NCBI GenBank assembly: GCA_003567685.1
Contig: PWYW01000014.1
Span: 1-37,766 of the forward strand
DNA: 37,766 bases
Source of the DNA: Gammaproteobacteria bacterium
GTDB taxonomy: Bacteria > Pseudomonadota > Gammaproteobacteria > Xanthomonadales > Wenzhouxiangellaceae
Direction: 5' to 3'
Positions 1 to 37,766 of this stretch are shown one piece after another (positions within the stretch are counted from its first letter, which is position 1; every line of letters starts with the position of its first letter). A program made the translations under genes and the position numbers. The notes under the pieces are model-generated. The model saw nothing but the letters and a program-made list of their open reading frames with translations, ran no database searches and was not told the origin of the DNA.

Positions 1-1143
1 CCGGAACAGGCTGTGCGGCGGCTCGGCATAGTCGATCAGGCGTTGGCTCAACAGCAGGCGCTCGCCGGTCGGATCGACGTCCAACAGACTGATGGATCGG
101 TCACCCTGGGTCAGCGGGCGAACCATGCCGCTGTCGACATCCACTTGGAATAACTGGCTGTTGTCGCGGAAGTTGGCCCAACGATCTTCCAGCGACCGGA
201 AGCGGCGGCGCAGGCGATTGTCGCTGTCATCCGGCGTGGTCCAGGCAAAGAAGATCGATCCGCTGTCGGGATGCCACTGCCACTGGCCGACGTGTTCGTG
301 GTTGGCCAGCAGAAGGCGGGTCCGGCCATTCCGATCGTGCAGCCACAGGTGCTGACCTTCCTGAATGGCCAGCCAGCGCCCGTCGGGACTCCAGGCCAGC
401 GCACGTGGCGGCTGGCTGGTCCACTGGCGGACGATACGCGACTGTTCCAGATCATGAATTTCGGTGCGGCGAAGGTCGGCATCGGCGCTGTCCAGACGGC
501 CTGAGAAGCTTAGAGCCAGGTATCGGCCATCCGGCGAAAGCGCCATGGCGTTGACCGTCTCGGCATTGGTCAGGCGCTGAGCTGACACCCGGCGGCGCGC
601 CTCGATGTGGTGGCTGATCTGGTCGTGCTCGGCCTTGCCCTGCCAGCGCAGCGCGGGGGCGTCTTCCCCATCGCGGCCGCGATGAATGATCAGCAGCTGG
701 TGGCTGCCGGCCGGCAGGTGAAGATCGACCGTCCCGTTGCTCGGCGAGTGCGCCTTTCCGTGCAGGAAGACCACCGGGGCCGACAGGCCCGCCACCTCCA
801 GTTTGCCGGAAACGAAACGCTCGGCTTCCAGGTTGACCGACCAGACCATGAGGCCCTCTGCGTCCAGTTCGGCGGGATGAATACGGCCCCAGCTCAGACT
901 CTGGCCGAACCAGCGTGTTGACTGTCCGTCTCGCGGCAGGCCTTGCCGATCGAAATGGTCCACCAGCGCCCGGCGCATGGGCTCGGCCTTGCTGCTGTCG
1001 GCAAACGGCTCGCTGGCGGTGGGCAGTGGACCGAGCGACAAGACGGCATCAATGTCGATCTCGACGTCATTGGCTGTAACCAGTGCAGGCAGTGCGGCCA
1101 GGGCAAAAAGCCAGGAGAGCAGCGTCAGTTTACGAAGCGTCAT
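1..1143 (-). CDS. S9-family (prolyl oligopeptidase/DPP-IV-like) peptidase, N-terminal part, truncated by window edge
   Basis: The reading frame starts at the ATG at 1143-1141 and stays open for 381 codons to the left edge, so the 3' part is missing. Residues 1-25 form a signal peptide (MTLRKLTLLSW, then a Leu/Ala-rich core), so export is expected. The rest is rich in beta-propeller-like blades of the WD40/PD40 kind: MALSPDGRYLALSF, ALAWSPDGRWLAI, WQWHPDSGSIFF. This is the arrangement of the DPP-IV N-terminal propeller that precedes the alpha/beta hydrolase domain in family S9. The catalytic Ser-Asp-His domain would lie outside the window, so the peptidase assignment rests on propeller style and signal peptide. 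The gene is divergent from hemN and shares a 156-bp intergenic region with it. A non-peptidase propeller protein is the main alternative. Confidence 0.75.
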   Translation of the reverse strand, partial: MTLRKLTLLSWLFALAALPALVTANDVEIDIDAVLSLGPLPTASEPFADSSKAEPMRRALVDHFDRQGLPRDGQSTRWFGQSLSWGRIHPAELDAEGLMVWSVNLEAERFVSGKLEVAGLSAPVVFLHGKAHSPSNGTVDLHLPAGSHQLLIIHRGRDGEDAPALRWQGKAEHDQISHHIEARRRVSAQRLTNAETVNAMALSPDGRYLALSFSGRLDSADADLRRTEIHDLEQSRIVRQWTSQPPRALAWSPDGRWLAIQEGQHLWLHDRNGRTRLLLANHEHVGQWQWHPDSGSIFFAWTTPDDSDNRLRRRFRSLEDRWANFRDNSQLFQVDVDSGMVRPLTQGDRSISLLDVDPTGERLLLSQRLIDYAEPPHSLFR

Positions 1144-1202
1144 TAGTAGTCCTTGTCGGTCGCGGCAGGAAATATTGCCGGAATTTACCAGATGACTCGG
1201 AG

Positions 1203-1218
1203 AATCGTTGCAACGATT
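1203..1218. promoter_or_regulatory. 16-bp perfect palindrome overlapping the FNR box
   Basis: AATCGTTGCAACGATT is a perfect dyad with no spacer. Its last two bases are the first two bases of the FNR box. It lies between the divergent S9 peptidase and hemN genes, so a protein bound here could affect either promoter or compete with FNR. The binding factor is unknown. Confidence 0.4.
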
Positions 1219-1230
1219 GATACTGATCAA
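1217..1230. promoter_or_regulatory. FNR/ANR binding site upstream of hemN
   Basis: TTGATACTGATCAA matches the FNR consensus TTGAT-N4-ATCAA at all ten specified positions. The dyad centre is about 76 bp before the hemN start. An FNR-activated class II promoter (site centred near -41.5) would start transcription near 1265, with TAGTCT at 1253-1258 as a weak -10. hemN encodes the oxygen-independent step of heme synthesis, a classic FNR/ANR target, and an FNR-type regulator is the next gene. Site identity is read directly; promoter geometry is inferred. Confidence 0.85.
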
Positions 1231-1299
1231 TTCGCCCGACAACCGGCACCTTTAGTCTGTACCTTCTTATCGAACTCGCCCGCCGGGCTGGATTTAACG

Positions 1300-2694
1300 A
1301 TGTCCGAACTGATGCGCCCAAGCTTCGACCTGGAGCTGATTGAAAAATACGGCGGCCCCGGCCCCCGTTATACCTCGTACCCGACCGCGCCGCAGTTTTC
1401 TTCCAATTTCCAGGCAGTGGACTGGTATGCGGCGATTGCCGAAAGCAATCGGCTTCCAATCCCGGCTGACCTGTCGCTCTACGTCCACGTGCCTTTCTGC
1501 GCCAATCCGTGTTTCTACTGCGGCTGCAACCGGGTGATCACCCGATCACCGACCGCGGGCGATCAATTCCTTGATCGGCTGGAACAGGAGCTGGCGCTGG
1601 TGGCGCCGCGCTTTGATGAAGATCGGCTGGTTCGCCAGCTACACCTCGGTGGCGGCACGCCAACCTTTCTGTCGGTTGACCAGCTCGGGCGGCTGCTGAC
1701 CGCCCTGCAGCGGCATTTCCCGTTTGCCGAGGACGCCGAAATAGGCCTGGAAATCGACCCGCGAACGATCGATCCGCGTGGCATCGCGCAGCTTCGCCAA
1801 TTGGGGTTCAACCGCTTGTCGATCGGTATCCAGGACTTGGAGCCGGACGTCCAGCAGGCCGTCAACCGCATCCACGACACGGCCATGGTCAGCAGTGTGT
1901 TCGGCGCTGCCCGCGCGGTCGGCTTCGACTCGATCAGCGTCGACCTGATCTACGGCCTGCCGCTGCAAACCACGGCCGGCTTCGCCCGCACCGTCGACAC
2001 GGTTGGCGGCCTGCGGCCTGACCGGGTGTCACTGTTCAACTACGCGCATCTGCCGCACTTGTTCAAGGCCCAGCAGCGCATTGACGAAAGCAAGCTGCCA
2101 ACGCCTTCCACCAAGCTGGCGATCTTCCGGAACACCCTGAACCGCTTGCTGGACGTGGGCTATGAATTCATCGGCATGGATCACTTTGCGCTGCCGGGAG
2201 ATTCACTGGTGAAAGCGCGGAGGGATGGCTCGATGGTGCGTAATTTTCAGGGGTATTCCACCCATGGTGGGCTGGACCTGGTGAGCTTTGGCCCCAGCGC
2301 CATCAGCCAGGTGGGAGATACCTTTGCCCAGAATGCCCGAGGCCTCGACGAGTGGGGCATTGCCGTGAGTGAGGCCCGCTTACCGATCATTCGCGGCCTG
2401 TCTCGCAACACCGACGACGCCGTACGCGCGGAAATCATCGACCGCATCATGTGCACCGGCGAACTGGTATTTCGCGATATCGAAAAGATTTTCCAACTGA
2501 AATTCCGGCGCTACTTTGCCGATGAGCTGGAAGCCCTCGAGCCTCTGGCTAGCGATGGCTTGATCGAATGGACCAACCACGGACTCCGTGTGCTGCCGGC
2601 CGGCATGCTTTTCCTGAGAGCCATTGCCAAAGCCTTTGACCAATACCTCAAATCCGCCGATGAACAGTCCTCACGATTTTCCCGAATAGTCTGA
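1300..2694 (+). CDS. hemN: Oxygen-independent coproporphyrinogen III dehydrogenase HemN
   Basis: This radical-SAM enzyme converts coproporphyrinogen III to protoporphyrinogen IX without oxygen, in the cytoplasm. From the ATG at 1300 the protein is 464 aa, close to the usual length of about 457. The N-terminus has the HemN signature KYGGPGPRYTSYPTA. The cluster-binding motif follows as PFCANPCFYCGC, with Cys67, Cys71 and Cys74 expected to ligate the [4Fe-4S] cluster and Cys76 the extra conserved Cys of this family (CX3CX2CXC). LHLGGGTPTFL follows, as in radical-SAM coproporphyrinogen enzymes. The frame is open further upstream to 1153, but that extension would cover the FNR box and has no homologous look, so 1300 is preferred. 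The fnr-type gene follows after 70 bp, the hemN-anr order known in pseudomonads. Anaerobic activation through the upstream FNR box is likely. Confidence 0.95.
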   Translation: MSELMRPSFDLELIEKYGGPGPRYTSYPTAPQFSSNFQAVDWYAAIAESNRLPIPADLSLYVHVPFCANPCFYCGCNRVITRSPTAGDQFLDRLEQELALVAPRFDEDRLVRQLHLGGGTPTFLSVDQLGRLLTALQRHFPFAEDAEIGLEIDPRTIDPRGIAQLRQLGFNRLSIGIQDLEPDVQQAVNRIHDTAMVSSVFGAARAVGFDSISVDLIYGLPLQTTAGFARTVDTVGGLRPDRVSLFNYAHLPHLFKAQQRIDESKLPTPSTKLAIFRNTLNRLLDVGYEFIGMDHFALPGDSLVKARRDGSMVRNFQGYSTHGGLDLVSFGPSAISQVGDTFAQNARGLDEWGIAVSEARLPIIRGLSRNTDDAVRAEIIDRIMCTGELVFRDIEKIFQLKFRRYFADELEALEPLASDGLIEWTNHGLRVLPAGMLFLRAIAKAFDQYLKSADEQSSRFSRIV

Positions 2695-2703
2695 GTGAAC
2701 CAC

Positions 2704-2731
2704 TTGGAAAAACAATAAACGCTGATATACT
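2704..2731 (+). promoter_or_regulatory. Sigma-70-type promoter for the fnr-like gene
   Basis: TTGGAA (2704-2709) and TATACT (2726-2731) are separated by 16 bp and lie just after hemN, placing the start of transcription near 2738. TATACT matches the -10 consensus at five of six positions and TTGGAA the -35 at four. This would let the regulator be made independently of hemN. No perfect FNR box is seen in this gap. Confidence 0.5.
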
Positions 2732-2764
2732 CACATCCTATCGACAGGTCGCCCAGGGGATGCG

Positions 2765-3532
2765 ATGACCAGCAAATCAACCGTTCGCACTCTCGGGGAA
2801 CAGCCAGAGAGTCATTGCCAGGATTGCGCCCTGTTCAGTTTGTGCTTCGCACAAGAAGCCAGCCCTGATGAACTGGCCGAGCTCAACCGGGTTCTCAAAC
2901 GCCGGCAACCCATCGAACGCAATCAACATCTCTTCCACGGCGGGCAGTCACTCAAGTCCGTTACCGTCGTACGCTCTGGTTCCGTCAAGGGCTACCAGCT
3001 CTCCCAGGAAGGCGACGAGATCGTCACCGGCTTTTACCTGCCGGGCGAAATCATCGGCCTGGATGGTCTGGCCAACGAGGTCCACCCCGGGTTTGCCGTC
3101 GCCCTGGAAGACAGCCGAACCTGCGAAATTCCGCTGGCCGATTTCGTCCGCATGCTAAGCAAGAGTCCGAAGCTGAATCAGGTGATGCTGAAACTGCTCT
3201 CTGAAGAGATGACGGAGACTCGTGAACTGCTGCTGGTGGTGGGCCGACTGGATGCCAAGACCCGGGTATCACTGTTTTTGCTCAGCCTGTCAAGACGCCT
3301 GGCCCGTCGGAACCAGGATCCGGACCAGTTCCGGCTGACCATGGACCGCCGCGATATTGCCAACTATCTTGGCCTGACCATCGAAACCGTCTCGCGCACC
3401 ATGAGCGCCATGCAGAAAGCCGGCACCATTGAGGTACGCGGCAAGCTGGTTCGCATTCTGGAACGCAAGGCCCTGGAACAACAGGCGCGTCAGGGCCTGC
3501 CTGAAGACAACCGAATCGCCCGCAGCGGCTGA
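2765..3532 (+). CDS. fnr: FNR/ANR-type oxygen-sensing transcription regulator (Crp/Fnr family)
   Basis: This 255-aa protein is a cytoplasmic oxygen sensor and DNA-binding regulator. Cys18, Cys21, Cys27 and Cys120 match E. coli FNR Cys20, Cys23, Cys29 and Cys122 with a constant offset of two, so a [4Fe-4S] cluster is expected. A cyclic-nucleotide-like beta-roll covers roughly residues 45-130 and a dimerisation helix about 135-170. The C-terminal helix-turn-helix has the recognition segment LTIETVSR: Glu207, Ser210 and Arg211 are the ExxSR residues that read TTGAT half-sites, which is exactly the site found in front of hemN. The start at 2765 is supported by AGGGG at 2755-2759. The name anr would be equally valid. 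The gene is convergent with the M14 peptidase. Confidence 0.95.
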   Translation: MTSKSTVRTLGEQPESHCQDCALFSLCFAQEASPDELAELNRVLKRRQPIERNQHLFHGGQSLKSVTVVRSGSVKGYQLSQEGDEIVTGFYLPGEIIGLDGLANEVHPGFAVALEDSRTCEIPLADFVRMLSKSPKLNQVMLKLLSEEMTETRELLLVVGRLDAKTRVSLFLLSLSRRLARRNQDPDQFRLTMDRRDIANYLGLTIETVSRTMSAMQKAGTIEVRGKLVRILERKALEQQARQGLPEDNRIARSG

Positions 3533-3620
3533 ATCGCTTACTAGGACCTCACGCCAATCAGGCTTTACCCAAGATGCCCGCTGCCAGACACCTTGGGTTG
3601 GAACTCATCATCTTTCAATC

Positions 3621-6179
3621 TCACTGAGCCCACGGCGGCAATTGGGTGGGACGAACCAGCGGGCTGAAGAACAGCGCGTTGGCGAACAAGCGCTCGGTGC
3701 CCAGCCAATAACCACGGAACAGGAAATCATCGGCCATGCGAATCACGCGCCCCTGGCCATGATGGCTCAGATCGAGGGCGGTCGCCCCGGCCAGTCGTTC
3801 ACGGTTCTCGGCCGACATGAAGCCTGCGGCCAGCGGGTCGTCGCTGTAGACGGCGGCCCGGCTGTAGGCATTATTCAGAGATGACAGGCGATGGGCACCT
3901 CGGCGGAAGGTGACCGCCTCTGCCTCCGAATAGCCGAACGCCAGGGGATGGCTGGTATCCAGCACCACGTTCAGTGCGCTGCCTCCTATCAGCTGGCGAG
4001 CGAAATCGCCTTGGAAATCACCGTAAGGGCGGCGCTCGGGCACCTCGTCGATGGCACCATTGTCGTCCTCACCAACAAAGGCCCAGTCCAGATCCAGGCG
4101 CTCGACCCAGGTCGAGGCGTTGCGCGCGGCAATCAGGGTGCCGCCCTGCCGCACGAACCGGGTAATCTGATCGACTGCCCAGCCGGGCATCATGTCGTAT
4201 TGCCCATCGGCAATGATCAGATGGGTGTAGTTCGACAGATCAACGCGCCACAATCGCTGCCAATCCAGGCGTGTCAGCGACTGCTCGAGACGGGTGTCGA
4301 ACCAGTGCCAGATGTAGCCGGCATGGTTGGGGCGCACACCATCACCGGTCAGCATGGCCACCTTGGGCGCCCGCAGCACCGGAACCGAGGGCGCGCCAAA
4401 GTCCGGCCCTTCCATGACCAAGCCGCTTTCGGCGGCCACTACCTCAACGCGATGTTGACGGGCCAACTCGCTCAAGCGGTCAGCCAGGGACGGAAGCTCC
4501 TCGGGCTGCATGCCCGGATGCATGACCAGGCTTCCCGCAACCAGGCGCTTTTCCTCACCATCGATGCGGGTCAGGACCGGCTCGGTCACCGCCTGAACTC
4601 GATACCCCTCGGCCAGCAATGCGGCCAACAGCGGGGTAGCGCCATACTGATCCCAGCGGACCAGCCAGGCCACCGGATCGGTTACCGGCGGGGTTAACGG
4701 GTGGCCTGGCACCTCGCTGAGCGGGTCACCGGAGGCCGGCAAACGGCGCACCTCAGTTAGCGGCAAACCATACGACAGCGCCAGCGGCCAGGCAGAGACG
4801 TCATAGAACACGTCCATGCCCGGATCAGTCACCAAGTCAAACACCGAACGCAGGAAGCGATACTGGTTCTGATCGGCCCGAATTACCCAGGCCGAACCTG
4901 GCGCGTAATCCTGACCGTCAATGCGCACGATATCAGTGGTCGGGCGCACTTCAATGCCGTGGGCCAGAAGCAGATCGACCAATTGGTGAGCGCGTACCGG
5001 ATCGTTGCCGTCACCCAGCACCCAGCCGGCCCCGCGACTGGCTCGGGCGTCTTCGCGTGCCGTGCGGAAGAATTCCGCCTGGTAGGCAATCAGCTCATCG
5101 GCCAGCGCATGACCCGCCTGAAGGGTCGATATGCTCGTTCGGACCTGGTTGGCCACGGCGTCAGTGAAGCTGCGCGGGCCATACACGGTGTCCTGCAGAT
5201 GCCCCCTGGAAGAGCCCTGCTCGAAGAGTATGCCGATACCGCCGGTCAAATCCGGATAGGTTGAGCCCTTGCCCAGGTAATAATCGTCGAACAACTCGCG
5301 AGTGAAATAGGCCTCGCCGGCTTCGTCCAGAATGCGGGCATGGAACTGGGCAATCTCGGCGGTCAACTCGTAGTTGCGTTCGGGGGTAAGCGGATTGTTG
5401 CGCTCGGGCACGCCGGGCTGGAAGAAGTAGGTGGTGTTGGGCCCCATCTCGTGATGGTCGGTGAGCACGTGCGGCATCCAGCGTTGAAGCTGCGCGGCGC
5501 GCAGACGGGACTCGGGATGCACCAGCGGCAACCAGTCGCGGTTGAGGTCAAACCAGTAGTAGTTGGTGCGCCCGTTAGGCCAGGCTTCGTTGTGTTCGCG
5601 ATCGGCGGGGTCAGCGACCGGATGACGGCCGCGATGCATGTTCACCCAATGCGCGAACCGATCGAGTCCGTCCGGGTTGAGCACGGGCTCCATCACGATG
5701 ACCAGATCGTCCAGCCAGGCCAACACCTCCGGGTCGTTCGAAGCCGCCAGGTACCATGCCGTTACCAGCGCCGCCGAGGCACCAGAGGCCTCATTGCCGT
5801 GTACGCTGTACCCCAGCCAGATCACTGCCGGACCTTCACCGGCCAGCGCCTGGCTCTGGCGATCGGCGGCGATCTGATCAATCTCGGCCAGCGTTTCGGG
5901 CGAAGCAAACACCAGCAGTGGCAGCGGGCGCTCGCCGTGGGTCTGGCCCAGGATTTCCATGTTCACGCGGTCGGAGCGCTCGGCGAGCTGCGTCAGGTAG
6001 TCCACGACCTGATCATGACGGGGATGCCACTCGCCCGGCTCGAAGCCCAGCACCTCGGCTGGAGTCGGGATGGCCGGATCCGGCTCGAAATCAGCCGGCA
6101 GACCGGGGCCGGCGATGGCCCTGGAAACAAAACTGATCGAGAGCAGGAAAAGAGTCAGAGCAAGCAGCGTTTTAGGCAT
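3621..6179 (-). CDS. Secreted M14-family zinc metallopeptidase (carboxypeptidase-like)
   Basis: The 852-aa product begins with a signal peptide (residues 1-23, MPKTLLALTLFLLSISFV and on), so it should act in the periplasm or outside the cell. The M14 zinc site is visible: His127-x-x-Glu130 in SVHGNE and a downstream His in TDHHEMG (His242 or His243). FEQGSS near Glu320 resembles the catalytic Glu region of the fold. The catalytic domain spans about residues 40-360. The C-terminal half has a class I glutamine-amidotransferase-like look (VAMLTGDGVRPNHAG, THLIIADGQYD, FVRQGGTLIAARN), as in large bacterial M14 proteins of unknown substrate. It is divergent from the PEBP gene and convergent with the fnr gene. 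Specific substrate is unknown; a peptide or peptidoglycan fragment is plausible. Confidence 0.88.
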   Translation of the reverse strand: MPKTLLALTLFLLSISFVSRAIAGPGLPADFEPDPAIPTPAEVLGFEPGEWHPRHDQVVDYLTQLAERSDRVNMEILGQTHGERPLPLLVFASPETLAEIDQIAADRQSQALAGEGPAVIWLGYSVHGNEASGASAALVTAWYLAASNDPEVLAWLDDLVIVMEPVLNPDGLDRFAHWVNMHRGRHPVADPADREHNEAWPNGRTNYYWFDLNRDWLPLVHPESRLRAAQLQRWMPHVLTDHHEMGPNTTYFFQPGVPERNNPLTPERNYELTAEIAQFHARILDEAGEAYFTRELFDDYYLGKGSTYPDLTGGIGILFEQGSSRGHLQDTVYGPRSFTDAVANQVRTSISTLQAGHALADELIAYQAEFFRTAREDARASRGAGWVLGDGNDPVRAHQLVDLLLAHGIEVRPTTDIVRIDGQDYAPGSAWVIRADQNQYRFLRSVFDLVTDPGMDVFYDVSAWPLALSYGLPLTEVRRLPASGDPLSEVPGHPLTPPVTDPVAWLVRWDQYGATPLLAALLAEGYRVQAVTEPVLTRIDGEEKRLVAGSLVMHPGMQPEELPSLADRLSELARQHRVEVVAAESGLVMEGPDFGAPSVPVLRAPKVAMLTGDGVRPNHAGYIWHWFDTRLEQSLTRLDWQRLWRVDLSNYTHLIIADGQYDMMPGWAVDQITRFVRQGGTLIAARNASTWVERLDLDWAFVGEDDNGAIDEVPERRPYGDFQGDFARQLIGGSALNVVLDTSHPLAFGYSEAEAVTFRRGAHRLSSLNNAYSRAAVYSDDPLAAGFMSAENRERLAGATALDLSHHGQGRVIRMADDFLFRGYWLGTERLFANALFFSPLVRPTQLPPWAQ

Positions 6180-6254
6180 TGGTGATCCACCAGCGATGTG
6201 ACAGCAGCCTGCTAGGATAACGGAAGCACTTTGGCGATTTTCACCTTGTTCAAC

Positions 6255-6260
6255 GGAGGA
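6255..6260 (+). promoter_or_regulatory. Strong Shine-Dalgarno site fixing the PEBP start
   Basis: GGAGGA lies 6 nt before the ATG at 6267. This decides the start against an upstream in-frame codon at 6231, which has no such site and would add residues before the conserved domain. Confidence 0.75.
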
Positions 6261-6266
6261 CTACCA

Positions 6267-6893
6267 ATGCTGTTGCATTCCAATGACCTGAAGGATGGCC
6301 AGCCTATCCCGCCGCGTTTTGCCTTTGGTCGCCTGGCGGATGACGCGCCCATGGCGCTGTCGGACAACCTAAGCCCCCACTTGAGCTGGACCGATGCCCC
6401 GGCGGGCACTCGCTCCTTTGTTGTGCTGTGCATGGACCCCGATGTCCCTTCAGTCGCCGACGACGTCAACCAGGAGGGAAAGCGGTTGCCCGTTGATTTA
6501 CCGCGGGTGGATTTCTGCCATTGGGCCATGGTCAACGTTCCGCCGAGCGTGACCGAGCTGGCCACCGGCGCCTGCTGCGATGGCGTAACGCCCGGGGGTA
6601 AACGCCAGCCACCCGGGCCAGCCGGCAGCCGCCAGGGCCTGAACGACTACACCAGCTTCATGGCAGGCGACCCGGACATGGCTGGCGATTACTTCGGCTA
6701 CGACGGCCCTTGCCCGCCCTGGAACGACGAAAGACTGCACCACTACACCTTTACGATCTACGCGCTGGATGTCGAGCAGCTTGAGCTGGCCGAGCGCTTC
6801 AACGGCCATGACGTGGTCAAGGCCATCGACGGCCATGTCCTGGCGAAGGCCAGCCTGACCGGCAGCTACACCCTGAACCCGGCGCTACGCTGA
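6267..6893 (+). CDS. YbhB/YbcL-type PEBP (Raf kinase inhibitor-like) family protein
   Basis: The 208-aa product belongs to the phosphatidylethanolamine-binding protein fold. The family signatures are in order: NLSPHLSWTDAPAGTRSF near the start, the ligand-pocket motif MDPDVPS, FCHWAMVNVP, then YDGPCPP with a late HHYTFTIYALD strand. There is no signal peptide, so it should be cytoplasmic. At 208 aa it is longer than the usual 150-180 aa YbhB proteins; the extra length is mainly the segment after DPDVPS and the insert around PGGKRQPPGPAGSRQG. Bacterial members have no settled physiological role; binding of anionic phosphates or lipids is known for the fold. It stands alone, divergent from the M14 gene, and precedes the glnA regulatory region. 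Confidence 0.9.
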   Translation: MLLHSNDLKDGQPIPPRFAFGRLADDAPMALSDNLSPHLSWTDAPAGTRSFVVLCMDPDVPSVADDVNQEGKRLPVDLPRVDFCHWAMVNVPPSVTELATGACCDGVTPGGKRQPPGPAGSRQGLNDYTSFMAGDPDMAGDYFGYDGPCPPWNDERLHHYTFTIYALDVEQLELAERFNGHDVVKAIDGHVLAKASLTGSYTLNPALR

Positions 6894-6925
6894 GTGTTGG
6901 AATCCTGAACATGAGCGGGGCAGGC

Positions 6926-6942
6926 TGCTCAGGAATTGAGCA
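6926..6942. promoter_or_regulatory. Candidate NtrC-binding dyad upstream of glnA
   Basis: TGCTCA-GGAAT-TGAGCA is a perfect 6-5-6 inverted repeat. NtrC sites have the same geometry (TGCACY-N5-RGTGCA), and the TGC, C, G and GCA positions agree; the differences are symmetric. Its centre is about 87 bp upstream of the predicted sigma-54 start, a usual enhancer distance. NtrC is encoded in the same locus. Binding is inferred from this pattern only. Confidence 0.45.
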
Positions 6943-6994
6943 ACCTGCACTCGACTTATGTTCGCCAAACGTTGCGTTGCCGATATCGTGAATC

Positions 6995-7010
6995 TGGCAC
7001 GTTTCATGCA
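6995..7010 (+). promoter_or_regulatory. Sigma-54 (-24/-12) promoter of glnA
   Basis: TGGCACGTTTCATGCA matches the RpoN consensus TGGCACG-N4-TTGCA at all but one position. The GG at 6996-6997 and the GC at 7008-7009 have the required 10-bp spacing, putting +1 near 7021. The glnA ATG follows at 7059. NtrC-activated sigma-54 transcription of glnA is the known enterobacterial arrangement, and ntrB-ntrC lie downstream. Confidence 0.85.
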
Positions 7011-7058
7011 TTTACAGGCTGTCCCTTTCACTTGACGATTCCAAGGACTGCCTGAATC

Positions 7059-8468
7059 ATGACCCCGAATGAAGTACTGAAGAAAATTCGCGACGAAGAA
7101 ATCGAATTTGTCGACTTTCGCTTTGCCAACACCCTGGGCAAGGAACAACACGTCACCGTTCCGGCATCAGCGGTTGATGAGGAATTGCTGAACGATGGCA
7201 AAATGTTTGACGGTTCATCCATCGTCGGCTGGAAGGGCATCAACGATTCCGACATGGTTCTGATGCCCGATTGCGAAGCAACCTTTGTCGACCCGTTTGC
7301 CGAACACAAAACGCTCAACGTTGCCTGCGACATCCTCGAGCCGGCCACCATGCAGCCCTACAGTCGCTGCCCGCGCTCGCTGGCCAAGCGCGCTGAAGCC
7401 TATCTGAAATCCACCGGCCTGGCTGACACGGCTTTTTTTGGACCGGAACCGGAATTTTTCGTGTTCGACTCGGTGCGCTTTGGCAACGAAATGTCGGGCG
7501 CTTTCTTCGAGATCGATTCGGAAGAAGCTGCCTGGAACACCGCCAAGGAATATGACGGTGGTAACCACGGCCACCGTCCGCGCGTCAAGGGTGGCTATTT
7601 CCCGGTGCCACCGGTTGATGCGCTCAACGACTTGCGCTCGGTGATGTGCGCCACTCTGGAGGCCATTGGCATTCCCGTTGAAGTTCACCACCACGAAGTC
7701 GGCACCGCCGGCCAATGTGAAATCGGCACTCGCTTCAACACGCTTACCCGCAAGGCCGATGAGCTGCTGATGATGAAGTACGTTGTTCATAACGTTGCTC
7801 ACCTGCACGGACGAACCGCCACCTTCATGCCGAAACCGCTGGTTGGCGACAATGGCTCGGGCATGCACGTTCACCAATCGTTGTCCAAAGGCGGCAACAA
7901 CCTGTTCGCAGGCGACGGCTACGGTGGCCTGAGCGAAACGGCCCTGCATTACATCGGCGGCATCTTCAAGCACGCCCGCGCCATCAATGCCTTCGCAAAC
8001 TCAAGCACCAACAGCTACAAGCGCCTGGTGCCGGGTTTCGAAGCACCGGTGGTATTGGCCTATTCGGCCCGCAACCGTTCGGCTTCCTGCCGGGTACCCT
8101 GGGTGGCCAGCGACAAGGCTCGCCGGATCGAGGTGCGTTTCGGCGATGCGGCCGGCAACCCCTACCTGACGTTTGCCGCGATGATGATGGCTGGCCTTGA
8201 CGGCATCGTCAACAAGATTGATCCGGGTGCCCCGATGGACAAGGATCTTTATGATTTGCCGCCGGAAGAAGAGCGCGATCTGCCGCGCGTTTGCCACGCT
8301 CTTGACCAGGCGCTGGAAGCCCTGGACAAGGACCGTGACTTCCTCAAGGCAGGCGATGTGTTCTCCGACGACCTGATTGACGGCTACATCGATTTGAAAA
8401 TGCAGGAAGTCACGCGCTTCCGCATGTCGACCCATCCGGTCGAATTCGATATGTACTACTCGGTCTGA
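7059..8468 (+). CDS. glnA: Glutamine synthetase, type I
   Basis: GlnA makes glutamine from glutamate, ammonia and ATP and is the main ammonia-assimilating enzyme when nitrogen is scarce. The product is 469 aa, the same length as the E. coli enzyme. Visible signatures are [14 protein letters not shown] and [17 protein letters not shown] at the N-terminus, the metal-binding stretch [21 protein letters not shown], and the ATP-site segment beginning near [13 protein letters not shown]. Tyr398 in [10 protein letters not shown] corresponds to the adenylylation site, so control by GlnE is expected. A sigma-54 promoter and a possible NtrC site lie upstream and a strong terminator follows at 8499, so the downstream DUF4124-ntrB-ntrC genes probably also have their own promoter or depend on read-through. 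Confidence 0.98.
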
Positions 8469-8498
8469 TTACGGATCTTCGTTGTTCTACCCCGATTC

Positions 8499-8524
8499 GG
8501 CCGGGCTCTGCCCGGCCTTTTTTT
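8499..8524 (+). terminator. Rho-independent terminator after glnA
   Basis: GGCCGGGC-TCT-GCCCGGCC is a perfect 8-bp stem with a 3-nt loop followed directly by seven T residues. It begins 31 bp after the glnA stop codon. Confidence 0.93.
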
Positions 8525-8579
8525 GCCCGTAAAACCCGTTTTTGCTCGGCAATGTCTTTAAATGTCGGCGTATCCTCAG

Positions 8580-8592
8580 GACCTTCAAGGTC
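8580..8592. promoter_or_regulatory. 13-bp dyad upstream of the DUF4124-ntrBC genes
   Basis: GACCTT-C-AAGGTC is a perfect inverted repeat in the 150-bp gap between the glnA terminator and the next gene. The one-base centre cannot form a hairpin loop, so a protein operator is the more natural reading. No regulator can be named. Confidence 0.3.
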
Positions 8593-8676
8593 AGAACCTC
8601 TTTCCGAAGTATTACGAATGCTCGCCAGAGCTGTGTCACAATGAATGGCGTTTAATCATGCTTGCGAGGTCAGTTG

Positions 8677-9255
8677 ATGATGAAAGCTTTCACACCCGCT
8701 GAATGCCTGGCCAGGATGTTCGGCCACTGGCCTTGGTTGGTGGCCTGCCTGCTGGCTGCTTTCCTGATCGCACCCTCTGCTGCCAGTGCCCAGACCATTT
8801 ACAAGGTCGTTGACGAACACGGCAACGTCACCTACACCGATCAACGTCCAAGCGACGATGCCGAACCCATTGCACTACCGGGTATCGCGGTTGTTGACGA
8901 GGAAGAGGAGGTTGTCGAGGAGGTAATACAGGCCGAGGCCCAAGGGGAAGCCGCTACTGAACAACCCAGCCTGTCATTTCGGATCGCCTCACCGGCACCC
9001 GAGGCAGTCATAACCGATCCGGACGGCCACCTGACGATCGAGCTGGAAAGCAATATCGAGCTGCCGCCTGCAGCCCAGGCAGTCATTTACATCAACGGCG
9101 TTCCTCAGGAGCCGGTCAACAGCTTCGTTACCACTTTCGAGGGCGTGGGCTTCGGCGAACACAGCCTGAGAGCGGAACTCCAGACAGCCAGTGGGCGAGT
9201 GCTGGCTCTGAGTGAGGAAATCTACGTCCGCCTTCGGGCCGACAACGGCCGCTGA
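8677..9255 (+). CDS. DUF4124 domain envelope protein between glnA and ntrB
   Basis: The product is 192 aa from the ATG at 8677, which has GAGGT at 8666-8670. A hydrophobic segment at residues 18-38 ending in SAASAQ looks like a signal peptide with a long n-region, so periplasmic location is expected. The DUF4124 motif follows at about residues 39-62 (TIYKVVDEHGNVTYTDQRP). Next is a very acidic stretch (DEEEEVVEEV) and a beta-rich C-terminal domain of about 95 aa (FRIASPAPEAVITDPDG to the end) that could be Ig-like. A DUF4124 gene between glnA and ntrB is a recurrent gammaproteobacterial order, but no function is known. The 3' end overlaps the predicted ntrB GTG start by 44 bp, suggesting translational coupling. 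A second DUF4124 domain lies at 36374-37315. Confidence 0.88.
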   Translation: MMKAFTPAECLARMFGHWPWLVACLLAAFLIAPSAASAQTIYKVVDEHGNVTYTDQRPSDDAEPIALPGIAVVDEEEEVVEEVIQAEAQGEAATEQPSLSFRIASPAPEAVITDPDGHLTIELESNIELPPAAQAVIYINGVPQEPVNSFVTTFEGVGFGEHSLRAELQTASGRVLALSEEIYVRLRADNGR

Positions 9256-10294
9256 ACTGGCCGCTTTGAACAACCGCTGGCTTGAAGCGCTGGCGACTGG
9301 CGTGCTGGTCATCAAAACCGCCGGCGTCCCCCGTTTGTCTGCGTGGAATCCAGCCGCCGCCGATCTACTCGCGTTGCCCGGCAAGATCGATCATGAGCCA
9401 ACGCTGGAGGCTATCGATCAGGGCCTTTTCGAGGCCCTTTGCCGCTTCCAGCGGCGAGCGCAAAGCCTGCAGATCAGCGAACTCCAGATCGAGCAAACCC
9501 ACGCCCTGGTGGATGTCCATCTGCAGTCACTTGGCAATTGGGACGTTTTGATTGAACTGCATCCAGTGACTGAACGCGTTCGCCAGCGAGAAATGACCGA
9601 CAAGGCCGATCGCCAACAAACGCTGGCGCTCCTGGCACGAGCGCTGGCCCACGAAATCCGCAACCCGCTGGCCGGCGTCCGCGGGGCGGCACAGCTAATC
9701 GAGGCGATCGGCGCCGACCCGGCCGAGCAACGCCATGCCCGAATGATTCAGCGCGAAGTCGACCGTATCACCCGTCTGATCGAACGCTTCGCCGAGGCGG
9801 CACCCGAGGAACGCGAAGCGGTCAATCTCCACCAGATATTGAATGAAACGCTGGAATTGGTCGACGCGGAGTCGCCCACTGGGCTGAGGATCGAGCGCCG
9901 CTTCGACCCCAGCATTCCGGATATCCTGGCGAGCAGCGGTCCCCTCCACCAGCTGTTTCTGAATTTGCTCCGCAATGCCGTTCAGGCCAATGCGAGTCAT
10001 TTGACCTTGAGCAGCCGCATCGAACATCATTCACCGCTGGTTGACCGGCCTGCCCGACATGCCGTCCAGATCGATATTGACGATAACGGTCCCGGCGTCG
10101 AACCGTCGCTACGGGACAAATTGTTTTTGCCCATGGTGAGTGGCCGCGACCAGGGTTCCGGTTTTGGGCTGGCGGTTGTTCAGCAAATTGCCCGCAGCCA
10201 TGGCGGCCTGGTTGAGTATCTTCCCTTGGCCGATGGCAGCCGATTTCGCGTGCGCCTGCCCCTGATCACGCCTGGAGCCGCCTCGGATGACTAA
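9212..10294 (+). CDS. ntrB: Nitrogen regulation sensor histidine kinase NtrB
   Basis: NtrB phosphorylates and dephosphorylates NtrC in response to PII. The 360-aa frame starts at a GTG (9212) inside the preceding gene; a later TTG near 9270 is possible, and the family N-terminus is not decisive. Residues 15-115 resemble the PAS sensor domain (ALATGVLVI, SAWNPAAADLL). The phospho-accepting His147 lies in ALAHEIRNPLAGVRGAAQLI, the characteristic NtrB H-box. The ATPase domain has the N box NLLRNAVQANA, the G1 box DIDDNGPGV and the G2 box GSGFGLAVVQQI. There is no membrane segment, as expected for cytoplasmic NtrB. It overlaps ntrC by 8 bp, so both are co-translated. Confidence 0.94.
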   Translation: MRKSTSAFGPTTAAELAALNNRWLEALATGVLVIKTAGVPRLSAWNPAAADLLALPGKIDHEPTLEAIDQGLFEALCRFQRRAQSLQISELQIEQTHALVDVHLQSLGNWDVLIELHPVTERVRQREMTDKADRQQTLALLARALAHEIRNPLAGVRGAAQLIEAIGADPAEQRHARMIQREVDRITRLIERFAEAAPEEREAVNLHQILNETLELVDAESPTGLRIERRFDPSIPDILASSGPLHQLFLNLLRNAVQANASHLTLSSRIEHHSPLVDRPARHAVQIDIDDNGPGVEPSLRDKLFLPMVSGRDQGSGFGLAVVQQIARSHGGLVEYLPLADGSRFRVRLPLITPGAASDD

Positions 10295-11657
10295 CGCGGT
10301 TTGGGTGATCGACGATGATCCTGCCATTCGCTACGTGCTGGAGGAGTACTTCAAGCGGGCCCAGCGACCAGTCCAGGTATTTGCCGATGGAGCGTCACTG
10401 CACCAGGCACTCAAGCAGGCAACGCCGGGCCTGGTCATGGCCGATATTCGCCTGGCCGGCGAAAGCGGTCTTGACTTGATGCAAGTGCTCCGCCAATCGT
10501 TGCCGGAACTGCCGGTGATCATCATGACTGCCTACTCGGACCTGGACTCGGCCGTGCGTGCCTTCAAGGGCGGCGCCTTCGAGTTCCTGGCCAAGCCGTT
10601 CGACCTGGACGAAGTGGGCCGACTGGTCGAGCGCGCGCTCGATCCTGCAAGCCCCGCCGAGGCAGCCGCCGAAGACGAAGCAGGCATGGTTGGCCAGTCA
10701 CCCGCCTTCCAGGAACTGATTCGAATGATTGGTCGCGTTGCCGGCATCGACATTCCAGTACTGATAACCGGAGAGACTGGGACTGGAAAGGAATTGGTTG
10801 CACGTGCCCTGCATAGTCATTCGGGTCGTGCTGACGGTCCATTCGTGGCCATCAATACCGCGGCCATTCCCGAAGATCTGCTCGAGTCGGAATTGTTTGG
10901 CCATGAAAAAGGCGCATTTACAGGCGCCGAGGACCGCCGACAGGGTCGCTTTGAACAGGCTCGCGGTGGAACCCTGTTTCTCGATGAAATCGGGGACATG
11001 CCGCTGGGGTTGCAGTCGCGCTTGCTGCGCGTGCTGGCGGAGGGCGAGTATTACCGACTAGGCGGTCGCGAATTGGTCAAGGTGGACGCCAGAATCGTGA
11101 CCGCCACCCACCACGACCTGGCCGACAGCGTTCAGCAAGGCCATTTTCGCGCCGATCTTTACCATCGCCTGCGGGTAATTGCGCTGGAAGTGCCGCCGCT
11201 TCGAGAACGGCGGGAAGACATTCCCGTGCTGGCCCGGCATTTCCTGCGCGAAGCGGGCCAGGCCTTCCGACTTCCACCGAAACTGGCCGGTAAAGCCGTA
11301 CTTGACCATCTGGCCAAGCTGCACTGGCCAGGCAATATCCGCGAACTGAAGCACTTGTGCCAATCGCTGGCCGCACTGGCCCCTGCTCCGGTGATTGCCC
11401 TGGACGATCTGCCGCCCGAGTATGCCGAAGCCGGTACGGCCGCTCTCTCTACGGACTGGACGGACGGCCTGGCGCGGGCGGTTCGCCAACGGCTTGCCGG
11501 GGATAAGAACGAAGGCCATGAGCACTTCAAACAGGCTTTCGAACATGCGCTCGCCACCACCGCCCTTGAAGCCTGCGAGGGCAATCAATCCGAGGCCGCA
11601 AGGCGGTTGGGCATCAGCCGCAACACGCTGGCGCGCATGCTCAAGAATCCGGATTGA
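10287..11657 (+). CDS. ntrC: Nitrogen regulation response regulator NtrC (sigma-54 activator)
   Basis: NtrC~P activates sigma-54 promoters such as glnA. The 456-aa protein has a receiver domain (residues 1-120) with acidic residues Asp9-Asp11 and phospho-acceptor Asp53 in [12 protein letters not shown]. The AAA+ domain follows with Walker A GETGTGKE at 162-169, the sigma-54 contact loop GAFTGA at 209-214, and Walker [14 protein letters not shown]. The C-terminal Fis-type helix-turn-helix is [20 protein letters not shown]. All parts of a functional enhancer-binding protein are present. The start overlaps the ntrB stop by 8 bp. The 3' end overlaps the convergent dtd gene by 17 bp. Length is close to the usual 460-480. 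Confidence 0.95.
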
Positions 11658-12090
11658 CCGTCAACCAGAAAGTGACCGGACCATCATTGACCAGACCGAC
11701 CTGCATATCCGCACCGAAGCGACCGGACTGAACGCCCGGCCAGACCTCGTCGGCACGAGCCAGCAGCGCCTCGAACAAGCGCTCACCCTCATCGGGCGCA
11801 GCGGCTGGCGTAAAGCTGGGCCGATTACCGGAGTTGGTATCCGCCGCCAGCGTGAACTGCGGCACCAGCAACAGACCACCGCCCGTATCGCGCAAGCTTC
11901 GATTCATCCGCCCCTGCTCGTCGGCAAACACCCGGTAATTCAAGATACGCTCAAGCAGCCGATCAAGCTTGTCTTCCCGATCACCGCGCTCAAAGCCAAC
12001 CAGCACCAGCAAGCCCGGGCCGATCCGGCCAATGCACTCTTCCCCGACCTCGACCGAGGCATGACGAACGCGCTGAAGCAGTCCAATCAT
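11641..12090 (-). CDS. dtd: D-aminoacyl-tRNA deacylase
   Basis: DTD hydrolyses D-amino acids from tRNA (and glycine from tRNA-Ala), protecting translation. The 149-aa length is typical. The N-terminus [15 protein letters not shown] is diagnostic, and the C-terminal motif NDGPVTF carries the Gly137-Pro138 pair that forms the chiral filter across the dimer. The other motif, normally SQFTL, reads PQFTLAAD here at residues 77-84, with Pro instead of the usual Ser. Since the backbone of this loop matters, the change deserves a check but need not abolish activity. The gene converges on ntrC with a 17-bp overlap. Confidence 0.95.
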
Positions 12091-12285
12091 GGCAGCCTTT
12101 CCCGAATCTCTTGAAGCCAGGCTAAATTATCACCCAGCTCGCCATTCGCCAACACCACCTCCCGCTGATGGTTTCGGGGAGCGGCGACTTTGACGGCCAC
12201 TTCATTGGCCCGGGCTCAGACTGATTGCGACAGGCCGAAAGCCTGCTTTTCGTGATCAGGCCGGATATCCTGTTGTTCCGGGATC

Positions 12286-12319
12286 GTTTTCAGTCTAGTT
12301 TTTTTAGTTTTCAGTCTAG
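12286..12319. repeat. Direct repeat of 13 bp at 21-bp spacing upstream of dodecin
   Basis: GTTTTCAGTCTAG occurs at 12286-12298 and again at 12307-12319, separated by a T-rich 8-bp spacer. The 21-bp period equals two helical turns and also three 7-bp units, so the stretch can be read as five degenerate heptamers. It ends 42 bp before the dodecin ATG. Either a tandem operator or another member of the window's heptad repeats. Confidence 0.7.
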
Positions 12320-12361
12320 ATGAACAGCGGCCTGGAATCTCACTCACAGTTAGGAGAGACC

Positions 12362-12571
12362 ATGAGCGACCACGTCTACAAGCAGATCAAGCTGACCGGT
12401 TCATCGACCAAAAGCATCGAGGATGCCGTCAGCACCGCCTTGTCGCGCGCCTCCTCGACCATCAAGCACATGCGCTGGTTCCAGGTGGTGGACACACGCG
12501 GCCATATCGAAAACGGTCAGATTGCCCACTGGCAGGTAACCATCGAGGTGGGTTTTACCCTCGAGAACTGA
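12362..12571 (+). CDS. Dodecin (small flavin-binding protein)
   Basis: The 69-aa product has the dodecin length and sequence: [18 protein letters not shown] at the start, the ligand-site Trp in [13 protein letters not shown], and [12 protein letters not shown] at the end. Dodecins assemble as hollow dodecamers that stack flavins (riboflavin, FMN, FAD) between Trp residues and act as flavin buffers. The ATG at 12362 is supported by AGGAGA at 12352-12357; an in-frame ATG at 12320 overlaps the repeat element and is unlikely. The gene converges on the M48 gene with only 11 bp between stop codons. Confidence 0.95.
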
Positions 12572-12582
12572 GCCCGAGAAGG

Positions 12583-14547
12583 TCAACGCCCGCTGTCGGT
12601 CGCCACGACCGGCAGCGGGATATGCAGCAAGCCGCAGATTGCCCGGAGTAGTTCCAGCTCGGCTGTTACAACCTGACCATCGAACTGAACCACGGTCACC
12701 ATGGCCTTCAGCAAGCGCTCCTTGTCGTTCGGCCGGAGTTTGTCCAGCCCGGCCAGCGCTTTGTCCAGGCGCGCCGGCCAATCGGTCGGGATAGACTCGA
12801 GCAAGGGCGGCATCGCCGTTCCCTCTGCGATCATCCGGAGGCCCTCGGCAGCGGCTTCCACCGCCACCTCGGCCTGTTCGGGCCTGCCGTGATGGGAAAG
12901 GATGGACAAAAACTCGGCAGCAGCTGGCAGGCGACCTGACAGCTTGGACGAGCCGGGTGCTCCCGCCCGTGAAGGATTCAATGATTCCTCGATGTGCTTG
13001 TTCAGCAGTCTCGCCAGCGCGTATTCGAAGACGTCGAGTTTGCCGTCTGCGGCGACCAGGCTCTCGACAAGTTTCATGAAGTCGATCAGATCACGGGCCG
13101 GTCGACGCCGGAGGACCGGGAAGGCCATTTCCATCAGTGGCAGACGCTGCTCGGGCTTTAGCCCACGCACGGAAGGGAGCAAGCTGCGGGTCTGCTGCTC
13201 CCCATCTTCGCCCAACTGGCGGGCAATCAACAGTAACTGCTCTTCGCGCACGTTGTCGTCGCTTGACAGCAACAGGCAAGCAATCAGCTCCATGGCCCAT
13301 TCGTCACTGTGTGCCGCACGCTCCAGCGTGCTCGGCAGGCTGGCCGTCAGCGCAGCGGCGATGAAAACCTGATTAAGACCGGGCTGGCCAATTTGCTCAG
13401 CCAGGCGCTCGGCATCCAGCGGCAGGCCACCTGGCCCGCGCTGTTGGGGCGTCTGCTGGCTTTCGGCCGCGGCCCGCCTGGCTTGCGCCTCTGCCTCTGC
13501 CTCGGCCCGGCGTGCCTGGGCATGGCGACTGAGCGATTCGGCCAGGGCCTTGATTTCGGCCTTGTCGAAATTGGGATCAATCGCCTTGATCCGTGACTCG
13601 AGCGGCGGATGGGTGGCAAATAACTGGTAACCCATGCCGCGGGCAAACAGCATGTGTCCCACCTCCTCGGCATCGGCCACCATGTAGGAGCTGGCACTCA
13701 GGGCAGCAATTTTCTTCAAGGCTCCGGCCACCCCATCGGGCTGGCGAGTGAACTGCACGGCCGAGGCATCGGCCAGGTATTCCCGCTGACGCGATACGGC
13801 GGCCTTTATCCAACGACCGAAAAACAAACCGATGTAGCCAATAATGAGAACCGCCAAGCCGATGAATATTGCCGGTGCGGCATTGCGTGAACCACGCGCC
13901 AGGCGAGCCGAGAACAAAAGCCGTCGGCCAATGATGGAAATGATCAGAATACCGAACAGCACGCCGATCAAACGGATATTCAAACGCATGTCGCCGTTGA
14001 AGATATGGGCAAACTCATGCGCGATCACACCCTGCAACTCGTCACGATCGAGATGCTCCAGCGTGCCACGGGTAACCGCGACGGCTGCGTCCGACGGGGA
14101 ATAGCCAGCCGCAAACGCATTGATGCCTTGCTCATGCTCCAGCACGTAGACCTCGGGCACGGGAATGCCTGAAGCAATGGCCATTTCCTCGACGACATTA
14201 TGCAGGCGACGCCGCAAGGGGTCACGGGTATCCGGTTCAACCAGGGTGCCGCCAAGCGCACGGGCAATATCGCCACCGCCGCTACGCAACTGGAGCGTAC
14301 GAAAGGCACTGGCCAGACCGATAATCGCGCCGGTGATCAGGCTGGTGACGGCAATAAGATTGAAATTGGCCTGGAGATACTCACCCGGCCCAACCGGTGT
14401 CCCCGGCTGGCCAATCTCGGCATAACCGAACAGGCCCAGCACCAGCACGTTGACGGCCACAATGATGCCGAGTACGGCGAGGCCAAACAAGGTCACCAAT
14501 CGACGAGTCTGTCGTCGCGCCTTGTCCTGTTGCTCGAAGAAATTCAC
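12583..14547 (-). CDS. M48-family membrane metalloprotease with C-terminal TerB-like extension
   Basis: The 654-aa product is an HtpX/Ste24-type zinc protease. Transmembrane segments are predicted at about residues 18-40, 64-86, 191-207 and 226-246. The zinc site is HEFAH (His177, Glu178, His181) with third ligand Glu257 in REYLADA. FATHPPLESRIKAI follows, as in other M48 proteases. After about residue 320 comes an Ala/Arg/Gln-rich linker (RRAEAEAEAQARRAAAES), then a helical domain of some 270 aa (KLVESLVAADGKLDVFEYALARL) that recalls TerB-like domains. Most HtpX proteins are near 290 aa, so this is the long form. The start is a GTG with no clear ribosome-binding site, 8 nt after a heptad repeat array. 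lemA lies upstream on the same strand. Confidence 0.92.
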   Translation of the reverse strand: MNFFEQQDKARRQTRRLVTLFGLAVLGIIVAVNVLVLGLFGYAEIGQPGTPVGPGEYLQANFNLIAVTSLITGAIIGLASAFRTLQLRSGGGDIARALGGTLVEPDTRDPLRRRLHNVVEEMAIASGIPVPEVYVLEHEQGINAFAAGYSPSDAAVAVTRGTLEHLDRDELQGVIAHEFAHIFNGDMRLNIRLIGVLFGILIISIIGRRLLFSARLARGSRNAAPAIFIGLAVLIIGYIGLFFGRWIKAAVSRQREYLADASAVQFTRQPDGVAGALKKIAALSASSYMVADAEEVGHMLFARGMGYQLFATHPPLESRIKAIDPNFDKAEIKALAESLSRHAQARRAEAEAEAQARRAAAESQQTPQQRGPGGLPLDAERLAEQIGQPGLNQVFIAAALTASLPSTLERAAHSDEWAMELIACLLLSSDDNVREEQLLLIARQLGEDGEQQTRSLLPSVRGLKPEQRLPLMEMAFPVLRRRPARDLIDFMKLVESLVAADGKLDVFEYALARLLNKHIEESLNPSRAGAPGSSKLSGRLPAAAEFLSILSHHGRPEQAEVAVEAAAEGLRMIAEGTAMPPLLESIPTDWPARLDKALAGLDKLRPNDKERLLKAMVTVVQFDGQVVTAELELLRAICGLLHIPLPVVATDSGR

Positions 14548-14555
14548 GTTTGCTC

Positions 14556-14590
14556 GGTGAAAGGTAAATGGTGAAAGGTAAAAGATAAAG
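14556..14590. repeat. Heptad repeat array (GGTRAAA)5, left arm
   Basis: Five consecutive 7-mers read GGTGAAA, GGTAAAT, GGTGAAA, GGTAAAA, GATAAAG on the plus strand. The array ends 8 bp from the GTG start of the M48 gene. It is in inverse orientation to the array at 14648-14675. Confidence 0.9.
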
Positions 14591-14647
14591 CGGACTGACG
14601 ATGCAATGCGGCCGCCAGGTAGCCTCCTCTATCCGAAAAAATCATCC

Positions 14648-14675
14648 TTTCACCTTTCACCTTTCGCCTTTCACC
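14648..14675. repeat. Heptad repeat array (TTTCACC)4, right arm
   Basis: Four consecutive 7-mers read TTTCACC, TTTCACC, TTTCGCC, TTTCACC. The array sits 3 nt after the lemA stop codon (lemA is on the minus strand). It is complementary to the array at 14556-14590, so the lemA-M48 transcript could form a stem of about 28 bp with some mismatches and a 57-nt loop. Confidence 0.9.
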
Positions 14676-14678
14676 GCC

Positions 14679-15272
14679 TTAGCCAAAATTCACCTGAACG
14701 GCCTGGCGCTTGGCGGGGTCTTCGATGTCGAGCAGTTGGGCCGGGTTGAAGTTGAACATGCCAGCAACGATGTTGTTGGGGAAGCTCTCGCGCAGGATGT
14801 TGTAGCTCATCACCGAATCATTGAACGACTGACGGGCAAAGGCCACCTTGTTCTCGGTGCTGGTCAGTTCTTCAGACAACTGCATCATGTTCTGGTTGGC
14901 TTTCAGGTCCGGATAGTTCTCGGACAGGGCAAATAGACGGCCCAGCGCGCCGGAAAGCCCCTGCTCTGCCTGGCCAAGGCGCTTCATGGCGTCCGGATCG
15001 GTCGGATCTCCCGAGGCCTGCTTGAGCTGGTTGACAGCGCCATTGCGCGCCTGAATGACCGCTTCGAGCGTCTCGCGCTCGTGGCTCATGTATTTCTTGG
15101 CGACTTCGACCAGGTTGGGGATGAGGTCATAACGCCGAGTCAGTTGAACATCGATCTGGGCAAAAGCGTTCTTGTAGCGGTTTCTCGATGCAACCAGCCG
15201 GTTGTAGATCGAAATGACGAAAATTACCAGGGCCGCGATCAGGCCCAGCACGATCAGCAGTGAAAAATCCAT
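14679..15272 (-). CDS. lemA: LemA family protein
   Basis: The 197-aa product has one N-terminal membrane segment (residues 3-24, LLIVLGLIAALVIFVISIY) and the LemA core YNRLVASRNRYKNAFAQIDV followed by RRYDLIPNLVEVAKKYM. LFALSENYPDLKANQNM and FNDSVMSYNILRESFPNNIVA are also family hallmarks. LemA proteins are membrane-anchored four-helix bundles, found in an outward topology in several bacteria, and are often encoded next to M48 or HtpX-type proteases, as here. Exact function is unknown. It starts 36 bp after the propeller kinase stop, so all three genes may be co-transcribed. Confidence 0.95.
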   Translation of the reverse strand: MDFSLLIVLGLIAALVIFVISIYNRLVASRNRYKNAFAQIDVQLTRRYDLIPNLVEVAKKYMSHERETLEAVIQARNGAVNQLKQASGDPTDPDAMKRLGQAEQGLSGALGRLFALSENYPDLKANQNMMQLSEELTSTENKVAFARQSFNDSVMSYNILRESFPNNIVAGMFNFNPAQLLDIEDPAKRQAVQVNFG

Positions 15273-15308
15273 GGCGTCCTTCCCGTTGAAAATCCCAATA
15301 CCCGGAGT

Positions 15309-18300
15309 TTACTCGTTTGCCGGACGTTTGGCATCTACCGCATCATCGGGGTCAAGGTTGGTCTGGCGCAGATTGAACAGTAGCGACAGCAGACGACCTT
15401 CAGTCAACGGCCAACGCAGAATCATCGCCTCACGACCCGGAAATACCGACGGGTCCAGAGAGCGACCCAGATGACTGACAACTGCCAACTTGCCGGCCTG
15501 ATCGGCCCACGCTGGCGGGAGGTCCGACAGGTCCTTGGCGACCAGCAGCAAGTCGCAGGGGGCTGGCGGCTGGGTCCGAACACGGGTGAACCGGAAGCCC
15601 CATCGCCGGGCCAGCCTCAATATGACCCTGGCGCTGCTGGCATCACACGTTGCCGCAACGTGTACGCCGCCGAGGAAATTCGACAGCGGCAAAGGCGGGC
15701 TTGGACAGTCGATGATGGGCAGACGAACCCGGAAACAGGATCCCGGCAGGGTTTGTTCAATCAGGCTGAGTTCACCGTCCATCGCAGCAACCAGCCGGCG
15801 ACAAATAGCCAACCCAAGCCCACTGCCACTATGGCTCCGGGTAATGGAGGCATCGAGCTGTTCGAAAGGCTGGAACAGGCGTTCACGGTCCACTTCGTCG
15901 ATGCCCGGCCCGGAGTCGCGGACAAACAACACCAGCCATCGGCCGGCTTCGACAGCGACTGACAGCTCAACGCCGCCGCGCTCGGTAAACTTGATGGCGT
16001 TGTTCAGCAAATTACCCAACACCTGCCCGAGGCGATCGGCATCACCGAAGGCGACCAGAGGAAGATTCGAGGCAATTCGCAAACGAAGATCGACACCCTT
16101 GGCACCGGCGTTGGCGGCATGCAAGTCAATGATTTGTTCAAGCAGCGAGTTGAGCTCGAAATCGCTTTTTTCGAGACTCAACCGGCCGGCCTCGATACGT
16201 GAAATATCAAGCACATCATCAATGATTCGCTGGAGCTGGCGACCCGACTGGTGCAAGGTTGTCAGCAGATCCATTTGCCCGGCCGTCGGCTCACTGTCCT
16301 TGAGTAGATCCACCATGCCCATGACGCCATGCAATGGCGTTCTGATTTCATGGCTCATGGTGGCCAGGAATTCAGACTTGGCGGCATTGGCCTGTTCGGC
16401 CCGTTCGGCCAACGCCCTGACTTTCTCCAGCAGCAGAAGATTACGCAACGTGGGGCGAGCGGTTTGCAGCAGCAGCGCCAGTCGCTCCTGGTCAACGCCG
16501 GAAGGGGCCTTGTCATCCCAGGCCAGTCGACAGCCGGCAATGCGTTGGTCGTCGACCGAGAAACAAACCTCTCGTTCATGGGCGGGGGTCTGGTGTTCCG
16601 GGTGGCTGGTCGATCGGTCATCGCCGATGTGGATGGCCGGCCGGGAGAGTTCAGGGTGGTCGAAGACCAGACAACCACGGGTGGCTCCCGTCAGGTTGAC
16701 CAATTCCTCAAGCAGGACTTGCCCAACCGTCTCGGGCGCAAGCTTTCGATTGAGCCGCTCAATGAATCCGCGTTGCTCCTCGGCCAACTGTCGCTTGCTG
16801 GACGCCTGGCGCATCTCTTCGCGTCGACGTCGCACGGCGCGCGCACCACCCCACAACATCAGCAACAAGAGCAAGGCCAAAAGCGCATAACCCGTCAACG
16901 CCCAACGGCTCAACCAGGGCGGATGGGCAATAGTCAACTCCAAATACTGGCTGGTCTCTGACCACGGCCCATCAGGCGTTGCCGCCTGAACGCGGAAACG
17001 GTAGCGACCAGGGCGCAGGCGACTGTAGTAGTGGCGAGTCTGCCCTTCGAGCTGCAGCCAGTCTTCATCCCAGCCCTCGAGCCTCAGGCGGTAACGAACC
17101 TGGTCCGGTGCAACAAAGCTCGGCGCATTGAAATCCACGCTGATCGACGTCGCCCGATGGTCGAGCTCGATCAGCTGCTGTTCGCCAGGCATGAAGGTCC
17201 AGGTCTGGTCTCCGCTGGTCAGATGCGTGATGTGGACGGGCACCGGCTGATCGGCATTCCCGACCAGCGCAGGATCAAGCACCAACAGGCCGCCGCTGCT
17301 ACCCAGAGCCAGGCGACCATCCGGTAATGCGGCCATCGAGTGACGTCGAAACTCGGCCATTGGCAGACTGTCATTTTTCTGGAATCGCCGGAGTTGGCCG
17401 GACAACGGGTTGAACCGGGCAAGGCCATTCGACATGACCAGCCATAATTCATCGTCGTGAGCCTTGTGGATATTCAGTATTCGACCACGCGTCAACTGCT
17501 CGCGCAGGGGCCATCGACCCAGCGGCTGGAGCGTTTGGCCAGCGCGCTGGTAGCTGGTCAGTTCAAGGTCGGTCGCTACCCAGAGCTGGTCATCTGCCCA
17601 ATGAATAGCCTGGATCTGGCCATGATCCACCATCCGAGACGCGCGAAACCCCTGACCTGGCGAGTATCGATAGATTGTTTGACGGCCTGCCAGCCACCAA
17701 TGACCGCCTCCGTCCTGGAGGACGTCAATGACCTCTGTCTCAGGAAGATGAAATGAACCTTCACCGCCGGCATGAAAGTGCTCGCGGCTTCCCTCGCGCA
17801 GGTCCAGGCGAAAGAGGCCCGCATCAAAAGTAACGACCCAAAACTGACCGTTCGAAGCAGGCCTGAGAAAATGAAAGGTGCCTTGCTCGACACGCTCCCG
17901 CAGGAGCAAATCTTCAATCTGGCCGTCCGCAGGCCGGTAGGACCAGATACGGTTGGTCCGGGCAAAAACCAGGCGGTCATCGACCTTTGCCAGACTGGCA
18001 ACCAACGTTTCTTCTCCGACGGCGGCATCGTCATAAACATCACTTAGCCAGCGAGCCTCCCCGCTATCCAGGTCGAGTTGCTGGACACCGCCTTCACGAC
18101 TGGCGACGAGCAGAATCGACGGATCGTCGGTGACTTTAAGGGCGTTGACCACTGAGAACCCCAGCCGGTCTTCACGTCCGGGGACCGGTTGATAACGGGC
18201 AAAAGCCTCGTGCCCTGGCGGCAAGTAGGCAAGTCCGTTGCGGGTGACGATCATCCAGAGCCCGCCTTCCTGGTCGAGGAGCGGATTGAACAAATGATTC

Positions 18301-19232
18301 GACAGCAGGCTCCCGGGAATCCCGGGCTGGCGCTGGATCGTTCGGTAGTCTCCCCGGGCAACGTCCCATATCAGCAGGCCGTCATAGGTCACGACATAGC
18401 GCAGCCCCTGACGCGTCTCGACGACCCCACTGATGGTATTGCGCGTCTCGAGGAGTTGCTCATAGCCCTTGCCATCAGCATCAATGGCAAGCAGCTCATG
18501 ACGGCGATGAGCCAGAACCTGGCCATCCGGAAGCTCCGACAAGCCGTTGAAGATTGGGTGGCCCGCGTTGGGATCGCGATCAAGCAAAGGCTGAAACCTG
18601 TCGCCATTCGGGCTGGCAAGGCGGGAAACTCTTTCGGTCTGGGCCAGCCAGACCGAGCAATCCGATGCGCTGTGGATGGACATCTGAAAGCCGTTCTCCG
18701 CCAATCCAAAGGCCGATTCCTGGGGAAACCGGCGGAGACTGCCATCGGGAGCCAGGCGGGCCACACCGCCGCGCATGAAAGCGAACCACAGCCCACCCTC
18801 GCAGTCTTCGGTCATCGACCAGATGGTTCCATGCGGGAGCTTGCCGCCTTCACTCTCGGGCTTGAGATGCCGAAGCAGACTTAAATCCGGGGCGATTTCG
18901 ACCAGCCCGTGGCCGGAAATACCGGCCCAGACGTGACCGTCGGAATGGGCGTGCAGAATCGTGATGTTATCGCCCGGCAAGGCGTTCGGCTGCCTTGGAT
19001 CATGGCCAACCGGTCGGATGTGCTGGCCCTCATGACGGACCAGTCCACCCCGGCTACCGATCCAGATATAACCGTAGATATCCTGGACGATGGCTTCTGC
19101 CTGGCTATCGGGCAGACCCTGGATGACGCTCAGTTGGCGGAAATAGGGGCCAAGATCACTGGCAACGACAGGCAGTGCAAACAACACCGCCAACAGCAGC
19201 CCAACCGCTTTCAATCTTTGCGCTCGTTCCAT
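15309..19232 (-). CDS. Two-component propeller hybrid-type sensor histidine kinase with degenerate receiver
   Basis: The 1307-aa protein has a signal peptide (residues 1-24), then a periplasmic sensor of two seven-bladed propellers. Its blades include [18 protein letters not shown] and [15 protein letters not shown], the ligand-box style of Reg_prop proteins. A Y_Y_Y domain follows at about 690-765 ([25 protein letters not shown]), then one transmembrane segment (about 775-797) and a coiled coil. The HisKA domain has the phospho-acceptor His961 in [15 protein letters not shown]. The ATPase domain has [16 protein letters not shown] and [13 protein letters not shown]. The last 120 residues resemble a receiver ([17 protein letters not shown]), but the usual phospho-Asp position reads Ala. 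No DNA-binding domain is present, unlike the Bacteroides hybrid sensors. Its output partner is not visible. Ligand is unknown; proximity to the TonB cluster is suggestive only. Confidence 0.92.
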
Positions 19233-19262
19233 CCCGTCTTCCCCTGGAACCCGTTACTCGAC

Positions 19263-19283
19263 CCAACTGCCAACTGTCAACGG
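19263..19283. repeat. Short heptad array (CCAACTG)3 upstream of the propeller kinase
   Basis: CCAACTG, CCAACTG, TCAACGG are three contiguous 7-mers in the gap between the TPR-gene terminator and the propeller-kinase start (19232). The same 7-bp period, with other unit sequences, occurs at 12286, 14556, 14648, 37330 and 37367. Confidence 0.65.
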
Positions 19284-19322
19284 CCATTCCATCGACCCTG
19301 CCCATTCGGCAGAACCAAAAGC

Positions 19323-19351
19323 AAAACGGCAGGCCAGTGGCCTGCCGTTTT
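19323..19351 (-). terminator. Rho-independent terminator of the TonB2-type operon
   Basis: AAAACGGCAGGCC and GGCCTGCCGTTTT form a perfect 13-bp stem with loop AGT (as read on the plus strand). On the minus strand the stem ends in TTTT followed by GCTTTT, giving the U-rich tail. It lies 26 bp after the TPR gene stop codon. The A-tract on the other side could make it partly bidirectional. Confidence 0.85.
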
Positions 19352-19377
19352 ATCAATAACCCGTCATTCCGCCCCGA

Positions 19378-20811
19378 TTATTCGGCGTCATCTTCAAGCG
19401 GGGCGTCCAGTTCTTCCTGCTCACGCTCAAGCGCTTCCTGGCACTCCGCAGACAGGGTTCGTCCGGCAATCTGAAGTGCGCGACAAGACTGCAGGAAACG
19501 CTCTTCGGCGGCTTCGGCCAGGCGTTCTTCCTGCTCCTGTTCCAGCAGCGCCTGTCGCGTCTCCGTATCGTCAATGGCTCGGATATATTCCTGCCACGAT
19601 CTCGCCTGAGCCCGGGTCGGATCAAAGCGGGCTGCTTCGGCAAAGGCCTCGTTGGCCCGACGACGCTGCGCACGATCTCCAGGTCCTGCCTGGTTGAATC
19701 GTGCCGTACCCAGCAGCAGCCAGGCGTCGGCCCGGTTGGCCTCGCTCAAGCCACCTACGTTCAACGCGTTGCGGAACGCGTCTTCGGCATCGGCATTGTT
19801 TTCGTCAGCCATCAACGCCTGTCCAAGACGGTAATACAGGGTCCCGGTCTCTGCCATGCCGGCCGCTTCACGGAGAACCGGAATCGACCGCCGATGTTCG
19901 CGCGCCTGGCTCCACAACTGGGAAAGCAGCTGAAGGTTATCAACGTTTCTCTCAACTCGACCCTGCTCCATCTCGCGCTCTACCAGATTGGCACCACGAT
20001 GTGGATTGTTGAAGGTCGAGTAGAACTGGGCCAACAGAATGATGTCATCCTCGCTTTCGGTCAGACCCGCCAGGTACGCTGATTCCATGACCGAGAACGC
20101 CTGGAATTGATCGTCTTGGTCAAGATACAGCCCAGCCAGTTGACGCCAATAAGGCAAATTGTCAGGCCACAGCGCCACCATCCGCTTCATCAACTCGGTC
20201 CGCTGAGTCGTTCGGTTGAGCTCGTTCAGAACCACGTTCTTGAAATCGTAGTTACGTTGCCTTGGCTCAGGGGCGAGGTCCATGGCACGGATGATGTTTT
20301 CCAGGGCAGGCTCAAGTTCATCCAACTGGTAATGGGCGCCGGCCAGCATGAAGAAGGTGGTTTCGGAGGGCTCTGCCTCTTCACTCGCCAACCAGCGATT
20401 GAACAGGTCGATTGACTCCCGGTAACGCTCAGTAGCGAAATAAAGTTGCGCCAGATTGAATCGCAAACGGTTGTTTTGCTCTGACGGGAGTGCTTCAAGG
20501 TTCAAAGCCTCGTCGAAGTCACGTATACCCGCCTCGAAGTTTTCGAGCTGAACGTGGGCCGATCCGCGAATCTGCAAAACCGAGGCACGGTCGAAGCCGG
20601 ACATCCGCTCGCCGCGACGGCTCATCAGGGTGTCAAGTTTCTGCAGTGCCTCTTCGAAGTTCTCGTTTTCCAGCTCCTCGTACGCGCTCAGCAGGTCATT
20701 GGCCACTGCTGGCGTCAACGTCTGGGCGGACGCCGTGGACCAGGCACCCAAGGCGGCGACAAGGAAAGAAACCGCGAACAACAGACGGTATTGGGTCAAT
20801 CGCACGATCAT
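19378..20811 (-). CDS. Secreted TPR protein of the TonB2-type system
   Basis: The 477-aa product has a signal peptide (residues 1-30, VSFLVAALGAWSTASAQ). The body is a chain of tetratricopeptide-like helix pairs from about residue 36 to 420: FEEALQKLDTLM, FEAGIRDFDEALNLEA, YRESIDLFNRWLA, AEDAFRNALNVGG. A charged coiled-coil tail rich in Glu follows (LLEQEQEERLAEAAEERFL). TPR proteins of this kind close TonB2/TtpC clusters in vibrios and many other gammaproteobacteria and are thought to assist TonB-dependent energy transfer in the periplasm; their partner is not firmly known. The start codon lies 4 bp inside the tonB 3' end (20808-20811), so translation is coupled. It is the last gene before a strong terminator. 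Confidence 0.88.
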   Translation of the reverse strand: MIVRLTQYRLLFAVSFLVAALGAWSTASAQTLTPAVANDLLSAYEELENENFEEALQKLDTLMSRRGERMSGFDRASVLQIRGSAHVQLENFEAGIRDFDEALNLEALPSEQNNRLRFNLAQLYFATERYRESIDLFNRWLASEEAEPSETTFFMLAGAHYQLDELEPALENIIRAMDLAPEPRQRNYDFKNVVLNELNRTTQRTELMKRMVALWPDNLPYWRQLAGLYLDQDDQFQAFSVMESAYLAGLTESEDDIILLAQFYSTFNNPHRGANLVEREMEQGRVERNVDNLQLLSQLWSQAREHRRSIPVLREAAGMAETGTLYYRLGQALMADENNADAEDAFRNALNVGGLSEANRADAWLLLGTARFNQAGPGDRAQRRRANEAFAEAARFDPTRAQARSWQEYIRAIDDTETRQALLEQEQEERLAEAAEERFLQSCRALQIAGRTLSAECQEALEREQEELDAPLEDDAE

Positions 20812-21407
20812 CCCTCCAGTGAAAAGTCGATGGCGGTTCTAACGCCGAAGCGGGGTTGCTGTACGCCGTCCACGACGCGCGGCTGGTAGCGCCAGCGCTC
20901 GACCGCACGCATGGCCGCCCGGTTGAAACAGGTGTTGGTTGAATCCACGACTCGCGGATTCACAACCGTTCCCTCCGGCGTCACGTCGAATTCCACCGTG
21001 ACGGATTCGACGGGGCCAGCCCTACCCTGGCATTGGCTGGGATACTGAGGCGGAATCCTGACCAGCGGCTGAGCATCTCTATCGGGATTAAATCCGGTTC
21101 CAATGTCCAGGCCTGCACCGAGGTCGGGAGCTTCTACCGCGGCCGTGCCAATCGTCGGACGGAATGACGGGTCGGTCACCACCGGCGGCGGTGGCGGTGG
21201 TTGATCAAGCACTGGGCGCTGGAAATCCTCCGGGCGCTGGGTGGAACGATCTTCGATCTGCCGGCTGATGTTGATCTGAACCGACACATCGTCGGTCAGA
21301 AGGACATCCTGATTCTGGGCAATGACCGACGCCAGCAGGAGAAAAATGATCGCAGTGATCAGAAATGCGCCGGGTAGGCCCGTGAAAAGACGGATGATTG
21401 GACTCAT
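20808..21407 (-). CDS. tonB2: TonB2-type energy transducer protein
   Basis: The 199-aa product spans the inner membrane once (residues about 13-30, GAFLITAIIFLLLASVIA) and has a short proline-rich periplasmic linker (QPPPPPPVV). The C-terminal domain (about 112-199) is a TonB fold: PLVRIPPQYPSQC, VTVEFDVTPEGTV, FNRAAMRAVERWRYQPR. Two Cys residues, in QYPSQC and NTCFNRAA, could form a disulfide. Short length and short proline region are typical of TonB2 rather than classic TonB. It passes energy from ExbB/ExbD to an outer-membrane receptor, possibly the one encoded at 27050-29746. The start codon overlaps the exbD stop by 4 bp (ATGA), and the TPR gene overlaps its end. Confidence 0.93.
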   Translation of the reverse strand: MSPIIRLFTGLPGAFLITAIIFLLLASVIAQNQDVLLTDDVSVQINISRQIEDRSTQRPEDFQRPVLDQPPPPPPVVTDPSFRPTIGTAAVEAPDLGAGLDIGTGFNPDRDAQPLVRIPPQYPSQCQGRAGPVESVTVEFDVTPEGTVVNPRVVDSTNTCFNRAAMRAVERWRYQPRVVDGVQQPRFGVRTAIDFSLEG

Positions 21408-21811
21408 GAGCGCCTCGTCGATACGGCAATGGTTTCCTGAACACCAGCATCACGGATTGACTGCAGAACGCGAATCAAGTACTCGCTTTCTGCAGAACCA
21501 TCGGACTGGATCACAGCGCTACCCCGTGGGTTCTCGCGGCGGAGGCGCTCGACAGCAGCACGAACGCCTTCCAGTGGTGTTTCTTCCCGGTTGATCCAGA
21601 TGCGATTCTCCGAATCAATCGCCACCAGCACGGAAACGAGGCGTTGATCCTCGGCCGTATCGGCATCGGGCCGCTGAACCTGTACGCCCGGCTCCTTGAT
21701 GAAGGTGGCCGTGACGATGAAGAAAATCAGCATGATGAACACGATGTCGAGCAACGGTGTGACGTTGACATCCGCGTCCTCTTCACCGTCTGTTCTGCGT
21801 CGTCTAAGCAT
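21404..21811 (-). CDS. exbD: ExbD-type biopolymer transport protein
   Basis: The 135-aa product is a stand-alone ExbD. A short basic cytoplasmic N-terminus (MLRRRRTDGEEDADVNV) precedes one membrane helix, TPLLDIVFIMLIFFIVTATF. Asp22 in this helix is the conserved proton-pathway residue. A periplasmic domain of about 95 residues follows, with NPRGSAVIQSDGSAESEYLIRVL. It pairs with ExbB-like proteins to power TonB. A second ExbD domain is fused to ExbB in the preceding gene; the two are similar in the helix (TPLLDIVFI) but differ in the periplasmic part. The gene starts 9 bp after the fusion gene and overlaps tonB by 4 bp. Confidence 0.94.
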   Translation of the reverse strand: MLRRRRTDGEEDADVNVTPLLDIVFIMLIFFIVTATFIKEPGVQVQRPDADTAEDQRLVSVLVAIDSENRIWINREETPLEGVRAAVERLRRENPRGSAVIQSDGSAESEYLIRVLQSIRDAGVQETIAVSTRRS

Positions 21812-21820
21812 GGTGTTCCT

Positions 21821-22783
21821 CTACTGTCTCTGTTGCAAGGCCACGGCGGGTTCAACGCCGGCCATACGGGGTTGATCCAAAACCAGCACGGTAGTTTCAA
21901 CCCTGGCGTCATTTGCCGCACTGATCATGACCACGCCATTCGGATTTTCAGCCATGAACGCTTCCACGATCGGGCTGACAGAGCGCGGGTCAGTCAGTCG
22001 GACATCATCGACCATGACGAAACCATCGTTGCGAACATTCAGCACCATCGATGGTGGCGGACGGCGTTGATCCTCGGGCGGCGTTTCTTCCGGTGACGTC
22101 ATGCCCAGACCTATTTCATCGAGGAACGTCGCCGTGACGATGAAGAAGATAAGCAGAATGAAAACGATATCCAGCAGCGGGGTGATGTCGACCTCGCCGG
22201 CTTCCAGCGATGAACCTGCCAGTCGCCGATGGCCACCGAAGCCCATGCCGGCTTCGACTTCAAGGTCTTGAGACAGCTTGGCAACAGAGCGCTGGTTCAA
22301 GCGCTCCAGATAGTTGATTGCCAAAACGCCGGTCAAGGCAACCGCCAGGCCTGTCATGGTGGGAATGGTGGCCCGCGAGATGCCGGATGCCATCAAACGA
22401 GCATTCGACGCCCCGGTGTCGACAATGACCTGGAACACTTCCAGCATGCCTGTGACCGTACCCAACAGCCCCAGTAATGGCGTGATCATGATCAGCGCCC
22501 GAATCACGTTCAGATTGCGCTGATTTTCGACCCGCACCTCGGAGATCAGCCGCTCACGGTAGGCATACGCCTCCCAGGTGCGACGGTCCTCTCGATTGTC
22601 CCAGGACTTGACGGCTTTGCCAAAAAGGCGGCGATGCCAGATGGCAAAGTACAGGGCCCGCTCGCTGATCAGCATCCACATGACGAAGGTACTGCACAGC
22701 AATGCCACCACCACCGGACCACCCACGTTCAGGAAGTTCGAGATGGTCGCGATGGCGTTGGCTGGATTGAGTAGCTCTAACAC
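21821..22783 (-). CDS. ExbB-ExbD fusion protein
   Basis: One uninterrupted frame of 320 codons contains two complete energiser subunits. Residues 1-175 are ExbB: helix about 22-40, second helix 92-118 with TPLLGLLGTVTGML, third 135-158 with TIPTMTGLAVALTGVLAINYLE. A linker (about 165-197) leads into ExbD: EVDITPLLDIVFILLIFFIV, with conserved Asp205 in the membrane helix, and a periplasmic domain to residue 320. ExbB ends and ExbD begins on the cytoplasmic side, so the fusion is topologically sound. Met180 (plus-strand 22244-22246) is where a separate ExbD would normally start; no good ribosome-binding site precedes it. Loss of an exbB stop codon is the simplest origin. A fusion imposes a 1:1 ratio unless trimmed by proteolysis. 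A sequencing error is unlikely since an in-frame stop would have to be altered, but cannot be excluded. Confidence 0.9.
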   Translation of the reverse strand: MLELLNPANAIATISNFLNVGGPVVVALLCSTFVMWMLISERALYFAIWHRRLFGKAVKSWDNREDRRTWEAYAYRERLISEVRVENQRNLNVIRALIMITPLLGLLGTVTGMLEVFQVIVDTGASNARLMASGISRATIPTMTGLAVALTGVLAINYLERLNQRSVAKLSQDLEVEAGMGFGGHRRLAGSSLEAGEVDITPLLDIVFILLIFFIVTATFLDEIGLGMTSPEETPPEDQRRPPPSMVLNVRNDGFVMVDDVRLTDPRSVSPIVEAFMAENPNGVVMISAANDARVETTVLVLDQPRMAGVEPAVALQQRQ

Positions 22784-22811
22784 GTAACTAATACCTCAGC
22801 GATGCGATGCA

Positions 22812-24233
22812 TCAGCCGTTGTTGGCGTCGGGCTCGGCCACCAGGCTGATTGACTGTTGCTCGAGCACCTGGCCGAGACGACGGGCCGTGCCGGAAGCAA
22901 AGGCGTGCAGCAGCAGCAGCGGAATGGCAGCGATAAGACCCAGCACGGTGGTCACCAGTGCCTGTGAAATACCACCGGCCATCAGCTTCGGATCACCCGT
23001 ACCAAACAGAGTAATAGCCTGGAAGGTGACGATCATGCCGATAACGGTACCCAGCAGACCCATCAGCGGTGCGATCGCTGCCAGTACCTTGACGATGTTC
23101 AGGCCGCTCTCCAGCTTGGGCAGTTCCTGCAGAACCGCGTCGTCAAGACGCATCTGGAGGGTTTCCAGATCTTCCTTGCGGTTCTCTTCATACGCGATCA
23201 TGATCCGACCCAACGGGTTACCCGACGATGGCGTGGATGAACGCATCTGCGACTTGACTCGCATTGCCGTGATCGACAGCAACAACCAGCGCAACAGTGC
23301 CAGCAAGGTGCCGAAAATGGCAACGATGATGATGGCGTAACCAATGCCGCCACCCTGATCGATGCGCTCGCGCAGGTTGGGGATTTCAACCGCCATGCCC
23401 AGAAGCGCGCCCAGTGAGGGGTCAATCAGGCCGCGGGTGACGCCAGAACCATCAAAGTTATAGACATCGCGGGCGGCGCGGACTGCACCACCGCCAGGCT
23501 GGCGAACCAGATAACGAAGTTGGCCATCACGCGGAATCAGGAAACCGCGCTCGGTAAAGGCCGCAAACGGTCCAATGCGAACCACGGTTTCGGTTTCCGA
23601 GCGGTTGTCGCTGAGAATGACCGGCGCATCGAAGCGTGCAACGCGGGCCTGCTCACTGATCTCCTGCAGCATGGTGAACCACAGATATTCCAGCTCTTCG
23701 ATAGTCGGCAGAGAGCCGGACTGCGCCATACGCGACAAGTCTTCGCCGCGATTCGGGAACTGGGCAGAAATCAGCGATTCAGCCAGGTTGCCTTCCAGGT
23801 CGGCCGCAGCCGCGCGGGCCACACCAAACAATTCACCGAACTCGCCCTGGCGCTCGGCCAGCGTGGCACGCAAGGATTCCAACTCGCGATCAAGTTCTTC
23901 GCGAAGGTTCTCAAGACGCTCGGCCTCGCGCTCGGCAGCTCTGACTTCAGCTTGAAGCCGCGACAGCTCCTGCTCTTGGTTGGCTTCTTCACGGCGGAAA
24001 CGGGCTTCACGCTCCTGATTTTCAGCGCTGACCGCACGACGCTCGCTCTGCATGGCCTGCAGGACCTGCTCGATGGACTGAGCCTGAGATTGGGCCAGTG
24101 CGTTTGGCACGGCAACAAAAGCGGCCACGGACATTACCAGGGCGGCAATGACGGCGTGACGGAAAGAAAATTTGCTCATGGTCTGGTTGGCCTGAACGGA
24201 TGTACGAAGTGATGAACGGTTTGCAGTCGTCAT
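22812..24233 (-). CDS. ttpC: TtpC-like MotA/TolQ/ExbB proton channel protein with periplasmic coiled coil
   Basis: The 473-aa product has the layout of TtpC of vibrio TonB2 systems: a signal peptide or N-terminal helix (about residues 26-48, AALVMSVAAFVAVPNALA), a long coiled coil (about 55-125, rich in Glu/Arg), a periplasmic segment, and a C-terminal MotA/TolQ/ExbB channel domain. That domain has three membrane segments (GYAIIIVAIFGTLLALLRWLLL; IAPLMGLLGTVIGMIVTF; ALVTTVLGLIAAIPLLLLHAF). Start 24233 has AGGGGG upstream; Met19 at 24179 is a possible alternative that would give a standard signal peptide but has no good Shine-Dalgarno site. It lies 9 bp after the DUF3450 gene. It likely forms a second, structural ExbB-type subunit with the fusion protein. 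Confidence 0.92.
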   Translation of the reverse strand: MTTANRSSLRTSVQANQTMSKFSFRHAVIAALVMSVAAFVAVPNALAQSQAQSIEQVLQAMQSERRAVSAENQEREARFRREEANQEQELSRLQAEVRAAEREAERLENLREELDRELESLRATLAERQGEFGELFGVARAAAADLEGNLAESLISAQFPNRGEDLSRMAQSGSLPTIEELEYLWFTMLQEISEQARVARFDAPVILSDNRSETETVVRIGPFAAFTERGFLIPRDGQLRYLVRQPGGGAVRAARDVYNFDGSGVTRGLIDPSLGALLGMAVEIPNLRERIDQGGGIGYAIIIVAIFGTLLALLRWLLLSITAMRVKSQMRSSTPSSGNPLGRIMIAYEENRKEDLETLQMRLDDAVLQELPKLESGLNIVKVLAAIAPLMGLLGTVIGMIVTFQAITLFGTGDPKLMAGGISQALVTTVLGLIAAIPLLLLHAFASGTARRLGQVLEQQSISLVAEPDANNG

Positions 24234-24242
24234 GATGCCCCC

Positions 24243-25025
24243 TTATTCGCCGGTCTGAGGCGCGGTTACCGGAATGAAAATCAGATCAGGCGGAATCTGC
24301 TCGCGGGCAATCCGGGATGCTGTTTTCACGTCCGGCAGGAAGGCGCGATCCAGGTCAACCCAGGAACCGCTATCGGCATCGAAACGCTTGAGCACTTCGT
24401 CGTCGTCGGTGCGGAAAATCAGTGCAACGCGACCAATCCGCAGAAACTCGACGTTCTCATAGGTGCGGCCATCGACCTCGATGCTGTCGCGGTACGCTTC
24501 AATCGTGCGTCCCAGCTCGTTCTCGATCTGGTACGCCTCGACTACCAGTCGGTAGCGCTGTGCAGGGGAGCGACCCGGATCATCCATGATCCCGCGCAGT
24601 CGCTCAACGCGCTGGCGACGCTCGTCGAGCAGCATCGGCACGTCAGCAGTGACGAGCTCAGCGAGGGCTTCGACCATGTCTTCCATCAGCGGCTGAACGG
24701 CACGCTGCAGACTTGCGATGTTGCTGATGTCGCGCTCCAGCGAGGCAATTTCACGACGCTGCGAGTCAACCTGGCGCTGCTGCGACGCGTTATAGCGATT
24801 GAGTTGCTCAAGCTGGTTGAGGTTCGCGCGATAGTCGCTCAGCAGGGTCTGGATTCGGGAATCGAGGTTGTCGATCCGCTCCTGTGACTGGCCGGTCTCC
24901 TGAGCCACGGCTCGGCTGGTGTCCAACACCGGCTCAACCTGCTGGGCCTGGATCTGCGGCACCGCCAGAAGCATTCCTGCTCCAATGGCCAGGCCAGCAT
25001 TCATCGCAAATTTCTGTCGTTTCAT
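24243..25025 (-). CDS. DUF3450 family periplasmic coiled-coil protein, first gene of the TonB2-type cluster
   Basis: From the ATG at 25025 (AGGA about 9 nt upstream) the product is 260 aa with a signal peptide (MKRQKFAMNAGLAIGAGMLL, cleavage after VPQIQA). The frame is open back to 25094, but that extension has no sense as a leader. A coiled coil covers about residues 40-110 (SQERIDNLDSRIQTLLSDY, QRQVDSQRREIASLERDIS). The DUF3450 core includes VPMLLDERRQRVERLRGIM, SPAQRYRLVVEAYQIENELG and FLRIGRVALIFRTDD. Proteins of this family lead TtpC-ExbB-ExbD-TonB2 clusters in many gammaproteobacteria; the role is unknown. Confidence 0.92.
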   Translation of the reverse strand: MKRQKFAMNAGLAIGAGMLLAVPQIQAQQVEPVLDTSRAVAQETGQSQERIDNLDSRIQTLLSDYRANLNQLEQLNRYNASQQRQVDSQRREIASLERDISNIASLQRAVQPLMEDMVEALAELVTADVPMLLDERRQRVERLRGIMDDPGRSPAQRYRLVVEAYQIENELGRTIEAYRDSIEVDGRTYENVEFLRIGRVALIFRTDDDEVLKRFDADSGSWVDLDRAFLPDVKTASRIAREQIPPDLIFIPVTAPQTGE

Positions 25026-25072
25026 AAAGGTCAATCCTGAAAAGTAAGTCGCGTCGGCAAAACTAGCATTGC

Positions 25073-25101
25073 ACGTTAGCCGATCTGGAAACAATACTCA
25101 A
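25073..25101 (-). promoter_or_regulatory. Possible sigma-70 promoter of the TonB2-type cluster
   Basis: On the minus strand TTGAGT (25101-25096) and TAACGT (25078-25073) have a 17-bp spacer and lie 48 bp before the DUF3450 ATG. The -35 is fair and the -10 weak. No Fur box could be recognised around it. Confidence 0.3.
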
Positions 25102-25296
25102 CCCCCGTGCCTGGCCTGAATGTCACTCCGCGCATCCCGAACAAGATCGATACAGGCCCTCACGAAATACTCACGCGGCGGCCAATCTGTATAACTTGCC
25201 AGCCTGCCTCCATCAACCAGGCGAAACCCCGCAACATCCGGTTTTCTTGCCAGCCTGCATACCCCCCGAGGACGGCCCAAGCCAGCGGTGCCGCGC

Positions 25297-25302
25297 TATA
25301 CT
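25297..25302 (+). promoter_or_regulatory. Possible -10 element for the 2OG oxygenase gene
   Basis: TATACT lies 31 bp before the ATG at 25334. No matching -35 is visible at 16-18 bp, so the call rests on one hexamer. Confidence 0.3.
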
Positions 25303-25333
25303 GAAAGGGTGTATCGACAGACGCGAACGACGT

Positions 25334-25996
25334 ATGAATGAAGTAACCGCAGCGTTTGCCGTCCCGCTCCTCCAGACCCGCATGGAGGACTGCGAGCGGC
25401 TGAACAACGACCTTCGCACACTGTTCCTGGAACGCGCCGGGGCCGGTGACCGTTTCGCCAACCCCGAGCCCAGGGTGAAGCGCAATAAAACCCTTTATGA
25501 AAGCCGGTTTGACCTTTTCGACTGGCCGGAAAGCTGCGTTCAGCAGCTCCGGCAATTTTGTCTTGGCCGCTTGTACGGGTTGATCAAGCAGATCAACAAC
25601 TACGATGACGATGTCCTCGGGAATCTTCATTTCGGGATCGAGTCGTGGTTCCACATCACCCAGCAAAGCGGCTATTTCGCAGCTCACAATCATCCAAACC
25701 ATTCCTGGTCAGGCGTTTACTGCGTGCAACACGATGGCGATGATCCGGAATCGGACAGTGGCCGCTTGTGCTTCATCAATCCAAACCTGGCGTCGAACAT
25801 GTACGTGGACGCGGCCAATGTGCGTCTGCAACGACCGTTTTCAGGTGCGCCCCTGATGCTGCGTTTGATGCCGGGCCAGCTGGTGCTCTTTCCGTCGTGG
25901 CTCCTGCATGAAGTCATGCCTTATGAAGGCACTAGCCAGCGCATCACGGTGGCCTTCAACGCACGCTTCCGCTACACCGGCAGCAAGACCCTGTAG
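25334..25996 (+). CDS. Putative 2OG-Fe(II) oxygenase family protein
   Basis: The 220-aa product resembles the small TIGR02466-type putative 2-oxoglutarate/iron oxygenases. The jelly-roll core is seen as AAHNHPNHSWSGVYCV (candidate iron-binding His118 or His120), the strand pair LMLRLMPGQLVLFPSWLLHEV with distal His192, and the 2OG-binding Arg203 in SQRITVAFNARF. The exact second iron ligand is not clear. The N-terminal helical part (RVKRNKTLYESRFDLF) fits the family. The ATG at 25334 is chosen because upstream residues in the frame are compositionally odd; no strong Shine-Dalgarno is seen. The substrate is unknown. It is divergent from the TonB2-type cluster and converges on a methyltransferase gene. 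Confidence 0.82.
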   Translation: MNEVTAAFAVPLLQTRMEDCERLNNDLRTLFLERAGAGDRFANPEPRVKRNKTLYESRFDLFDWPESCVQQLRQFCLGRLYGLIKQINNYDDDVLGNLHFGIESWFHITQQSGYFAAHNHPNHSWSGVYCVQHDGDDPESDSGRLCFINPNLASNMYVDAANVRLQRPFSGAPLMLRLMPGQLVLFPSWLLHEVMPYEGTSQRITVAFNARFRYTGSKTL

Positions 25997-26008
25997 GGGA
26001 TCTCAAGC

Positions 26009-26962
26009 TCAAGCGCCCTGGCTTTTCTTCCAGCGCCTGGCCGTCCCGACGTGATGCACACCCTGATATTTGACGGGCAGGGTTTCAATCAGTTGCAGGC
26101 CAGCCTGCTCAAAGATGTCCAGCCACTGATCATCCAGACCTATTTGCCGGTTGACCCGAAGCATGTCTTCAATCCGGAGTCGACCAGCATCGATCTGGGC
26201 GAGATAAGCCGCCGCCTGTGATTTCTGGGCGAGCAACTGGCCGGCCGGCATCCCGAGCAGCGCTCTGCAAGACTGGATAACCTGGCCAATAAGGGGGCCA
26301 GCGCCAGTCGCTGGCTGGCCAGCCAGGGCCTTGGCCGTTTCTTCCAGGCCCTTACGGATGGATTGAGCATCCAGCAAACCGGCAGCCCATCGCTTGAGGA
26401 GCCGCTCGAAACCCAGCGATTGGAGCAGTTCGTACTCGCTTTGCTCCGACTGCATGGTCGAAACCATGGCGGTCGACAAGTCGTGCGCCAGCATCACCAG
26501 TTCACCACCCGGCCTCAGGGCGACAGCCAGGCGCGGCACCGCTTTGTCCAACTCACAGTACTCGAGCCCGTACTGGCTGCAGATCAGATCGACACTCTCT
26601 GCCTCGAGGGCGAGGGTTTCCAGGGGAGATTCGGGACGAAACTTGATCAGTGGCAATAGCGCGGCCTGCGCAGGCCAACGCCTGGCGATGGATTCAGGGT
26701 CGATGCGGGCCGCATCGATCGCGGTCACCGCAATGTCACGACGGTTTTCTCGTGCCCAACGTACAGCCAGAAGGGCAACGGCACCATTGCCGGTGCACAC
26801 ATCCAGAATTTCGGCCGGCTGGGGCAAGCCCGCAAACCGGTCAAACCAGAAGGCTGCAAGCTCGCCGTCGTAATTTTCGCGGAAGTCGTCCGGCAAGGAC
26901 GTCAGGGGGCCGCCCTCCCAATAGCGAGACCAATGGGCGAAGCGCTCGGCAGAATCCGTCAT
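26009..26962 (-). CDS. Class I SAM-dependent methyltransferase
   Basis: The 317-aa product has the SAM-binding motif I EILDVCTGNGAVALLAVRWA at about residues 51-70, the acidic end of strand 2 in VTAIDAARIDP, a motif II-like DLICSQYGLEYCELD, and LRPGGELVMLAHD for motif III. The C-terminal 170 residues are helical and could recognise the substrate, which is unknown. The ATG at 26962 has AGGAAA upstream; codons before it lie in the TonB-receptor terminator. It converges on the oxygenase gene with 12 bp between stop codons and follows the TonB receptor on the same strand, separated by a strong terminator, so it should have its own promoter or rely on read-through. Confidence 0.88.
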   Translation of the reverse strand: MTDSAERFAHWSRYWEGGPLTSLPDDFRENYDGELAAFWFDRFAGLPQPAEILDVCTGNGAVALLAVRWARENRRDIAVTAIDAARIDPESIARRWPAQAALLPLIKFRPESPLETLALEAESVDLICSQYGLEYCELDKAVPRLAVALRPGGELVMLAHDLSTAMVSTMQSEQSEYELLQSLGFERLLKRWAAGLLDAQSIRKGLEETAKALAGQPATGAGPLIGQVIQSCRALLGMPAGQLLAQKSQAAAYLAQIDAGRLRIEDMLRVNRQIGLDDQWLDIFEQAGLQLIETLPVKYQGVHHVGTARRWKKSQGA

Positions 26963-26982
26963 TAAACAGTTTTCCTTTGCAC

Positions 26983-27012
26983 AAAAAAACCAGGCCCGGA
27001 GTCCGGGCCTGG
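26983..27012 (-). terminator. Rho-independent terminator of the TonB-dependent receptor gene
   Basis: CCAGGCCCGG-AGT-CCGGGCCTGG is a perfect 10-bp stem with a 3-nt loop. On the minus strand it is followed by seven T residues (the A-run at 26983-26989). It begins 37 bp after the receptor stop codon. Confidence 0.95.
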
Positions 27013-27049
27013 TCAATTTTACCGTTGGTACTAGGTCAAAAAGGTTGAC

Positions 27050-29746
27050 TTAGAACGTCTGGACATAACGCAGGTAGGTGACTCGACCGTAACCGTTGTA
27101 CAGGTTGAAGTTGAAGCCACGACCTTCACCCGGATCCAGTACCGGATCCTTGTCGAACAGGTTGTCGACACCCAGTGAGATGCGACCATTCCACGGAGCG
27201 AAGTAGTTGACCTGAACGTCATGGGTGATCCAGGACGGCAGGCGGTCCAAGTTCGGGCTGGAGGCGCTGCGCTGGCTACCAATGTAGTTCATGTTCCAGT
27301 TCACGCCGAAGTCACCGAAGTTGTACTGGTTGGCCCAGATCGCGCGCCAGCGCGGCAGACCAGCCAGACCGGCAACGTTGGCACCGCTGTCGACTTCCTG
27401 GCTCCACAGGTAGCTAGCGTTGATTTCCGAACGCAGACGACCGAGGTTGTCCAGATCGAAGTTACCACGCAGGCTGATGTCGAAACCGTCGGAATCAACC
27501 GTACCCAGGCTGGCAAAACCGCTCTGCAGGAACACGATGCTGCCGTCAGCACGGGTTTCCATACCAAGACCCAGCTCCGGGCTCGGAGCTGCCGAACCGG
27601 TCGGGAAGAAGCTCAGTCCCGGCGGGCAGTTGGTGCTGGTACCTTCCAGGCAGTTGATGATCTGCTGCGCACCGATGCCGGCAACGCGATCGTCAATGCT
27701 GATGTTCCAGTAATCCAAGGTTGCGGTGAACCAGTCGGTCGGTTCCCAGACAACACCCAGGCCGAACTGCTCGGAGGTTTCAGCGCCGAGATCCGGGTTG
27801 GCAATCGAGAAGGTGGTGATCTGGATTGCTTCGGTCGGGTCTTCGTTGCCGAAGGCCGTAGCAGTCGGAACGTGGACTACAGAAGCGGCACCGAAGGACG
27901 GCTGCTGGGCGAGGATATCCAGCGGCGGAGCACGGAAGCCTTCACCGTAGGAGGCACGGAAGCCGAGGGTGTCCAGCGCGTCGTAGCGGAACGAGATTTT
28001 CGGCGAGAAGTTGCTGCCGAAGTCGCTGTAATCATCGTAACGGCCTGCCAGGGACATTTCGAGGTTGTCCAGCAGCGGGAACAACAGCTCACCATAGATG
28101 GCCCACTGGTCACGATCGCCGAAGGCTGAGTTACCGGCCGAACCGGTGATGTTACCGGCAGCCTGCAGGTCATCGTAGATGTCCTTGTAGTCTTCGTCGC
28201 GGTACTCGGCACCGACAGCGAAGCCAACTGCGCCGTTGGCCATTTCGAACAAGTCACCAGAAACCAGTGCACGGTACTCGCGGGAAACGAAGCGAGCGTC
28301 ACGGTTGATGGTCGAGGTGAACGACTGCAGCACGTCCGGATCGACGTTGAACGGGTCATAGATGTTGTAGGCACCGCTGTCGAACTGCGGCTGAGCCAGG
28401 GCAGACACCACGTAGTTACGACCCAGGTCGATGTACTGGGATTCAACGCGACGGGCACCGAACTCGACGTCGTAATCACCGAGGGTACCGGTGACGAAGA
28501 AGTCCAGATCGTAGACCGAGGCGTCGGTGTTGGTATCACGCGGGCCGTTGGCGGCAAAGCGGTGAGCCAGCAGCAGCTGCTCGTCCGGACCGGCGTAAAG
28601 GACATCACCGTCGTCGTTGAGAACCGGGTTCTGATACTGTTCCCAAGCCGGGTTCAGGCCGCCTTCCGAGGCCGGGGTACCCGGGTGGTTCGGGGTGCCC
28701 GGATCAAGGCGGATGAAGCCGAAGCCACCTACCAGCCAGGGCGAGGACGGAACCGGCGCGTAACGACCAAAGCTCTTGACGCGGGTCATGCCGGCGTTCA
28801 TGTGCATGGTCCAGTTGTTGTCGATGTCGTAGCTGGCGCGGGTGAACAGCGACTGGTTCTCGATCTCGGCTTCGTCTGCAGCCTGCAGGGTGAAGTCGTA
28901 GAAGCAACGGGTTGAGGCACCAGAGCCGCCTTCGAAGAAGCCTTCGCCGTTACAACCGTTACCGGCCAGTGAAGAGCCGAAGGTCGGGTGCTGAAGGAAA
29001 GCGCCATTGGCACGCAGCACGTTGTTCGAGAAGACCGAGGCACCACCCTGTGACCATTCACGGTCAGCCTGGAAGATGATGTCACGCTTGTTGTTCGACA
29101 CACCAACCATGATGCGAGCGTTGTCGCTGGCTGCGCCAATGATGGCCGAAGCTTCACGGGTGTCACCACCAGAGCGCTTCGGGCTGGACACGCCAACCAT
29201 GACTTCAGCGCCGGTGAAGTCCGAGCGGGTGATGATGTTGACAACACCGCCGATGGCGTCGGAACCATAAATTGCCGAGGCACCGTCGGAGAGGATTTCG
29301 ATCCGCTCAACGGCAGCCAGCGGAATAGCGTTCAAATCCTGGCCGGAACCCACGTTCGGGGCAGTCGGTGCGCGACGACCGTCGATCAGGACCAGGGTAC
29401 GACCTGAGCCCAGAGCGCGTAGCGAGATGCCGGCGAAGGACTGAGCCGAGCTACCAGACTGCGGACGGAAGGAACCGCCGGAGTTGATCGGCTGGTTGCG
29501 AAGCAGGTCGGCGACCGAGGTCTTACCGGATGCTTCGATGGATACGCGGTCAATGATCTGTACCGGCAGGGCGCCGTCCAGGTCATCACGAGCAATACGG
29601 GAACCGGTGACGGCCAGGCGGTCAAGCGTCGCCTCTTCGTCGTCCTGGGCAAGAACCGGAGCAGCGGTCATTGCCAGGCCGGCAACCATGCCCGCGCCGA
29701 GCGCATAGCTGATTGCCGAGGCAAGGGGGTTACGGTTGTGCTTCAT
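27050..29746 (-). CDS. TonB-dependent outer-membrane receptor
   Basis: The product is 898 aa from the ATG at 29746, which has GGAG 6 nt upstream; the ATG at 29758 is the site of that ribosome-binding sequence and is not preferred. A signal peptide (to VLAQ, about residue 34) is followed by a TonB-box-like stretch (ATLDRLAVTGSRI), then the plug domain (about 45-185) with RDDLDGALPVQIIDR, RTLVLIDGRRAP, AVERIEILSDGASAIYGSDAIGGVVNIIT. The beta-barrel fills the rest and ends in RVTYLRYVQTF with the terminal Phe needed for insertion. No SusC-like extension is present. The substrate is unknown. It is the only receptor in the window and the likely client of the TonB2-type cluster 2 kb downstream. Confidence 0.95.
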   Translation of the reverse strand: MKHNRNPLASAISYALGAGMVAGLAMTAAPVLAQDDEEATLDRLAVTGSRIARDDLDGALPVQIIDRVSIEASGKTSVADLLRNQPINSGGSFRPQSGSSAQSFAGISLRALGSGRTLVLIDGRRAPTAPNVGSGQDLNAIPLAAVERIEILSDGASAIYGSDAIGGVVNIITRSDFTGAEVMVGVSSPKRSGGDTREASAIIGAASDNARIMVGVSNNKRDIIFQADREWSQGGASVFSNNVLRANGAFLQHPTFGSSLAGNGCNGEGFFEGGSGASTRCFYDFTLQAADEAEIENQSLFTRASYDIDNNWTMHMNAGMTRVKSFGRYAPVPSSPWLVGGFGFIRLDPGTPNHPGTPASEGGLNPAWEQYQNPVLNDDGDVLYAGPDEQLLLAHRFAANGPRDTNTDASVYDLDFFVTGTLGDYDVEFGARRVESQYIDLGRNYVVSALAQPQFDSGAYNIYDPFNVDPDVLQSFTSTINRDARFVSREYRALVSGDLFEMANGAVGFAVGAEYRDEDYKDIYDDLQAAGNITGSAGNSAFGDRDQWAIYGELLFPLLDNLEMSLAGRYDDYSDFGSNFSPKISFRYDALDTLGFRASYGEGFRAPPLDILAQQPSFGAASVVHVPTATAFGNEDPTEAIQITTFSIANPDLGAETSEQFGLGVVWEPTDWFTATLDYWNISIDDRVAGIGAQQIINCLEGTSTNCPPGLSFFPTGSAAPSPELGLGMETRADGSIVFLQSGFASLGTVDSDGFDISLRGNFDLDNLGRLRSEINASYLWSQEVDSGANVAGLAGLPRWRAIWANQYNFGDFGVNWNMNYIGSQRSASSPNLDRLPSWITHDVQVNYFAPWNGRISLGVDNLFDKDPVLDPGEGRGFNFNLYNGYGRVTYLRYVQTF

Positions 29747-29769
29747 CAGACTCTCCATTGTGTCTTTTG

Positions 29770-29794
29770 ATTATGCATTCGATACTAGTATCGA
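29770..29794 (-). promoter_or_regulatory. Operator-promoter of the TonB receptor: -10 CATAAT with a 16-bp palindrome in the spacer
   Basis: The palindrome TCGATACTAGTATCGA (29779-29794) is perfect. On the minus strand CATAAT (29775-29770), preceded by TG (tgCATAAT), follows 3 bp after it, about 24 bp before the receptor ATG. The palindrome would fill the -10/-35 spacer, as expected for a repressor operator. The -35 is poor. The motif CGATACTAG recurs at 29877-29885. Confidence 0.5.
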
Positions 29795-29803
29795 CAGCTA
29801 AGT

Positions 29804-29869
29804 GTCGGAGTTGAAGAGCGCCTTCGAGCTGCGCGTAAAAACGCGCGAAACCTCGGCTAACCCTCCGAC
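29804..29869. repeat. Nested inverted repeats upstream of the receptor promoter
   Basis: An outer pair GTCGGAG (29804-29810) and CTCCGAC (29863-29869) encloses a central hairpin GCGCGT-AAAA-ACGCGC (29831-29846). It lies upstream of the predicted receptor promoter, so it would not be in that mRNA; it might form in a read-through pckG transcript or as a DNA cruciform. Confidence 0.4.
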
Positions 29870-29985
29870 TCTGAGCCGATACTAGCACTATCAATCCAGG
29901 ATGAAAAGGGGTTTGTTAAAGACTTGTAAACCTCTTTTGAATCTCGATTGAATCCTTAAATCACTGTTTTAAATGGATATTTGCT

Positions 29986-30013
29986 AAAAGAGACTTGTCT
30001 CAGCAGTCTTTTT
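29986..30013 (-). terminator. Possible weak terminator after pckG
   Basis: AAAAGAGACT (29986-29995) and AGTCTTTTT (30005-30013) pair with one bulged base; on the minus strand the stem runs into TTTT. The stem is short and the core pairing is only five base pairs, so strength is doubtful. It begins about 40 bp after the pckG stop. Confidence 0.4.
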
Positions 30014-30053
30014 CGGAATTTTTCCATCCAAACCGCTTGATCGTCTCGCCGGA

Positions 30054-31799
30054 TCAGGACAGGGCCCGGCGGACCCGTTCAAGTTCGGTTTTCATGGCGG
30101 CCGGCACCCGATCACCATAGTCGGCAAGAAACGCTTCGATTCCGGCCAGTTCTTCTCGCCAACCAGCCTCGTCGATTGCCAGCAGATTTTCCATGTCCGG
30201 GCTTTCCTGCAGGCCTTCCAGGTCAAGCGCATCGGCGGCAGGCACACACCCCACCGGGGTTTCCAACGCTTTACCGTTGCCCTCGCAGCGTTCGAGGATC
30301 CAGGCGAGGACGCGCAAATTGTCGCCGAAACCCGGCCACAGGAAGCGGCCGTCCTGGTCGCGTCGGAACCAGTTCACCTGGAAAATCCTGGGCGGCCGGC
30401 TCAGCTTCTCCCCAACCGCCAGCCAATGGGCGAAATAGTCGCCAAAGTTGTAGCCGCAAAACGGTTTCATCGCCATGGGGTCGCGGCGAACCACACCCAC
30501 CTTGCCGGTGGCTGCGGCCGTGGTCTCCGAGGCCATGGCACCGCCCATCATCACGCCATGCTGCCAGTCGCGTGCTTCCAGCACCAACGGGACGAGTGAA
30601 GCTCTCCGGCCGCCGAAAACGATCGCGTCGATGGGCACGCCACGCGGGTTCTCAGCCTCCTGCGAGTAACTGGGGCAACGCTTGATTGAAACCGTGAAGC
30701 GACTGTTGGGATGGGCGGCCGGACCATTTTTGGGGTCATAATCGCGGCCGCGCCAGTCCCTGGCCGGGCGGCGGTCATCAAGCCCTTCCCACCAGGGCTG
30801 GTTGTCGTCAGTAACGGCCACGTTGGTAAAGATCGCCTCGCGATCAAGCATGGCCAGCGCGTTTGGATTGGTCGAGGCCCCGGTTCCCGGCGCCACGCCA
30901 AAGAAGCCCGCTTCAGGGTTGATGGCATAAAGACGGCCATCCTCACCCGGCTGAAGCCAGCAGATGTCGTCCCCCACGGTCCAGACCTTCCAGCCAGCTT
31001 CCTGCCAGGCCCTGGGCGGAATCAGCATGGCCAGGTTGGTCTTGCCGCACGCCGACGGAAAGGCAGCGGCGACATAGCGAATTTCGCCCTTTGGATTCTC
31101 GATGCCGACGATCAACATGTGTTCGGCCAACCAGCCTTCGTCTCGCGCCTGGTAACTGGCGATGCGAAGGGCATGGCACTTCTTGCCGAGAAGCGCATTG
31201 CCGCCGTAGCCAGAGCCATAGCTCTGGATCATCAATTCTTCGGGAAAGTGAACGATGTAGCGCTGGTCCGGATCAAGCTCGCCAGTCGAATGCAAGCCCT
31301 TGACGAACTGTCCCTCCCGCTCGATTCGCGCCAGTGCTTCGATACCCATGCGGGTCATCAGGCGCATGTTGACCACGACGTAGGGGCTATCAGTGATCTC
31401 GACGCCGCAACGAGCGAGGGGCGAATCGATCGGCCCCATGCAATACGGCACCACATACAAGGTACGTCCCTCCATGCACCCGGCAAACAAACCACTCATC
31501 AGGGCATGTGCTTCGTCCCGCGCCATCCAGTTATTGTTGGGTCCGGCATCCTGTTTTTCGCGGGTGCAAACATACGTCAGGTGTTCAACGCGCGCGACGT
31601 CATTCGGGTCGGAGCGATGCAGATAACACTCAGGATGCGTCTTCGGATTCAGCTGGAGCAGATCGCCAGAGTCCAGCATCTGCTCGATAAGGCGTCGGTT
31701 CTCGGCATCGGAGCCATCACACCAGTGGACGCGGGCGGCACGCGTGTGTGCGGCCACCTGATCCACCCATTCATTCAGGGCAGCAAGTTGGGAAGTCAT
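30054..31799 (-). CDS. pckG: Phosphoenolpyruvate carboxykinase (GTP)
   Basis: PckG converts oxaloacetate and GTP to phosphoenolpyruvate, GDP and CO2, the entry step of gluconeogenesis from C4 acids, in the cytoplasm. The 581-aa product has the GTP-class signatures: RTLYVVPYCMGPIDSPLA, the kinase-1a (P-loop) sequence FPSACGKTN at 247-255 with reactive Cys251 and Lys253, and IVFGGRR. It lacks the features of ATP-dependent enzymes. At 581 aa it is slightly shorter than the usual 600-620. There is no obvious ribosome-binding site before the ATG at 31799; the next in-frame Met is too far inside to be plausible. It is divergent from the CsgG-like gene. Confidence 0.97.
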   Translation of the reverse strand: MTSQLAALNEWVDQVAAHTRAARVHWCDGSDAENRRLIEQMLDSGDLLQLNPKTHPECYLHRSDPNDVARVEHLTYVCTREKQDAGPNNNWMARDEAHALMSGLFAGCMEGRTLYVVPYCMGPIDSPLARCGVEITDSPYVVVNMRLMTRMGIEALARIEREGQFVKGLHSTGELDPDQRYIVHFPEELMIQSYGSGYGGNALLGKKCHALRIASYQARDEGWLAEHMLIVGIENPKGEIRYVAAAFPSACGKTNLAMLIPPRAWQEAGWKVWTVGDDICWLQPGEDGRLYAINPEAGFFGVAPGTGASTNPNALAMLDREAIFTNVAVTDDNQPWWEGLDDRRPARDWRGRDYDPKNGPAAHPNSRFTVSIKRCPSYSQEAENPRGVPIDAIVFGGRRASLVPLVLEARDWQHGVMMGGAMASETTAAATGKVGVVRRDPMAMKPFCGYNFGDYFAHWLAVGEKLSRPPRIFQVNWFRRDQDGRFLWPGFGDNLRVLAWILERCEGNGKALETPVGCVPAADALDLEGLQESPDMENLLAIDEAGWREELAGIEAFLADYGDRVPAAMKTELERVRRALS

Positions 31800-32073
31800 C
31801 GTGGTTTCGACGGGACCTTCAGTTCGACAGCGTATGGGAGCCGATCAGGATATCTTGCCATCTCCACCCTTGGCAAGGCCCGCCGGCAACGACGGTTCAT
31901 CTGCGGTACAGGCAGGCTATGCAGACTGGATTCCAGGGAGAACGCATCAGCCCGGGAACGGCAGCTTTTGCGTCGGCTTCTCGTTACTTACAGTGTGACG
32001 GCTCTTGTCAGACATCGCGGTGCGGTACTCTTGGGCCATTGAATTTTTGAACATTCATGAGTGGAGGTTGATG

Positions 32074-32799
32074 ATGAAACGGGTAATTGCATTGAGTTTG
32101 CTGCTGCTGAGCGGCGCCGCAATGGCCGAACGTCCGGTGCTGGGCGTGGCCGAGTTCACCAACGAAGTGGCCGGCGTTGGCTGGTGGGGCGGCAGCGTGG
32201 GCTGGGAGCTGTCCGACATGCTGGCCAACGAGCTGGCCGCCATCAATGCCTTCACGGTGGTCGAGCGGACCAACCTGGAGGCCGTGATGCGCGAACAGGA
32301 CCTGGGCGCTTCCGGCCGGGTTCGCCAGGACACGGCCGCCCAAATCGGCCAGCTGACCGGCGCCCAATACATCGTACTGGGCACGGTGACGGCCTACTCC
32401 GAAGAAACGGCTCGGACCGGCGGCGGCATCAACGTTCGCGGCGTCAACATTGGCGGACGCAGCACCAACCTGGGCGTCGGCGGCTCGCGCACCCAGGCCT
32501 ACATCGCGGTTGATCTGCGCGTGGTCAATGCCGAAACCGGCGAGCTGGCGCATGTGCGCACCGTCGAAGGTCGCACCTCCGACAGCGGCGTGAACCTGCG
32601 CGCCCAGCGCGGCTGGCTGGGTGGCGAACTGGGCCACCAGGAAAACACCCCGGCCGGCGAGGCCATTCGCGCCGCGCTGATCGAAATCACCGATTACCTG
32701 GAATGCTCGATGGTGCTCAAAACCTCAAGCTGCCTGGCCGAATACCAGGCCCGCGAAGACACCCGCCGCGAGCGCACGCGCAGCCGGTTGCGCTTCTGA
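32074..32799 (+). CDS. CsgG-like secreted protein (curli assembly/CsgG family)
   Basis: From the second of two tandem ATGs (32074; GGAGG at 32063-32067 is 6 nt away) the product is 241 aa. It has a signal peptide (MKRVIALSLLLLSGAAMA) with no lipobox Cys, unlike lipoprotein CsgG. The CsgG family core is clear: VLGVAEFTNEV, SDMLANELAAINAFTVVERTNLEAVMREQ, QLTGAQYIVLGTVTAY, VDLRVVNAETGEL. A Gly/Arg-rich loop (GGINVRGVNIGGRSTNLGVG) sits where the CsgG transmembrane hairpins begin. It has no csgE, csgF or curlin neighbour here. It may be a soluble periplasmic relative of the LpoB/CsgG superfamily. The C-terminus is Arg-rich. A strong convergent terminator follows. Confidence 0.88.
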   Translation: MKRVIALSLLLLSGAAMAERPVLGVAEFTNEVAGVGWWGGSVGWELSDMLANELAAINAFTVVERTNLEAVMREQDLGASGRVRQDTAAQIGQLTGAQYIVLGTVTAYSEETARTGGGINVRGVNIGGRSTNLGVGGSRTQAYIAVDLRVVNAETGELAHVRTVEGRTSDSGVNLRAQRGWLGGELGHQENTPAGEAIRAALIEITDYLECSMVLKTSSCLAEYQAREDTRRERTRSRLRF

Positions 32800-32825
32800 T
32801 TCAATCGGGTAGCGCCCTGCGTAAA

Positions 32826-32856
32826 CGACAACGCCGCCCACCGGGCGGCGTTGTCG
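32826..32856. terminator. Bidirectional terminator hairpin between the CsgG-like gene and prfC
   Basis: CGACAACGCCGCCC and GGGCGGCGTTGTCG form a perfect 14-bp stem with loop ACC in the gap between two convergent genes. No long T-run follows on either strand, so it may act with Rho or as an mRNA-end stabiliser. Confidence 0.75.
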
Positions 32857-32883
32857 CGTTCAGGGCCTGGTTACCACTCACGA

Positions 32884-34482
32884 TCAGGCGTCGACGTATA
32901 CCGTGACTTCGCGGGTGGCGCGGAAGGTGATTTCCGGGTGGCGTTCCTGGGCCAGTTGCAGGTTGACCCGGGTGGGTGCCAGGTAGACCAGCTGGCCACC
33001 GCCGTCCTCTGCCAGGTTCATCTCGTTCTTGTTGCGGAATTTCTCGAGCGCCTTTTCATCGTCGCAGCTCACCCAGCGGCAGGTGGCCACGTTGACCGCC
33101 TCGAAGATGGCCTCGACGTTGTACTCGGCTTTCAGCCGATAGGCGACCACATCGAACTGCAGCAGGCCAACCGCGCCCAGCACCAGGTCGTTGCCGAACA
33201 GCGGCTTGAAGAACTGGGTGGCACCCTCCTCTGAAAGCTGCGTCAAGCCTTTGGTCAGGGCCTTGAGCTTGAGCGGGTCGCGCAGCCGAACACGCCGGAA
33301 CAGTTCCGGAGCGAAGCTTGGGATGCCGGCAAACTGCAGGCTCTCGCCTTCGGTAAAGGTGTCGCCAATCCCGATGGTGCCGTGGTTGTGCAGCCCGACG
33401 ATATCGCCGGGATAGGCATACTCGGCCGCGGCTCGCTCATCGGCCATGAAGGTCAAGGCGCCGTGGGTGCGTTGCTCTTTGCCCATGCGAACGTGATGCA
33501 GCTTCATGCCCTTCTCGAACACGCCGGAACACACCCGCATGAAAGCCATGCGGTCGCGATGGGCCGGGTCCATATTGGCCTGCACCTTGAAGACAAAGCC
33601 GGTGAGCTTGCCTTCCTCGGGCTGAACAGACCGGCCCAGCGTTGGCCGAGGCTGCGGCATCGGCGCCTGTTCGACGAACTCATCCAGCAGTGGAATCACG
33701 CCAAAATTGTTCAGGGCCGAGCCGAAAAACACCGGCGTCTGCTGGCCCTTGAGATAGCGCTCCAGGTCAAAGTCATGGCTGGCGCCCTTGACCAGCTCGA
33801 TCTCGTCACGCAGCTCGGCGGCCATCGGCCCCAACGCCTCATCGGCCTCGGCGCTGTGCAGGCCGGCAATCACGCGCGGTTCCTGGCGCATGTAGTTCTT
33901 GCCAGCCTCGTATAAATGAATCTCGTCGCAAATCAGGTGGTAGATGCCTTTTAATCGCCGGCCCATGCCAATCGGCCAGGTGACCGGCGCACACTCGATG
34001 CCCAGCACCTCCTCGACTTCATCGAGCAGCTCGATCGGCTCGCGGCCTTCACGGTCGAGCTTGTTGATGAAGGTGAAGATCGGCGTGTCACGCAGGCGAC
34101 AGACTTCCATCAGCTTGATCGTACGTTCCTCTACGCCCTTGGCGCAATCGATCACCATCAGCGCCGAGTCGACCGCCGTGAGCACGCGGTAGGTGTCTTC
34201 CGAGAAATCGGCGTGGCCCGGGGTATCGAGCAGGTTGACGATGGCGTCGTGGTAGGGGAACTGCATCACCGAGGAAGTGATCGAGATGCCGCGCTCCTTT
34301 TCCATCTCCATCCAGTCGGACGTGGCATGGCGCGATGCCTTGCGCGACTTGACCGAACCCGCCAGCTGGATGGCACCACCAAACAGCAGGAATTTCTCGG
34401 TCAGCGTGGTCTTGCCGGCATCCGGGTGGGAAATGATGGCAAAGGTGCGGCGGCGGTGGATTTCATCGGTCAGGCGGGACAT
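32884..34482 (-). CDS. prfC: Peptide chain release factor 3
   Basis: RF3 is the GTPase that recycles RF1 and RF2 from the ribosome after termination. The 532-aa product matches the usual 529 aa of E. coli RF3. The G domain shows G1 SHPDAGKTT (about 18-26), the switch I region [18 protein letters not shown]3 [12 protein letters not shown] and G4 NKLDREG. The domain II segment [19 protein letters not shown] is specific for RF3 rather than EF-G. The ATG has no strong Shine-Dalgarno site. It converges on the CsgG-like gene and is divergent from the LRR gene; an open frame opposite its 5' end is not a real extension of the latter. Confidence 0.97.
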
Positions 34483-34614
34483 GGCGTTGGTGGCAATCGG
34501 AAAGCCCCATTTTATCAGTCAATCCCGCATCGCCTGTGCGCATCAGTTGCCCCCCGGCCAGGCCGGCGCTATGCTGGGTTCAGGCACGGCCTTCTTGCGG
34601 CGGGGAAAAAACCA

Positions 34615-36354
34615 ATGGACGATCGACCACCGAAAACGTTTCAAAGCAGCCTGCGCTTCAGCGTTCTGGCCAGCATGATCTGGCTGATCAGCGCTAGCTC
34701 CTGGGCGTTGAACGGGCATGACCGGGAAATCCTGAGTGCTTTCTTCATCGCCAGCAATGGTGAGCAGTGGCTGCAGAACGAGGGCTGGCTGGTACCCGGC
34801 TCGGACCCTTGTGACTGGCACGGCATTCAATGCCTCTTTGATGACAGCATCGGGCGCCACGTGGTGTATCGACTGACGCTGCCGGCCAACAACCTGACCG
34901 GCACGCTGGACACGCGCATCTTCGAGGTGGTCCACAGCGATCTGATTCTTCGCGACAACCGCCTCGGCGGCAGTCTGTCGCAGCTTCCCGCTTCACCGGG
35001 AACGGTGGACCTGGCCAACAACCGGCTGTCGGGAGAAATTCCGGTGGACATGTCCTTGATCGCCGCACAGATCAGCGGCTCGCGCTTGCCCACGCATAAC
35101 TGGTACCTGGACTTGTCCGGCAATGATTTCGTTGGCCATGTGCCGGAGGACTGGAGTGGCACCCGCTGGCTGAGCCTGGCCAACAACCGGCTGGAGGGGC
35201 TGCCGCTGTCGTTGCTGCAACCCGGCTTCGGCTCGAATTTTCTCGACTTGTCCGACAACCAGTTTTCCGGCCTGCTGGCGGCCGACGAGATGGCGGCGTC
35301 ACGATTCGTCTGGCGCCAGGGCTCTCGCTGGGGCGGCGGGCTGAACCTGTGCTGGAACGAATTCGAGATCGACGACCCGGAGCTTCTGGCGTCGATCGGC
35401 AGTCGGCACGTTGGCGGCCCGGATGTTGAAGCCTGTCTTGGGCTCGAAAGACCTTCCTTGGAACCGACCCTGTCGGGAAGCTGGTTCGACCCGGCCCGCA
35501 GCGGCGAAGGCATCAGCCTGCAGATCCTCGATCGAGGGGAGCCGATGCTTTACTGGTTCACCTTCGACGAACAGGGGAATCAGATGTGGCTGTTCGAGGT
35601 GGGCAAGTCGCTTGACTCAGCGCTTGACTGGCGGCATCTCAAGCAAACCCGGGGCCGATTCGGACAAGGTCTTGAAGCCGCGCCCGGTGGGGTGGCCATG
35701 GAAACCCGAGGCAGTTTCCGGCTTGATCGTATTGCTGAGGACACGTTACAGGCCGAGCGCGTCTACATCACGGACACCGAACTGCCGTGCTTTCTTCCCT
35801 ATCCACCACCCCTGGAGTGCTTCGGTCGCAGTGTGTCCGATCGCCTGGATTACCGGCAGTTGACCAGGCTGGCCGGAACGCGTTGCGATGAGATCCACCC
35901 CATGCGGTCCTTGTCCGGCGCCTGGTTTGATCCTGAACGCAACGGCGAGGGCCTCATCATTGAAGTCCTGCCGGACAATCAGGTGATGGTCTACTGGTTC
36001 ACCTACCAGCCCGACGACAGCGGACAGCAGGCCTGGATGACCGGGACCGGAAGCTGGCACCCGCCGCCACCGCCACCTCCGGGCACGCCAATCATTGGAA
36101 CCCCAACGCCGCCTGACACCCCCTTGGTGGTGCTGGAATTAGACTCGGTTTACCAGCCCATCGGAACGCGCCATGGCGAGGCTTTTGATCCGGACGAAAT
36201 CACGCGGGTAGCGTGGGGAAGCCTGCAAATCGAGTTTCTGCAAAATGGCAGCGGTCGAGTTCGTTTCGCCAGTCACTTTCCCGAGTTTGGCGAAGGTCAG
36301 TTTCACATCCAGCAACTGGCCAGGCCCAAGTTCGCCAGCTGTGACGACGACTGA
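34615..36354 (+). CDS. Secreted plant-type leucine-rich-repeat protein with duplicated C-terminal domain
   Basis: The 579-aa product starts at 34615; a longer in-frame reading from 34213 overlaps prfC and precedes the signal peptide (about 11-31, LRFSVLASMIWLISASSWA). Residues 37-73 resemble the LRR N-terminal cap of plant receptor proteins (WLQNEGWL, SDPCDWHGIQC). LRRs follow at about 88-222 (LTLPANNLTGTLD, VDLANNRLSGEIP, LDLSGNDFVGHVP, LSLANNRLEGLP, LDLSDNQFSGLL). Two copies of a second domain follow: LSGSWFDPARSGEGISLQIL at 287 and LSGAWFDPERNGEGLIIEVL at 433, each with YWFTF/YWFTY and a Trp-rich strand. A proline-rich insert (PPPPPPP) sits in the second copy. The location is periplasmic or extracellular; function is unknown. 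It converges on the M23 gene. Confidence 0.88.
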   Translation: MDDRPPKTFQSSLRFSVLASMIWLISASSWALNGHDREILSAFFIASNGEQWLQNEGWLVPGSDPCDWHGIQCLFDDSIGRHVVYRLTLPANNLTGTLDTRIFEVVHSDLILRDNRLGGSLSQLPASPGTVDLANNRLSGEIPVDMSLIAAQISGSRLPTHNWYLDLSGNDFVGHVPEDWSGTRWLSLANNRLEGLPLSLLQPGFGSNFLDLSDNQFSGLLAADEMAASRFVWRQGSRWGGGLNLCWNEFEIDDPELLASIGSRHVGGPDVEACLGLERPSLEPTLSGSWFDPARSGEGISLQILDRGEPMLYWFTFDEQGNQMWLFEVGKSLDSALDWRHLKQTRGRFGQGLEAAPGGVAMETRGSFRLDRIAEDTLQAERVYITDTELPCFLPYPPPLECFGRSVSDRLDYRQLTRLAGTRCDEIHPMRSLSGAWFDPERNGEGLIIEVLPDNQVMVYWFTYQPDDSGQQAWMTGTGSWHPPPPPPPGTPIIGTPTPPDTPLVVLELDSVYQPIGTRHGEAFDPDEITRVAWGSLQIEFLQNGSGRVRFASHFPEFGEGQFHIQQLARPKFASCDDD

Positions 36355-36373
36355 GGACAGGCGGCAAAGCGGG

Positions 36374-37315
36374 TCAAGGCGCCTCCAGGCTGAGACCCCT
36401 GCGCGGCCGTAGCGGTCGCTGATCGACGCCTTCAAATTCGAAGGGCACGGAAACCAGTGCCATGTCGCGGTTGACCTGGATGACGAAATGCAGGTGCGGG
36501 CCGCTCGAATAGCCGGTGTTGCCGGACCGACCGATGCGCTGGCCGGTCGCGACCTGCTGGCCCGGGTGCACCTCCACGCCGGCATAGTCCAGGTGGGCAT
36601 AGACCGCCATGCTGCCGTCGTCATGCAGAATGCGAATGTAGTTGGCCCGTGGCCCGTAACGCTGGCGGTCTTGGCCGGTGCGATGGAACCATCGCGCGAT
36701 ATCCATCACCACGCCGCCGCGGGCGGCATGAATGGGCGTACCGATCCGCATGGCAATATCCACCGCGTAGTGGGATTCCGGGCTGTTGTGGCTGTGCTGG
36801 CCACCAAAAGCCTGGCTGATCGGGAATCGTTGACCCGATGCAAAGGGCGGGCGGTACGGACCATCCGGGCGGTGGCCGCCAGACGGATTGCCGGGCAGCG
36901 ATTCGGTCTGCAGGCGGTATTGCCAGCCGCGTCGGGGTTCGAGCGCGCCCAGAGAGACCAACTCGCGTTCCTCGCCGGCGGCCAACACAAAGTTCGCCGG
37001 CAGTGCCGGATAGCTGACGACATTGTCGTCGTCGACCAGCGACAAACGCACCGCCAGCGGCCCATTCAGGCGATTGCGGAACAGCCACTGGGGATCGTTG
37101 TCCGGCCCGACCCGGCGGACCACCAGGGCCGACTCCGGCTCGGCAATGGCCTTTTGCACCCGCACCTCACGGTCGGTTTGCGGCTGGCGATCGGTGAAAT
37201 GGGTGACACCGGCTTCGTCGGTCCAGATGTAGACCGACTGGGCGAGCGCTGCCGGTACGGCCAGCAGCAGGGTCAGAACGAGGAGGGATTCAAGACGGAA
37301 GAATGCGCGCATCAT
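36374..37315 (-). CDS. DUF4124-M23 family peptidoglycan metallopeptidase
   Basis: The 313-aa product starts at ATGATG (37315 or 37312; GGAAG precedes). A signal peptide (about 1-26, to AALAQ) is followed by a DUF4124 motif (SVYIWTDEAGVTHFTDRQP, residues 27-45), a beta-rich middle domain, and a LytM/M23 domain from about 165. Zinc ligands are His182 and Asp186 (HYAVD) and His276; His241 (YAHLD) and His274 (HLHF) are the catalytic pair. All are present, so an active endopeptidase cutting peptidoglycan cross-bridges is likely, rather than a catalytically dead EnvC-type activator. It lies 82 bp after the sdaA stop on the same strand and may be co-transcribed with it. The gap contains a heptad/G-rich element. 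It converges on the LRR gene. Confidence 0.93.
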   Translation of the reverse strand: MMRAFFRLESLLVLTLLLAVPAALAQSVYIWTDEAGVTHFTDRQPQTDREVRVQKAIAEPESALVVRRVGPDNDPQWLFRNRLNGPLAVRLSLVDDDNVVSYPALPANFVLAAGEERELVSLGALEPRRGWQYRLQTESLPGNPSGGHRPDGPYRPPFASGQRFPISQAFGGQHSHNSPESHYAVDIAMRIGTPIHAARGGVVMDIARWFHRTGQDRQRYGPRANYIRILHDDGSMAVYAHLDYAGVEVHPGQQVATGQRIGRSGNTGYSSGPHLHFVIQVNRDMALVSVPFEFEGVDQRPLRPRRGLSLEAP

Positions 37316-37329
37316 TGCTTCCGGAAGAC

Positions 37330-37353
37330 AAGGCTCAAGGTTCAAGGTTCAAG
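37330..37353. repeat. Heptad repeat array (AAGGTTC)3 plus half unit
   Basis: AAGGCTC, AAGGTTC, AAGGTTC, AAG form a 7-bp-periodic stretch in the sdaA-M23 gap, ending 14 bp before the M23 start codon. A second array of a different unit lies 13 bp away. Confidence 0.75.
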
Positions 37354-37366
37354 AAGATCCCGCCCG

Positions 37367-37394
37367 TCTCCCTTCTTCCCTCTCCCATCTCCCT
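37367..37394. repeat. Heptad array (TCTCCCT)4 that is also a G-quadruplex motif on the coding strand
   Basis: TCTCCCT, TCTTCCC, TCTCCCA, TCTCCCT are four contiguous 7-mers. With flanking bases from 37359 they give six C3 tracts (six G3 tracts on the minus, mRNA-like strand) separated by 4, 3, 5, 4 and 1 nt, fitting the G3N1-7 quadruplex rule. The array ends 3 nt from the sdaA stop codon, the same distance as the lemA array. Confidence 0.8.
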
Positions 37395-37397
37395 TGG

Positions 37398-37766
<369 letters not shown>

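Follow-up and report, generated by a model that had tools for sequence, protein, structure and literature searches.

In the window, a stretch of 37,766 nucleotides from a bacterium of the Wenzhouxiangellaceae, the ring protein ExbB and the axle protein ExbD of a Ton motor are encoded as one continuous polypeptide, with ExbB at the N-terminus and ExbD at the C-terminus. The host belongs to a group of salt-loving bacteria. The fusion is a genuine new variant of a known motor, the ring and axle proteins of which are normally separate. The reading that we favor, and consider somewhat better than evenly probable, is that of a TonB2/TtpC-type motor in which ExbB and ExbD were joined by loss of a stop codon and in which the fused chain shares a ring with TtpC.

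Both halves of the protein were recognized by Pfam above the curated cut-offs: MotA_ExbB (PF01618) at residues 65-170 (E 4.6e-22, 78.6 bits against a cut-off of 22.9) and ExbD (PF02472) at residues 196-311 (E 4.9e-19, 69.1 bits against 25.4). Matches to the NCBIfam equivalogs exbB, tolQ, ExbD_1, and tolR were weak and far under the curated cut-offs, the best scores being 41.2 for tolQ (cut-off 221) and 36.9 for tolR (cut-off 127.3). Hydropathy analysis gave four membrane-helix peaks, at ~21-39, 96-114, and 138-156 in the ExbB half and at ~203-221 in the ExbD half, where a periplasmic domain follows. About 45 residues are predicted to lie on the cytoplasmic side between the third ring helix and the axle helix. 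This 3+1 arrangement fits the known topology, in which ExbB has three helices and a large cytoplasmic domain and the N-terminus of ExbD is cytoplasmic (PMC6778125). The open 320-aa frame and its two Pfam domains thus bear out the earlier note, which had described a single ExbB-ExbD chain at this place with a Met180 codon at ~22244 and had argued that the membrane topology permits such a fusion; the three ring helices and one axle helix support the latter point. The features of the operon are listed in Table 1.

Table 1. Operon with the fused gene: positions and strand in the window, and supporting evidence (residue numbers are those of the encoded protein)
Feature	Position	Strand	Evidence or remark
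TtpB-type protein (DUF3450), first operon gene	24243..25094	-	PF11932, E 2.3e-71; the true start may be inside the ORF
TtpC-type ExbB, 473 aa, long N-terminal part	22812..24233	-	PF01618 at 343-457
ExbB-ExbD fusion gene	21821..22783	-	GTG start, 320 aa, stop codon 21821-21823, no internal stops
ExbB half, residues 1-177	22253..22783	-	PF01618, hydropathy, alignments to solved ExbB/TolQ chains
Joining stretch, residues 163-195	22199..22297	-	Purifying selection, from dN/dS
Met180 codon	22244..22246	-	Start-type codon in 17/24 fused genes, other codon in 7/24
ExbD half, residues 181-320	21824..22243	-	PF02472; alignment to 6tyi ExbD
Free ExbD, 135 aa, membrane Asp kept	21404..21811	-	PF02472
TonB, 199 aa	20808..21407	-	PF03544
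TtpD-type TPR protein, last operon gene	19378..20811	-	TPR families; position as ttpD2 of V. vulnificus, according to PMC6957404
Terminator-like hairpin, 14 pairs, 3' of the last gene	19322..19352	-	Consensus match only

The residues of ion-driven motors were located by mapping the E. coli ExbB numbering through solved ExbB/TolQ chains. T109 and T142 of the fusion correspond to T148 and T181 of E. coli ExbB, so that both ring threonines are present, and Thr was found at the T181 place in all 24 fused genes described below. D205 corresponds to Asp25 of E. coli ExbD, was invariant in 22 aligned rows, and lies 25 residues from M180; the TPxxD motif containing this membrane Asp was found in 24/24 fused ExbD halves. 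R137 and T151 occupy the places of E. coli ExbB E176 and P190, respectively.

The operon runs in the order TtpB, TtpC, fusion, ExbD, TonB, TtpD, with gaps of 9, 28, 9, -4, and -4 bases, and all six members of a TonB2/TtpC-type operon (TtpB, TtpC, ExbB, ExbD, TonB, and TtpD) are present. Coordinates and Pfam matches confirm that a TtpC-type ExbB and a free ExbD stand in the same operon, as the earlier note had stated. Both were also found in the operons of all 24 whole fused genes of the Wenzhouxiangella clade and of the two Robiginitomaculum cases described below (26/26); in one of these operons (L021), the contig carries only the last 185 residues of TtpC. TPxxD was present in 24/24 free ExbD of the fused operons. 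The hairpin listed in Table 1 is one of two terminator-like sites in the region, compared with 5.8 in shuffled sequences, a count that is not significant. From TonB and a TonB-dependent receptor with plug and barrel encoded upstream (27050-29758, minus strand), the operon probably powers TonB-dependent transport across the outer membrane. Two genes separate this receptor from the operon, one methyltransferase-like (a label given from reading only) and one 2OG-Fe(II) oxygenase-like. Directly downstream of the operon lies the gene of a 1307-aa sensor kinase (15309-19232, minus strand) with Reg_prop, Y_Y_Y, HisKA, and HATPase_c domains, and an M48 peptidase gene with a C-terminal TerB domain (12583-14547, minus strand) adjoins a LemA gene.

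We surveyed 30 genomes of the genus. The fusion was whole in 21, including the genome of the window, was cut by contig ends in 2 (G006 and G012), and was not found in 7 (G003, G005, G010, G015, G017, G026, and G027), of which G005, G010, G015, and G017 have a completeness of only 75-88%. It was also whole in a genome of the neighboring genus (G030) and in two named loci (L097 and L099); these and the 21 genus genomes make up the 24 whole fused genes of the Wenzhouxiangella clade, that of the window included. The fused proteins range down to 63-65% identity to that of the window. The same open frame was seen in 22 loci, including the window's own, and 23 other assemblies in total have a whole, open junction. 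One of the 21 genus genomes (G019), a single contig of 3,844,697 bases that matches in size the closed nanopore and Illumina assembly of Wenzhouxiangella AB-CW3 described in PMC7691419, has the fusion in the same open frame. The earlier note had proposed inspecting the junction in relatives; no stop codon was found there in the fused relatives, and the contrary case did not arise. An assembly or sequencing artefact that deleted a stop codon could be entertained because many of the relatives are draft assemblies, but with the junction open in 21/30 genus genomes and in 23 other assemblies, a single-contig one among them, the probability of such an error is practically nil, and we rejected this reading. 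These results indicate that the fusion is real and is no sequencing error.

Beyond this clade, the fusion was rare in the samples searched. In a class sample of 369 genomes, of which 105 were matched with at most six candidates scored per genome, a frame free of stops across both domains was seen, among the matches listed, only in the genome of the window and, partly, in G267. The phylum sample (63/398 genomes matched) gave a fusion only in the genome of the window, and a sample of another class centered on G780 (28/385 genomes matched) gave none, with at most five candidates scored per genome in each. Among the matches listed for these 369, 398, and 385 genomes, samples that overlap partly, no sound fusion was found outside the Wenzhouxiangella and Robiginitomaculum clades. 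In a scan of named genomes, the best 80 of at least 560 places comprised 10 fused genes of the Wenzhouxiangella clade, 2 Robiginitomaculum loci with a fused copy, and 68 places at which no ORF with both domains was present. Apparent fusions in G051 and G404, suggested by shared open-frame lengths, were rejected since the loci (L084 and L085) contain two ORFs each. The frame in the draft genome G267 (L086, 3529-4554) joins ExbB and ExbD between comEC-like and msbA-like genes, both labeled from reading; it has no first ring helix, looks frame-shifted, and is doubtful, possibly an assembly error. In the open-licence full-text literature, no fused ExbB-ExbD, TolQ-TolR, or MotA-MotB was found described, which is weak evidence of absence. 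PMC12905483 and PMC12505986 do not mention a fusion, the word "fused" is absent from PMC11658791 and PMC9389320, and "fusion" is absent from PMC5903867; the phylogenetics section of a 2022 UniProt survey of 5:2 motors (PMC9389320) likewise contains no mention of fusions.

Furthermore, we compared the ring helices of ExbB and TtpC across TtpC operons (L035-L050, L084-L089, L100-L169, and the window). L086 and the truncated loci L027 and L028 were excluded from the residue counts. Near-identical sequences were kept (90 ExbB rows, 87 distinct), and the G-numbered and named sets may share genomes. From the unfused operons, four ExbB and three TtpC rows were read by eye, among them six that the residue pattern had missed or misread (L089, L117, L140, and L158; L043 and L133), and the 164-aa "ExbB" of L085, which is an end piece of TtpC, was counted as TtpC. 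In 24/24 genes, fused ExbB lacks two residues of the third ring helix of E. coli ExbB, Glu176 and Pro190. At the E176 place, fused ExbB has R (20) or K (4) and the TtpC of the same operons has Q (24/24); at the P190 place, fused ExbB has T and TtpC of the same operons has P, each in 24/24. Glu176 of E. coli ExbB is a residue that we take to be important, to face the pore, and to define the ExbB family. Two more ExbB-type proteins are encoded in the genome of the window, and both have the usual Glu at this place. The conserved Pro of the third helix has been linked to opening of the proton channel, according to a review (PMC12905483).

The same pattern was observed where ExbB and ExbD are separate. 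In 89 unfused operons, ExbB has K or R at the E176 place in 72 (Q in 11, others in 6) and S or T at the P190 place in 89/89, and the TtpC of unfused operons (90 rows) is never basic at the E176 place and has P at the P190 place in 90/90. R or K at the E176 place was therefore rejected as a hallmark of the fusion. The unfused ExbB of TtpC operons share the E176 and P190 changes, so that these mark a subfamily. Pro was also noted at the A180 place in the ExbB of TtpC operons (85/90 rows). As judged from the aligned sequences, fused ExbB and TtpC have opposite residues at these positions, as would be expected if the two held different places in one ring. Because operons with and without the fusion have this pattern in common, it points to mixed rings in TtpC systems as a whole and does not fix the number of fused chains per ring. 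The earlier note had considered mixed complexes possible; the opposite residues in 24/24 operons lend this idea substance, though by deduction only. Some loci departed from the usual gene arrangement. In L128, L139, and L166, a second TtpB-TtpC-ExbD cluster without a short ExbB of its own follows the usual operon, as if borrowing ExbB, and L135 and L154 are unusual in both order and size, with a TtpC of ~750 aa and a TonB of ~465 aa before ExbD.

The published complexes mostly contain five ExbB and two ExbD, with the N-termini of ExbD inside the cytoplasmic cavity of the ring (PMC6778125, PMC12215075, PMC12905483). The earlier note had pointed out that a 1:1 chain conflicts with such a 5:2 complex, and the continuous ORF, set against the published ratio, upholds that argument: ExbB and ExbD are a single ORF here, in place of the two separate chains by which 5:2 motors are defined. 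The fused protein would form one long chain of three ring helices, ~45 cytoplasmic residues, an axle helix, and a periplasmic domain, and probably builds no ring alone. Sequence and genetics together lead us to infer a common ring of ExbB and TtpC; in V. vulnificus, all six TonB2 proteins, ExbB2 and TtpC2 included, are reported to be essential (PMC6957404). The ring would be shared with TtpC, which retains the ring-helix proline missing from fused ExbB. Each fused chain in a ring would bring one axle helix, so that a single fused chain would pair with a free ExbD and two fused chains could pair their own helices. A ring composed mostly of TtpC, with one or two fused subunits among its five parts, would give the right number of axle helices, and with the free ExbD as the second axle helix, the favored make-up would be four TtpC, one fusion, and one free ExbD. 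By homology with other Ton motors, TonB would be driven by protons flowing past the two Asp residues of the axle.

Tying the axle to the ring also has a bearing on the rotary model, a point missing from the earlier note. Current models have ExbD turn relative to the ExbB ring (PMC12215075, PMC12905483), and a 2026 review calls the wrap-and-pull rotating version of the Ton motor "largely speculative" (PMC12905483). Were both axle helices tethered, each turn would wind the tethers, and after a few turns they would be taut, leaving limited swings and no endless rotation. If winding of the tether is obligatory, a rough estimate with assumed distances gave at most ~2 turns for a 20-residue tether and ~4 turns for one of 37 residues. 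If the axle instead pairs a fused with a free ExbD, the one tethered chain could swivel and slip over the free end of its partner, which two tethered chains could not, and endless turning would stay possible. Such a mixed axle would also account for the retention of the free ExbD in all fused operons seen. We propose tentatively, at distinctly less than even probability, that this is a natural motor with its axle tied to its ring, working by limited swings or with one swivelling chain, and with the asymmetry of ring and axle hard-wired. Since winding of a tether limits turns, the fusion is a natural test of endless rotation.

The origin of the fusion was traced in trees of both halves. In the tree of the ExbB half (116 rows), 24 fused rows group with unfused Parvularculaceae ExbB (100/98), and the 26 fused rows require two origins, forced by well-supported branches. 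In the ExbD tree, which has 159 rows and few columns and in which the bootstrap had not settled, fused ExbD groups with the first ExbD of the Parvularculaceae (100/100) and free ExbD with their second (100/96), again with two origins of fusion. In two Parvularculaceae loci, L100 (Parvularcula lutaonensis) and L101, exbB and exbD share a reading frame that is interrupted between them by one stop codon (TAA and TAG, respectively); L101 reads DLEVE, stop, GMRR, where the window reads DLEVEAGMGF. Given these unfused genes in one frame, the fusion looks like the outcome of stop loss, in which a sense codon replaced the stop; Met180 probably marks the original start of exbD. The second, independent ExbB-ExbD fusion was found in TtpC operons of Robiginitomaculum (L157, 6544-7506; L165, 4968-5936). 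There an unfused ExbB and two ExbD come first and the fused copy follows as an extra gene; two TonB genes are also present.

Stop loss could have been neutral, with the fused protein working like two separate ones and the join having no effect on the motor. Apart from the lost stop, the join indeed adds almost nothing, and one stop separates neighboring ExbB and ExbD frames in 45/88 unfused pairs, a biased set in that the pairs were ranked by matches reading through stops; for the same reason, we set aside as evidence the share of neighbors lying in frame (81/88). However, the join persists among fused proteins as far apart as the identities given above, fusion arose twice, and a tether must, as we reason, limit subunit number and turning. 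We regard a neutral join as unlikely, although it deserves serious weight. The chain could instead be resolved into two working products, by a cut in the joining stretch or by a second start, yielding free ExbD and the usual 5:2 complex. Met180 is relevant here, being ATG in 16 of the 24 fused genes (the window included), at the place of the Parvularculaceae exbD start, and several species have other possible starts nearby. Ribosome pairing of -5.1 to -7.4 kcal/mol precedes the ATG at this place in 8/24 genes (L007, L010, L011, L014, L015, L020, L022, and L097; L014 is the fused gene of AB-CW3), as good as at most main starts, for which the energies of L019, L021, L023, L024, and L097 are unusable since they were taken at a downstream ATG and not at the conserved GTG. 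This GTG was found at the same main-start place in 24/24 fused genes, with an ATG two codons upstream in L015, L025, and L026. In the window, however, pairing before Met180 is -0.5 kcal/mol, compared with -5.1 at the main start. In the eight genes without ATG at this place, the codon is CTG (5), CTA (1), CTT (1), or TTG (1), and L016 has no ATG, GTG, or TTG among the 40 codons that precede the ExbD helix. The suggestion of the earlier note that a separate product starts at Met180 does not hold generally, and a conserved second start was rejected as a general explanation, given a non-start codon in 7/24 genes and the startless L016; a second start is possible in single species, and the fused chain may be trimmed by a protease. 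The adjoining gene, moreover, already supplies a separate ExbD. In 33 pairs of fused genes of >80% identity, dN/dS was 0.090 for ExbB and 0.114 for the linker (163-195). In the same pairs, the ExbD helix region (196-222) had a value of 0.008 and the periplasmic part of ExbD one of 0.069. The joining stretch is thus evolving as coding sequence, under purifying selection as protein, which also speaks against two products; we consider them improbable.

Five fused chains could also build a ring of their own, with two ExbD helices in the pore and three outside in the membrane, and with the free ExbD and TtpC serving other complexes or steps. The 25 residues from M180 to D205 would be long enough to place the spare helices outside, and E. 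coli ExbB:ExbD preparations of 5:1, 5:2, and 6:3 are on record (PMC12905483), so that a ring seems to tolerate odd numbers. Such a ring, however, would carry five R or K at the E176 place, which presumably faces the pore, and would have no P190, and TtpC and the free ExbD are kept in 24/24 operons. The near-frozen ExbD helix would also be unexpected if three of five copies were idle. We judge a ring of fused chains alone quite improbable, and a ring shared with TtpC remains our favored reading.

A conserved natural chain that fixes ExbB and ExbD at 1:1 and tethers the axle to the ring tests the questions of stoichiometry and rotation with no need for engineering. TtpC systems also deserve attention, in that a single motor there seems to combine two different ring proteins and, often, two different axle proteins. 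The group with the fusion has a cultured strain, AB-CW3, and a public proteome (PRIDE PXD021036, PMC7691419), and all three Ton subunits are stated to be expressed in this strain (PMC7691419). The peptide across the ExbB/ExbD join, MAEELDVEAAMAYGATR, has a computed 2+ ion at m/z 914.416.

Among known systems, the Vibrio TonB2/TtpC system, as described for the six-gene tonB2 operon of V. vulnificus (PMC6957404), has the same six protein kinds as the operon of the window, but here ExbB and ExbD are one chain and a second, free ExbD is added. E. coli ExbB-ExbD-TonB (6TYI and later structures) has both domains, the 3+1 helices, and the T148, T181, and Asp25 equivalents in common with the fusion, but consists of two separate chains at 5:2, and the fused ExbB of the window is without equivalents of E176 and P190. 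The AglRQS gliding motor of Myxococcus combines one ring protein with two different axle proteins, the heterodimer pairing of which is stated to be unknown (PMC9389320); its function is another one, and no fusion is reported for it in the relevant part of that survey. The Robiginitomaculum loci likewise encode a single-chain ExbB-ExbD in a TtpC operon, but it arose independently and, unlike that of the window, is additional to an unfused ExbB and two ExbD. The Parvularculaceae loci L100 and L101 have TtpC, ExbB, and two ExbD in the order of the window and contain the closest ExbB and first and second ExbD by tree; they differ in that a single stop codon parts the ExbB frame from the first ExbD frame.
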